From: an uncultured Bacteroidales bacterium
GTDB taxonomy: Bacteria > Bacteroidota > Bacteroidia > Bacteroidales > UBA4417
Assembly: GCA_903879715.1 (NCBI GenBank)
Contig: CAIRMR010000207.1
Location: 1-36,590, forward strand
DNA: 36,590 bases
Reading direction: 5' to 3'
Part shown: piece after piece, positions 1-36,590 of the stretch
Position numbering within the stretch: position 1 is the stretch's first letter
Layout: the number at the start of each line of letters is the position of its first letter
Notes under the pieces: generated by a model
Database searches by the model: none
What the model was told of the DNA's origin: nothing
What the model saw: the letters and a program-made list of their open reading frames with translations, nothing else
Program-made: the position numbers and the translations under genes

Positions 1-1
1 A

Positions 2-220
2 GACAAATTGATTGAACTTGCCAAATCAGTTAAAGAACTGGTAGATACTCAGGCTAAATTCCCAGACTGGGATAAGCGAGACGATATAAAGTCTGCTTTA
101 AAAGTTGGGTTAATTTTACTTTTAGATGAATTTGGCTATCCCCCTGTAGAAAGAGACGAAGTATATATCGAAATTTTTGAACAGGCAGAGAATTTTAAGA
201 AGAATAAATTGATTGCTTAA
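2..220 (+). CDS. hsdR: Type I restriction enzyme R subunit, C-terminal fragment (cut by window edge)
   Basis: The frame is open from the first bases of the window, so this is the last ~72 codons of a gene that begins to the left; the TTG at 8 is not a credible start. The visible part has the pattern of the extreme C-terminus of HsdR: an acidic helical stretch with a DWDKRDDIK motif, then a helix leading to GYPPVERDE and a final FEQAE helix, comparable to the GYPP...VLEQAE ending of the family. HsdR is the ATP-dependent translocase/nuclease subunit of type I restriction-modification and works with HsdM and HsdS, which would lie outside the window. Only the C-terminal helical domain is seen, so motor and nuclease activity cannot be judged. 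Confidence 0.7.
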   Translation, partial: DKLIELAKSVKELVDTQAKFPDWDKRDDIKSALKVGLILLLDEFGYPPVERDEVYIEIFEQAENFKKNKLIA

Positions 221-282
221 ACTCAAATACATCAGTCTCTGTATTGATAATTAATTTCTGCCGAAATAAGGAATAATATGAG

Positions 283-1353
283 TTAAAAATTCCGCCACCC
301 CTCTTCAGTAAATATCTCCACTCTTGACCAACCATGATACCCAGAGTTAATGACTTCTTTCAACATGGATGGCTTTTCTTTTGCAGCTGGGTAATTTTCC
401 AATATTGATTTTGGGCTCCCCTTAACCGTAACCAGACAGATTTCAGCGAAATCAGAAAGCTTATAATCAGTATCCCGGTTCCAAACCAAACAGGAAGAGT
501 AGCGGAAACCCCAGTGTTTGCATATCTCTAATCCAATTTCCAGCTGATCGGGCTTAACCCAGGTAAACAGGACACAGTCAGGTTCGCATATTTCTGCGAT
601 GGTTGTTTCAAGCATGATCATATGCACCCATTTTGTCAGATCAAGTAAAAGGATCTGGAATTTTCCGCTAGGTAAATGTATTTTATCCGTTACTCCTTCT
701 TTGGCCATTGCTCGTATAACACCACTCACTTTTGTAGGATCACCATCAGTCCTATCATAAACCTCTTTTATAATGTCGTCGGATTTCGATGCCAATTTTG
801 AAGCCGCGTCAATATTTTCATTAAGTGTGGCATTGAAGAATTTAACGAATGTATCATCATAAGTAGAATCCATTTTTTCAACCACTTTTAGTGCTTTATC
901 CAAAGACCGACCCGACATACCTATTTTTTCTCCAACTATATCACGTGCTTTTCCAGGATCGTAAGATTCACCACCCTGTGGAAATGATTCCATAGGTGCC
1001 TCTGCATGAATCATTCTTTGGTATGCTTTCTTTTTCTCAATCTCCATATAGATTGCAGCTTCTCTGGTTTTTTGTACTGTTGTTTTCTCTCTATAGCAGT
1101 TCTCACCGACAAATAATTCAAGTTGCTTAATGTAATCATCCGGTGCATACTCGAAATCTACTTCCTGTATTTCAAGTGATTTACAGGCTTCAACTCGGCG
1201 GTGCCCGGAAATAATTGTATTGTTCCGGGTGATCAAGATTGGTTTGATCCAACCTGTTTTTTGAATACTTTCGATCAAATCTGTACAATCTGTATAACCA
1301 TATATTCTGGAATTAAGCGGGTGAGGATTAAGTTTGTTGATTTCAATTTTCAT
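283..1353 (-). CDS. ParB-like N-terminal domain fused to degenerate MT-A70-like methyltransferase domain
   Basis: I place the start at the ATG at 1353, 10 nt after the stop of the upstream ribbon-helix-helix gene; an upstream in-frame ATG at 1401 would force a 38-nt overlap. The product is 356 residues. The N-terminus is a ParB/sulfiredoxin-fold domain (INKLNPHPLNSR, then ISGHRR at residues 48-53, the ParB box that binds nucleotide). A helical middle follows. The last ~110 residues align with MT-A70 adenine methyltransferases: LFTWV, a WGF.Y..CLVWN block, E..LV..KG, an EKPS..L block and a final EIF..EGW. At the catalytic position (residues 238-242) the family's DPPW is replaced by DLTKW, so methylation is doubtful and a DNA-binding or regulatory role is more likely. 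ParB-methyltransferase fusions are typical of phages and integrative elements. The MT-A70 relationship is my alignment by eye. Confidence 0.78.
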   Translation of the reverse strand: MKIEINKLNPHPLNSRIYGYTDCTDLIESIQKTGWIKPILITRNNTIISGHRRVEACKSLEIQEVDFEYAPDDYIKQLELFVGENCYREKTTVQKTREAAIYMEIEKKKAYQRMIHAEAPMESFPQGGESYDPGKARDIVGEKIGMSGRSLDKALKVVEKMDSTYDDTFVKFFNATLNENIDAASKLASKSDDIIKEVYDRTDGDPTKVSGVIRAMAKEGVTDKIHLPSGKFQILLLDLTKWVHMIMLETTIAEICEPDCVLFTWVKPDQLEIGLEICKHWGFRYSSCLVWNRDTDYKLSDFAEICLVTVKGSPKSILENYPAAKEKPSMLKEVINSGYHGWSRVEIFTEEGWRNF

Positions 1354-1363
1354 TCCATAGTTG

Positions 1364-1555
1364 TTATTTTTTAACCTTAGGGTCGCATTTCTTCTCTTCA
1401 TCCTGCAAGTATATCCGTAAGCTTCGACGAATGACAGCAGAGAGTTTCATGTCGTTTTCTTCGGCGTGGTTGTAAAGCTTTTCCGTCAAATCATTATCCA
1501 GCATTACCAGGAATTTATGATACAGCTTTTCATCAGTATTATCCATTTTTACCAT
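1364..1555 (-). CDS. Ribbon-helix-helix (CopG/Arc-type) DNA-binding protein
   Basis: A 63-residue protein with the layout of a short ribbon-helix-helix regulator: a beta strand (KFLVMLDNDLTEKL), helix A (YNHAEENDM), then KLSAVIRRSLRIYL as helix B, and a charged lysine-rich tail. Such proteins dimerise and bind operators through the paired N-terminal strands; they serve as plasmid partition/copy regulators, relaxosome accessories or antitoxins. The ParB-like gene starts 10 nt downstream, so the two are probably co-transcribed and may be functionally paired. An in-frame ATG at codon 4 (1546) is an alternative start. An AT-only motif (minus-strand AGTTTTATATATAA, 1570-1583) just upstream may be its promoter. 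Confidence 0.75.
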   Translation of the reverse strand: MVKMDNTDEKLYHKFLVMLDNDLTEKLYNHAEENDMKLSAVIRRSLRIYLQDEEKKCDPKVKK

Positions 1556-1569
1556 AATTGTTTATTCTT

Positions 1570-1583
1570 ATATATAAAACTAC
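1570..1583 (-). promoter_or_regulatory. Candidate promoter motif AGTTTTATATATAA
   Basis: Minus-strand AGTTTTATATATAA lies 14 nt before the ribbon-helix-helix ATG. A close relative (AGTTTATATATATA at 13181-13194) lies 20 nt before the caspase-like gene. The similarity suggests a shared promoter core with a very short leader, but the sequence is so AT-rich that chance is possible. Confidence 0.25.
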
Positions 1584-1679
1584 CCCAGTCCTAAAAAATA
1601 ATTCCTTTAATTTTTTTGTGCAAATGCGCATTCCGACATTTACAGAAAAAAAATAACTGCCTATAAAATTAGAATTGTC

Positions 1680-2015
1680 ATGGACAATAAGCCTAAACAA
1701 AAAAGAGAAATCAGATTGTTGCCGGTAGGTGAAAAGTGCAGAGATTTCACATTCGATGATCCGTTAGAAGAATTAAAACTGAGGTTTGTCAGACAGAAAC
1801 TCGAAGACATGCTGAATGATAATATGAGGCCTCTTCCAACCATGATCTGTGAGATGGAAGATCCGGAATTTTTGGAACTCATTCGGCCTTTTGTAATGTT
1901 TGCAAATATGCAGCCATTTACATACCGTGAAGTTACTCCAGCGACCAGAGAAGAATTAGAAAGAAAGAAAATAAAGAGCTATGGGCAACTGTATTGTCTT
2001 ATTTTTCCGAATTAA
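1680..2015 (+). CDS. Hypothetical protein, 111 aa
   Basis: Not recognised. A 111-residue soluble protein with a basic N-terminus (KPKQKREIR), a LEELKLRFVRQKLEDML helix, a proline/methionine-rich middle and a TPATREELERKK helix near the end. There is no signal peptide or membrane segment. It is divergent from the ribbon-helix-helix/ParB pair, with a 124-nt shared upstream region, and is one of the few plus-strand genes of this island. The ORF is intact, helices look amphipathic and the antisense frame is low in complexity, so I take it as real. Confidence 0.65.
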   Translation: MDNKPKQKREIRLLPVGEKCRDFTFDDPLEELKLRFVRQKLEDMLNDNMRPLPTMICEMEDPEFLELIRPFVMFANMQPFTYREVTPATREELERKKIKSYGQLYCLIFPN

Positions 2016-2262
2016 CAATAAATGATTTATTAAAAAGGGTTTCTATCCTGTTGAATATAGTAGACTATCAAAGAGAATCATGTTCCCTTTCATATAAGTA
2101 TTCTTTTAAATCTTGGATTGTCCAATTATAACCAGTCAGGTAGGAATAGCTTAGCAGTTGAACCATTCTATTAACTTAAACTTTGTTCGAGTTACTGCAA
2201 ATTATTAAACATGTCAGAATCCCAGTGATAATGGTTTTCTCATGTCCTTAAAAGTATTTAGC

Positions 2263-2646
2263 TTATAATAAGAGTAGATTATTTTTAGCATCAACTGGTA
2301 TGTCTTTAGGCCCATCCCAATCTTCTTCATCACAAAAAAGTGCATATGACAACTGATCAATGTTATTGAATTTTCCATTACTAAATTTGTCAATAAACAT
2401 TCTTTGCATTATGTAGACGATTTCACGATGTAATTCAACAAATGTTGCAAACTCCTTTTCTGTTGTATCAGCGTGATCACAAATTCTCCATCTATTGGGT
2501 TCTAAGTAAATACAGAATCTGTAAGCTAAATGTTCTATGACGGTCTTCTTGAATTTGGATAATTTACTGTCAGGTATATGCCCAACCTTCCATGTTGTAT
2601 AAAATTCAACATCGACAATGTGAAATAGGTGAAAATCTTCTTTCAT
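2263..2646 (-). CDS. Hypothetical protein, 127 aa
   Basis: Not recognised. A 127-residue soluble protein rich in aromatic and charged residues (FHLFHIVDVEFYTTWKVGH near the start, FATFVELHREIVYIMQRMF in the middle, and an acidic CDEEDWDGPKD stretch near the end). No signal peptide, membrane segment or catalytic motif was seen. It follows the SEC-C gene on the same strand after 46 nt, so they may be co-transcribed. The leader directly before the ATG reads AAATCTAAAAAAA, resembling the leaders of the genes starting at 9509 and 9925. Confidence 0.68.
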   Translation of the reverse strand: MKEDFHLFHIVDVEFYTTWKVGHIPDSKLSKFKKTVIEHLAYRFCIYLEPNRWRICDHADTTEKEFATFVELHREIVYIMQRMFIDKFSNGKFNNIDQLSYALFCDEEDWDGPKDIPVDAKNNLLLL

Positions 2647-2692
2647 TTTTTTTAGATTTAATGAGTTAATAAATTAATATTTAGATTATGTA

Positions 2693-3253
2693 TTATACTG
2701 TGGATTTACTTGCTTGCTCTGAATTATAAATTTCAATTTGTGATCCATATGTTCTTAATTCCATTGAAACAGGATCAGAATAGAGTTCATACGAAACAAT
2801 TAATTTAGGATCTCTGTAAAATGCTTTAGGTATACTGTATACAAATACATGATAGAATGGTGTATGAAGAACAAAATATCTAAGTTCAGCCTGAATTTTT
2901 ACTCCTTCTGACATATTTAACAGCTGATTTTTCTTATCTTCTATCCGTTGTTGATCTACTGGTTTTCCTTCTAAAGCAAAAACAACTTCCTTGAATTTTT
3001 CAGAACTCCAGTATTCAAGAACCATTTTTACAAAATCGAGATCCTTAAAATTTGGCCAGCCCTGTTTTGCATATTCCTTCGGTGTGAAGGATTTGAAATA
3101 TTTATATAGATGATGTGTATCTTTTTCTTTACTCTGTTTTACATCATCCGATATTTCATGATATAATTGGCCGGAAATTCTACCATGACATTTTTTAAAT
3201 TTAATGCCGCTGCCACAGCGACACAGTTCATTTCTTAATTGTTTTTTGTCCAT
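2693..3253 (-). CDS. SEC-C zinc-motif protein
   Basis: A 186-residue protein starting with a SEC-C metal-binding motif: CRCGSGIKFKKCHG, with C11, C13, C22 and H23 as the predicted zinc ligands. In SecA the same motif mediates SecB/ribosome contact; free-standing SEC-C proteins are common in mobile and defence islands with mostly unknown partners. The rest is a soluble alpha/beta region with no recognised fold, including a YFKSFTPKEYAKQGWPNF segment near residue 50 and a strand-rich end. Only the N-terminal motif can be named; the function of the remainder is unknown. Confidence 0.82.
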   Translation of the reverse strand: MDKKQLRNELCRCGSGIKFKKCHGRISGQLYHEISDDVKQSKEKDTHHLYKYFKSFTPKEYAKQGWPNFKDLDFVKMVLEYWSSEKFKEVVFALEGKPVDQQRIEDKKNQLLNMSEGVKIQAELRYFVLHTPFYHVFVYSIPKAFYRDPKLIVSYELYSDPVSMELRTYGSQIEIYNSEQASKSTV

Positions 3254-3401
3254 TTTAATTCTAATTGAAGTGAATAAATAAATTGTTTATAAGTCCTGGA
3301 GATCGATTCATAATCTCCATATTCATTATATACCAGGATTTGATATTTGTTTAAGTTTTCAATTATAAGAGTGAAAATTTAGCTACGGGAAAGTGTTATT
3401 T

Positions 3402-4190
3402 TTATTTAATAAGCTTCTGGATATCTGACAATAAACTGTGCTTCCATCTGATCATTGAATTATCCTTATATTTAGAATAAAGGTTATAAAGAAACTTTGG
3501 GTCTGTCATCCATCGCATAAGGTCATTACATTTTTCGATTGTTTCAGAATCTCCAAATCCATTAACTCTGGTTCGTGATAAAAGAAGGTTCGGTTTCCCG
3601 ATCCAAATTGTATCGGTGACATAATGACTTAGCTGATTTATCAGTTCATCTACATTCTTATCCAGCAGTGGTTCGCAAGAAACACTGGTTTGGTATCCCA
3701 TTTCGTAGGATAATTTCAAACACTCTAACCGTTCTTCGAATGAACTTGCATTTGGTTCCCAGAATTTTAGAACATTTGAATCACTTGATCCAATTGTAAA
3801 TCTGAATAATATTTCGGCTTTATTTTCAGAGAAGGTTTCACATATCTTCGTGATACATTCCAAGTTTGGTTTACTGACAATTAAAACGGAATTACCAGAC
3901 TTGAGGATATTACCCAACATAGTTATGCTTTCTGTCAGGTGTTCCGGGGTGATGTCATGAGTGCTTGGAAACATTACCGGCCCGCTAAATTTTGGAATCC
4001 TTTTGGTTAGTTCATTAGAACGAACAACCTCAGTAGACCAATTACCAGCAGTGTTACGTTTGTACCGAATGCCCATACTTTTTGCGTAACAGTATCTGCA
4101 ATTGTTTTTACAGCCGGCAATGAAGTTGATAGTTTTAACAGACCACTCGTAGGTCCCATAAATACTTTTTGTGTTGTCACATTTTTCCAT
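3402..4190 (-). CDS. Radical SAM protein (SPL/DUF5131-like)
   Basis: A 262-residue protein with the CxxxCxxC iron-sulfur motif of radical SAM enzymes (C27, C31, C34 in GCKNNCRYCYA). After it comes a TIM-barrel-like pattern: FSGPVMFPSTHDITPEH, VLIVSKPN, FRFTIGSS, TSVSCEPLLD, WIGKPN. The CRYCYA form and the SCEPLL segment resemble the spore-photoproduct-lyase-like and phage Gp37/Gp68 (DUF5131) groups found on mobile elements. Substrate is unknown; nucleic-acid modification or repair is possible by family analogy. It has its own 226-nt upstream region. Near-complete core, no frameshift. Confidence 0.83.
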   Translation of the reverse strand: MEKCDNTKSIYGTYEWSVKTINFIAGCKNNCRYCYAKSMGIRYKRNTAGNWSTEVVRSNELTKRIPKFSGPVMFPSTHDITPEHLTESITMLGNILKSGNSVLIVSKPNLECITKICETFSENKAEILFRFTIGSSDSNVLKFWEPNASSFEERLECLKLSYEMGYQTSVSCEPLLDKNVDELINQLSHYVTDTIWIGKPNLLLSRTRVNGFGDSETIEKCNDLMRWMTDPKFLYNLYSKYKDNSMIRWKHSLLSDIQKLIK

Positions 4191-4336
4191 AGTGAAATAA
4201 TTTAATTGTTATTGATTAATATGTTTTCTTATTATATCAAACCTTTTACAGAAAGTTTTCACAAAATGAGCTATTTTAAAAAAAAATTCAATTTCAGGTT
4301 ACTATTTCCGGCTGAACAAATCTCTTTGCAGTGCCT

Positions 4337-4392
4337 TGTGACCCAAAGATATTAACCCTGATGTTTCCGACAGAGGGTGTATTTTGGTGACA
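4337..4392. other. Imperfect inverted repeat between the primase-like and radical SAM genes
   Basis: Arms 4337-4359 and 4373-4392 can pair with small bulges (ACCCT with AGGGT next to the loop, then ATA with TAT, CAAA with TTTG, ACC with GGT) around a 13-nt loop. No T run follows on either strand, so it is not a typical terminator. It could be an mRNA stabiliser or an operator for the radical SAM gene downstream on the minus strand. Confidence 0.3.
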
Positions 4393-4416
4393 TATATATC
4401 TTCTTCTTAAGATTAG

Positions 4417-5604
4417 TTATTTAATACTATAAAGTATTTCTTTCCAATAATTCTTTACCATCCTTATTTTAACTGAGGAGTTTTCTGAAAGTAGTTTTTG
4501 TGTTACTCTTGGATACTGTATGGACAAATGTTTATAAATTTCTATCAATCTATTCAATGTTTCTTTTCTACGTAGTTTGCCTGTTTCTTTGCCGATAATA
4601 CTTTTCTTTTGTTCCAGGGTTAACTGTTTATCTGGGTTTAACCATATTTTCTTTTTCTTAGTTCTTATCATCAATTCTTGTTTCCTGTGTTTTTTGAATG
4701 ACCATTTCACTATTTTCCTTACATCATCCTTGGATAATTCAGGCTTACAGTGTTCGTAGTTGACTTTAAGTAATATCATCTCTAACTTGTTACAAGAGAT
4801 ATCTGGATTATTGAATAGTATTGAACTTGTAAATGATGATAACCATGTATGGCGTGCACCTTCTTTTATGATTTGTGGGATATATGTGTTTCTATATTCC
4901 CTTCCTTCTTCTATAACGATATAATCCATATTGCAATAATCATCCAGTGTCGTCTGGTACTTTATCTTATCCAAATGGGTTATATTAGATTGATAATTCG
5001 GCAATGTTGTGGTTATAGGAAATAATTCATCTGAGATGCTGCATGACTTTTCCGGAATTATAAGAGATACAACATTGTGGTTTATATAAATATCAGGATC
5101 ATAGCTTATGACGCACTGTCTTGATATGTCTTTTGTATGAGGATCAATAGTTATATCTAACCCTAAGAAATAGTTGCTCAGGTATGACCATGAAGATTTA
5201 AAGTTATCTTTTTTCAACCCTGAAACTGAGACGAGTAATCCATATCCATTCCCGCTGAAAGATTTCCAAAAAGAATACACAAATTGCAAAGCATGCAGCT
5301 TTTTAACATCAATTTCATGGTCTATATCCAAATATATTAATCCAGTCAAATTTTCAATAGTGCCGACAGATCGTCGCTTTGTGAATGTACCATTCGGAGT
5401 AAAGGTTGGTGTCAGTGTTTTATTCTGTTCAAATATTGGATGACCCTTACCATAGATTCTTGATTCAATTATCTTGTCCTTGAAAGTACCAACTTTTATA
5501 TGGTTTAGTACAGTAGAAATCCCTGCAGTTGAAATTACTTGTGGGGTTTTGACGTTTGGAAAGATGTTTGTTAGACAATTTTCATCGAAATTCTCTTTAT
5601 TCAT
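4417..5604 (-). CDS. VirE_N (BT4734-like) / primase-C-terminal-like replication protein
   Basis: A 395-residue protein. The N-terminal half matches the BT4734/BF3469-like 'VirE N-terminal' family of Bacteroidota mobile elements: GLIYLDID at 88-95, SGNGYGLLVSV at 117-127, and a later D.SRQCVISYDPDIYIN block; this is a divergent archaeo-eukaryotic-primase-like core. Residues about 235-310 look like a primase C-terminal domain (GARHTWLSSFT, then CKPELSKDDVRKIVKWSF). The end is lysine-rich and helical, suggesting DNA binding. These proteins are usually replication initiators or primases of conjugative transposons and phage-like elements. It is the best evidence that the left part is mobile, though no integrase, relaxase or terminase is in view. 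Confidence 0.78.
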   Translation of the reverse strand: MNKENFDENCLTNIFPNVKTPQVISTAGISTVLNHIKVGTFKDKIIESRIYGKGHPIFEQNKTLTPTFTPNGTFTKRRSVGTIENLTGLIYLDIDHEIDVKKLHALQFVYSFWKSFSGNGYGLLVSVSGLKKDNFKSSWSYLSNYFLGLDITIDPHTKDISRQCVISYDPDIYINHNVVSLIIPEKSCSISDELFPITTTLPNYQSNITHLDKIKYQTTLDDYCNMDYIVIEEGREYRNTYIPQIIKEGARHTWLSSFTSSILFNNPDISCNKLEMILLKVNYEHCKPELSKDDVRKIVKWSFKKHRKQELMIRTKKKKIWLNPDKQLTLEQKKSIIGKETGKLRRKETLNRLIEIYKHLSIQYPRVTQKLLSENSSVKIRMVKNYWKEILYSIK

Positions 5605-5967
5605 AGTGTGTACAATATTTTTTAATGGCCGTAGTGATGGCTGTTTATATTACCATATAGTCCATATTTTCAAGAAAGTTTTTTAAAGACCATAATCCTT
5701 GACATTTTATTATCTATATATTAAGCCTGCAATATCCTGTTTTTCCTATTTGCGGTTGGGCAGGTATGATGGTCCCTATCAGAATAGTATTGGGGTTAAG
5801 ACTGAGTGATTGTTCAGGAGGACCCTTAAAAATGATTTATTTCATATCAGTTAATTTCTAAGCCGTGAACATACCGATATTAGATCTTGGGGTTTGCCCA
5901 TGAAAAATAATGAGAAGTTGGCGCAGGGACATACTATTGGTCTCATTAGATAATCACAGTTTTAATC
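5605..5967. other. Intergenic region with GGTCC/GGACC inverted arms
   Basis: No ORF of note. It is the upstream region of the primase-like gene and holds TGATGGTCC (5767-5775) and, 43 nt later, AGGACCC (5819-5825). The same pair with a 44-nt gap recurs at 8486-8545. A TATATA tract near 5715 could be a minus-strand promoter. Confidence 0.4.
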
Positions 5968-6318
5968 TTATAGTATCTCTTTCAATATTCTCGACCTTTC
6001 ATAATTGATGAAGATTTCATCTAAATCTTCGTGGTTTTTTATAACCCATTTATTAAAATCTTCTTTATTTTCATATTGGTTAAATTCTTCCATAATAAAG
6101 CTTTTCCATCTCTCGACTTTATGAAATCTTGACATCAGTGGTTCTATAGTTTCATTTCCTTTAAATTCATATAATATTTCTTGCGCAATTTCAAGATGAA
6201 TACCGATTAAAATATTGTGTGCACAATCGAGTTTCCCAACACTTCTTTTAATCCACCTGTCGAATTTTATATATTTTTTTACATATAACGATTGTAATTC
6301 ATTTTCATCCATAATCAT
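5968..6318 (-). CDS. Hypothetical protein, 116 aa
   Basis: Not recognised. A soluble, almost entirely helical protein of 116 residues with many charged and aromatic positions (YVKKYIKFDRWIKRSV, HKVERWKSFIMEEFNQY, FNKWVIKNHEDLDEIF). No cysteine motif, signal peptide or membrane segment. The start could be the first ATG (6318) or the third codon's ATG (6312). It stands alone on the minus strand with long untranslated stretches either side, which suggests its own promoter. Confidence 0.65.
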   Translation of the reverse strand: MIMDENELQSLYVKKYIKFDRWIKRSVGKLDCAHNILIGIHLEIAQEILYEFKGNETIEPLMSRFHKVERWKSFIMEEFNQYENKEDFNKWVIKNHEDLDEIFINYERSRILKEIL

Positions 6319-6699
6319 TGTTTTACTTTTGAGATTTAAAGAATTTCTATTCTGAAACTATCTCTGCAGGAATAGTATACTTATTATATCCAGTTAAATA
6401 AAGAAAGTTGTAATTGATTTATAGCAGAGCAGACTGCATTTGTATAAATAGTTCCAGTATAAACTAACATGGTTAAAGTAGCTAATATAAACCCGAGAAA
6501 TAATTCTTCATTAAGCGAAAAAGTATAGTCATGAAAATAAATTATACTTTTCGAAATTCAAGCCTGGGATACAGGTGCCTCAACCTAGATCAAAGTAAAC
6601 TGCTTATAATGAATATTCAAATATTGTATGCGGCAAAAAATAAAATACAGCTGAACATTTAAAACGAAACAGTCTAAAAAGTTGTTTCCATTGGAAAAG
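6319..6699. other. Intergenic region, no gene seen
   Basis: AT-rich, with stops in all frames. It lies upstream of the 116-aa gene (minus strand). I see no tRNA, clear repeat or convincing promoter. Confidence 0.4.
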
Positions 6700-6728
6700 A
6701 AAAAAGGAGCTTTTTTAGCTCCTTTTTT
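6700..6728. terminator. Strong bidirectional intrinsic terminator
   Basis: A perfect 12-bp stem: 6700-6711 pairs with 6717-6728 (core AGGAGCT / AGCTCCT) around a TTTTT loop, with A and T runs on the flanks, so it works on both strands. It sits 20 nt past the stop of the 53-aa minus-strand ORF and should end the transcript of the acidic-protein operon. Confidence 0.85.
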
Positions 6729-6748
6729 TGCATCCGAATAAACGGTAA

Positions 6749-6910
6749 CTAATCATACCAAATTACCAAGATTTCTTGCACACGTTTTATGTATGTTTCT
6801 AACTCGAACAATTCACCCTGTAATTTTTCAATTTGTTCTTTTTTCGTGTTGGCTCTTTTAGTGTAAGTTTCTAGCCGCTTCTTATTTATATCGTGAACAC
6901 TTTTCATCAT
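6749..6910 (-). CDS. Small coiled-coil ORF, 53 aa, translationally coupled
   Basis: A 53-codon ORF. Its ATGATG start overlaps the TGA stop of the upstream acidic-protein gene (6907-6909), the usual arrangement for translational coupling, and a strong terminator follows 20 nt after its stop. The product is a basic-then-amphipathic helix with KKEQIEKLQGELFELETYIK in the middle, a likely short coiled coil, ending LVIWYD. No family recognised. It could bind or chaperone its very acidic partner. The coupling and terminator support it as a real gene, though it is short. Confidence 0.55.
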   Translation of the reverse strand: MMKSVHDINKKRLETYTKRANTKKEQIEKLQGELFELETYIKRVQEILVIWYD

Positions 6911-8283
6911 TTTGAGGAATTTAGGTATTGATCTATTTTACTTGCAACAACTCCGCTTTTCCGATCTTCTAGATACTTGCTCCATGCATCAACATAATGT
7001 TCCTTCAAATCATCCCACTTGCAAAATTTAACATTCCTAAATGTGAGTTCAGGAAATTTGGTACAAATACTATTCAGTTTTCGTGTTATACTTGCAATTG
7101 ATTTTTCGAGTTTGGTCGCTATTTTTTGAATTTCGTATACATCGTTTCCAAGTCCATCTTTTTTATTACTTAAATCTAACAGCTCTAATAACTGTTCTTT
7201 AGTCCACCGATTAGATTTTACCTGCTCGACTATTTCGCCGAACTCAACCCAAACTTCATTTTCTATAGGCTGATTTTTCTCCGACATTGCATCTGGTTTA
7301 GGATCTCCAAGCATATTATTCAACGATCTAAACCTGAAATCATTAATTCTTTCCTCAGAACACAAATAATTCCTTACTCTTTCAATTTCAGTAGGTAGTT
7401 TATGTTTTCTGCTATTATATTCATACAAGTAAAGATATTTTTCTATTTCTTCATCAGTTGCGTTTGGAGATAAATTGCATAAAGCATCAAATTTCCGAAG
7501 GTTATACTCTTCTTTCATTTGCTTCTCCAGAGTTGACCTCGTTAGAACTATTTCATAATATTCATTATATTCATAGCAATTATCGAAGCCATCATCAGAG
7601 CCATGCATATCTATATAATCAATCTTATCAAATAGATTAGATAATTGACCATCATCATCATCGTAATTTAAGCCATTAAGAAACAGCCAATGTTCAAATC
7701 TTGAATTATGCCGATAGAATTCCTTTAGTCTTTCTTCTTCATCATCGAATCGATTTTCACCCTCACGATATATAAAATCATCATAAGCAAATACCTGAAA
7801 ATTTTCATATGGTTCTTCATTCTCTTCAGGTACACCAAAATAATTCCAATCTTCCTGCATCTCTTCTTTGTCAATTTCTTCATTAGTTTTACCATCGAAT
7901 TTTAAACATTCCCGGTAGTAAAACTCATCTTCAGGCTCGGTATAATTCATTCTATTGTCCAGAGATTGGTTTTCTACTTCCTGTGATATTTCAAGAAATA
8001 TTTCATCAGCTGTTAAATAATTCTTATCCCTTTCAACTTGCAGCCAGATTTCCTCTTCAGGATCAAATTCATCATTAGGATAATACTCATAATCAGGATC
8101 AATTTCATAATCAGGTTCAGTATAATTCATCTTTTCATCCAGATAATTAGGTTCTGGTTCATTAGATTCATCCAATTCATCTGTCATCCACCTGTCGTCT
8201 TTTGCTTTGTCACCAAAGTAAAACCAGTCCCTTTCCATTTCTTTTAATTTTTCATTCAATTCATAAATTTTTAATCGTGTCAT
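6907..8283 (-). CDS. Large, highly acidic protein with internal duplication and C-terminal HTH/SANT-like domain
   Basis: A 458-residue protein not matched to a family. The first ~250 residues are extremely rich in D, E, Y and N. They contain a mirrored duplication: EMERDWFYFG (15-24) then MNYTEP (52-57), followed by MNYTEP (112-117) then EMQEDWNYFG (141-150). Residues about 359-402 look like a compact three-helix DNA-binding unit (RWTKEQLLELLDL ... IATKLEKSIASITRKLNSI), similar in pattern to SANT/Myb-like or phage HTH domains. An acidic body with a DNA-binding end would fit a DNA mimic or a nucleoprotein scaffold, but that is speculation. A coupled 53-aa ORF follows. Confidence 0.75.
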   Translation of the reverse strand: MTRLKIYELNEKLKEMERDWFYFGDKAKDDRWMTDELDESNEPEPNYLDEKMNYTEPDYEIDPDYEYYPNDEFDPEEEIWLQVERDKNYLTADEIFLEISQEVENQSLDNRMNYTEPEDEFYYRECLKFDGKTNEEIDKEEMQEDWNYFGVPEENEEPYENFQVFAYDDFIYREGENRFDDEEERLKEFYRHNSRFEHWLFLNGLNYDDDDGQLSNLFDKIDYIDMHGSDDGFDNCYEYNEYYEIVLTRSTLEKQMKEEYNLRKFDALCNLSPNATDEEIEKYLYLYEYNSRKHKLPTEIERVRNYLCSEERINDFRFRSLNNMLGDPKPDAMSEKNQPIENEVWVEFGEIVEQVKSNRWTKEQLLELLDLSNKKDGLGNDVYEIQKIATKLEKSIASITRKLNSICTKFPELTFRNVKFCKWDDLKEHYVDAWSKYLEDRKSGVVASKIDQYLNSSK

Positions 8284-8808
8284 GCTATAAATTATTTAAC
8301 CTGCACCAACTTGGAGCATTAATAGTGGTAGTTAAAAAAGAAGTAAAAGTTTATTATTTTAATGCTGTTGTCTGCTTTCAAATTGTTTAGAATATTTATA
8401 AGTTGATTGAAAAATACTGAAATGGATATAACGCTCTATGTGATATTCAGGCTTCAGATGCAAACACTATTAGGTCGTTCAGGATTGATGGTCCTCGTCT
8501 GGATGGTACAAGAGGTTGCATTGGATTGATCATTCATTAGGACCCACCGGAATTGGTTTTTTATGTGGGTTATGTGTATATATCTTCTTATAATAATTAG
8601 ACGTGAACCATTTCACTTTTAATTGTAGATCAATTTATTATATTTTAAAGATTAAGTATAATCAGATCTTTTCGATATCTAATCAAAAATATTAATTCCT
8701 GCAAAGTACTTATTATCAATTATATTTATGACTGTTTTTAATCGGCGGCAAGATCATCTAAAATTGACTATCCAAGATTAATATATAACCTAAAAGAACT
8801 AAAATCAC
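8284..8808. other. Divergent intergenic region
   Basis: Upstream of both the acidic-protein gene (minus) and the 70-aa gene (plus). It carries the second copy of the TGATGGTCC (8486-8494) / AGGACCC (8539-8545) arm pair. No further ORF or RNA gene was seen. Confidence 0.4.
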
Positions 8809-9021
8809 ATGGACCTATTCTACTATTATGACCACGACCTCCTTTTGGACTTCAATTCTATTCGTAAACGAGTAAAATCAATTCCTGAGTCAACTTTATA
8901 CAAAATTTTAAAGCGCAAGTGTACTGGGATTGTAAAGTATCAAAATAAGATTTTATATCGATATAGTAATTTGCTTGAATTGCCAGAGCTTTACAAAGAA
9001 ATCAAAAACTATGAAATCTAA
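8809..9021 (+). CDS. Hypothetical protein, 70 aa
   Basis: Not recognised. A 70-residue basic, tyrosine-rich protein (MDLFYYYDHDLLLDF at the start; IPESTLYKILKRKCTGIVKYQNKILYRY in the middle). The middle could be a small helix-turn-helix followed by a wing, so a regulator is possible, but this is a weak call. It overlaps the next plus-strand gene by 11 nt in another frame, which suggests a two-gene operon. Confidence 0.55.
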   Translation: MDLFYYYDHDLLLDFNSIRKRVKSIPESTLYKILKRKCTGIVKYQNKILYRYSNLLELPELYKEIKNYEI

Positions 9022-9208
9022 GAAACACGTCATGTCCTACAAAGACTACAGGAAGTATCGAAACCGATTTATGAATATGAAATTGAAAAAATGGCTAGAT
9101 GATTTTCTTCCAAATGGAAACATGCAGGAACTACCAAAAAATCCTGATGAAACTGTGCCGGGCATGGAATATGGAAAGTCAAATAACATAAATCTTGATT
9201 CCATATAG
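9011..9208 (+). CDS. Hypothetical small basic protein, 65 aa
   Basis: I chose the ATG at 9011, which overlaps the end of the 70-aa gene by 11 nt; an upstream in-frame ATG at 8975 would give a longer overlap. The N-terminus is very basic and aromatic (KSKKHVMSYKDYRKYRNRF), then KLKKWLDDF and a proline-rich tail. It might bind nucleic acid. No family recognised. Its stop lies 4 nt from the stop of the converging minus-strand gene; a short GGATA/TATCC hairpin (9208-9223) sits at the junction. Confidence 0.55.
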   Translation: MKSKKHVMSYKDYRKYRNRFMNMKLKKWLDDFLPNGNMQELPKNPDETVPGMEYGKSNNINLDSI

Positions 9209-9212
9209 GATA

Positions 9213-9509
9213 TTATAGTATCCCTTTCTCTTCTAAGTGTTCCAGCAAATACCCTACTAAAGCTTCTGTAGGCTCATATACATCTATCATCAAATCACGA
9301 ATATCCGTGTTATCGATACTGGTAAATCTAACTAATCCGTTAAACCCTTCTGGGAATGTACCCTGATAAGTATTTAATCCAATAATTTTGATTTTTTTCA
9401 ATTTTGGCACTTTCAGCACCTTAACAAAATGGTTATTTAATTCAAAGCCTTTTTCTGATCTTGCTATGCGGGTTTTAGCCGTCAAAGCACTTTTTTCATC
9501 TCTATTCAT
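9213..9509 (-). CDS. Hypothetical protein, 98 aa
   Basis: Not recognised. A 98-residue soluble alpha/beta protein: basic N-terminus (DEKSALTAKTRIARSEKGF), strands around VLKVPKLKKIKIIGLNTYQGTF and FNGLVRFTSIDNTDI, then DLMIDVYEPTEALVGYLLEHLEEKG. The 13-mer TAAACCTAAAATT (minus strand) directly precedes the ATG, and the identical 13-mer lies 11 nt before the ATG of the next upstream gene (start 9925). The two genes may share expression control. Confidence 0.65.
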   Translation of the reverse strand: MNRDEKSALTAKTRIARSEKGFELNNHFVKVLKVPKLKKIKIIGLNTYQGTFPEGFNGLVRFTSIDNTDIRDLMIDVYEPTEALVGYLLEHLEEKGIL

Positions 9510-9676
9510 AATTTTAGGTTTAAAAAATTGTTTGTATTTATAATCTTGAAATTGGGGTACTCAGGTAAGTCTGGTCAATTAACTTTTTAGATATTACATA
9601 GCTAAATTTCTAACATTCCCAAACTTGCCATTTGTACCTATAATACTCTTCCGTGAAGTTTATCTAATCATATCAG

Positions 9677-9925
9677 TCACAGGCCCATCTCCATTTCTTC
9701 CGGCGTACGTGAATGCTCTATTTTATTACACATATCCATCATCTGTTTTCCTTTGTACCCAGCAACCAGGAGTGAAATTGTTGCCGTTTTAATTTTGGTT
9801 GTTAAATAATCATAGACCTTTTGATTATCTTCTTCCAGGCCTTGCAGCCCTTTCATTTTTTCAAGGAATAACCTTGTGTAAATGTCAATGTTGATTTCTT
9901 CAAGCACTTTTTTTAATTTTTCCAT
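9677..9925 (-). CDS. Hypothetical helical protein, 82 aa
   Basis: Not recognised. An 82-residue helical protein with charged heptad-like stretches (MEKLKKVLEEINIDIYTRLFLEKM; EEDNQKVYDYLTTKI) and a hydrophobic central ATISLLVAGYKG segment, ending PEEMEMGL. It is too polar to be a membrane protein. It shares the TAAACCTAAAATT leader with the gene starting at 9509. Immediately upstream lies the 1.2-kb noncoding region with the tandem array. Confidence 0.62.
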   Translation of the reverse strand: MEKLKKVLEEINIDIYTRLFLEKMKGLQGLEEDNQKVYDYLTTKIKTATISLLVAGYKGKQMMDMCNKIEHSRTPEEMEMGL

Positions 9926-10112
9926 AGGAGTTCATGAATTTTAGGTTTATGCCACTATCGGCGGTGTACTTACTTATATATGTATAATTGAAAAATGTAA
10001 TCTTATACTTAAAACTCAGATATTTTACCTGTCAAGCAAAAGGCTCAAATAGGTGCGAATTCTTTTGATTCCTTCACTGACCTGAATGACATATAGATAA
10101 ACACCGCTATGA

Positions 10113-10990
10113 TTTGACCTGCATTATTATATGTAAGAATATTGTTACAGATAACTCTTCCAGAAATAGCAAAAAAGGTTTAGGTTTACCCTGCATTGTA
10201 ATCAATGTGGAGAATAGTAACTGCGGTTGTTTCAAGGTTTCAATTTCTTCAAGTCTTGGTTTTGCCTGCATCTTTATAAGTTTGAATAATAGTTTAAGAT
10301 TGTTCCAATGGTTTCCGGAAACAATGAGAAATGTGTTGGTTTGGCCTGCATCATTATAAGCTTGAATAATAGTTTAAGACTGTTCCAATGGTTTCCAGGA
10401 ACAATGAGGAATGTGATGGTTTGTCCTGCATCTTAATCAGTGTCGATTATAGTTCCTGCAGATGTTTCAAGGCGTCACTTCTTTCAAGCTTTAGTTTGAC
10501 CTGCATCATTTATAAGTATAAATATTAGTTCCAAATTGTTCCAATAGCCGGCACAAAGCAGTAAGTGAGTGTTTGCCCTGCATTATATTCAATGTCGAGA
10601 ATAATTCCTGCGATTGTTTTAAGGTTTCACTTCCTGCAAGTATTTTATGAAACTATGTAGAATGTTTTGGTTTGAACTGCATCATAATCAATGTCAAAAA
10701 TCAATTGTTTTAAGGTTTCACTTCCTGCAAGTATATTATGAAACTATGTAAAATGTTTTGGTTTGACCTGCATCATAATCAATGTCAAGAATAATTCCTG
10801 CGATTGTTTTAAGGTTTCACTTCCTGCAAGTATTTTATGAAACTATGTAGAATGTTTTGGTTTGGCCTGCATCATAATCAATGTCGATAATAATTCCTGC
10901 GATTGTTTTAAGGTTTCACTTCCTGCAAGTATTTTATGAAACTATGTAGAATGTTTTGGTTTGACCTGCATCATAATCCGCCAAACCCAA
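10113..10990 (+). repeat. Eleven-copy noncoding tandem array with TTTGnCCTGCAT box
   Basis: The box GTTTGnCCTGCATnAT recurs with its CTGCAT at 10119, 10191, 10266, 10346, 10426, 10501, 10578, 10677, 10768, 10867 and 10966. Period is 72-80 bp in the first six steps and 91-99 bp in the last four. The last units are near-identical over their full length, indicating recent duplication; the early ones are diverged and fall into two types. Most units carry a GTTTC...GAAAC inverted repeat about 40-45 nt after the box; it is the perfect palindrome GTTTCCGGAAAC in one unit (10311-10322) and has an 18-nt loop in the 99-bp units. The 1.2 kb from 9926 to 11170 holds no credible gene. Function unknown: possible protein-binding array, replication/partition site or RNA array. 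Confidence 0.9.
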
Positions 10991-11170
10991 AACCACCTCT
11001 TTGTTATGGCTTGTGTTAGATTTAGTCGAAAACCGAATTTTTAGAACTCCTACCCTTTATAAAATTCTATCGGCAAAGCAAAAATGACTTAAACTTTTTA
11101 TAAACCGGCGCATATATTGAATGTAAGCTGCAACGTAACGCAGATAAATAAAAAATAATCTTAAAAAATC

Positions 11171-12367
11171 ATGACAAAAAATTTAACAAACAAAAAAGAA
11201 GCTATTGAAGGTGATTTAAATAAATCGCTTTTCACAATTGAAGAAGTAGCAGTTGAACTCAAGATGTCTTCCGAAGAAATCAAGGAACTTATTAAAAAAT
11301 GGGACATATGTGCGGTAGATGTTTTACAAAATCCCATTTTCTTTGATTCAAATCTTGGATTTGAAGATAATAGTATAAACATTGATTCAGATGGAATAAG
11401 AGTCACGAGAGATTGCATAGATCTCTATTTGAGACGAAAGGAACATAGAGATGCAGTGGAGGCCTTTTCCACAGCTATCTCGAAGTTTGATTTGGCTCAA
11501 GAGGAGATTGAGTTTATTTGTAGCACTTATGCTGAAAAGATTTATTATGTTCCAGAAGAATACCTTAATAATGATTGCACACTTATCTATCAACAGTTTA
11601 GAGAGCTTCAGAAAAACCACCCAGATAACTGGCAACATTATATTGAGCTAGATCATGATCGAAGATGGAATTTGCCGAGGGAATATTTCATTAACAAAAA
11701 CAACAAGATAAGGGAGATTTGGGACTATATCAATTATCTTAAAATAACAGGGCCTGAGGATGAACTAAATGATTTTGAAGATAAGTTCACAAAAGATGGA
11801 TTTCCTACACTTGCAAAATTAATGCCGATACCTTGTGATAAGGAATTGATAATCCAAACAGATGCAGAAGAAGTATTTCCGGAAAATATTATTGGTAATA
11901 GGATGATGACAGAGGCTGAAAAAGAAGATAAAATATGGAAATGGTGCATGTATAACTGGGGCACACCATATGATATTGAAGAAAACGGTGTCAAGGTATA
12001 TGGAGTAAGAGGCAAGAATAAACTCTTCACGCTTTTTAATACCAAACCGATCGACAGTTGGCTTAACGAGATTCAACATATGTATCCAAAACTAACTTTT
12101 CTTACTTATTATAGGAGCTGGGAAAGAAATATGTGGCATGTTGAAAGAACTAAAAATATAAATGGTGTGCCAAGGATTGAATATTATCAGGGCGGAGATA
12201 TAAGTGATGTTTTTAATGACCCTAAAATTCAAAGAAAATTTATGAAGCACGAGATGATAATTCGAAGAATTATTGAATTTGATAATTGGTATAGACCAAT
12301 AGATGAAATACTGAAAACGCAAGGAATCTTATCAAATAAATTTAGAGCCCATAATGATTTTGAATAA
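11171..12367 (+). CDS. HTH protein with YubB/DUF1281-like ferredoxin-fold C-terminus
   Basis: A 398-residue soluble protein. Residues about 19-60 look like a MerR/excisionase-type winged helix (LFTIEEVAVELKMSSEEIKEL). From about 209 the sequence follows the plasmid YubB/Api92-like family: FPTLAKLMPIP at 211-221, KWCMYNWGTPYD at 257-268, then FTLFNTKPIDSWLNEI and YPKLTF up to 310, where family members show WGTKW and F.T.WSPP-like motifs. These proteins are common on plasmids and conjugative elements with no settled function. The gene starts ~200 nt after the tandem array and reads away from it, so the array may form part of its control region or be its binding target. The family link is by motif pattern only. 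Confidence 0.78.
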   Translation: MTKNLTNKKEAIEGDLNKSLFTIEEVAVELKMSSEEIKELIKKWDICAVDVLQNPIFFDSNLGFEDNSINIDSDGIRVTRDCIDLYLRRKEHRDAVEAFSTAISKFDLAQEEIEFICSTYAEKIYYVPEEYLNNDCTLIYQQFRELQKNHPDNWQHYIELDHDRRWNLPREYFINKNNKIREIWDYINYLKITGPEDELNDFEDKFTKDGFPTLAKLMPIPCDKELIIQTDAEEVFPENIIGNRMMTEAEKEDKIWKWCMYNWGTPYDIEENGVKVYGVRGKNKLFTLFNTKPIDSWLNEIQHMYPKLTFLTYYRSWERNMWHVERTKNINGVPRIEYYQGGDISDVFNDPKIQRKFMKHEMIIRRIIEFDNWYRPIDEILKTQGILSNKFRAHNDFE

Positions 12368-12398
12368 TCTCAAGTATTACTATTAGTTGTTGCTTATC

Positions 12399-12428
12399 AA
12401 GGGGTGTGAATATGTCATACCCTTTTTT
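12399..12428. terminator. Intrinsic terminator between convergent genes
   Basis: AAGGG-G-TGTGA (12399-12409) pairs with TCATACCCTT (12415-12424), with one bulged G, followed by a T run. It lies between the convergent genes ending at 12367 and 12465. Confidence 0.7.
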
Positions 12429-12464
12429 ATGCGATATTCATCAGAAAAGGAACTAAGAAAAATA

Positions 12465-13160
12465 TTAAGACAGCTTTTCATTTAAATAAATACTGAACCC
12501 GCACTGCTTTGCTTTTGGATAATCATATAGGACTGAATCAAATATTGCTTGAAGTTGGTCGAATTGATTTCCTTCCACACCAAAGAACCGGCTTAGGAAC
12601 AATGTGTCAATTAAGATGCTATCAATCCAATGGATTATGCCGGTATAGCCAATTACTGCAAGTGTTCCTGTTTTTTGAAGGAAATCTTTAGCAAACTCCT
12701 CTCCATTTTTCCCTGCGAATATGTCACAACCTGCGAAAAATACAATATTATTGTATCGATCTAGTCCGCTAAACGCCTCGATAAGTTCATCTGAATCTAT
12801 TTCAGTGACCGGGGTTTTTAGTCCACCAGGTTTACCATGTACTGCTATGTAGAACAAGTCAATACCAGCCAATTTAGGATCCTGCCATATCAGACCATCT
12901 GGATATTTAGTATAATAGGACAATCCCGCACCACTATCAATCATGCGGTGTGTGACCACTATTTCTTTTTCGATCATCCAACCAATTGCTTTTAGAAAGG
13001 GTTTTACGCTCAATGGATCAGTCATGTTTTGGTTCCAATATGATTCTAAGCAGCAAATCTTGGGTATATAAGATCCCAGGTATTCTTCTATTAATCCTTC
13101 CTGCTCATTATTTAAAGGAGTGTTTGAATTTTGGCTATAATCTGAAAAGGTCGTTATCAT
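12465..13160 (-). CDS. Caspase-fold (CHAT/C14-like) cysteine peptidase candidate
   Basis: A 231-residue soluble protein. The pattern matches the caspase-like fold: a strand ending in a catalytic His (LFYIAVHGKPGGL, H108), then about 35 residues later a strand ending in a Cys (NIVFFAGCDIFAG, C145), followed by FLQKTGTLAVIGYTGIIHWIDS, a segment typical of small stand-alone caspase-like proteins. The N-terminal ~70 residues (NNEQEGLIEEYLGSYIPKICCLESYW) could be a sensor or pro-region. Caspase-fold peptidases in bacterial islands often act as abortive-infection effectors; here no obvious partner lies next to it, but the window begins with a restriction gene. It has its own short leader with a TATATATA motif. 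Catalytic assignment is inferred from spacing, not demonstrated. Confidence 0.72.
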   Translation of the reverse strand: MITTFSDYSQNSNTPLNNEQEGLIEEYLGSYIPKICCLESYWNQNMTDPLSVKPFLKAIGWMIEKEIVVTHRMIDSGAGLSYYTKYPDGLIWQDPKLAGIDLFYIAVHGKPGGLKTPVTEIDSDELIEAFSGLDRYNNIVFFAGCDIFAGKNGEEFAKDFLQKTGTLAVIGYTGIIHWIDSILIDTLFLSRFFGVEGNQFDQLQAIFDSVLYDYPKAKQCGFSIYLNEKLS

Positions 13161-13180
13161 GAATGTTGAAGTAGTTTACC

Positions 13181-13194
13181 TATATATATAAACT
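13181..13194 (-). promoter_or_regulatory. Candidate promoter motif AGTTTATATATATA
   Basis: Minus-strand AGTTTATATATATA 20 nt before the caspase-like ATG, similar to the motif before the ribbon-helix-helix gene. Low-complexity, so uncertain. Confidence 0.25.
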
Positions 13195-13511
13195 TTCGAA
13201 AATGGGAAAATTGAAACTGATTTCTTTTTATGGCAGTTAAACGAATTACTTAATTCACTTACTGTCTGTATATTTTAATGAAAGTTCTTAGGATGAAAGT
13301 AAACCTTAGCTTCAAACAACAATCCAACCTATTTACATATTTTTTCCTGCAATGCATTTTTAATCAAACTACTCAATATGCTTATGGTCTTTAATTCGAT
13401 AAGGTTTTACAGAAAACAAGTTCCAAACTAATGGAAGATCGTGTTGATTATGATTCAGGAGTTTCACAATCCTATTTGTTAATGCTAAACTGGTTTAAAG
13501 TTGAAATCCAG
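13195..13511. other. Intergenic region, no gene seen
   Basis: AT-rich. No ORF of note. Its right end runs into the tRNA-like sequence at 13512; a hairpin ACTGG...CCAGT (13489-13512) directly precedes it. Confidence 0.35.
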
Positions 13512-13540
13512 TATTAGGTTCGATTCCTGCACAGCTACTA
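13512..13540 (+). other. tRNA 3'-end-like sequence, candidate attachment-site remnant
   Basis: AGGTTCGATTCCTGC reads as a tRNA T-arm (TTCGATT loop, CCTGC right strand), followed by an acceptor-like ACAGCTACTA and, 10 nt on, a terminator. The left T-stem strand (TTAGG) pairs only in part, and no matching 5' acceptor or normal anticodon arm lies upstream, so it is not a working tRNA as read. A 3' tRNA end left at the edge of an AT-rich island is what integration into a tRNA gene leaves behind. Confidence 0.4.
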
Positions 13541-13549
13541 TTTTTGAAT

Positions 13550-13575
13550 CCTCACTATTTTAAATGAGGTTTTTT
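13550..13575 (+). terminator. Intrinsic terminator after tRNA-like end
   Basis: CCTCA (13550-13554) pairs with TGAGG (13565-13569), then TTTTTT. Short but well placed downstream of the tRNA-like sequence. Confidence 0.6.
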
Positions 13576-13682
13576 ATATTTCTCTAAATTTATTGATAAT
13601 CTTCATGTTAGGTGTATATTCTACTCATTTTATTCCATCAATAAAAAAGATCACTTTTGATATATCCTTCAGCATCAAAAAG

Positions 13683-13882
13683 TTAGATATTTCATCAGGG
13701 TTGTCTACATAGAAGCCCGAACTCGAAGAGTTCAGGGCTTTTTTATTTTATTCCGTGCGTCAAGCTTGCTTGTAAGCAAAGGAATAAAATAAAAAAGACC
13801 AAAGCTCACGCAGTGAGCGAAGGGCTTCGTTGTTAAGCCCTCCCCTTTCAGGATCATGAAATAATCCTGTCCCCGCTACTAC
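13683..13882 (+). repeat. Structured palindromic repeat, unit A
   Basis: Outer stem GAAGCCC (13712-13718) / GGGCTTC (13822-13828) encloses three helices. The first is GAACTC-GAA-GAGTTC (13719-13733). The second is a perfect 17-bp stem, 13738-13754 with 13781-13797. The third is GCTCAC-GCA-GTGAGC (13804-13818). A tail follows with CAGGAT...ATCCTG (13850-13869) and CCCCGCTACTAC. The lead-in TAGATATTTCATCAGGGT is shared with the distant copy at 36 kb. Sequence differs from units B-D in the stems, but pairing is kept. Confidence 0.9.
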
Positions 13883-14051
13883 GAAGCCTTGATGCGAAGC
13901 ATCAGGGCTTTTATTTTTTCAGGTGAGCTGCAAACGCGTTTGCAAGTGAACATGAAAAAATAAAAGACACAGGCGAACGAAGTGAGAATGAGGCTTCGTT
14001 GTTAAGCCCTCCCCTTTCAGGATCATGAAATAATCCTGTCCCCGCTACTAC
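13883..14051 (+). repeat. Structured palindromic repeat, unit B
   Basis: Same layout, 171 bp after unit A. Outer stem GAAGCC (13883-13888) / GGCTTC (13992-13997). First hairpin TGATGC-GAA-GCATCA. Perfect 14-bp stem 13908-13921 with 13953-13966, enclosing the palindrome GCAAACGCGTTTGC. The tail is identical to that of unit A (CAGGAT...ATCCTG, CCCCGCTACTAC). Confidence 0.9.
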
Positions 14052-14145
14052 GAAGCCTTGATGCGCAGCATCAGGGCTTTTGTTTTTTCAGAGGAGCTGC
14101 AAACGCGTTTACAAAGCGACGAAGAAAAAACAAAAGACACAGGCG
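14052..14145 (+). repeat. Structured palindromic repeat, unit C (truncated)
   Basis: Begins like unit B (TGATGC-GCA-GCATCA hairpin). The 13-bp stem 14077-14089 with 14124-14136 carries a compensatory T:A to G:C change. Similarity stops at GACACAGGCG (about 14145). The third helix, the GGCTTC arm and the tail are missing, and 40 bp later the decapitated M14 peptidase gene begins. Confidence 0.88.
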
Positions 14146-14196
14146 TACCTTCCTCAATCGGTCACTTACAATGCATTAATTTAAAAACCTGAAGAT

Positions 14197-15309
14197 GTGA
14201 CAGGCTTCAAAGTTGGAGAGTTCCTGATGAGCCATGACAATATTCTTGACTATTTCAAGCAGTTGGCAATATCATCGCCAAGGGTTAAATATGAAGTTTA
14301 TGGTAAAACTCACGAAAACAGACTGCTTACTTTGGCTATTTTCAGCTCCGAAGCCAATATAAAACGAAATGAAGAAATTCGTCAGCAGCACCCTCAATTA
14401 AGCGATCCATACAATTCTTCTAAACTAAATCCCGTCGATTTGCCATTTGTTGTATGGCTGAACCATAGCGTTCACAGGAATGAGCCCAGTGGTGCCAACA
14501 GTGCCTTGCTGACTGCCTATTATTTAGCGGCGGCCACAGGCAAAGAGATTGACGATTTACTCGATAAAACAATTATCCTGATTGACCCTGCCGCTAATCC
14601 TGACGGCATTCAACGTTTCTCGACCTGGGCAAACGGGCATAAAAGTTATATGACAAATCCTGATCCTGCAAGCACTGAACATAACGAATCCTGGCCTGGA
14701 AGCCGGTATAATCATTACGGGTTCGATCTGAACCGCGATTGGTTAACACTCGTACAACCCGAATCGGAGTTCAGAATTAAGAAATTCCTTGAATGGAGAC
14801 CAAATGTGTTGATCGATTTACATGAAATGGGAACCAATTCTACCTACCATTTCTCACCCGGAGACCCAAATCGGGTCAGCCCCCTTATATCATCTGCAAA
14901 CCAGTTATTAGCTCATAAATTAGCCGACAATTATGCCAAAGCTTTTGATAAGGCTGGTTCATTTTATTTTTCAGGCGAACGTTTCGATGATTATTTCGAT
15001 GGTAAAGGTGCTACTTATCCTGATATAAATGGTAGTGTGTCTTCCCTTTTTGAGCAATCCAGTGCCAGGGGCTTTGTTCAGGAATCAGAAAATGGATTAC
15101 TCAATTTCCCTTTTGGAATCCGCAACAAGTTTATTGGATCCTTATCAACTATCAATACCGCATATACTTTTAAAAATGAATTTCTTGAATACCAAAGAAA
15201 CTATTTCATTTCGGCCATTAACGAATCAAAAAAAAGAAAAACAAAAAGCCTATATTTTCGGAGCCGACTACGATCCCAATACGACCTTTGCATTTGCAAA
15301 ACTCCTTAA
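14197..15309 (+). pseudogene. M14 zinc carboxypeptidase, N-terminal fragment (5' truncated, frameshifted)
   Basis: This frame encodes the catalytic part of a Bacteroidota M14-type zinc carboxypeptidase. Zinc ligands are H93 and E96 (HSVHRNEPSG) and H209 (IDLHEMG); the substrate-binding DLNRDW has R180. The GTG used here is not a true start: the frame is open from 14185 and already reads KPEDVTGFKVGE, which belongs inside the family (PTPE.VLG..VGE), so the signal peptide and first residues are gone. The missing end coincides with the broken repeat unit C. At an A8 run (15228-15235) the frame shifts; removing one A restores a continuous protein with the next fragment. Either a real inactivation or a homopolymer error could explain the shift, but not the missing 5' end. 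Confidence 0.82.
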
Positions 15310-16633
15310 TGCGCAAGGGATAAAAACCTACCGGTTGAAAAAGGATATAGATGTAGGGGAAAAATCATTCAAGGCTTCATTGGCGTATATAATGCCACTT
15401 GATCAACAGCAATACAGACTAATGAAATCCATTTTCGGATTGCACCTTCAATCGAAAGACAGCACATTCTATGATATCTCGGCCTGTAATCTGCCACAAG
15501 CCTATAATCTGCCTTATGTAGCCATTAATTCCTATACTGAAATTATAGGAGATGCATATTCCCCTTCACAGTCACCATTAGGAAAAATCATCGGAAACAG
15601 AACAGCATATGCTTACATTTTTAAATGGCAGGACCAAATGGCGCCAAGGGCCCTGTCGCGCTTGTTACAGCAGAATATTATCGTAAAAGTGGCAACTAAA
15701 TCATTTGAGACTCTGGATGGACTTAAATTTGAGCGAGGTTCAATTCTAATTCCGCTGGGAACAATTAATACGGATACATCCAAAATTGAAACTATAATTA
15801 CGGAAATCAATAAAGCTGACGGCATTGATATATACTGCCTGAGTTCCGGTGATAACAAGGCTACAGATCTTGGTAGCCCTTATTTTTCTGTAATTGAAAA
15901 ACCAAGGATAGCTGTGCTGACCGAGGGCTGGGTAGATGGTATCATATCTGGTGAGATCTGGCATTTGCTCGACACAAGGTACAAAATACCTTTCACATTA
16001 CTTCCGTTAAAAGCATTGAAACAGTTAAACCTAAACAAGTATAGTGTTATTGTTTTTCCTAACGGGAATTACCAGGATTTAGATGAGAAAGTAGTTGGGA
16101 AACTTCAGGATTGGCTGGCTGCCGGCAATACATTGATTACCTTTGAAAATTCGGCAAGTTGGCTAAATAAAAATAAACTCATACAGGTCGAATTAGAAAA
16201 AGAAGAAAATAAAGCTGTTGGCTACTCCTACGAAAATGCCATTCTTTATAACGCCTCCAGGGAAGTGCCGGGAACTGCCTTTGAAACCGTGCTGGATTTG
16301 ACTCATCCAATCAATTACGGCTATGAAACAGAGAAACTTCCGGTTTTAAAAGACAATAATATCATTCAGATGAAAGCTGAAAGTATATCAGCCAACTATC
16401 CTGCCAGGTATGGTAAAGCACCTCTGATTGACGGTTATGCCCCACCCCACTTTGTTGAAGCGCTCAGTGGTACACCAGCTTTGGGGATTTTTGGGGCGAA
16501 AAGCGGGCGTATCATTGTATTTTATAACAATTCCAATTTTAGGGGGTATTGGCTCGGTACGAATCGCCAGTTTATCAACAGCTTGTTCTTCAGCAACAAA
16601 TTTCAATTACCGAAAGAATTTACCAATAACTAA
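15230..16633 (+). pseudogene. M14 zinc carboxypeptidase, C-terminal fragment
   Basis: Continues the protein interrupted at the A8 run, beginning at KKEKQKAYIFGADYDP. It holds the rest of the family's C-terminal region, including a glutamine-amidotransferase-like domain (PRIAVLTEGWVDGIISGEIWHLL ... YSVIVFPNGNY ... LQDWLAAGNTLITF) and a final IIVFYNNSNFRGYWLGTNR block. The same frame is open upstream to 15029 but that part is out of frame with the homology. Together the two fragments would give about 815 residues, the usual size without its signal peptide. Probably nonfunctional. Confidence 0.8.
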
Positions 16634-17025
16634 CAGATCTTCTGGATATTTTAACCTGTGAATGAAACAAATCAGCCCAGGTAATCTATTTGCCAATCTA
16701 CCCCGGCAACAATGAGTGGGTCTAAATAAAGGTTCCATTCTGGATTCGGTCAAGTTGCAACAGGCAAGCTGGGGGCTTTGCGACTTCAAACACAGCATTA
16801 TTTTATATATTTTTGCGCTTTTTTATCTCAATCTATTGGGCTATTTTAGCTCGTATTTTTGAATTATATTAATTTAATATTTGCTATAATACTGATAAAC
16901 AAGCACATATGATCATGGCATAATTATTGACTATATTGTTTCATCTATTCCGAATTCCTTCTGAATAGCACATTTTCCGGCTTCAATTCACTTCTTAGTT
17001 ACACTAATCTTTTAATCCTCAGCGT
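16634..17025. other. Intergenic region with weak promoter candidates
   Basis: No gene. Two TATTTTTG sequences (16808-16815 and 16854-16861) fit the Bacteroidota -7 element TAnnTTTG; neither has a clear -33 TTTG at the usual distance. They could serve the T9SS-protein gene at 17026. Confidence 0.3.
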
Positions 17026-18003
17026 ATGAAAAAAAAATTACTCTTTCTTTCAGTTGTTGTTCTTGGTTTATTTACAGTTAATAAATCTACAGCACAAATA
17101 AGTTTTACAGAAATAGAGGCATCATATTCGCAGACTTTTGATGCTGTTTTTGGTATAGGAGATATTTCTCTTAACGACAATGATGCCTTATTTCCCGGGC
17201 TCTATTCCTTCAGAACCGCAGGTAATACTCAGCCTCAGCTGATCAAAGCCTATGCTATAACAAATAATACCGGTAGACATTATAACTTTGGATTAGATGG
17301 TGATGCCGACCGGGCTCTTGGTACTATTTTCAGTAGTGCATCAGGTATAATCCAATTTGGATTCCGATTTGTAAACAATACCGGTGTTACTATTACCTCA
17401 CTGGAAATTACATACACCGGTGAGCAATGGCGGACAGGAGGAAGTGCAACAACTCAGATTAGCAACATGCTCACGTTTGATTATCTGCAGGCAGCAACTG
17501 TTACTGATCTGATTTCAGGAACGTATATTCCTTTTGATGAATTATCATTTACTTCTCCGACTTTAAACCCACCGGCAACAACTCTGAATGGAAACCTGCC
17601 AGCAAACCAAACTAAAATAACAGCAACCATCAATATTACCATTCCACCCGGGGAAGAAATAATGATCCGCTGGACCGATGTGGATGATACAAGTTATGAT
17701 CATGCTCTTGGTATTGATGATATGACAGTAACACCAAAGGTTGTAAATACAGGAACCAAAGACAATATTAAGGCAGATGTATCTTTTTATCCTAATCCTG
17801 CAAAAAACATACTGAACATAAATAATTCAAAATTTCGGGCCAGTTCAGTTGAAATTTATGACATAACCGGCCATCGGATAATGTCGCAACCGATGAATCC
17901 GAAAACCACAAGCCTGAATGTTGCAAATCTATCAGAAGGACTTTATATAATCAGGTTTAAAAGTCAAAATGAGACCTACACAAGCAAATTCATAAAAAAA
18001 TAG
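17026..18003 (+). CDS. Secreted protein with T9SS type A sorting domain
   Basis: A 325-residue exported protein. A signal peptide (MKKKLLFLSVVVLGLFTV, cleaved after about KSTAQ) is followed by a beta-rich body of about 225 residues with an asparagine/threonine-rich, extracellular-type composition, and a C-terminal T9SS type A sorting domain (VSFYPNPAKNILNI, VEIYDITGHRI, LSEGLYIIRFKS...SKFIKK; about residues 252-325). Such proteins cross the outer membrane by T9SS and are released or anchored to the surface. The body contains GDADRALGTIFSS and DYDHALGIDD-like lines seen in Bacteroidota adhesin-like or lectin-like proteins; no catalytic motif was seen. It is a single-gene unit with a strong terminator after it. 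Confidence 0.83.
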   Translation: MKKKLLFLSVVVLGLFTVNKSTAQISFTEIEASYSQTFDAVFGIGDISLNDNDALFPGLYSFRTAGNTQPQLIKAYAITNNTGRHYNFGLDGDADRALGTIFSSASGIIQFGFRFVNNTGVTITSLEITYTGEQWRTGGSATTQISNMLTFDYLQAATVTDLISGTYIPFDELSFTSPTLNPPATTLNGNLPANQTKITATINITIPPGEEIMIRWTDVDDTSYDHALGIDDMTVTPKVVNTGTKDNIKADVSFYPNPAKNILNINNSKFRASSVEIYDITGHRIMSQPMNPKTTSLNVANLSEGLYIIRFKSQNETYTSKFIKK

Positions 18004-18009
18004 AACGGG

Positions 18010-18064
18010 AATTACGGAAGGAGTTTGAATTAAGTTTCAAATTCCTTCTGTAATTGTATTTTAA
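18010..18064 (+). terminator. Intrinsic terminator
   Basis: A long hairpin just after the T9SS gene: AATTACGGAAGGAGTTTGAA-type left arm (18010-18029) and TTTCAAATTCCTTCTGTAAT right arm (18035-18054), with minor mismatches, followed by a T-rich stretch. Confidence 0.8.
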
Positions 18065-18160
18065 AGAAAAGCAATAATTCGGAATCCTGAGTTAATGCAT
18101 CCATAGTGGAATGTACTCTGCCATCTTCATTTCATTGTGCTGATTTAGCTCATATTCATC

Positions 18161-18200
18161 GACCGGATTTTTGCTGATGCAGATTAATGCTCTACCGGTC
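18161..18200. promoter_or_regulatory. Inverted repeat upstream of the TRAP/capBC operon
   Basis: GACCGG (18161-18166) and CCGGTC (18195-18200) are exact inverted arms 28 nt apart, 84 nt before the first operon gene. It could be an operator or leader hairpin. No good TAnnTTTG or -24/-12 promoter was identified. Confidence 0.25.
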
Positions 18201-18284
18201 GCCCATTACCATTTATCTGCATACTTAAATATTACATTTATGGTTTGGCTTTTTTGACTTACCATCAAATCCTATAAGAAGCGT

Positions 18285-19547
18285 ATGAGTTTTGAACTGA
18301 TTTTACTGATATTGATGCTTGCCACTTTTGCGTTAAGTGTGTTTGTGATGAAAATGCCGGCAGGCGTATCTTTAATTCTGGCGTCGATTATAGGTGCCTT
18401 AATTGCCGGCGAGGGTATTCCTGTCAGGCATCTTGTCGAAGGCGGATTCGGGTTCATTGAGGCAATATTAATTATTGCAACAGCCATGATATTCATGAAA
18501 GTAATGGAAGCCAGCGGAGCACTGGCTCAGATTAGCCTTGGAATCATTAAAACATTTCACAAATCCCCGACACTGTTACTTATTGTAATAGTTTTGTTTG
18601 TTATGTTTCCTGGAATGCTCACAGGCCTGTCATCCACTTGTGTATTAACCACTGGTATGCTGGTAGCTCCGATATTATTAGCTATCGGAATGCCGCGGCT
18701 GGCTGCCGGATCGTTAATTGCCATGGCCGCTGTTTTTGGTGAAGTAGCGCCTCCCATCAGTATTCCTGTAATGATTATTGGTGGAGGAGTGGACATGCCT
18801 TATATAGGCTTTACAATTCCTTTAATGTTAGTATCTTTCCCTCCTGCATTGTTTACAGCAATCTATTACCGGATCAGGTATGTAAAACCTTATAACATTG
18901 ATGACGTTCTGAAAAAACTGGATCATTTAAAACCATCGGAGCAGGGATTAAAAATTTTTATACCACTTATATTTGTAATAGTATACATGATAGGGGAAAT
19001 TACTTTTTCCGGCTTTATACCTCACCTGGGAGTTCCTCTTATTTTCACTATTGGGGCAATTATTGGAATTGCAATCTCTCCGGGTATCAAAATTATTACC
19101 GTGTCGAGAAGTGCTTTGCGAATGGCTCTGCCTGTAATAGTTATCCTTGTGGGAGTTGGAATGTTTCTTCAAATCCTTACACTTACTGGGGTAAGAGGTT
19201 ATTTGGCTGTCTCGGCACTTCAAATGCCCGATGCCATTAAATACCTGGCAGCTGCCCTGATGCCATTTATGGGATCAGCCTATGCTTCAGCCAGTGTAAT
19301 AGGAGTTCCTTTGGTATACGTATTCATAGGAAAGAGTGCCATTATGGTTACAGCTTCACTCGTACTGATGGCTGCTTTAGGCGATTTAATGCCTCCTCCG
19401 AGTTTATTATGTGCTTATGCAGCTCAAACGGTTGAAGAAAAGAATCATTTCAAAATCCTGAAACAAAGTATAATTCCTATTATTTTTTCAATGGTAACCG
19501 GGTTACTTGTTTTGATTTATGCAAAAGAATTAGCCAAACTCTTTTAA
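18285..19547 (+). CDS. TRAP transporter large permease (DctM-like)
   Basis: A 420-residue protein with about 11-12 membrane segments, starting ELILLILMLATFALSVFVM. It follows the DctM/ion-transporter superfamily plan in two halves: FPGMLTGLSST, then a GEVAPPISIPVMIIGGG re-entrant motif in the first half, and GSAYASASVIG, then GDLMPPPSLL in the second. TRAP systems take up small anions (dicarboxylates, acidic amino acids, sugar acids) using a sodium gradient and a periplasmic binding protein. No DctP-type binding protein or standard DctQ subunit is present here; the next gene is a 49-residue membrane protein. First gene of a tight eight-gene operon with gamma-glutamyl genes, so glutamate or a gamma-glutamyl compound is a likely substrate (inference). 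Confidence 0.82.
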   Translation: MSFELILLILMLATFALSVFVMKMPAGVSLILASIIGALIAGEGIPVRHLVEGGFGFIEAILIIATAMIFMKVMEASGALAQISLGIIKTFHKSPTLLLIVIVLFVMFPGMLTGLSSTCVLTTGMLVAPILLAIGMPRLAAGSLIAMAAVFGEVAPPISIPVMIIGGGVDMPYIGFTIPLMLVSFPPALFTAIYYRIRYVKPYNIDDVLKKLDHLKPSEQGLKIFIPLIFVIVYMIGEITFSGFIPHLGVPLIFTIGAIIGIAISPGIKIITVSRSALRMALPVIVILVGVGMFLQILTLTGVRGYLAVSALQMPDAIKYLAAALMPFMGSAYASASVIGVPLVYVFIGKSAIMVTASLVLMAALGDLMPPPSLLCAYAAQTVEEKNHFKILKQSIIPIIFSMVTGLLVLIYAKELAKLF

Positions 19548-19559
19548 TACTAAATTGCT

Positions 19560-19709
19560 ATGGTATTATATGTTATTTACACACTTATTCTGATCTATAT
19601 CACTGCTGTTCTTGCAATAGAATTTTACCATGAAAAGAACTGGAAGATCATAATAGCCATGTCTTTTGTATTGTTGGTTTTTGTACTTCGGATATTGCAA
19701 ATAAAATAA
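19560..19709 (+). CDS. Small two-helix membrane protein, 49 aa
   Basis: A short ORF not usually called automatically. ATG at 19560 lies 12 nt after the permease stop; its TAA lies 2 nt before the ATG of the next gene, so the gap is filled precisely. The product has two hydrophobic helices (VLYVIYTLILIYITAVLAI and IIIAMSFVLLVFVLRIL) separated by EFYHEKNWK. It might replace the small DctQ subunit that a TRAP permease normally needs, but it is far shorter than DctQ (usually about 160 residues with four helices). Confidence 0.7.
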   Translation: MVLYVIYTLILIYITAVLAIEFYHEKNWKIIIAMSFVLLVFVLRILQIK

Positions 19710-19711
19710 AG

Positions 19712-20833
19712 ATGAGAGAGCAGAAATACATATTAAAAATCATCATCATACTAGTGATGTGCGCTGTTGGAACCCTTGCTGCTATCGATTTCAGGGCAAT
19801 GCATCACTTAGCAAAACTTAATCCTGGCAAAGCTTTAACAAAGGTTGGCAAACTCAGCGATTATCATGCCGGGCTTAAAAATTCGAATGGAGATTCGGAT
19901 GTATATTTCTATGACAGCGGCAAAAAGGGTGCCACTGTTTTAATTGTCGGAGGCACACACCCTAACGAATCTGCAGGATTTATGACAGCGGTTGTAATCC
20001 TCGAAAACCTGAAAATTGAAACTGGCAGGGCAATTATAATCCCAATGGTAAATCAAAGTGGCTTTACCTGTACCGATCCCATGGAAGCTTTGCCCATGTA
20101 CTTCGAAATCAGTACCGACAAGGGCGTGAGGAGATTTCCTTCAGGTTCCCGTGCTTCCAATCCGCTTGATCAATGGCCTGATCCGTTGGTGTATACGCAA
20201 TTTCCTTCAGGGCAGCGCTACTCAGGCGGCGAATCGAGAAACCTGAATCGCTGTTACCCGGGAAAAGCAAACGGATCCCATACAGAACAAGTGGCATACT
20301 CTGTTATTCAATTACTTAAAAAGGAAAAAGTTGACATTGCTTTCGATTTGCATGAGGCTGCTCCTGAAATTCCAATCGTAAAAGCAATTGTTTACCATGC
20401 AAAATCGGAAGCCCTGGCAATGGGAGCAATACTGGACCTTGAGATGGATGGGTTATCCTACACGCCGGAACTTTCGCCTCCGAATTTCCATGGATTGAGT
20501 CACCGCGAATGGGGCGACAATACCGACGTTTTACCTTTATTAATGGAAACGTCGAATCCGATCCAGGGAAGGTTAAGAGGCAAAACCAATTCCGACCTCA
20601 TACTAAAAGGGTTTAGTCCAAATTACCAGACCGCAAAAGAAACCGGCGCATTAAAAATTGCCTATGATAAAGAGGGCGAAAGTCTCGAAAGCAGGGTAGG
20701 CCGTCACATTAACGGAATTGTTGCTATACTTAACAATTATAACCTGGAATATCCTGACAAAGCAATCAGCATATCGGGCCTGCCTACATATTTTGATTTG
20801 AAGAAAAATAAAATCGGTAAATATCTAAACTAA
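19712..20833 (+). CDS. Aspartoacylase / succinylglutamate desuccinylase-like zinc amidohydrolase, membrane-anchored
   Basis: A 373-residue protein with an N-terminal signal anchor (YILKIIIILVMCAVGTLAAI) and an M14-type zinc amidohydrolase domain. Visible motifs: GGTHPNESAG (zinc ligands H83 and E86), NLNRCYPG (R180, substrate carboxylate), and FDLHEA (third ligand H214, with E215). The family removes acyl groups from N-acyl glutamate or aspartate, or cleaves related carboxypeptidase substrates. The N-terminal anchor puts it on the periplasmic side, unusual for the cytoplasmic AstE-type enzymes, and fits work on imported or secreted polymers. Third gene of the operon. Exact substrate unknown; an exo-acting gamma-glutamyl hydrolase is possible. 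Confidence 0.8.
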   Translation: MREQKYILKIIIILVMCAVGTLAAIDFRAMHHLAKLNPGKALTKVGKLSDYHAGLKNSNGDSDVYFYDSGKKGATVLIVGGTHPNESAGFMTAVVILENLKIETGRAIIIPMVNQSGFTCTDPMEALPMYFEISTDKGVRRFPSGSRASNPLDQWPDPLVYTQFPSGQRYSGGESRNLNRCYPGKANGSHTEQVAYSVIQLLKKEKVDIAFDLHEAAPEIPIVKAIVYHAKSEALAMGAILDLEMDGLSYTPELSPPNFHGLSHREWGDNTDVLPLLMETSNPIQGRLRGKTNSDLILKGFSPNYQTAKETGALKIAYDKEGESLESRVGRHINGIVAILNNYNLEYPDKAISISGLPTYFDLKKNKIGKYLN

Positions 20834-20839
20834 AAAATC

Positions 20840-21385
20840 ATGATTAATAGAACATGGAGTGCATTTGTAGCAGTAATAATACTATTACCGCTACTTTCGT
20901 TTTCGCAAACCAAATTTGATCAACCCATACTGATAACCTCTGCCGGACAAAGTGCAGATGTTAAATTGGTGCAGCTGTTAGCAAAAAGACAAACAATTGC
21001 AGGGGAAACAAAAATTCTGGCAAAAGAGGCTGATATGGCTGGTGTTAAAACGCTTATCATTGTGCCCGGGTTTAGCTCAAAGGGATTAGGCTCTGCAGGA
21101 ATCAGCCAGGAGGATGAAATGAACAGGGTAAAAGAATTAGTAAAAACCGCCCAGAAAAAAAACATCCCGATTGTCATGGTTCATATAGGCGGTACAGCCC
21201 GCAGAGGCGGACAATCCGACGGATTTTGTAAAATCATTGCCGAAAATTGCAAAGCTATGATAGTTTTGAAACAGGGAAATGAGGATGGTTTTTTTACAGC
21301 TATTGCCAAACGAAAGAATATTCCGATAAAAGAGGTTGAAAAAATCGGTGATGCTGCTGTTCCGTTGAAGGCACTTTTTAAATAA
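20840..21385 (+). CDS. Exported DUF6305-like protein
   Basis: A 181-residue protein with a signal peptide (AFVAVIILLPLLSFSQ) and a compact alpha/beta domain: QPILITSAGQSADVKLVQLLAKR at its start, then GVKTLIIVPGFSSKGLG, KKNIPIVMVHIGGTARRGGQSD, and CKAMIVLKQGNEDGFF. The pattern resembles DUF6305, which I recall as an exported family with no known activity. The ITSAGQS and IGGTARRG segments look like a ligand or phosphate/carboxylate pocket. Because the operon has a TRAP permease but no binding protein, this is one candidate for the periplasmic binding component. Family name from memory; confidence in it is moderate. Confidence 0.7.
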   Translation: MINRTWSAFVAVIILLPLLSFSQTKFDQPILITSAGQSADVKLVQLLAKRQTIAGETKILAKEADMAGVKTLIIVPGFSSKGLGSAGISQEDEMNRVKELVKTAQKKNIPIVMVHIGGTARRGGQSDGFCKIIAENCKAMIVLKQGNEDGFFTAIAKRKNIPIKEVEKIGDAAVPLKALFK

Positions 21386-21425
21386 CGATTTGCTAAATCA
21401 GGCCCGTATATAAATATAGAAGAAT

Positions 21426-23117
21426 ATGAAAACTATAAAATTCAGGTTACTTATAGTATTGCTGGCTGTTCCCTTCCTGCTCATTGCTCAGGACAGCAAG
21501 TTAGTACAGGGGAAGAACGGGATGGTTGCTACAGCACATCCTTTAGCTTCGCAGGCTGCCATCGAAATGCTGCAGAAGGGAGGAAATGCAGTTGATGCTG
21601 CCATAGCTGCTGCATTTGTAATCGGTGTTGTTGAACCTGATGGCTCAGGTATCGGAGGTGGCGGAGGAATGCTTATTTATCTGAAAGAAAAGAAACAATC
21701 CGTTTATATTAATTATTATCCAAGGGCACCTAAAACCATTCCCGATAAATTCAATTCGGCAACTGAAAGGTTTACAGCCAAATCGATATGCACCCCGGGA
21801 ACTGTTGCAGGGCTGATGATGGCACATAAAAATTATGGCACCCTGCCCTTATCAACTATAATGGACCCTGCAATCCGGTGTGCCCGGGATGGATTTCCGA
21901 TTGACAAGACTCTTGGATCATTAATTCTGGATAATACAGAGGCGCTTTCGCTGAATCCTGCAACGGCCTCAGTGTACCTTGATGATGGATACCCAAAAAT
22001 GGAAGGAGATCTGCTAATACAGAAAGACCTGGCGGAAACACTTATTGAGATCAGGAAAAACGGAGCTGACGGATTTTATACGGGATCAGTTGCAAAATCA
22101 ATGGTGGAAGGGATTAACGCAAGTGGGGGTACTTTTACACTGGAAGATTTTAAAAACTATAAGCCCGTTTTAACCATACCCGAAAAAGGAACCTACAGGG
22201 GCTATGATATTCTCAGCGCAGCCAATCCTCAATCCGGACTTTCAATAATTGAAGGTTTAAACATTTTGGAAAATGTGGATCTGAAAAGTTTAGGTCACTA
22301 TACAAAAAATGCCAAAACCCTTCATATTATGGCAGAAACATTCAGGAAGATATATACCGACCGGTTTTATTTCGTAGGTGATACGGCTTTTGTTGATGTT
22401 CCTTTTAATGGGCTTTTGTCAAAAGAATTTGCCTTGGAACGATTTAAGGCTATTAATCAGCTTGAGCCTCAGCCGAAGAAATACCGTGATACCGAAACCG
22501 GCACTCCTCAAAAATATGAATCCAAAGGGGAATCGGATAATAACATCAAGGATGGGGAAAGCAAAGGAGAAACAACACATCTATCAGTAATTGATAAAGA
22601 AGGGAATGCGGTTTCATTAACTCAAACCCTGGGTACCTTTTTTGGTTCAGGCGTAACCGTAAATGGCGTTTTATTTAATTGTGCTGTAACAAACTTTTCC
22701 GGAGCCAATAATCCTAATGCTGTCGAAGGTAACAAGCAGCCACGAAGTTCTATTGCTCCGTCAATTGTTCTGAAAAACAACAAACCATTCCTTGTTATTG
22801 GCACGCCGGGCGGAAACCGGATAATGGCAACTGTTCTTGTGGTTATGGTAAATATTCTTGATTTTGACATGAATGCTGAAGATGCAAATCAGGCGCCCCG
22901 GTTTTATACTCAGAAATTTGAAGACTATTTGCATATTGAATCGGGTGTAGGTCAAAATGTGATTGATCAGTTAAAAAACATGGGGCATTCGGTGCGGGTT
23001 TATGAAGGCGTCGATCTGTTTTTTGGCGGAGTTCAGTTAATTACAATTGATCCGGTTACAGGCATTTATACCGGATCGGCAGATATTCGAAGAGGAGGCG
23101 TGGCAATAGGCTATTAA
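21426..23117 (+). CDS. ggt: Gamma-glutamyltransferase (gamma-glutamyl hydrolase/transpeptidase)
   Basis: A 563-residue protein with a signal peptide (FRLLIVLLAVPFLLIAQ). It has all landmarks of the family: GMVATAHPLAS near the start, GNAVDAAIAAAFV, GSGIGGGGGMLIYL, YYPRAP at 97-102 (the substrate-binding arginine region), and the autoprocessing site GETTHLSVID, where T383 should become the N-terminal nucleophile of the small subunit. Then come PRSSIAPSIV and IGTPGGNRI. The enzyme breaks or transfers gamma-glutamyl bonds in the periplasm. In capsule systems the related CapD releases or anchors poly-gamma-glutamate. Its place directly before capB/capC points to such a role rather than glutathione salvage. 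Confidence 0.93.
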   Translation: MKTIKFRLLIVLLAVPFLLIAQDSKLVQGKNGMVATAHPLASQAAIEMLQKGGNAVDAAIAAAFVIGVVEPDGSGIGGGGGMLIYLKEKKQSVYINYYPRAPKTIPDKFNSATERFTAKSICTPGTVAGLMMAHKNYGTLPLSTIMDPAIRCARDGFPIDKTLGSLILDNTEALSLNPATASVYLDDGYPKMEGDLLIQKDLAETLIEIRKNGADGFYTGSVAKSMVEGINASGGTFTLEDFKNYKPVLTIPEKGTYRGYDILSAANPQSGLSIIEGLNILENVDLKSLGHYTKNAKTLHIMAETFRKIYTDRFYFVGDTAFVDVPFNGLLSKEFALERFKAINQLEPQPKKYRDTETGTPQKYESKGESDNNIKDGESKGETTHLSVIDKEGNAVSLTQTLGTFFGSGVTVNGVLFNCAVTNFSGANNPNAVEGNKQPRSSIAPSIVLKNNKPFLVIGTPGGNRIMATVLVVMVNILDFDMNAEDANQAPRFYTQKFEDYLHIESGVGQNVIDQLKNMGHSVRVYEGVDLFFGGVQLITIDPVTGIYTGSADIRRGGVAIGY

Positions 23118-23132
23118 AATTACATTCTCAAT

Positions 23133-24281
23133 ATGTTGACAACTTTAGTGATTCTGGTTTTAGTTCTTTTCCTGATGATCAGCGAATCGCTGATCATCAG
23201 CAACTGTACCAGGAATATTGCTGTTAAAATTCATGTGAACGGTACCCGTGGGAAATCGACAATTACAAAATACATATTTGCCGGGTTACAGGAGAATGGA
23301 CTGAAAGTTATGGGCAAGGTTACGGGCGAAATACCCACACTCTTACTACCCGACGGGACTATCAAAACTATAAAACGAAGAGGATCAGCACGGGTTCAGG
23401 AACAGTTCAATACAATTCGCCAGGCCTACCGCAGAAAAGCTGATGCGCTGGTTTTAGAGTGTATGTCAATCGATCCTGTCCTGCAAAAACTGGAAAGCTT
23501 CTTTTTTAAGCCTCATATATACATTATCAGTAATATAAGGGATGATCACCGCGAAAAAATGGGTACCACACTGGACGATCAGATTAATGCGATTTGCAGC
23601 GCAATTCCTTCAAATTGTAAAGTAATTGCCTGCCGGAGTGCTTACATGGATATAATAAAAAAAGTTGCTTCAGAATGTAAATCCCAATTTATTGAGACCA
23701 CGATGCTTGATAATGAGGAGAAAGAAAGAATCCCGGATTACATACATGAAATCAATGTTAGGTTTGCTTTAACAGCTTGCATTGAATCCGGAATTCCCAG
23801 GGAAACTGCATTTAAAGGCATATTAAAACAAGTGGATAAGGCCATTTTGCCAATAAGTTCGGTTATTCAAAATAATCATAAGCAGTATTTCCTGAATGCT
23901 TTTTCGGTAAACGACATTTCTTCTGTTCAGGATTATTTAAAACACTGGACAAATGAGTTAAAAATTACCGGTAAAATGTCCGTTGTTTTTAATACGCGTT
24001 CCGATCGACCTTTACGAACCGATTTGTTTATTGAGTGGATAAAATCCAATCAGAAGAACATTGACACTGTTTTTCTTGCGGGAGATCATACAATGAGAGC
24101 AAATCGTTTGCTTTCCAGGTCAGGTAAGAGTATTAAAATCAAAAAAATCCGTAACCATCCCCAAACAAGAATTAAGGATATAATTCTTGAAAATGCCGGA
24201 AATTCCAGCTTAATAGTCGGAATTGGGAATATAAGGGGACTTGGATACCAGATAATAAATGAATTTTCAGAAGCATCATAA
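23133..24281 (+). CDS. capB: Poly-gamma-glutamate synthase subunit CapB/PgsB
   Basis: A 382-residue member of the Mur-ligase-like gamma-glutamate ligase family. One N-terminal membrane segment (LVILVLVLFLMISESLII) is followed by the ATP-binding motif HVNGTRGKST (34-43), KVTGEIPTLLLPDG, a RRGSARVQEQ stretch, ADALVLECMSIDP (93-110 region) and NIRDDHREKMG. These match PgsB/CapB landmarks. The enzyme activates the gamma-carboxylate of glutamate and extends the chain at the inner membrane, together with CapC, whose start overlaps its stop codon by one base (TAATG). Typical size for the family. Confidence 0.92.
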   Translation: MLTTLVILVLVLFLMISESLIISNCTRNIAVKIHVNGTRGKSTITKYIFAGLQENGLKVMGKVTGEIPTLLLPDGTIKTIKRRGSARVQEQFNTIRQAYRRKADALVLECMSIDPVLQKLESFFFKPHIYIISNIRDDHREKMGTTLDDQINAICSAIPSNCKVIACRSAYMDIIKKVASECKSQFIETTMLDNEEKERIPDYIHEINVRFALTACIESGIPRETAFKGILKQVDKAILPISSVIQNNHKQYFLNAFSVNDISSVQDYLKHWTNELKITGKMSVVFNTRSDRPLRTDLFIEWIKSNQKNIDTVFLAGDHTMRANRLLSRSGKSIKIKKIRNHPQTRIKDIILENAGNSSLIVGIGNIRGLGYQIINEFSEAS

Positions 24282-24703
24282 TGACAGAGATATTTTTGAT
24301 CGGTCTGATAGCCGGATTCCTATTTTATGAATTTGCAGGAATTTCACCAGGCGGAGTAGTTGCTCCTGCATATCTGGCTCTTAATATATATCAACCGGGG
24401 AAAATAGGCATGACAATCTTATTATCTGTCATCATCTTTTTTATCATAAAAACTCTTTCAAAGCATCTGATTATTTATGGACGCCGAAAACTACTGCTTG
24501 CATTGCTCTTAAGTTTTACCCTCAAATTACTGATCGAAATTTACCTCCAGCCATTAAATGCAATTAAGTTCGACCTGCAATCAATTGGTTATATCATTCC
24601 CGGATTAATTGCGAACGAAATGACGCGTCAAAAAGTTATACCAACTCTACTGTCACTTGGTATAGTATGCCTGTTAACCTATCAGATAGCCCAGTTTTTA
24701 TGA
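24281..24703 (+). CDS. capC: Poly-gamma-glutamate synthase membrane subunit CapC/PgsC
   Basis: A 140-residue integral membrane protein with four hydrophobic stretches. Family features: GLIAGFLFYEFAGISPGGVVAPAYLAL at the start and IYGRRKLLLALLL in the middle, then GYIIPGLIANEM. CapC forms the membrane core of the gamma-PGA ligase with CapB. It overlaps capB by one base and the next gene by four (ATGA), so the three are translationally coupled. CapA/PgsA, the usual third subunit, is not present. Confidence 0.92.
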   Translation: MTEIFLIGLIAGFLFYEFAGISPGGVVAPAYLALNIYQPGKIGMTILLSVIIFFIIKTLSKHLIIYGRRKLLLALLLSFTLKLLIEIYLQPLNAIKFDLQSIGYIIPGLIANEMTRQKVIPTLLSLGIVCLLTYQIAQFL

Positions 24704-25758
24704 GGAACCCAGCTCTGAATATAAGGCTTTTAATTGTTTTCAGCGTAATGCTGACCGGATTTGTCATTTCGAATTTTGGATTTACTACTACCAGGCAGAG
24801 CGATTATGCCAATGAAATGACACAGGCGGTTGACCTCACCATTAAATGGTTTGAAATTATTCAGCAACAGAAAGAAATACGGAATATACATTCGGATGCA
24901 GTCTCAAATGTTCCGAACAATTTCATGTTAGGCGACGATTATACAACTACAACAACAACACTCGGTACGCTTAATGCAAAAGAAATTTCGGCAAATCCGG
25001 AATTTGCTGCACTGATGGTGCGATTAATCAAGGAAGCAGGAATTAAGGAAGGCGATAAAGTGGGCGTCATCTTATCCGGATCTTTCCCCTCGTTATCCAT
25101 ATCAACATTGGCAGCCTTGCAGACTATGAAACTGGATGCTTTAATCACGAGTTCTCTGGGAGCTTCATCCTATGGCGCAAATCAGGAAGGAGCCAGCTGG
25201 CTGGACATGGAAAACTGGATGATTGAAAACGGAGGATTAACGTATCATTCTTCTTTCGTTTCGAAAGGAGCGGAAAATGATATTGGCCTGGGTCTTGGTG
25301 ATGAGGGTAATATTATATTGGAAAATGCTGCCAAACGAAACAACCGGAAACTCTATTCCCCTCTCTGTTTATCTCAGGCTATAAGCGACAGGGTTAATTT
25401 GTTTACATCCAATAACATTCGATTACTCATAAATATAGGTGGTAATCAGGCCGCAATGGGAAGGTGTACTCATTCCGTTTCAATCCCAAATGGATTTAAT
25501 GAAAGTATACGGTTATGTGATGATGAGAACAGAGGAGTTATTCAGGAAATGAATGCAGTCGGGATCCCGTTTATTAACCTGTTAAACATTAAAGAACTTG
25601 CCGCCAGATACAATATGGATATCACTCCTGGTATTCAATATTCTGCCTCCCCAAATCTTTTCATGGAAACTCATAAAAATAAGATTGCAATAATGATTTC
25701 TATAATAATCAGCCTTCTTTTTGCATTTGTTTTAATACCCGGGAAAACAGGAAAATAA
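24700..25758 (+). CDS. pgsW: Poly-gamma-glutamate system protein PgsW
   Basis: A 352-residue protein when started at the ATG that overlaps the capC stop (ATGA); a longer in-frame start at 24667 lies inside capC and is less likely. It has an N-terminal membrane anchor (IRLLIVFSVMLTGFVIS) and a C-terminal one (IAIMISIIISLLFAFVLIP), with a ~300-residue domain between them, presumably in the periplasm (KEAGIKEGDKVGVILSGSFPSLSI; ALITSSLGASSYGANQEGASWLDME; LLINIGGNQAAMGRC). I recognise this as the gamma-PGA system protein PgsW, found next to PgsB/PgsC where PgsA is absent. Its biochemical job is not established. Last gene of the operon. Confidence 0.88.
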   Translation: MRNPALNIRLLIVFSVMLTGFVISNFGFTTTRQSDYANEMTQAVDLTIKWFEIIQQQKEIRNIHSDAVSNVPNNFMLGDDYTTTTTTLGTLNAKEISANPEFAALMVRLIKEAGIKEGDKVGVILSGSFPSLSISTLAALQTMKLDALITSSLGASSYGANQEGASWLDMENWMIENGGLTYHSSFVSKGAENDIGLGLGDEGNIILENAAKRNNRKLYSPLCLSQAISDRVNLFTSNNIRLLINIGGNQAAMGRCTHSVSIPNGFNESIRLCDDENRGVIQEMNAVGIPFINLLNIKELAARYNMDITPGIQYSASPNLFMETHKNKIAIMISIIISLLFAFVLIPGKTGK

Positions 25759-25935
25759 TCAATCGGCAAGCGCACAAACAACATACTAATGCAATAATTA
25801 TGAAATAAACCAGGTAATAAATATAAATTAATTGCCCAATTATGGGGCATAACCAAGAATTGATTTCCCGAATAAAGAAAATTTAAAATAATGATAATTA
25901 CGTAACACCAAAAATCAAATTAAAACGGTACGCTT

Positions 25936-28900
25936 ATGAAAAATTTAATTTTATTTCTAGCATTCTTTTCGCTCTTCGGAATGCGGGCTTACAATCAAAC
26001 AACTGTTACAGGAACAGTCAACGACAGTGATGGAACCATTCCCGGTGTTAATGTATCGGTCAAAGGAACAACGCTGGGAACAACCACCCAAAATAATGGT
26101 AAATATTCAATTACTGTTCCTTCAGGGTACGATATTCTTGTATTTTCATTTCTGGGAATGCAGACACAGGAAATCAGGATTGCAGGAAATGTACTGAATG
26201 TTGTTATGCTTACAGCTGCAGTCCAGCTTGAAAATGTTGTTATTACAGCGCTCGGGATTTCGCGTGATAAGAAGGCCCTCGCGTACACGGTTCAGGAGGT
26301 GGCAGGATCGGAATTAAGCAAGAATGGTAACAGCGACATTGTATCTTCCCTTGCCGCAAGAGCAGCAGGTCTCCAGGTTAAAAGTTCTTCGAGTAATGCC
26401 GGTGCTGCATCATATATGTCAATAAGAGGCGCGTCTTCGCTTACAGGGAATAACCAGCCATTGTTTGTTGTTGATGGGATGCCTATCAGTTCTGAAGCAT
26501 CGTATCGCGGCAGCACAGGCCAGTCAGGCGTATATTCATCAGCAAGAAGTATTGATCTTAATCCCGATGATATTGCATCAGTAAGTGTACTGAAGGGTGG
26601 TGCTGCCACTGCTCTCTATGGCTTGCAGGCTTCCAACGGGGTTATACTTATATCAACAAAAAAAGGAGGCTTAGACCAGAAGATGAAAGTCTCCCTCCAC
26701 TCTTCAGTTGGTTTTAAGAAACTTGGCAGGCATATTGAACTGCAAAATGAATATGGCCAGGGCCTGAATGGGAAATGGCTAAGTAAATACAACGGCGCAT
26801 GGGGTCCCAGGCTGGATACCTGCAGCTATTCCCTTGATCCCGCCCTCTGGTTGAATCCGTCAATTGACGTGGATGGTGCAATTGTGAGTAATAACAGTAC
26901 TTACGCCCCGACAAATACAGGAAGCCCTGTAAATGCATACGACCAGTATGAATTTTTTCAGACAGGAATGCTTTATAATAACAACATCAGTATTGAGGCA
27001 GGGAATAAAAGATCATCCTATTTCTTTTCAGTCGGGAATCTTAACGAAGAGGGAATAGTGCCGAATAATACTTTCAGCAGAACCACAATAAGGTTAAATG
27101 CCGACACAAAACTTTCAGAAAATGTAACTACCGGTGCCAATGTTATGTATGCCCATACAATAAATAACCTCATCAGGGAAGGCGGTACAAGTTCAGGCAT
27201 TGGAATAGGTTTATACAGAACTCCTGCGTCATTCAATAATGCTGCCGGGTATAAGCTTCCTGATGGAACGCAGAGGACATATACAGGCGTTAACGGGTCA
27301 TACAATAATCCTTACTGGACTGTCAACGAACAGTTCTTTAAAGATATCAACGACAGGTTTGTTGGTAACACTTTTGTTAAAGCAAAAATCAATGACTGGA
27401 TGTCCTTATCTTACAATGGTGGCCTTGACTGGTACCAGAGGAGGTATCAGGAAATATACAACTGGTATAGCCAGGGCAACCAGACCGGAAATCTGACAGA
27501 AAGGGCAGAATATCATATGATGTTTAATTCAGACCTGATTGTGAGTCTTAAGAAAAAAATCGGGGAGGACCTCCGAATCAACCTGAACCTGGGACAGAAC
27601 ATGTTTCAGCAAGATTACAAATACATTTCTGCCAGTACCTCAGGTCTTTCTATTCCCGGCCTTTATAATATAGATAACACAGGCTCACAGACTACGAGCA
27701 ATGGAACCTCGATGTACAGAACAGCCGCTCTTTTTGCGGATTTAAGCATTGATTTCAAAAACCTGTTATACCTGGGGGCTACGCTGCGAAATGAGTGGTC
27801 AACAACCATGCCTGAAGAAAAAATGTCAGCACTGTTCCCTTCCTTTAGCGCATCCTTTGTTTTTACTGAATTAGATGTACTGAAGAAAAACAAAATCCTT
27901 TCTTTTGGTAAATTAAGGGGATCATGGGCAAAAACAGCCAATATTGCAGGCCCTTACAGAACTTCATCATATTATGGTTCAGGAAGTGCAGGCGATTATT
28001 ATACCGGTGGTGTTTCTTTCCCATTCTTGGGTACTGCAGGTTATACAGTAGGAAATACAGTAGGGAATCCGAATTTAAAGCACGAAACTCAGACTTCTTT
28101 TGAGATAGGAACAGAATTGAAATTCTTAAATAACAGACTCGGCCTGGATGTATCCTATTTTCTGAATAAAAATACGGATCTTTTACTATCAGTTCCTATT
28201 GCAGCTGCATCAGGCTTTACAAGTGCTTATATGAATGCAGCATCAATGGAAAGCAAAGGAATTGAAATCAGCTTCTACGCAGTTCCGGTAAAAACTGCTG
28301 ATTTTACATGGGAATTCAGAGCAAATTATACCAGAATGAGAAATCCGGTAACAGGGTTAGCCGATGACGTGATTTACGTTATGCTTAACGGCGATACAAA
28401 AGCACAGATAAATGCTGCTGTGGGGCAGGATTATCCTACCATTTATGGTTTCGACTGGTGGCGTGATGTCAGCGGAAATGTTCTTATTAATGATGATCCT
28501 ACGGATACTCATCCCGACGGATTTCCATGGACCAATAATACCTCAACCGTGCCTCTGGGGAAAGTCAGTCCTGACTGGATAATGAATATCTTCAACACAT
28601 TCGCGTATAAAGGGTTCTCGTTAACAGCATTGGTTGATATAAAGAGCGGAGGATATGTAAACAACGGTACCCGATTCAATCTGAATTATTACGGACAGAC
28701 GGTTGAAACACTTGACAGAACTACTCCAACTGTTTTTGAAGGTGTTTACGGACATCTTGATGCAAGTGGAAACGTTGTATCCACTGGTGTAACTAACACT
28801 ACCGAAGTAATCAAGGATCAAACCTGGTACAGAGGGGAAAACAGTTTTACAAGCGGCGGCTCTGCAAATCAGGCGGTTGAAGATGCAAGCTGGGTTAAAC

Positions 28901-29127
28901 TGCGGGAAGTATCATTATCTTATACCTTCATGAAACCTTTCCTCGCCAAACTTAAAATGCAGGGGCTGGAATTGTATGCAACAGGAACTAACCTGATAGT
29001 ATCCAGTCCTTATAAGGGGGGTGATCCTGAAACAAGTGTTTACGGAGCAACAAACGGGCAAGGTTTTGATTATTTCGCAAGCCCGGGTTCTAAATCTTAT
29101 GTTTTCGGAGTAAAAGTTTCATTCTAA
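25936..29127 (+). CDS. SusC/RagA-type TonB-dependent outer-membrane transporter
   Basis: A 1063-residue protein with a signal peptide (MKNLILFLAFFSLFGMRAYNQ), a carboxypeptidase-regulatory-like domain (TVTGTVNDSDGTIPGVNVSV ... SFLGMQTQEIRI, about 24-105), a TonB-plug domain (LAARAAGLQVKSSS ... SIRGASSL ... PLFVVDGMPIS), and a 22-strand barrel ending SYVFGVKVSF. No STN signalling domain is present, so sigma/anti-sigma control is not expected. With the SusD partner 33 nt downstream it imports oligomers across the outer membrane. The 177-nt gap after pgsW may hold its own promoter; I found no clear TAnnTTTG there. Neighbours suggest gamma-glutamyl oligomers or peptides rather than glycans, and no glycoside hydrolase is present. 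Confidence 0.93.
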   Translation: MKNLILFLAFFSLFGMRAYNQTTVTGTVNDSDGTIPGVNVSVKGTTLGTTTQNNGKYSITVPSGYDILVFSFLGMQTQEIRIAGNVLNVVMLTAAVQLENVVITALGISRDKKALAYTVQEVAGSELSKNGNSDIVSSLAARAAGLQVKSSSSNAGAASYMSIRGASSLTGNNQPLFVVDGMPISSEASYRGSTGQSGVYSSARSIDLNPDDIASVSVLKGGAATALYGLQASNGVILISTKKGGLDQKMKVSLHSSVGFKKLGRHIELQNEYGQGLNGKWLSKYNGAWGPRLDTCSYSLDPALWLNPSIDVDGAIVSNNSTYAPTNTGSPVNAYDQYEFFQTGMLYNNNISIEAGNKRSSYFFSVGNLNEEGIVPNNTFSRTTIRLNADTKLSENVTTGANVMYAHTINNLIREGGTSSGIGIGLYRTPASFNNAAGYKLPDGTQRTYTGVNGSYNNPYWTVNEQFFKDINDRFVGNTFVKAKINDWMSLSYNGGLDWYQRRYQEIYNWYSQGNQTGNLTERAEYHMMFNSDLIVSLKKKIGEDLRINLNLGQNMFQQDYKYISASTSGLSIPGLYNIDNTGSQTTSNGTSMYRTAALFADLSIDFKNLLYLGATLRNEWSTTMPEEKMSALFPSFSASFVFTELDVLKKNKILSFGKLRGSWAKTANIAGPYRTSSYYGSGSAGDYYTGGVSFPFLGTAGYTVGNTVGNPNLKHETQTSFEIGTELKFLNNRLGLDVSYFLNKNTDLLLSVPIAAASGFTSAYMNAASMESKGIEISFYAVPVKTADFTWEFRANYTRMRNPVTGLADDVIYVMLNGDTKAQINAAVGQDYPTIYGFDWWRDVSGNVLINDDPTDTHPDGFPWTNNTSTVPLGKVSPDWIMNIFNTFAYKGFSLTALVDIKSGGYVNNGTRFNLNYYGQTVETLDRTTPTVFEGVYGHLDASGNVVSTGVTNTTEVIKDQTWYRGENSFTSGGSANQAVEDASWVKLREVSLSYTFMKPFLAKLKMQGLELYATGTNLIVSSPYKGGDPETSVYGATNGQGFDYFASPGSKSYVFGVKVSF

Positions 29128-29160
29128 AATTTGTCGGTTCTAACCTAAAAAAATAAAAAC

Positions 29161-30531
29161 ATGAAAAGTTCATATAAATTAAGGATCGCATTTCTGGCAG
29201 TAGCTATACTGTTGTTTACCGGATGTGATAAATGGATAGATCCGGATTTAAATATTGATCCGGACTTGCCATCAGATGTACCCATGAGTTTACTGGTTCC
29301 GACCATGGAACTCTCATTGTCCTATCAGCTCGGAGGAATAAGGGCTGTGAAGACTACAAACATTTACATGCAGCAGCTTAATGGTGTAGCCAGGCAATCC
29401 TACGGAGAAGCAAATTATATCCTGTCGCCAACTGATGTTGATGATTTCTGGAGAAGAATGTACTACCAGCCTATGATGGATGCAAACAGAATTATTCAGA
29501 AAGCCCAGGAGCTGAATTCACCGCATTATGCCGGAGTAGCAAAAGTTTGTCTCGCTCTTTCACTGGGGACAATGACCAACTTATTTGGCGATATGCCTTA
29601 TGATGCCGCATTTATGGGTGATCAGGGTGAAATTACGCCTGCTTATAACACCCAGCAGGAGATATATACAGTTATTGACGATCTTTTATCCCAGGCAATC
29701 ACTGATCTTGGTTCGACAACTAATATAATAGCTCTTTCAGGAGACATTATATACACCAATAACAGAACATCCTGGATAAAAGCAGCATATGCTGTAAGAG
29801 CAAGATATGCACTCAATAAGAAAGATTATGCCAATGCCCTTTCTTATATAGGTAATTCTTTTGCCGCAACGGATAAGCTTGTATTCACTTTTGGAACAAG
29901 TAATTCAGAATCCGGGCCAATGTATCAGTATGCAACGGTATCGTCCTATAAAAATGACATCAAAATGTGTAAGACATTTATCGATAAATTATCGGCCACT
30001 ACTGATCCGAGAAGAACTTTCTTTGCCAAAACATTAGGAGGAGCATATATTGGCAGTCCTGCCGGTTCGGAAGACGCGAATGCCTCAACACTGGGTACTT
30101 ATAATAACAGTGCGGCTGCCCCTGTTGTTTTAAGTTCGTATGCCGAAATGCAGTTTATCAAAGCCGAATGTTTGCTACGGCAAGCCACTCCTGACCCTGC
30201 CGGAGCCGCAGCCGCGTATAAAGCCGCAGTAGCGTCATCTGTTCTGGCTGTTACCGGAGCTGCTAATACGGCATGGCTGAATACAAACATCAATATTGAG
30301 GATGCCACTACTATTACTATCGAGAAAATTATCGGGCAGAAATACCTTGCAATGTATTCAACTGTTGTGCCTTACGATGATTACCGCAGAACTGGATTTC
30401 CCATACTCACATCTGTTGCCGGTGCCGGCCCTATCCCTTCAAGGTTCCCATATCCTCAGACCGAGATCTCCTACAATCCGAATTGTCCGGTTGTTACCGA
30501 TAACAATCAGAAACTCTGGATCTTTCAATAG
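29161..30531 (+). CDS. SusD/RagB-like surface lipoprotein (SusD-like-2 group)
   Basis: A 456-residue lipoprotein. The signal peptide ends in the lipobox LFTGC with the lipidated Cys at 22, followed by DKWIDPDLNIDPD. The body has the helical SusD fold: MYYQPMMDANRIIQKAQE, AKVCLALSLGTMTNLFGDMPYDAAF, a long helical hairpin region, then AEMQFIKAECLLRQ and IIGQKYLAMYS. These match the SusD-like-2 subgroup often found with peptide or non-glycan SusC partners. It caps the SusC barrel and selects the substrate. A strong terminator follows, so SusC/SusD form a separate transcript end. Confidence 0.92.
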   Translation: MKSSYKLRIAFLAVAILLFTGCDKWIDPDLNIDPDLPSDVPMSLLVPTMELSLSYQLGGIRAVKTTNIYMQQLNGVARQSYGEANYILSPTDVDDFWRRMYYQPMMDANRIIQKAQELNSPHYAGVAKVCLALSLGTMTNLFGDMPYDAAFMGDQGEITPAYNTQQEIYTVIDDLLSQAITDLGSTTNIIALSGDIIYTNNRTSWIKAAYAVRARYALNKKDYANALSYIGNSFAATDKLVFTFGTSNSESGPMYQYATVSSYKNDIKMCKTFIDKLSATTDPRRTFFAKTLGGAYIGSPAGSEDANASTLGTYNNSAAAPVVLSSYAEMQFIKAECLLRQATPDPAGAAAAYKAAVASSVLAVTGAANTAWLNTNINIEDATTITIEKIIGQKYLAMYSTVVPYDDYRRTGFPILTSVAGAGPIPSRFPYPQTEISYNPNCPVVTDNNQKLWIFQ

Positions 30532-30582
30532 ATCGGGATTAACGCCATCATATTTAAAAACAGAACAGTATAAATATCTGAT

Positions 30583-30637
30583 ATCCGGGAAGAATTTAAT
30601 TCAATAAAACAATAATTATTCTTCCCGGATTCTGTTT
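30583..30637 (+). terminator. Intrinsic terminator after the SusC/SusD pair
   Basis: A perfect 13-bp stem: ATCCGGGAAGAAT (30583-30595) with ATTCTTCCCGGAT (30618-30630), then TCTGTTTTAA. Confidence 0.88.
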
Positions 30638-30708
30638 TAACAGAATAAATTAAAAGTGTTTTGCGATTGTTTTAAATGTATTTTAGCCTCTGCTACAGGC
30701 TTAAGTAT

Positions 30709-30716
30709 TAAATTTG
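30709..30716 (+). promoter_or_regulatory. Candidate Bacteroidota -7 element TAAATTTG
   Basis: TAAATTTG fits TAnnTTTG and sits 17 nt before the ATG of the racemase-like gene, after a strong terminator, where a new promoter is expected. No exact -33 TTTG is found at the usual distance. Confidence 0.35.
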
Positions 30717-30732
30717 TTTCAAATTAAACGGA

Positions 30733-31716
30733 ATGGACAGATATGTTTACACTTTTCTTCTGCTTCTCTTTGTCTTCTTTCCTTTTGAGGAATCGGATGG
30801 TCAAACCACAACTGACCTGAAAGGCCTTTTTGAAAAGAAAGATATTACAATTGTAATAACTGATTCCGGTTTGGGCGGTTTATCTGTTATGAACGATATT
30901 GAAGAAAAACTTAAGACTTCGGGTAGTTTTAGTAAGGTACATTTAATATTTGTCAATGCACTGTTTGATGCTGCTACAGGATATAACTCGTTACAAACAC
31001 GGCAGGAAAAAATTACCGTATTGAACAAAGTTCTCACAGGCATAGGTTCACGGTATAATCCGGATATAATACTTATTGCCTGTAATACATTATCGGTCCT
31101 TTACAACGAAACAGATTTTGTCAGAAAGTCGAAAGTACCGGTAATAGGTATTGTTCAGGCAGGGGTCGACCTGATTTTGGAAAACCTGGAGAAAAATCCT
31201 GATTCAAGGGTTATCATTTTTGGAACCGAAACTACCATCGAAGAGGATAGCCATAAAAAAGCGCTGCTGCAAAATGGCATAAAAGGGGAGATGATTATTA
31301 CAAAAGCTTGTCCGCAGCTTCAGTCGTATATTGAACAGAACCCTTCAGGCGAGGAAACTGATATGCTGATTTCAGCATACGTAAGCGAGGTGCTTGAAAC
31401 TGTTCCTGCTGGTAATGGATTAGTATTTGCCAGCCTGAATTGCAGTCATTTTGGTTATTCTGAAATATTCTGGAAAAGAGCCATGGAAAGTTCGATGTTC
31501 AAATCAGGAGGAATTCTTAATCCGAATTTCACAATGGGAAATTTCCTGATGAAGAAAAAATACAGCTTCAGATATCCTGAAACAAAAATATCTTATCTGG
31601 TAGTTTCAAAGGTGGAACTGTTAAATGAGAAATCTATGTTCAGCTTATTTAATGCAAAATCGCCCGGATTGGCAGATGCGCTTGAAAATTATCAAATTAT
31701 TGAAGATCTGTTCTAA
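30733..31716 (+). CDS. Glutamate racemase-like protein with signal peptide (predicted periplasmic)
   Basis: A 327-residue protein of the Asp/Glu racemase family. The landmarks of MurI are present: ITDSGLGGLSV (42-52), IACNTLS with catalytic C117, and SLNCSHFGY with C237 (MurI: GCTHY). Unlike MurI, it begins with a hydrophobic export signal (YTFLLLLFVFFPF, then EESDGQ), so it should act outside the cytoplasm. The FAD..PYG segment of MurI is changed to FVNALFDAATGYN, and the protein is about 50 residues longer at the ends. It starts a probable operon with the histidine kinase (no gap) and the response regulator. A role could be switching the chirality of glutamate released from, or fed into, a gamma-glutamyl polymer. 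Both Cys residues are kept, so activity is plausible. Confidence 0.82.
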   Translation: MDRYVYTFLLLLFVFFPFEESDGQTTTDLKGLFEKKDITIVITDSGLGGLSVMNDIEEKLKTSGSFSKVHLIFVNALFDAATGYNSLQTRQEKITVLNKVLTGIGSRYNPDIILIACNTLSVLYNETDFVRKSKVPVIGIVQAGVDLILENLEKNPDSRVIIFGTETTIEEDSHKKALLQNGIKGEMIITKACPQLQSYIEQNPSGEETDMLISAYVSEVLETVPAGNGLVFASLNCSHFGYSEIFWKRAMESSMFKSGGILNPNFTMGNFLMKKKYSFRYPETKISYLVVSKVELLNEKSMFSLFNAKSPGLADALENYQIIEDLF

Positions 31717-33240
31717 ATGAATTTTCCGAAAACATATAACCGTGCTTTTATCTACGCAATTATCTTTACGGTAATTGTAACCCTCGCTGCAGTTTTTATA
31801 TTCGCTTCCCTCTCGAAATGGCAAAAAGCTCTTGTAAAAGAGAACCAGTCAACCTGCGAATCGTTTGCCATTAGGCTTCACGATTCAGCCATTAGTAAGA
31901 TAAATACTATTGGGCAAAAGGGGTTACTTGAAAATAAAAACCTTTCAACATCCGAGGTCAGACATATTGATTCAACACTGAAAAAACTATCAGAGGAACA
32001 GCTTAAAGCCGGGTCAGGGCTTGAAGGCGGTTTCTATCTATGCGGACCCGAAGAGTTTTACGGCTATTCATTTCCGACTTCGCCACCACCGGCTCCTGTC
32101 TATGGACCACCTCCCAGATCATACAACATTATTAAAAAGCAGTCATTAAAAACAGTAAAACAGAATAAACTCATAATTAACCTGCATTCTTTTAATGCTG
32201 CTGTATTTCCATTGGTCACCATGCCAATAACATATAACACAAAAGTAGTTGGTGCTGTATGGGTGAGGATTCATATCGAAAATGATCTGCCCATTATCAA
32301 ATTAAAGCAGGTTGTTAATATTGCAGCAGTTATATCCATAACCGGATTTTTTATCCTGATGCTCCTTTCGGCTTTATGGGGCGGCGAGATCAGCGGCATA
32401 AAAAAAGAGATGCAAAAAATAATGCTTGAACCTGAAGTCCGCCTGCGAAAAAGACGGGGAATTTTCGGGTATATTTCTTCAAGTATTAACGATTTACTGA
32501 ATACCATTTATAAAGACAACCTTCAGCGCAAAAAACTGGAACAGCAGCTCAATCAGAAAGAAAAACTTGCAGCACTCGGAAATCTGATTGCCGGTGTAGC
32601 TCATGAAGTTAAGACACCGCTTTCCATTATAAAGACAAGAATACAGATGTGGCAACAGGAAGTTCTGAAAAATCCTGAAATTGCTGAACATATTTCTCTC
32701 GAGTCAATGCAAATGGTAATTAATGAGACGAACAGACTCTCAGACCTGGTTAAACGACTTTTGATTTTTTCAAGACCTATTGATAAAAAAATGAAGGAAA
32801 CAGATATAAACAGCCTTATTAAAGAAATAGTCAGTTTTATAAATGTTGAAAGAAACAATAAGTATATAACAGTCAACCTGTTGCTGAACGAAGGGATTCC
32901 GAAAATAATTGCAGATGAAAACTCTGTCAGGCAGGTATTTATCAATGTGCTTGAAAATGCATTTGAAGCAATGAACTCAGGTGGAGCGATAAATATAATT
33001 ACAGACAATGATTTTAAAAATAACCGGATAGTGATCCGAATCTCCGATACCGGGAAAGGAATTCCGGAAGAAATAATAAATAAAGTCTTTGAACCTTTTT
33101 TTACATCAAAAGAAGCGGGAGTTGGGCTGGGACTGGCAATATCTCATCAAATTGTGACCGCACATAATGGTGAAATATACTTTTCAGATAACTCTGACAA
33201 AGGAACTGACTGTATTATTAAATTACCTGTTTCTCAATAA
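31717..33240 (+). CDS. Sensor histidine kinase (NtrB/ZraS type)
   Basis: A 507-residue two-component sensor. Membrane segments at about 11-31 and 199-221 enclose a ~165-residue periplasmic sensor region with a proline-rich loop (TSPPPAPVYGPPPRSY). The cytoplasmic part has a coiled linker, the H box GVAHEVKTPLSI (H296), N box INVLENAFEAM, G1 DTGKGIPEE and G2 GVGLGLAIS. The periplasmic region could sense released glutamate or oligomers. ATG follows the racemase stop with no gap; the regulator starts 11 nt after its stop. Confidence 0.93.
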   Translation: MNFPKTYNRAFIYAIIFTVIVTLAAVFIFASLSKWQKALVKENQSTCESFAIRLHDSAISKINTIGQKGLLENKNLSTSEVRHIDSTLKKLSEEQLKAGSGLEGGFYLCGPEEFYGYSFPTSPPPAPVYGPPPRSYNIIKKQSLKTVKQNKLIINLHSFNAAVFPLVTMPITYNTKVVGAVWVRIHIENDLPIIKLKQVVNIAAVISITGFFILMLLSALWGGEISGIKKEMQKIMLEPEVRLRKRRGIFGYISSSINDLLNTIYKDNLQRKKLEQQLNQKEKLAALGNLIAGVAHEVKTPLSIIKTRIQMWQQEVLKNPEIAEHISLESMQMVINETNRLSDLVKRLLIFSRPIDKKMKETDINSLIKEIVSFINVERNNKYITVNLLLNEGIPKIIADENSVRQVFINVLENAFEAMNSGGAINIITDNDFKNNRIVIRISDTGKGIPEEIINKVFEPFFTSKEAGVGLGLAISHQIVTAHNGEIYFSDNSDKGTDCIIKLPVSQ

Positions 33241-33251
33241 AATAGACCAAC

Positions 33252-34664
33252 GTGGATACTATAAAAAAAATACTGATAGTAGATGATGAAGTACCGATCA
33301 GAAAAAATATTTCTGACTTGCTTTCACCCCGGGGATATGAAATACTGGAAGCTGGAAACGGGGAGGATGCAATGCTCAGGTTTAATCAGGACAAACCTCA
33401 TGTAGTTATCCTGGATATTAATATACCTAAAAAGGATGGATTAACGGTTTTGAAAGAAATGAGATCCATATCAGCTGATATTCCCGTTATTATCTTCACA
33501 GCTTTTGGAACAAGCGAAAGAGCTATTGAAGCGATGAAGTTGGGAGCTTTCGATTACCTGGAAAAACCTTTTGAACTCGACGAATTCATAATTACAGTTG
33601 AAAGGGCCTGCGAATACAGGAATCTCCTGGCCGAAGTCAGGAAACTCCGCACCTTTGTTTCGGGGGCAGTAACGAATTTGCCAAAAGAAAATATTATTGG
33701 CCGAAACCCCAGGATGCAGGAGATATTCAAACTTGTAGGCCGTATTGCTCCGTCTGATGCAACGGTGCTCATACAAGGGGAAAGCGGTACCGGGAAAGAA
33801 CTTATTGCTGATGCAATTCAACGGCATTCATTAAGAGCAGATAAACCCTTTGTAAAGATAAACTGTGGCGCTCTGGCTGAATCAGTGCTCGAAAGTGAAA
33901 TATTCGGTCACGAAAAAGGGTCGTTTACTGGTGCCGATTCGCGAAGAAAGGGACTTTTTGAAATAGCTGACGGAGGGACTGTATATCTTGACGAGATCAA
34001 CAGCATGCCTCAATCATTGCAGGTAAGGCTATTGCGCATTCTCCAGAAACAGACATTCTTCCGTTTAGGAGGAGTTACCCCTATATCCGTCGATGTCAGG
34101 GTTATAGCTTCGGCAAATACGGATATTAAAAAGGAGATGGAAAAGGGAAATCTGCGCGAAGATTTATATTACCGGCTTAATGTTGTAAAGGTTACATTAC
34201 CGCCCTTAAGAGAAAGGAAAGATGACCTGGATCTGTTGATTGATTATTTTCTTCAAAAGCATAGTCCCATAAGGAAACTCATTATTCCGGCTGAAACCCT
34301 CAGCAAACTGCATTCTTATAACTGGCCGGGAAACATCCGAGAGCTTGAAAACACAATACACAGTGCCGTTGTTACAGCCAGTGAAAGCCTCCTGGTTATC
34401 AATCAGCTTCCGTTTCAATCAGCCACTGCTCAGGAGGAATTTAAGTTTATCTCACTAATTGAAAAAGGTTTGACTTTTAAATCTGCAATAAACTACATTG
34501 AAAAAAAGATCATCCAGGAAGCATTGATTCTCAACGATAATAACCAGACAAAAACTGCTGAATATCTGAAAATGAACAGAAGACTCTTATATTCCAAGAT
34601 GAAAGAACTGGCTCTGGACACGCATGAAAAAGAAAAACTGAAAAGGTATTTTAAAAAGAAATAA
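33252..34664 (+). CDS. Sigma54-dependent response regulator (NtrC family)
   Basis: A 470-residue regulator started by GTG, just after the kinase gene. The receiver domain has the acidic pair D11-D12, phospho-acceptor D55 (VVILDINIPK) and FTAFG...EKPF. The AAA+ domain has GESGTGKE (Walker A, 176-183), GSFTGA (223-228), YLDEI (Walker B) and RLNVVKVTLPPLRER. GSFTGA replaces the standard GAFTGA sigma54-contact loop; the A-to-S change occurs in working family members. The end is a Fis-type HTH (NQTKTAEYLKMNRRLLYSKMKEL). It should activate sigma54 promoters, but I found no clear -24/-12 promoter in the window, so its targets may be elsewhere or degenerate. Confidence 0.94.
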   Translation: MDTIKKILIVDDEVPIRKNISDLLSPRGYEILEAGNGEDAMLRFNQDKPHVVILDINIPKKDGLTVLKEMRSISADIPVIIFTAFGTSERAIEAMKLGAFDYLEKPFELDEFIITVERACEYRNLLAEVRKLRTFVSGAVTNLPKENIIGRNPRMQEIFKLVGRIAPSDATVLIQGESGTGKELIADAIQRHSLRADKPFVKINCGALAESVLESEIFGHEKGSFTGADSRRKGLFEIADGGTVYLDEINSMPQSLQVRLLRILQKQTFFRLGGVTPISVDVRVIASANTDIKKEMEKGNLREDLYYRLNVVKVTLPPLRERKDDLDLLIDYFLQKHSPIRKLIIPAETLSKLHSYNWPGNIRELENTIHSAVVTASESLLVINQLPFQSATAQEEFKFISLIEKGLTFKSAINYIEKKIIQEALILNDNNQTKTAEYLKMNRRLLYSKMKELALDTHEKEKLKRYFKKK

Positions 34665-34706
34665 TTAGAAGCATGATTTTATAAACCGGTTAAACAATTG
34701 AGGAAT

Positions 34707-35888
34707 ATGAAAAAAAACAAATATCGTGGCATAATCGTTGTTCTGATTTTTACGCTTACAACTCTTGTTGCATCATCGCAGCCATATATACCGGGCGTGT
34801 CCTATTTTGGACGAAATAATTATATCGAATATATTGCCGGCAATATCCCCCTGATCATATCAGTACCCCATGGCGGACAGCTGACACCGTCTGAAATTCC
34901 TGACCGTGTTTGCGGCGACGAGACAGTTACTGACTCCTATACTTCTGAGCTTTCAAAAGAGTTATCAGCTGCCATCAACAAAATTACCGGTTGTTATCCT
35001 CATGTTATCATCTGCAACCTGAAACGCTCCAAACTTGATGCTAACAGAGAACTGGAAACTGCTGCATGCGGCAACCAGTGGGCTGAGATTGCATGGAATG
35101 AATTTCATCAATACCTGGATATTGCTTCCCAAAAAGTTACTGAGGAATCAGGCAAGGGTTTGTATATTGATCTTCACGGACACGGACATGCTGTACAAAG
35201 GCTTGAACTTGGTTATCTTCTTACAGCCGCTCAGCTCAGATTTTCTGATTATACACTAAATACAGCTACGTATAAGAGTTACAGCAGTGCACTTAACCTT
35301 ATTAATACGAATATTTCAAGCCTCTCACATTCCGAATTGCTTCGGGGGATGAACAGCATGGGGACATTGTTTGCCATCAAAAATATTCCCAGTGTTCCAA
35401 GTATTGATGATCCTTTTCCTTTATCCGGAGAGTCATACTTCAGCGGGGGATACAATACTGACAGACATGGATCAAGAACACAGGGTACCATTGATGGTAT
35501 TCAGATAGAATGCAACCAGGATGTCAGATTCACCAGCACAGCCAGGAAGGATTTTGCATCCAAAGCTGCCACAGTATTTCTGAATTACCTTACTTTACAT
35601 TACTTTCCGGACCTGGCTGATAATTATTGTAATTCTGTTGGCGTTACAGAAATTAGCAATTCGAAATCCCAACTCTATCCGAACCCTTGCAGCAATGCAC
35701 TAAATGTGCATGCCCAAATGCCATCCGAAATTCAGATTTTTAATTTTCAGGGAATCCGTGTATTTTCAAAATCCGTAAGCAATGACGAAATAATTGATCT
35801 TAGTCAGCTGAAGGAGGGGATTTATCTGGTTACACTCAGTATCAATGGAAGACCATTTCATACCGAGAAAATTATTAAGAAGATATAA
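34707..35888 (+). CDS. N-formylglutamate amidohydrolase-like enzyme with T9SS sorting domain
   Basis: I start it at the ATG at 34707, with GAGG a few bases upstream; an upstream TTG (34698) is less likely. The 393-residue product has a signal peptide (GIIVVLIFTLTTLVASSQ), then an N-formylglutamate-amidohydrolase-like domain: IISVPHGG (HGG at 55-57), PDRVCGDETVTDSYTSELS, LKRSKLDANRE (107-115; family R..vD.NR), and YIDLHGHGH (zinc-type His). The last ~75 residues are a T9SS type A sorting domain (LYPNPCSNALNV ... FQGIRVF ... LKEGIYLVTLS ... KIIKKI). Export to the surface is new for this normally cytoplasmic histidine-degradation fold; related secreted folds include gamma-PGA hydrolases. A substrate with a glutamyl amide bond is likely. 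Confidence 0.82.
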   Translation: MKKNKYRGIIVVLIFTLTTLVASSQPYIPGVSYFGRNNYIEYIAGNIPLIISVPHGGQLTPSEIPDRVCGDETVTDSYTSELSKELSAAINKITGCYPHVIICNLKRSKLDANRELETAACGNQWAEIAWNEFHQYLDIASQKVTEESGKGLYIDLHGHGHAVQRLELGYLLTAAQLRFSDYTLNTATYKSYSSALNLINTNISSLSHSELLRGMNSMGTLFAIKNIPSVPSIDDPFPLSGESYFSGGYNTDRHGSRTQGTIDGIQIECNQDVRFTSTARKDFASKAATVFLNYLTLHYFPDLADNYCNSVGVTEISNSKSQLYPNPCSNALNVHAQMPSEIQIFNFQGIRVFSKSVSNDEIIDLSQLKEGIYLVTLSINGRPFHTEKIIKKI

Positions 35889-36139
35889 AATTTCAAATTG
35901 AGTGTTTGCAGGTGTAGATGCAAACACAGGAGGTGAGGGAGGAAAGTGGGATTGCCGTTATAAATGCATAGGGTGACCGACTGGCCGGAGATAAATTTTG
36001 GGAGGTCAGTGATGAATGAGCATCTTATTTCTACTCTAAAAGCCGTAGGTTAGAATTCAACCAATACTAATGATTTATTTTAAAAGTCCATTATTTCAAT
36101 AAGATTAATAGCTTTTAGAACATCTACACTATAGAAACA
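35889..36139. other. Intergenic region with a 9-bp hairpin
   Basis: No gene seen. GTGTTTGCA (35902-35910) and TGCAAACAC (35919-35927) form a perfect hairpin 14 nt past the preceding stop, with no T run; it could protect the mRNA end. Confidence 0.4.
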
Positions 36140-36337
36140 ATAGATATTTCATCAGGGTAGTCTACTACGAAGCCTTGATGCGCAGCATCAGGGCTTTTAT
36201 TTTTTCAGAGAAGCTGCAAACGCGTTTGCAAAGCGAGGAAGAAAAGATAAAAGCACAGGCGAACGAAGTGAGACTGAGGCTTCGTTGTTAAACCCTCCCC
36301 TTCCAGGATCATACAATAATCCTGTCCCCGCTACTAC
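36140..36337 (+). repeat. Structured palindromic repeat, unit D (distant copy)
   Basis: Lead-in TAGATATTTCATCAGGGT (36140-36157) and then GAAGCC (36169-36174) ... GGCTTC (36278-36283). First hairpin TGATGC-GCA-GCATCA. 13-bp stem 36194-36206 with 36241-36253 (one G-T wobble). Palindrome GCAAACGCGTTTGC. Tail CAGGAT...ATCCTG and CCCCGCTACTAC. It has the same lead-in as unit A but a B/C-type body. It lies about 22 kb from units A-C in the same orientation. Confidence 0.9.
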
Positions 36338-36544
36338 CCGATAATCTTCATCATTTTGGTGGGGATTTTGTTTTTCTGACCGCCAGATGTCATTGATATT
36401 ATTGAAGTTAGACGAAAATATTGATTGGTTTCAGAAGTTAGATATTGTCTATTTAGGGTCTGCTGTTAAACTCAGAGTCGCAAATCAATGAAAACCCTTT
36501 TGGTTGGCAGTATCTGGAGACGTGAAATCATAGCATGCTGAAAA
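36338..36544. other. Intergenic region, no gene seen
   Basis: Begins with GATAATCTTCAT, also found at 13590-13605 just before unit A. Apart from this and an AGTTAGATATT stretch, no feature was recognised. Confidence 0.3.
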
Positions 36545-36590
36545 ATGAGCACACGATTGATTAAAGCTGTTGCTATCTCCATAGCTGTTA
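36545..36590 (+). CDS. Possible start of an exported protein (cut by window edge)
   Basis: ATG at 36545 opens a frame reading MSTRLIKAVAISIAV up to the window end: a positively charged start followed by a hydrophobic run, as in a signal peptide or membrane anchor. Only 15 codons are visible, so it may be chance. Confidence 0.3.
   Translation, partial: MSTRLIKAVAISIAV

Follow-up and report, generated by a model that had tools for sequence, protein, structure and literature searches.

Introduction

The 3′ ends of tRNA genes are favoured landing sites of islands and phages. Integron attC sites, which carry the R boxes RYYYAAC and GTTRRRY and are used by the IntI integrase, are recognised as a folded single strand and occur in tandem arrays, and REP elements are non-coding and hairpin-forming. 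In site-specific integration at tRNA genes, a copy of the 3′ end restores the gene and the displaced fragment lies at the far end, as set out in the Islander paper (PMC4383910). In mycobacteriophage Ms6, the 26-bp core spans the T-arm (PMC1762012), and by our own reading of that paper the core ends at C74, like the tRNA copy in the units described below. A different palindrome has been reported behind Methanopyrus tRNAs (PMC5217627), and the main text of a survey of 104 structured RNAs (PMC2864571) does not contain the phrases "tRNA genes", "near tRNA" or "downstream of tRNA". No published description of the element reported here was found among the papers listed in the literature searched, most subscription journals lying outside it.

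The nearest named thing is the set of 178-bp repeats at E. coli tyrT (RtT RNA, RF00391), an architectural analogue. Both systems consist of tandem units of about 170–180 bp directly behind a tRNA gene, whose last part repeats the tRNA 3′ end from the T-loop onwards (AATCC...). The E. coli repeats also have hairpins with GNA loops, and their left arm is complementary to the tail copy. The sequences are different, however, and no cloverleaf closed by an outer stem (P1, see below) was seen behind the E. coli tRNA, the comparison covering one tRNA-Tyr locus. RF00391, at its gathering score, gave three matches in the E. coli locus (L063) and none in the window or in 13 other Bacteroidota loci; conversely, model R1 of the present element (see below) gave no match to the tyrT locus. 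L063 was seen to hold more than one C(GNA)G hairpin (several in all), together with a long stretch complementary to its copy of the tRNA tail. The original prediction had placed the layout in no named family, and indeed none of the Rfam families reached its gathering score on the window sequence (the 22 hits obtained were weak, with E-values up to 5, and lay far below the cut-offs), but the tyrT repeats do have a 178-bp period and a tRNA-tail copy. A mechanism shared by the RtT repeats and the Bacteroidota units is suggested.

Other systems are more distant in different respects. T-loop islands and phages such as Ms6 share the tRNA 3′-end copy that restores the gene and the displaced fragment at the far end, whereas the present units are about 165 bp long and gene-less, have a conserved cloverleaf, occur with one architecture at many isotypes, and no integrase was found for them. 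Integron attC sites and gene-less cassettes are similar in the possible recognition of a folded single strand and in forming tandem arrays at one site; unlike them, the units have no linked integron integrase, their core motif is by eye not GTTRRRY, and their target is a tRNA gene. The units are non-coding and hairpin-forming like REP elements, but they are fixed at tRNA 3′ ends and have no constant Y1 partner.

Herein, the element is described from a 36,590-nucleotide stretch of DNA of an uncultured Bacteroidales bacterium (the window; contig CAIRMR010000207.1). The element was confirmed to exist; it is widespread, conserved in structure and linked to tRNA 3′ ends. We propose, at what we judge to be even chances, that each unit is a non-autonomous integrative cassette, some 165 bp long, at a tRNA 3′ end, the mobility of the units being something we infer.

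Units and junctions in the window

The window was confirmed to hold three tandem units (A, B and a truncated C) and a distant fourth copy (D), all of them members of a far more extensive family. The features are as follows.

13685–13708, + strand: junction AGATATTTCATCAGGGTTGTCTAC that precedes unit A and may be the right end of an inserted island
13709–13879, + strand: unit A, 171 nt, complete, with the GAACTC/GAGTTC variant of the first hairpin; covariance model (CM) score 169.8 bits
13863–13879, + strand: tail of unit A, 17-nt copy of initiator-tRNA bases 58–74
13880–14048, + strand: unit B, 169 nt, complete; CM score 187.8 bits
14032–14048, + strand: tail of unit B, 17-nt copy of tRNA bases 58–74
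14049 to about 14148, + strand: unit C, truncated after an A-run; CM score 84.4 bits over 14049–14160
36142–36165, + strand: same junction sequence ahead of unit D, matching 13685–13708
36166–36334, + strand: unit D, complete, 22 kb away from the other units; CM score 175.7 bits
36318–36334, + strand: tail of unit D, 17-nt copy of tRNA bases 58–74
36335–36377, + strand: putative native tRNA-fMet 3′ flank or terminator displaced by the array, by identity to the empty locus G000:C189

The tandem repeats of about 170 bp in the original prediction are thus real, but their noted start at 13683 takes in the foreign junction at 13685–13708, unit A beginning at 13709. The palindromes do fold, but they are not free-standing repeats; they are the tandem form of an element set against tRNA genes. 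The long T-run/A-run stems hold at 27 nt with 85% pairing in A (with a 17-bp perfect core by eye), 17 nt with 94% in B (14 perfect) and 13 perfect nt in C, and the pair swap in C was confirmed as A:T to G:C.

The junction at 13685–13708 recurs with one base different at 36142–36165 and is also present at another locus (L027). Its sequence AGATATTTCATCAGGGTWGTCTAC precedes both unit A and unit D, and a version that differs at one base precedes a unit in another genome of the genus (G003). Judging from these three junctions, larger islands appear to share this end point with the units. No tRNA gene was called in the window, and no PF00589 match was present on its contig among the matches listed.

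Several observations were made on the surrounding sequence. At 13516–13538, AGGTTCGATTCCTGCACAGCTAC bears a likeness to a tRNA T-arm and 3′ end, with a terminator-like hairpin after it, and the 170 nt leading up to unit A may represent either a further small cassette or the end of an island. Positions 283–13160 hold mobile-element-like genes (ParB/MT-A70-like, a BT4734-like primase N-domain, radical SAM and a DUF6642 protein), several of these assignments being below Pfam cut-offs. The 22 kb between units C and D (14149–36141) encode an M14 peptidase, a sorting-domain protein, a DctM-like transporter and others, and this stretch closes with the same junction as the stretch ahead of unit A.

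Structure of the unit

A unit typically begins immediately after C74 of a tRNA, and its stem P1 encloses hairpin P2, the long hairpin P3/P4 and hairpin P5 in a four-way cloverleaf, which is followed by a C-rich linker and P7. The latter (GGATCA-hairpin-TAATCC) is a mimic of a T-arm with a hairpin inside its loop, and in preserved cases it runs into a copy of tRNA bases 58–74. The stem from or near tRNA C74, the C-rich linker and the T-arm mimic are the defining parts of the element. Truncated unit C is without the P1 3′ arm, the C-rich linker, the T-arm mimic and the tail.

RNA folding of the window units gave z-scores of −7.0 for A (13685–13884), −4.4 for B (13885–14054) and −3.9 for D (36150–36340), and in each case none of 200 shuffles folded as well. 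In an alignment of 19 genus-type units (A1), 89.2% of the cells were paired, against 82.0% (sd 0.6) in shuffled and 36–53% in slid controls; 62 cells were changed on both sides against 22.9 (sd 3.8) in shuffles, and the covariation score was 0.246 against 0.128, with the proviso that related rows overstate independence in these and the other tests. Two measures gave no support: 46 of 500 shuffles attained the number of pairs with changes on both sides (15 versus 12.4), and 143 of 500 attained that of further pair types (38 versus 36.3). An alternative structure with stem P1, in the same number of units, had 86.6% of its cells paired versus 79.7% and 69 double-changed cells versus 26.7, and its covariation score was also above shuffles; it was weak on the same two measures, which 36 (pairs) and 297 (pair types) of 500 shuffles reached. 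The earlier claim that compensatory change keeps the fold is borne out by paired cells, double-changed cells and covariation, all above shuffles in the 19 units.

The P1, P3, strand and loop tests were carried out on 77 units (78 minus one further row with masked letters). P1 has at least 8 consecutive pairs in 61 of these, with a mean length of 12.0 versus 6.2 in shuffled sequences. Among the 61, P1 starts at offset 0 from C74 in 31 and at offset 1 in 13, and the first 8 nt of its 5′ arms comprise 53 distinct sequences. In many units, the 3′ arms of P2 and P1 compete by eye for a single 5′ arm. P3 reaches 8 or more Watson-Crick pairs in 75 of the 77, and the turn of P4 is CTTG (GCTTGC in 40 units, ACTTGT in 15). 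The inner hairpin of P7 varies in length, unlike the normal crossover spacer of tyrosine recombinases, which counts against the cassette proposal.

The left half had also been read as an intrinsic terminator. It looks like one in the window's genus, where P2 of the window units fits a GC hairpin with a U-run, but a GC-rich copy (L277) does not fit: its layout is kept and the T-run is missing. Termination is therefore not the common denominator of the element.

Copy of the tRNA 3′ end

The tail that had been likened to a tRNA 3′ end proved to be an exact 17-nt copy: units A, B and D terminate in AATCCTGTCCCCGCTAC, which is identical to bases 58–74 of the initiator tRNA of the same genus. Across the family, tails were tested in 59 units with a recognisable T-arm mimic, and the comparison used 78 of 82 ARAGORN rows; the rows dropped were two tRNA-Gly unrelated to a unit, the upstream tRNA of L108, and L040. 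A match to the unit's own tRNA at 10 or more of the 12 bases after AATCC was found in 15 of 59 units (Met 6, Pro 4, Ser 3, Cys 1, Val 1) and in 0 of 2,722 cross-isotype pairs. The mean identity of tails to their own tRNA was 0.507, against 0.328 (sd 0.018) in shuffled pairings, whose maximum in 1,000 shuffles was 0.381. Of the 20 best copies (at least 14 of 17 bases), 17 begin to match at base 58; on the 3′ side, 11 stop matching no more than 2 nt from C74, and the other nine run 3 to at least 10 bases further, several of them continuing into a next unit. The remaining 44 of 59 tails fell below 10 of 12, being shorter or decayed, so the copy is not under strict selection.

At the initiator tRNA genes of the window's genus, units are present or absent at the same site. 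A same-genus unit lies directly behind an initiator tRNA gene. The genus, represented by 16 genomes, gave 12 strong tRNA-fMet matches, of which seven (G003, G004, G005, G006, G008, G010 and G015) have a flush unit and five (G000:C189, G001, G011, G012 and G013) have none; in G011, a unit remnant lies about 200 bp beyond the gene. A T/C variant in the tRNA 3′ end is mirrored by the unit tail in G015 and G008, whereas unit 2 of G005 has C in its tail and T in its own tRNA, a mismatch against the copy rule. The window's own bin has an empty tRNA-fMet locus (C189), which is not of the same strain. When this locus is compared with the window from the tail copy of unit D onwards (flank at 36335–36500), 140 of 155 nt agree (90%), a count in which the copy supplies the first 17. 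Given this divergence, the bin may combine more than one strain or species, the window belonging to another than C189.

Distribution in the order, the phylum and viral contigs

The family extends well beyond the window copies. Covariance model R1, built from 19 units, found matches in 69 of the order's 393 genomes. For model R2, 53 rows were fitted to R1, some few being spurious palindromic minus-strand matches, and this model found matches in 38 of the phylum's 345 genomes, both counts depending on strict filters and a per-genome E-value cut, at the weak end of which a spurious row (L340) overlaps a tRNA gene and is by eye not a unit. The 88 order loci inspected (28 of the 30 returned, leaving aside the window's own and that of G004, plus 60 fetched) are the upper part of the hit list and not a random sample. 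At 67 of them, a same-strand tRNA called by ARAGORN ends −6 to 20 nt before the unit, with ten isotypes represented (Met, Pro, Arg, Cys, Val, Ser, Asp, Gln, Lys and His). The remaining 21 had no upstream tRNA by the ARAGORN test, and in four of these (L073, L076, L078 and L093) a tRNA 3′ part was seen by eye. In the phylum, 21 of 29 new loci returned have a tRNA within 12 nt, adding tRNA-Tyr; at one (L338) the tRNA is one unit-length away, and seven, the spurious L340 among them, have no tRNA there. The strict P7 pattern occurred in 7 of 345 phylum genomes, with none in the reversed control among the matches listed; L276, which belongs to these seven, was set aside as an apparent coding repeat.

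On viral contigs, two pattern scans yielded 49 + 68 = 117 loci with the P7 pattern, of which R2 matched two (L157 and L174) at E < 1e-8 and one (L236) weakly (E 0.0019). An earlier viral test, which required a preserved tail copy and misses decayed units, had flagged L157, L179 and L217; the last two had no R2 match up to E 0.01 and were discarded. At L157 and L174 the unit adjoins a tRNA 3′ part, and these are perhaps prophage junctions.

Variant forms were observed at some loci. L274 and L288 (G448) are arrays of tail modules of about 102 bp, a shortened form of the element, the L288 array lying behind tRNA-Ser. In many units, for instance at L069, L070, L074, L082, L089, L090 and L092, partial tandem duplications end by eye at the T-arm mimic; their starts differ, are internal and are often in P4.

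Folded strand and molecule

RNA would favour GNRA tetraloops. The GAA and GCA triloops of the original prediction are present, and loops of this type are strongly enriched: among unit triloops on stems of at least 5, read on the tRNA-sense strand, 30 of 59 are C(GNA)G and 2 of the reverse type, compared with 37 C(GNA)G of 1,262 triloops in flanking DNA (Fisher p 2e-26), while control terminators had 3 of 73. Very stable DNA mini-hairpins have, as a rule, GNA or GNNA loops (PMC4686876). Tetraloops in units numbered 13 GNYA and 12 GNRA, against 30 and 44 in flanking hairpins (p 0.36), and control terminators had 0 GNYA and 4 GNRA among 40. The GNYA:GNRA ratio, in which units are no different from flanking hairpins, was rejected as a test of DNA against RNA; the argument for DNA therefore rests on the triloops.

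In the P1 and P3 helices, G-T mismatches outnumber A-C mismatches by 22 to 6 (binomial p 0.004), which fits a folded tRNA-sense strand, although the T-run constraint could itself favour T-G over C-A mismatches. Folding energy was no strong guide to the strand, the plus strand being more stable in 52 of 77 units with DNA parameters and in 43 of 77 with RNA parameters. Regarding the choice between RNA and single-stranded DNA left by the original prediction, the loops lean towards DNA. The loops and the G-T bias together make recognition of the units as folded single-stranded DNA, on the tRNA-sense strand, the better guess.

Similarity between units and candidate partners

Similar unit bodies (BLASTN E up to 1e-8) at tRNAs with different anticodons were found in 8 of 43 same-genome pairs versus 9 of 2,661 between-genome pairs. 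Within genomes, 7 of 11 pairs at tRNAs for the same amino acid were similar versus 1 of 32 for different amino acids, a bias expected if the target requires a matching 3′ end. For example, the tRNA-Ser units are 94% identical in G101 (tga and gct) and 93% identical in G182 (gga and cga). This same-genome similarity could also come from gene conversion.

No PF00589 (tyrosine recombinase) match was found on unit- or tRNA-fMet-bearing contigs of the genus among the matches listed, many of these contigs being short, and no circular form or fresh insertion was seen. A reverse transcriptase partner, as for a retroelement, was considered and rejected, RVT_1 occurring in only 3 of 10 carrier genomes.

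Discussion

The cassette reading is favoured because of the direct repeat of bases 58–74, with an intact tRNA on one side and an often decayed copy on the other. An intact tRNA at one end, a displaced 3′ fragment at the other and an identity block in the 3′ part of the tRNA are what tRNA integration leaves, and all three were found; an integrase within the element was not, the units being too short for a gene. Under the proposed mechanism, recombination between the element's tRNA 3′-end copy and the tRNA gene would insert the cassette. The left copy would restore the tRNA, and the right copy would be the displaced native end, which would then decay. Arrays would arise from repeated insertion or tandem duplication, and larger islands would use the same end. 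A putative recombinase would act in trans on the tRNA-sense strand, recognised as folded single-stranded DNA, and in the window's genus P2 with its T-run would replace the tRNA terminator. The lack of a PF00589 match among those listed for the genus contigs, the 44 of 59 poor tails and the mismatch of G005 unit 2 count against this proposal.

A host-maintained, structured 3′ flank acting in cis as an RNA or DNA module in termination, trailer processing or insulation, similar to RtT and with arrays as by-products, appears rather unlikely to us. It would account for compensatory change over most of the body, for a P2 that is terminator-like in most AT-rich copies seen, for similar units at the same tRNA in different genomes (40 of 299 pairs) and for the same sort of tail copy in E. 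coli RtT. However, a maintained flank would hardly be missing from 5 of 12 tRNA-fMet loci in one genus or be spread patchily over many isotypes; moreover, L277 has no T-run, most of the element lies behind the terminator, and the loops lean to the DNA mini-hairpin rule. Slippage or template switching offers a route that needs no recombinase and no mobility: duplication would occur at the AATCC microhomology between the T-arm and P7, and quasi-palindrome correction would keep the stems perfect. The partial tandem duplications noted above, of various segments and mostly ending at P7, fit slippage as well as the cassette proposal, and G-x-A loops would favour hairpin-mediated copying. Because it leaves unexplained both the same architecture at 11 tRNA isotypes across the phylum and the similar units at different tRNA-Ser genes of G101 and G182, we regard slippage as unlikely.

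Two readings tie the units to known mobile elements. Were they attachment-site relics of ordinary tRNA-targeting islands or prophages, it would be natural that apparent island ends meet the unit at one point by eye in the window, G003, G010 and G015, and that the viral contigs L157 and L174 carry a unit beside a tRNA 3′ part; yet different integrases would not have one cloverleaf in common over many tRNAs, and among the 117 viral P7 loci only L157 and L174 match R2 well, with L236 weak, making this very improbable. Mobilisation of REP-like elements by Y1 (RAYT/IS200) transposases has strand-specific hairpins on its side, as well as Y1 genes in 8 of 10 chosen unit-carrying genomes and an IS200-like (L292, G131) and a RAYT-like (L293, G237) Y1 gene within about 1 kb of a unit. 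This link is weakened by G448 and G586, which carry units and have no Y1 match, and by the fetched Y1 neighbourhoods, where a unit was present in 2 of 20 (46 Y1 matches were listed), both picked for the nearby unit. In addition, a 17-nt copy of the target would not be an expected product of Y1 transposition, and we give this explanation hardly any credence.

Returning to the integrative cassette, a bolder version can be formulated, which is put forward tentatively as a possibility well below even chances. It holds that phylum-wide, gene-less cassettes of about 165 nt would be recombined as a folded single DNA strand, with the cloverleaf, the T-arm mimic and C-GNA-G loops, into the T-arm of at least 11 tRNA isotypes; retargeting would require exchange of the 17-nt tail only, and RtT would be an independent or distant member. 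The units are grouped here with tRNA-targeting, att-bounded repeats, and the case for a new class is arguable.

As a structured element at the tRNA 3′ end with its own tail copy, the cassette would be among the smallest integrative units known. It could account for orphan direct repeats that follow tRNA genes, the long-standing puzzle of tyrT/RtT among them, and it gives a landmark for the boundaries of tRNA islands. Furthermore, it makes folded-single-strand recombination outside integrons testable.
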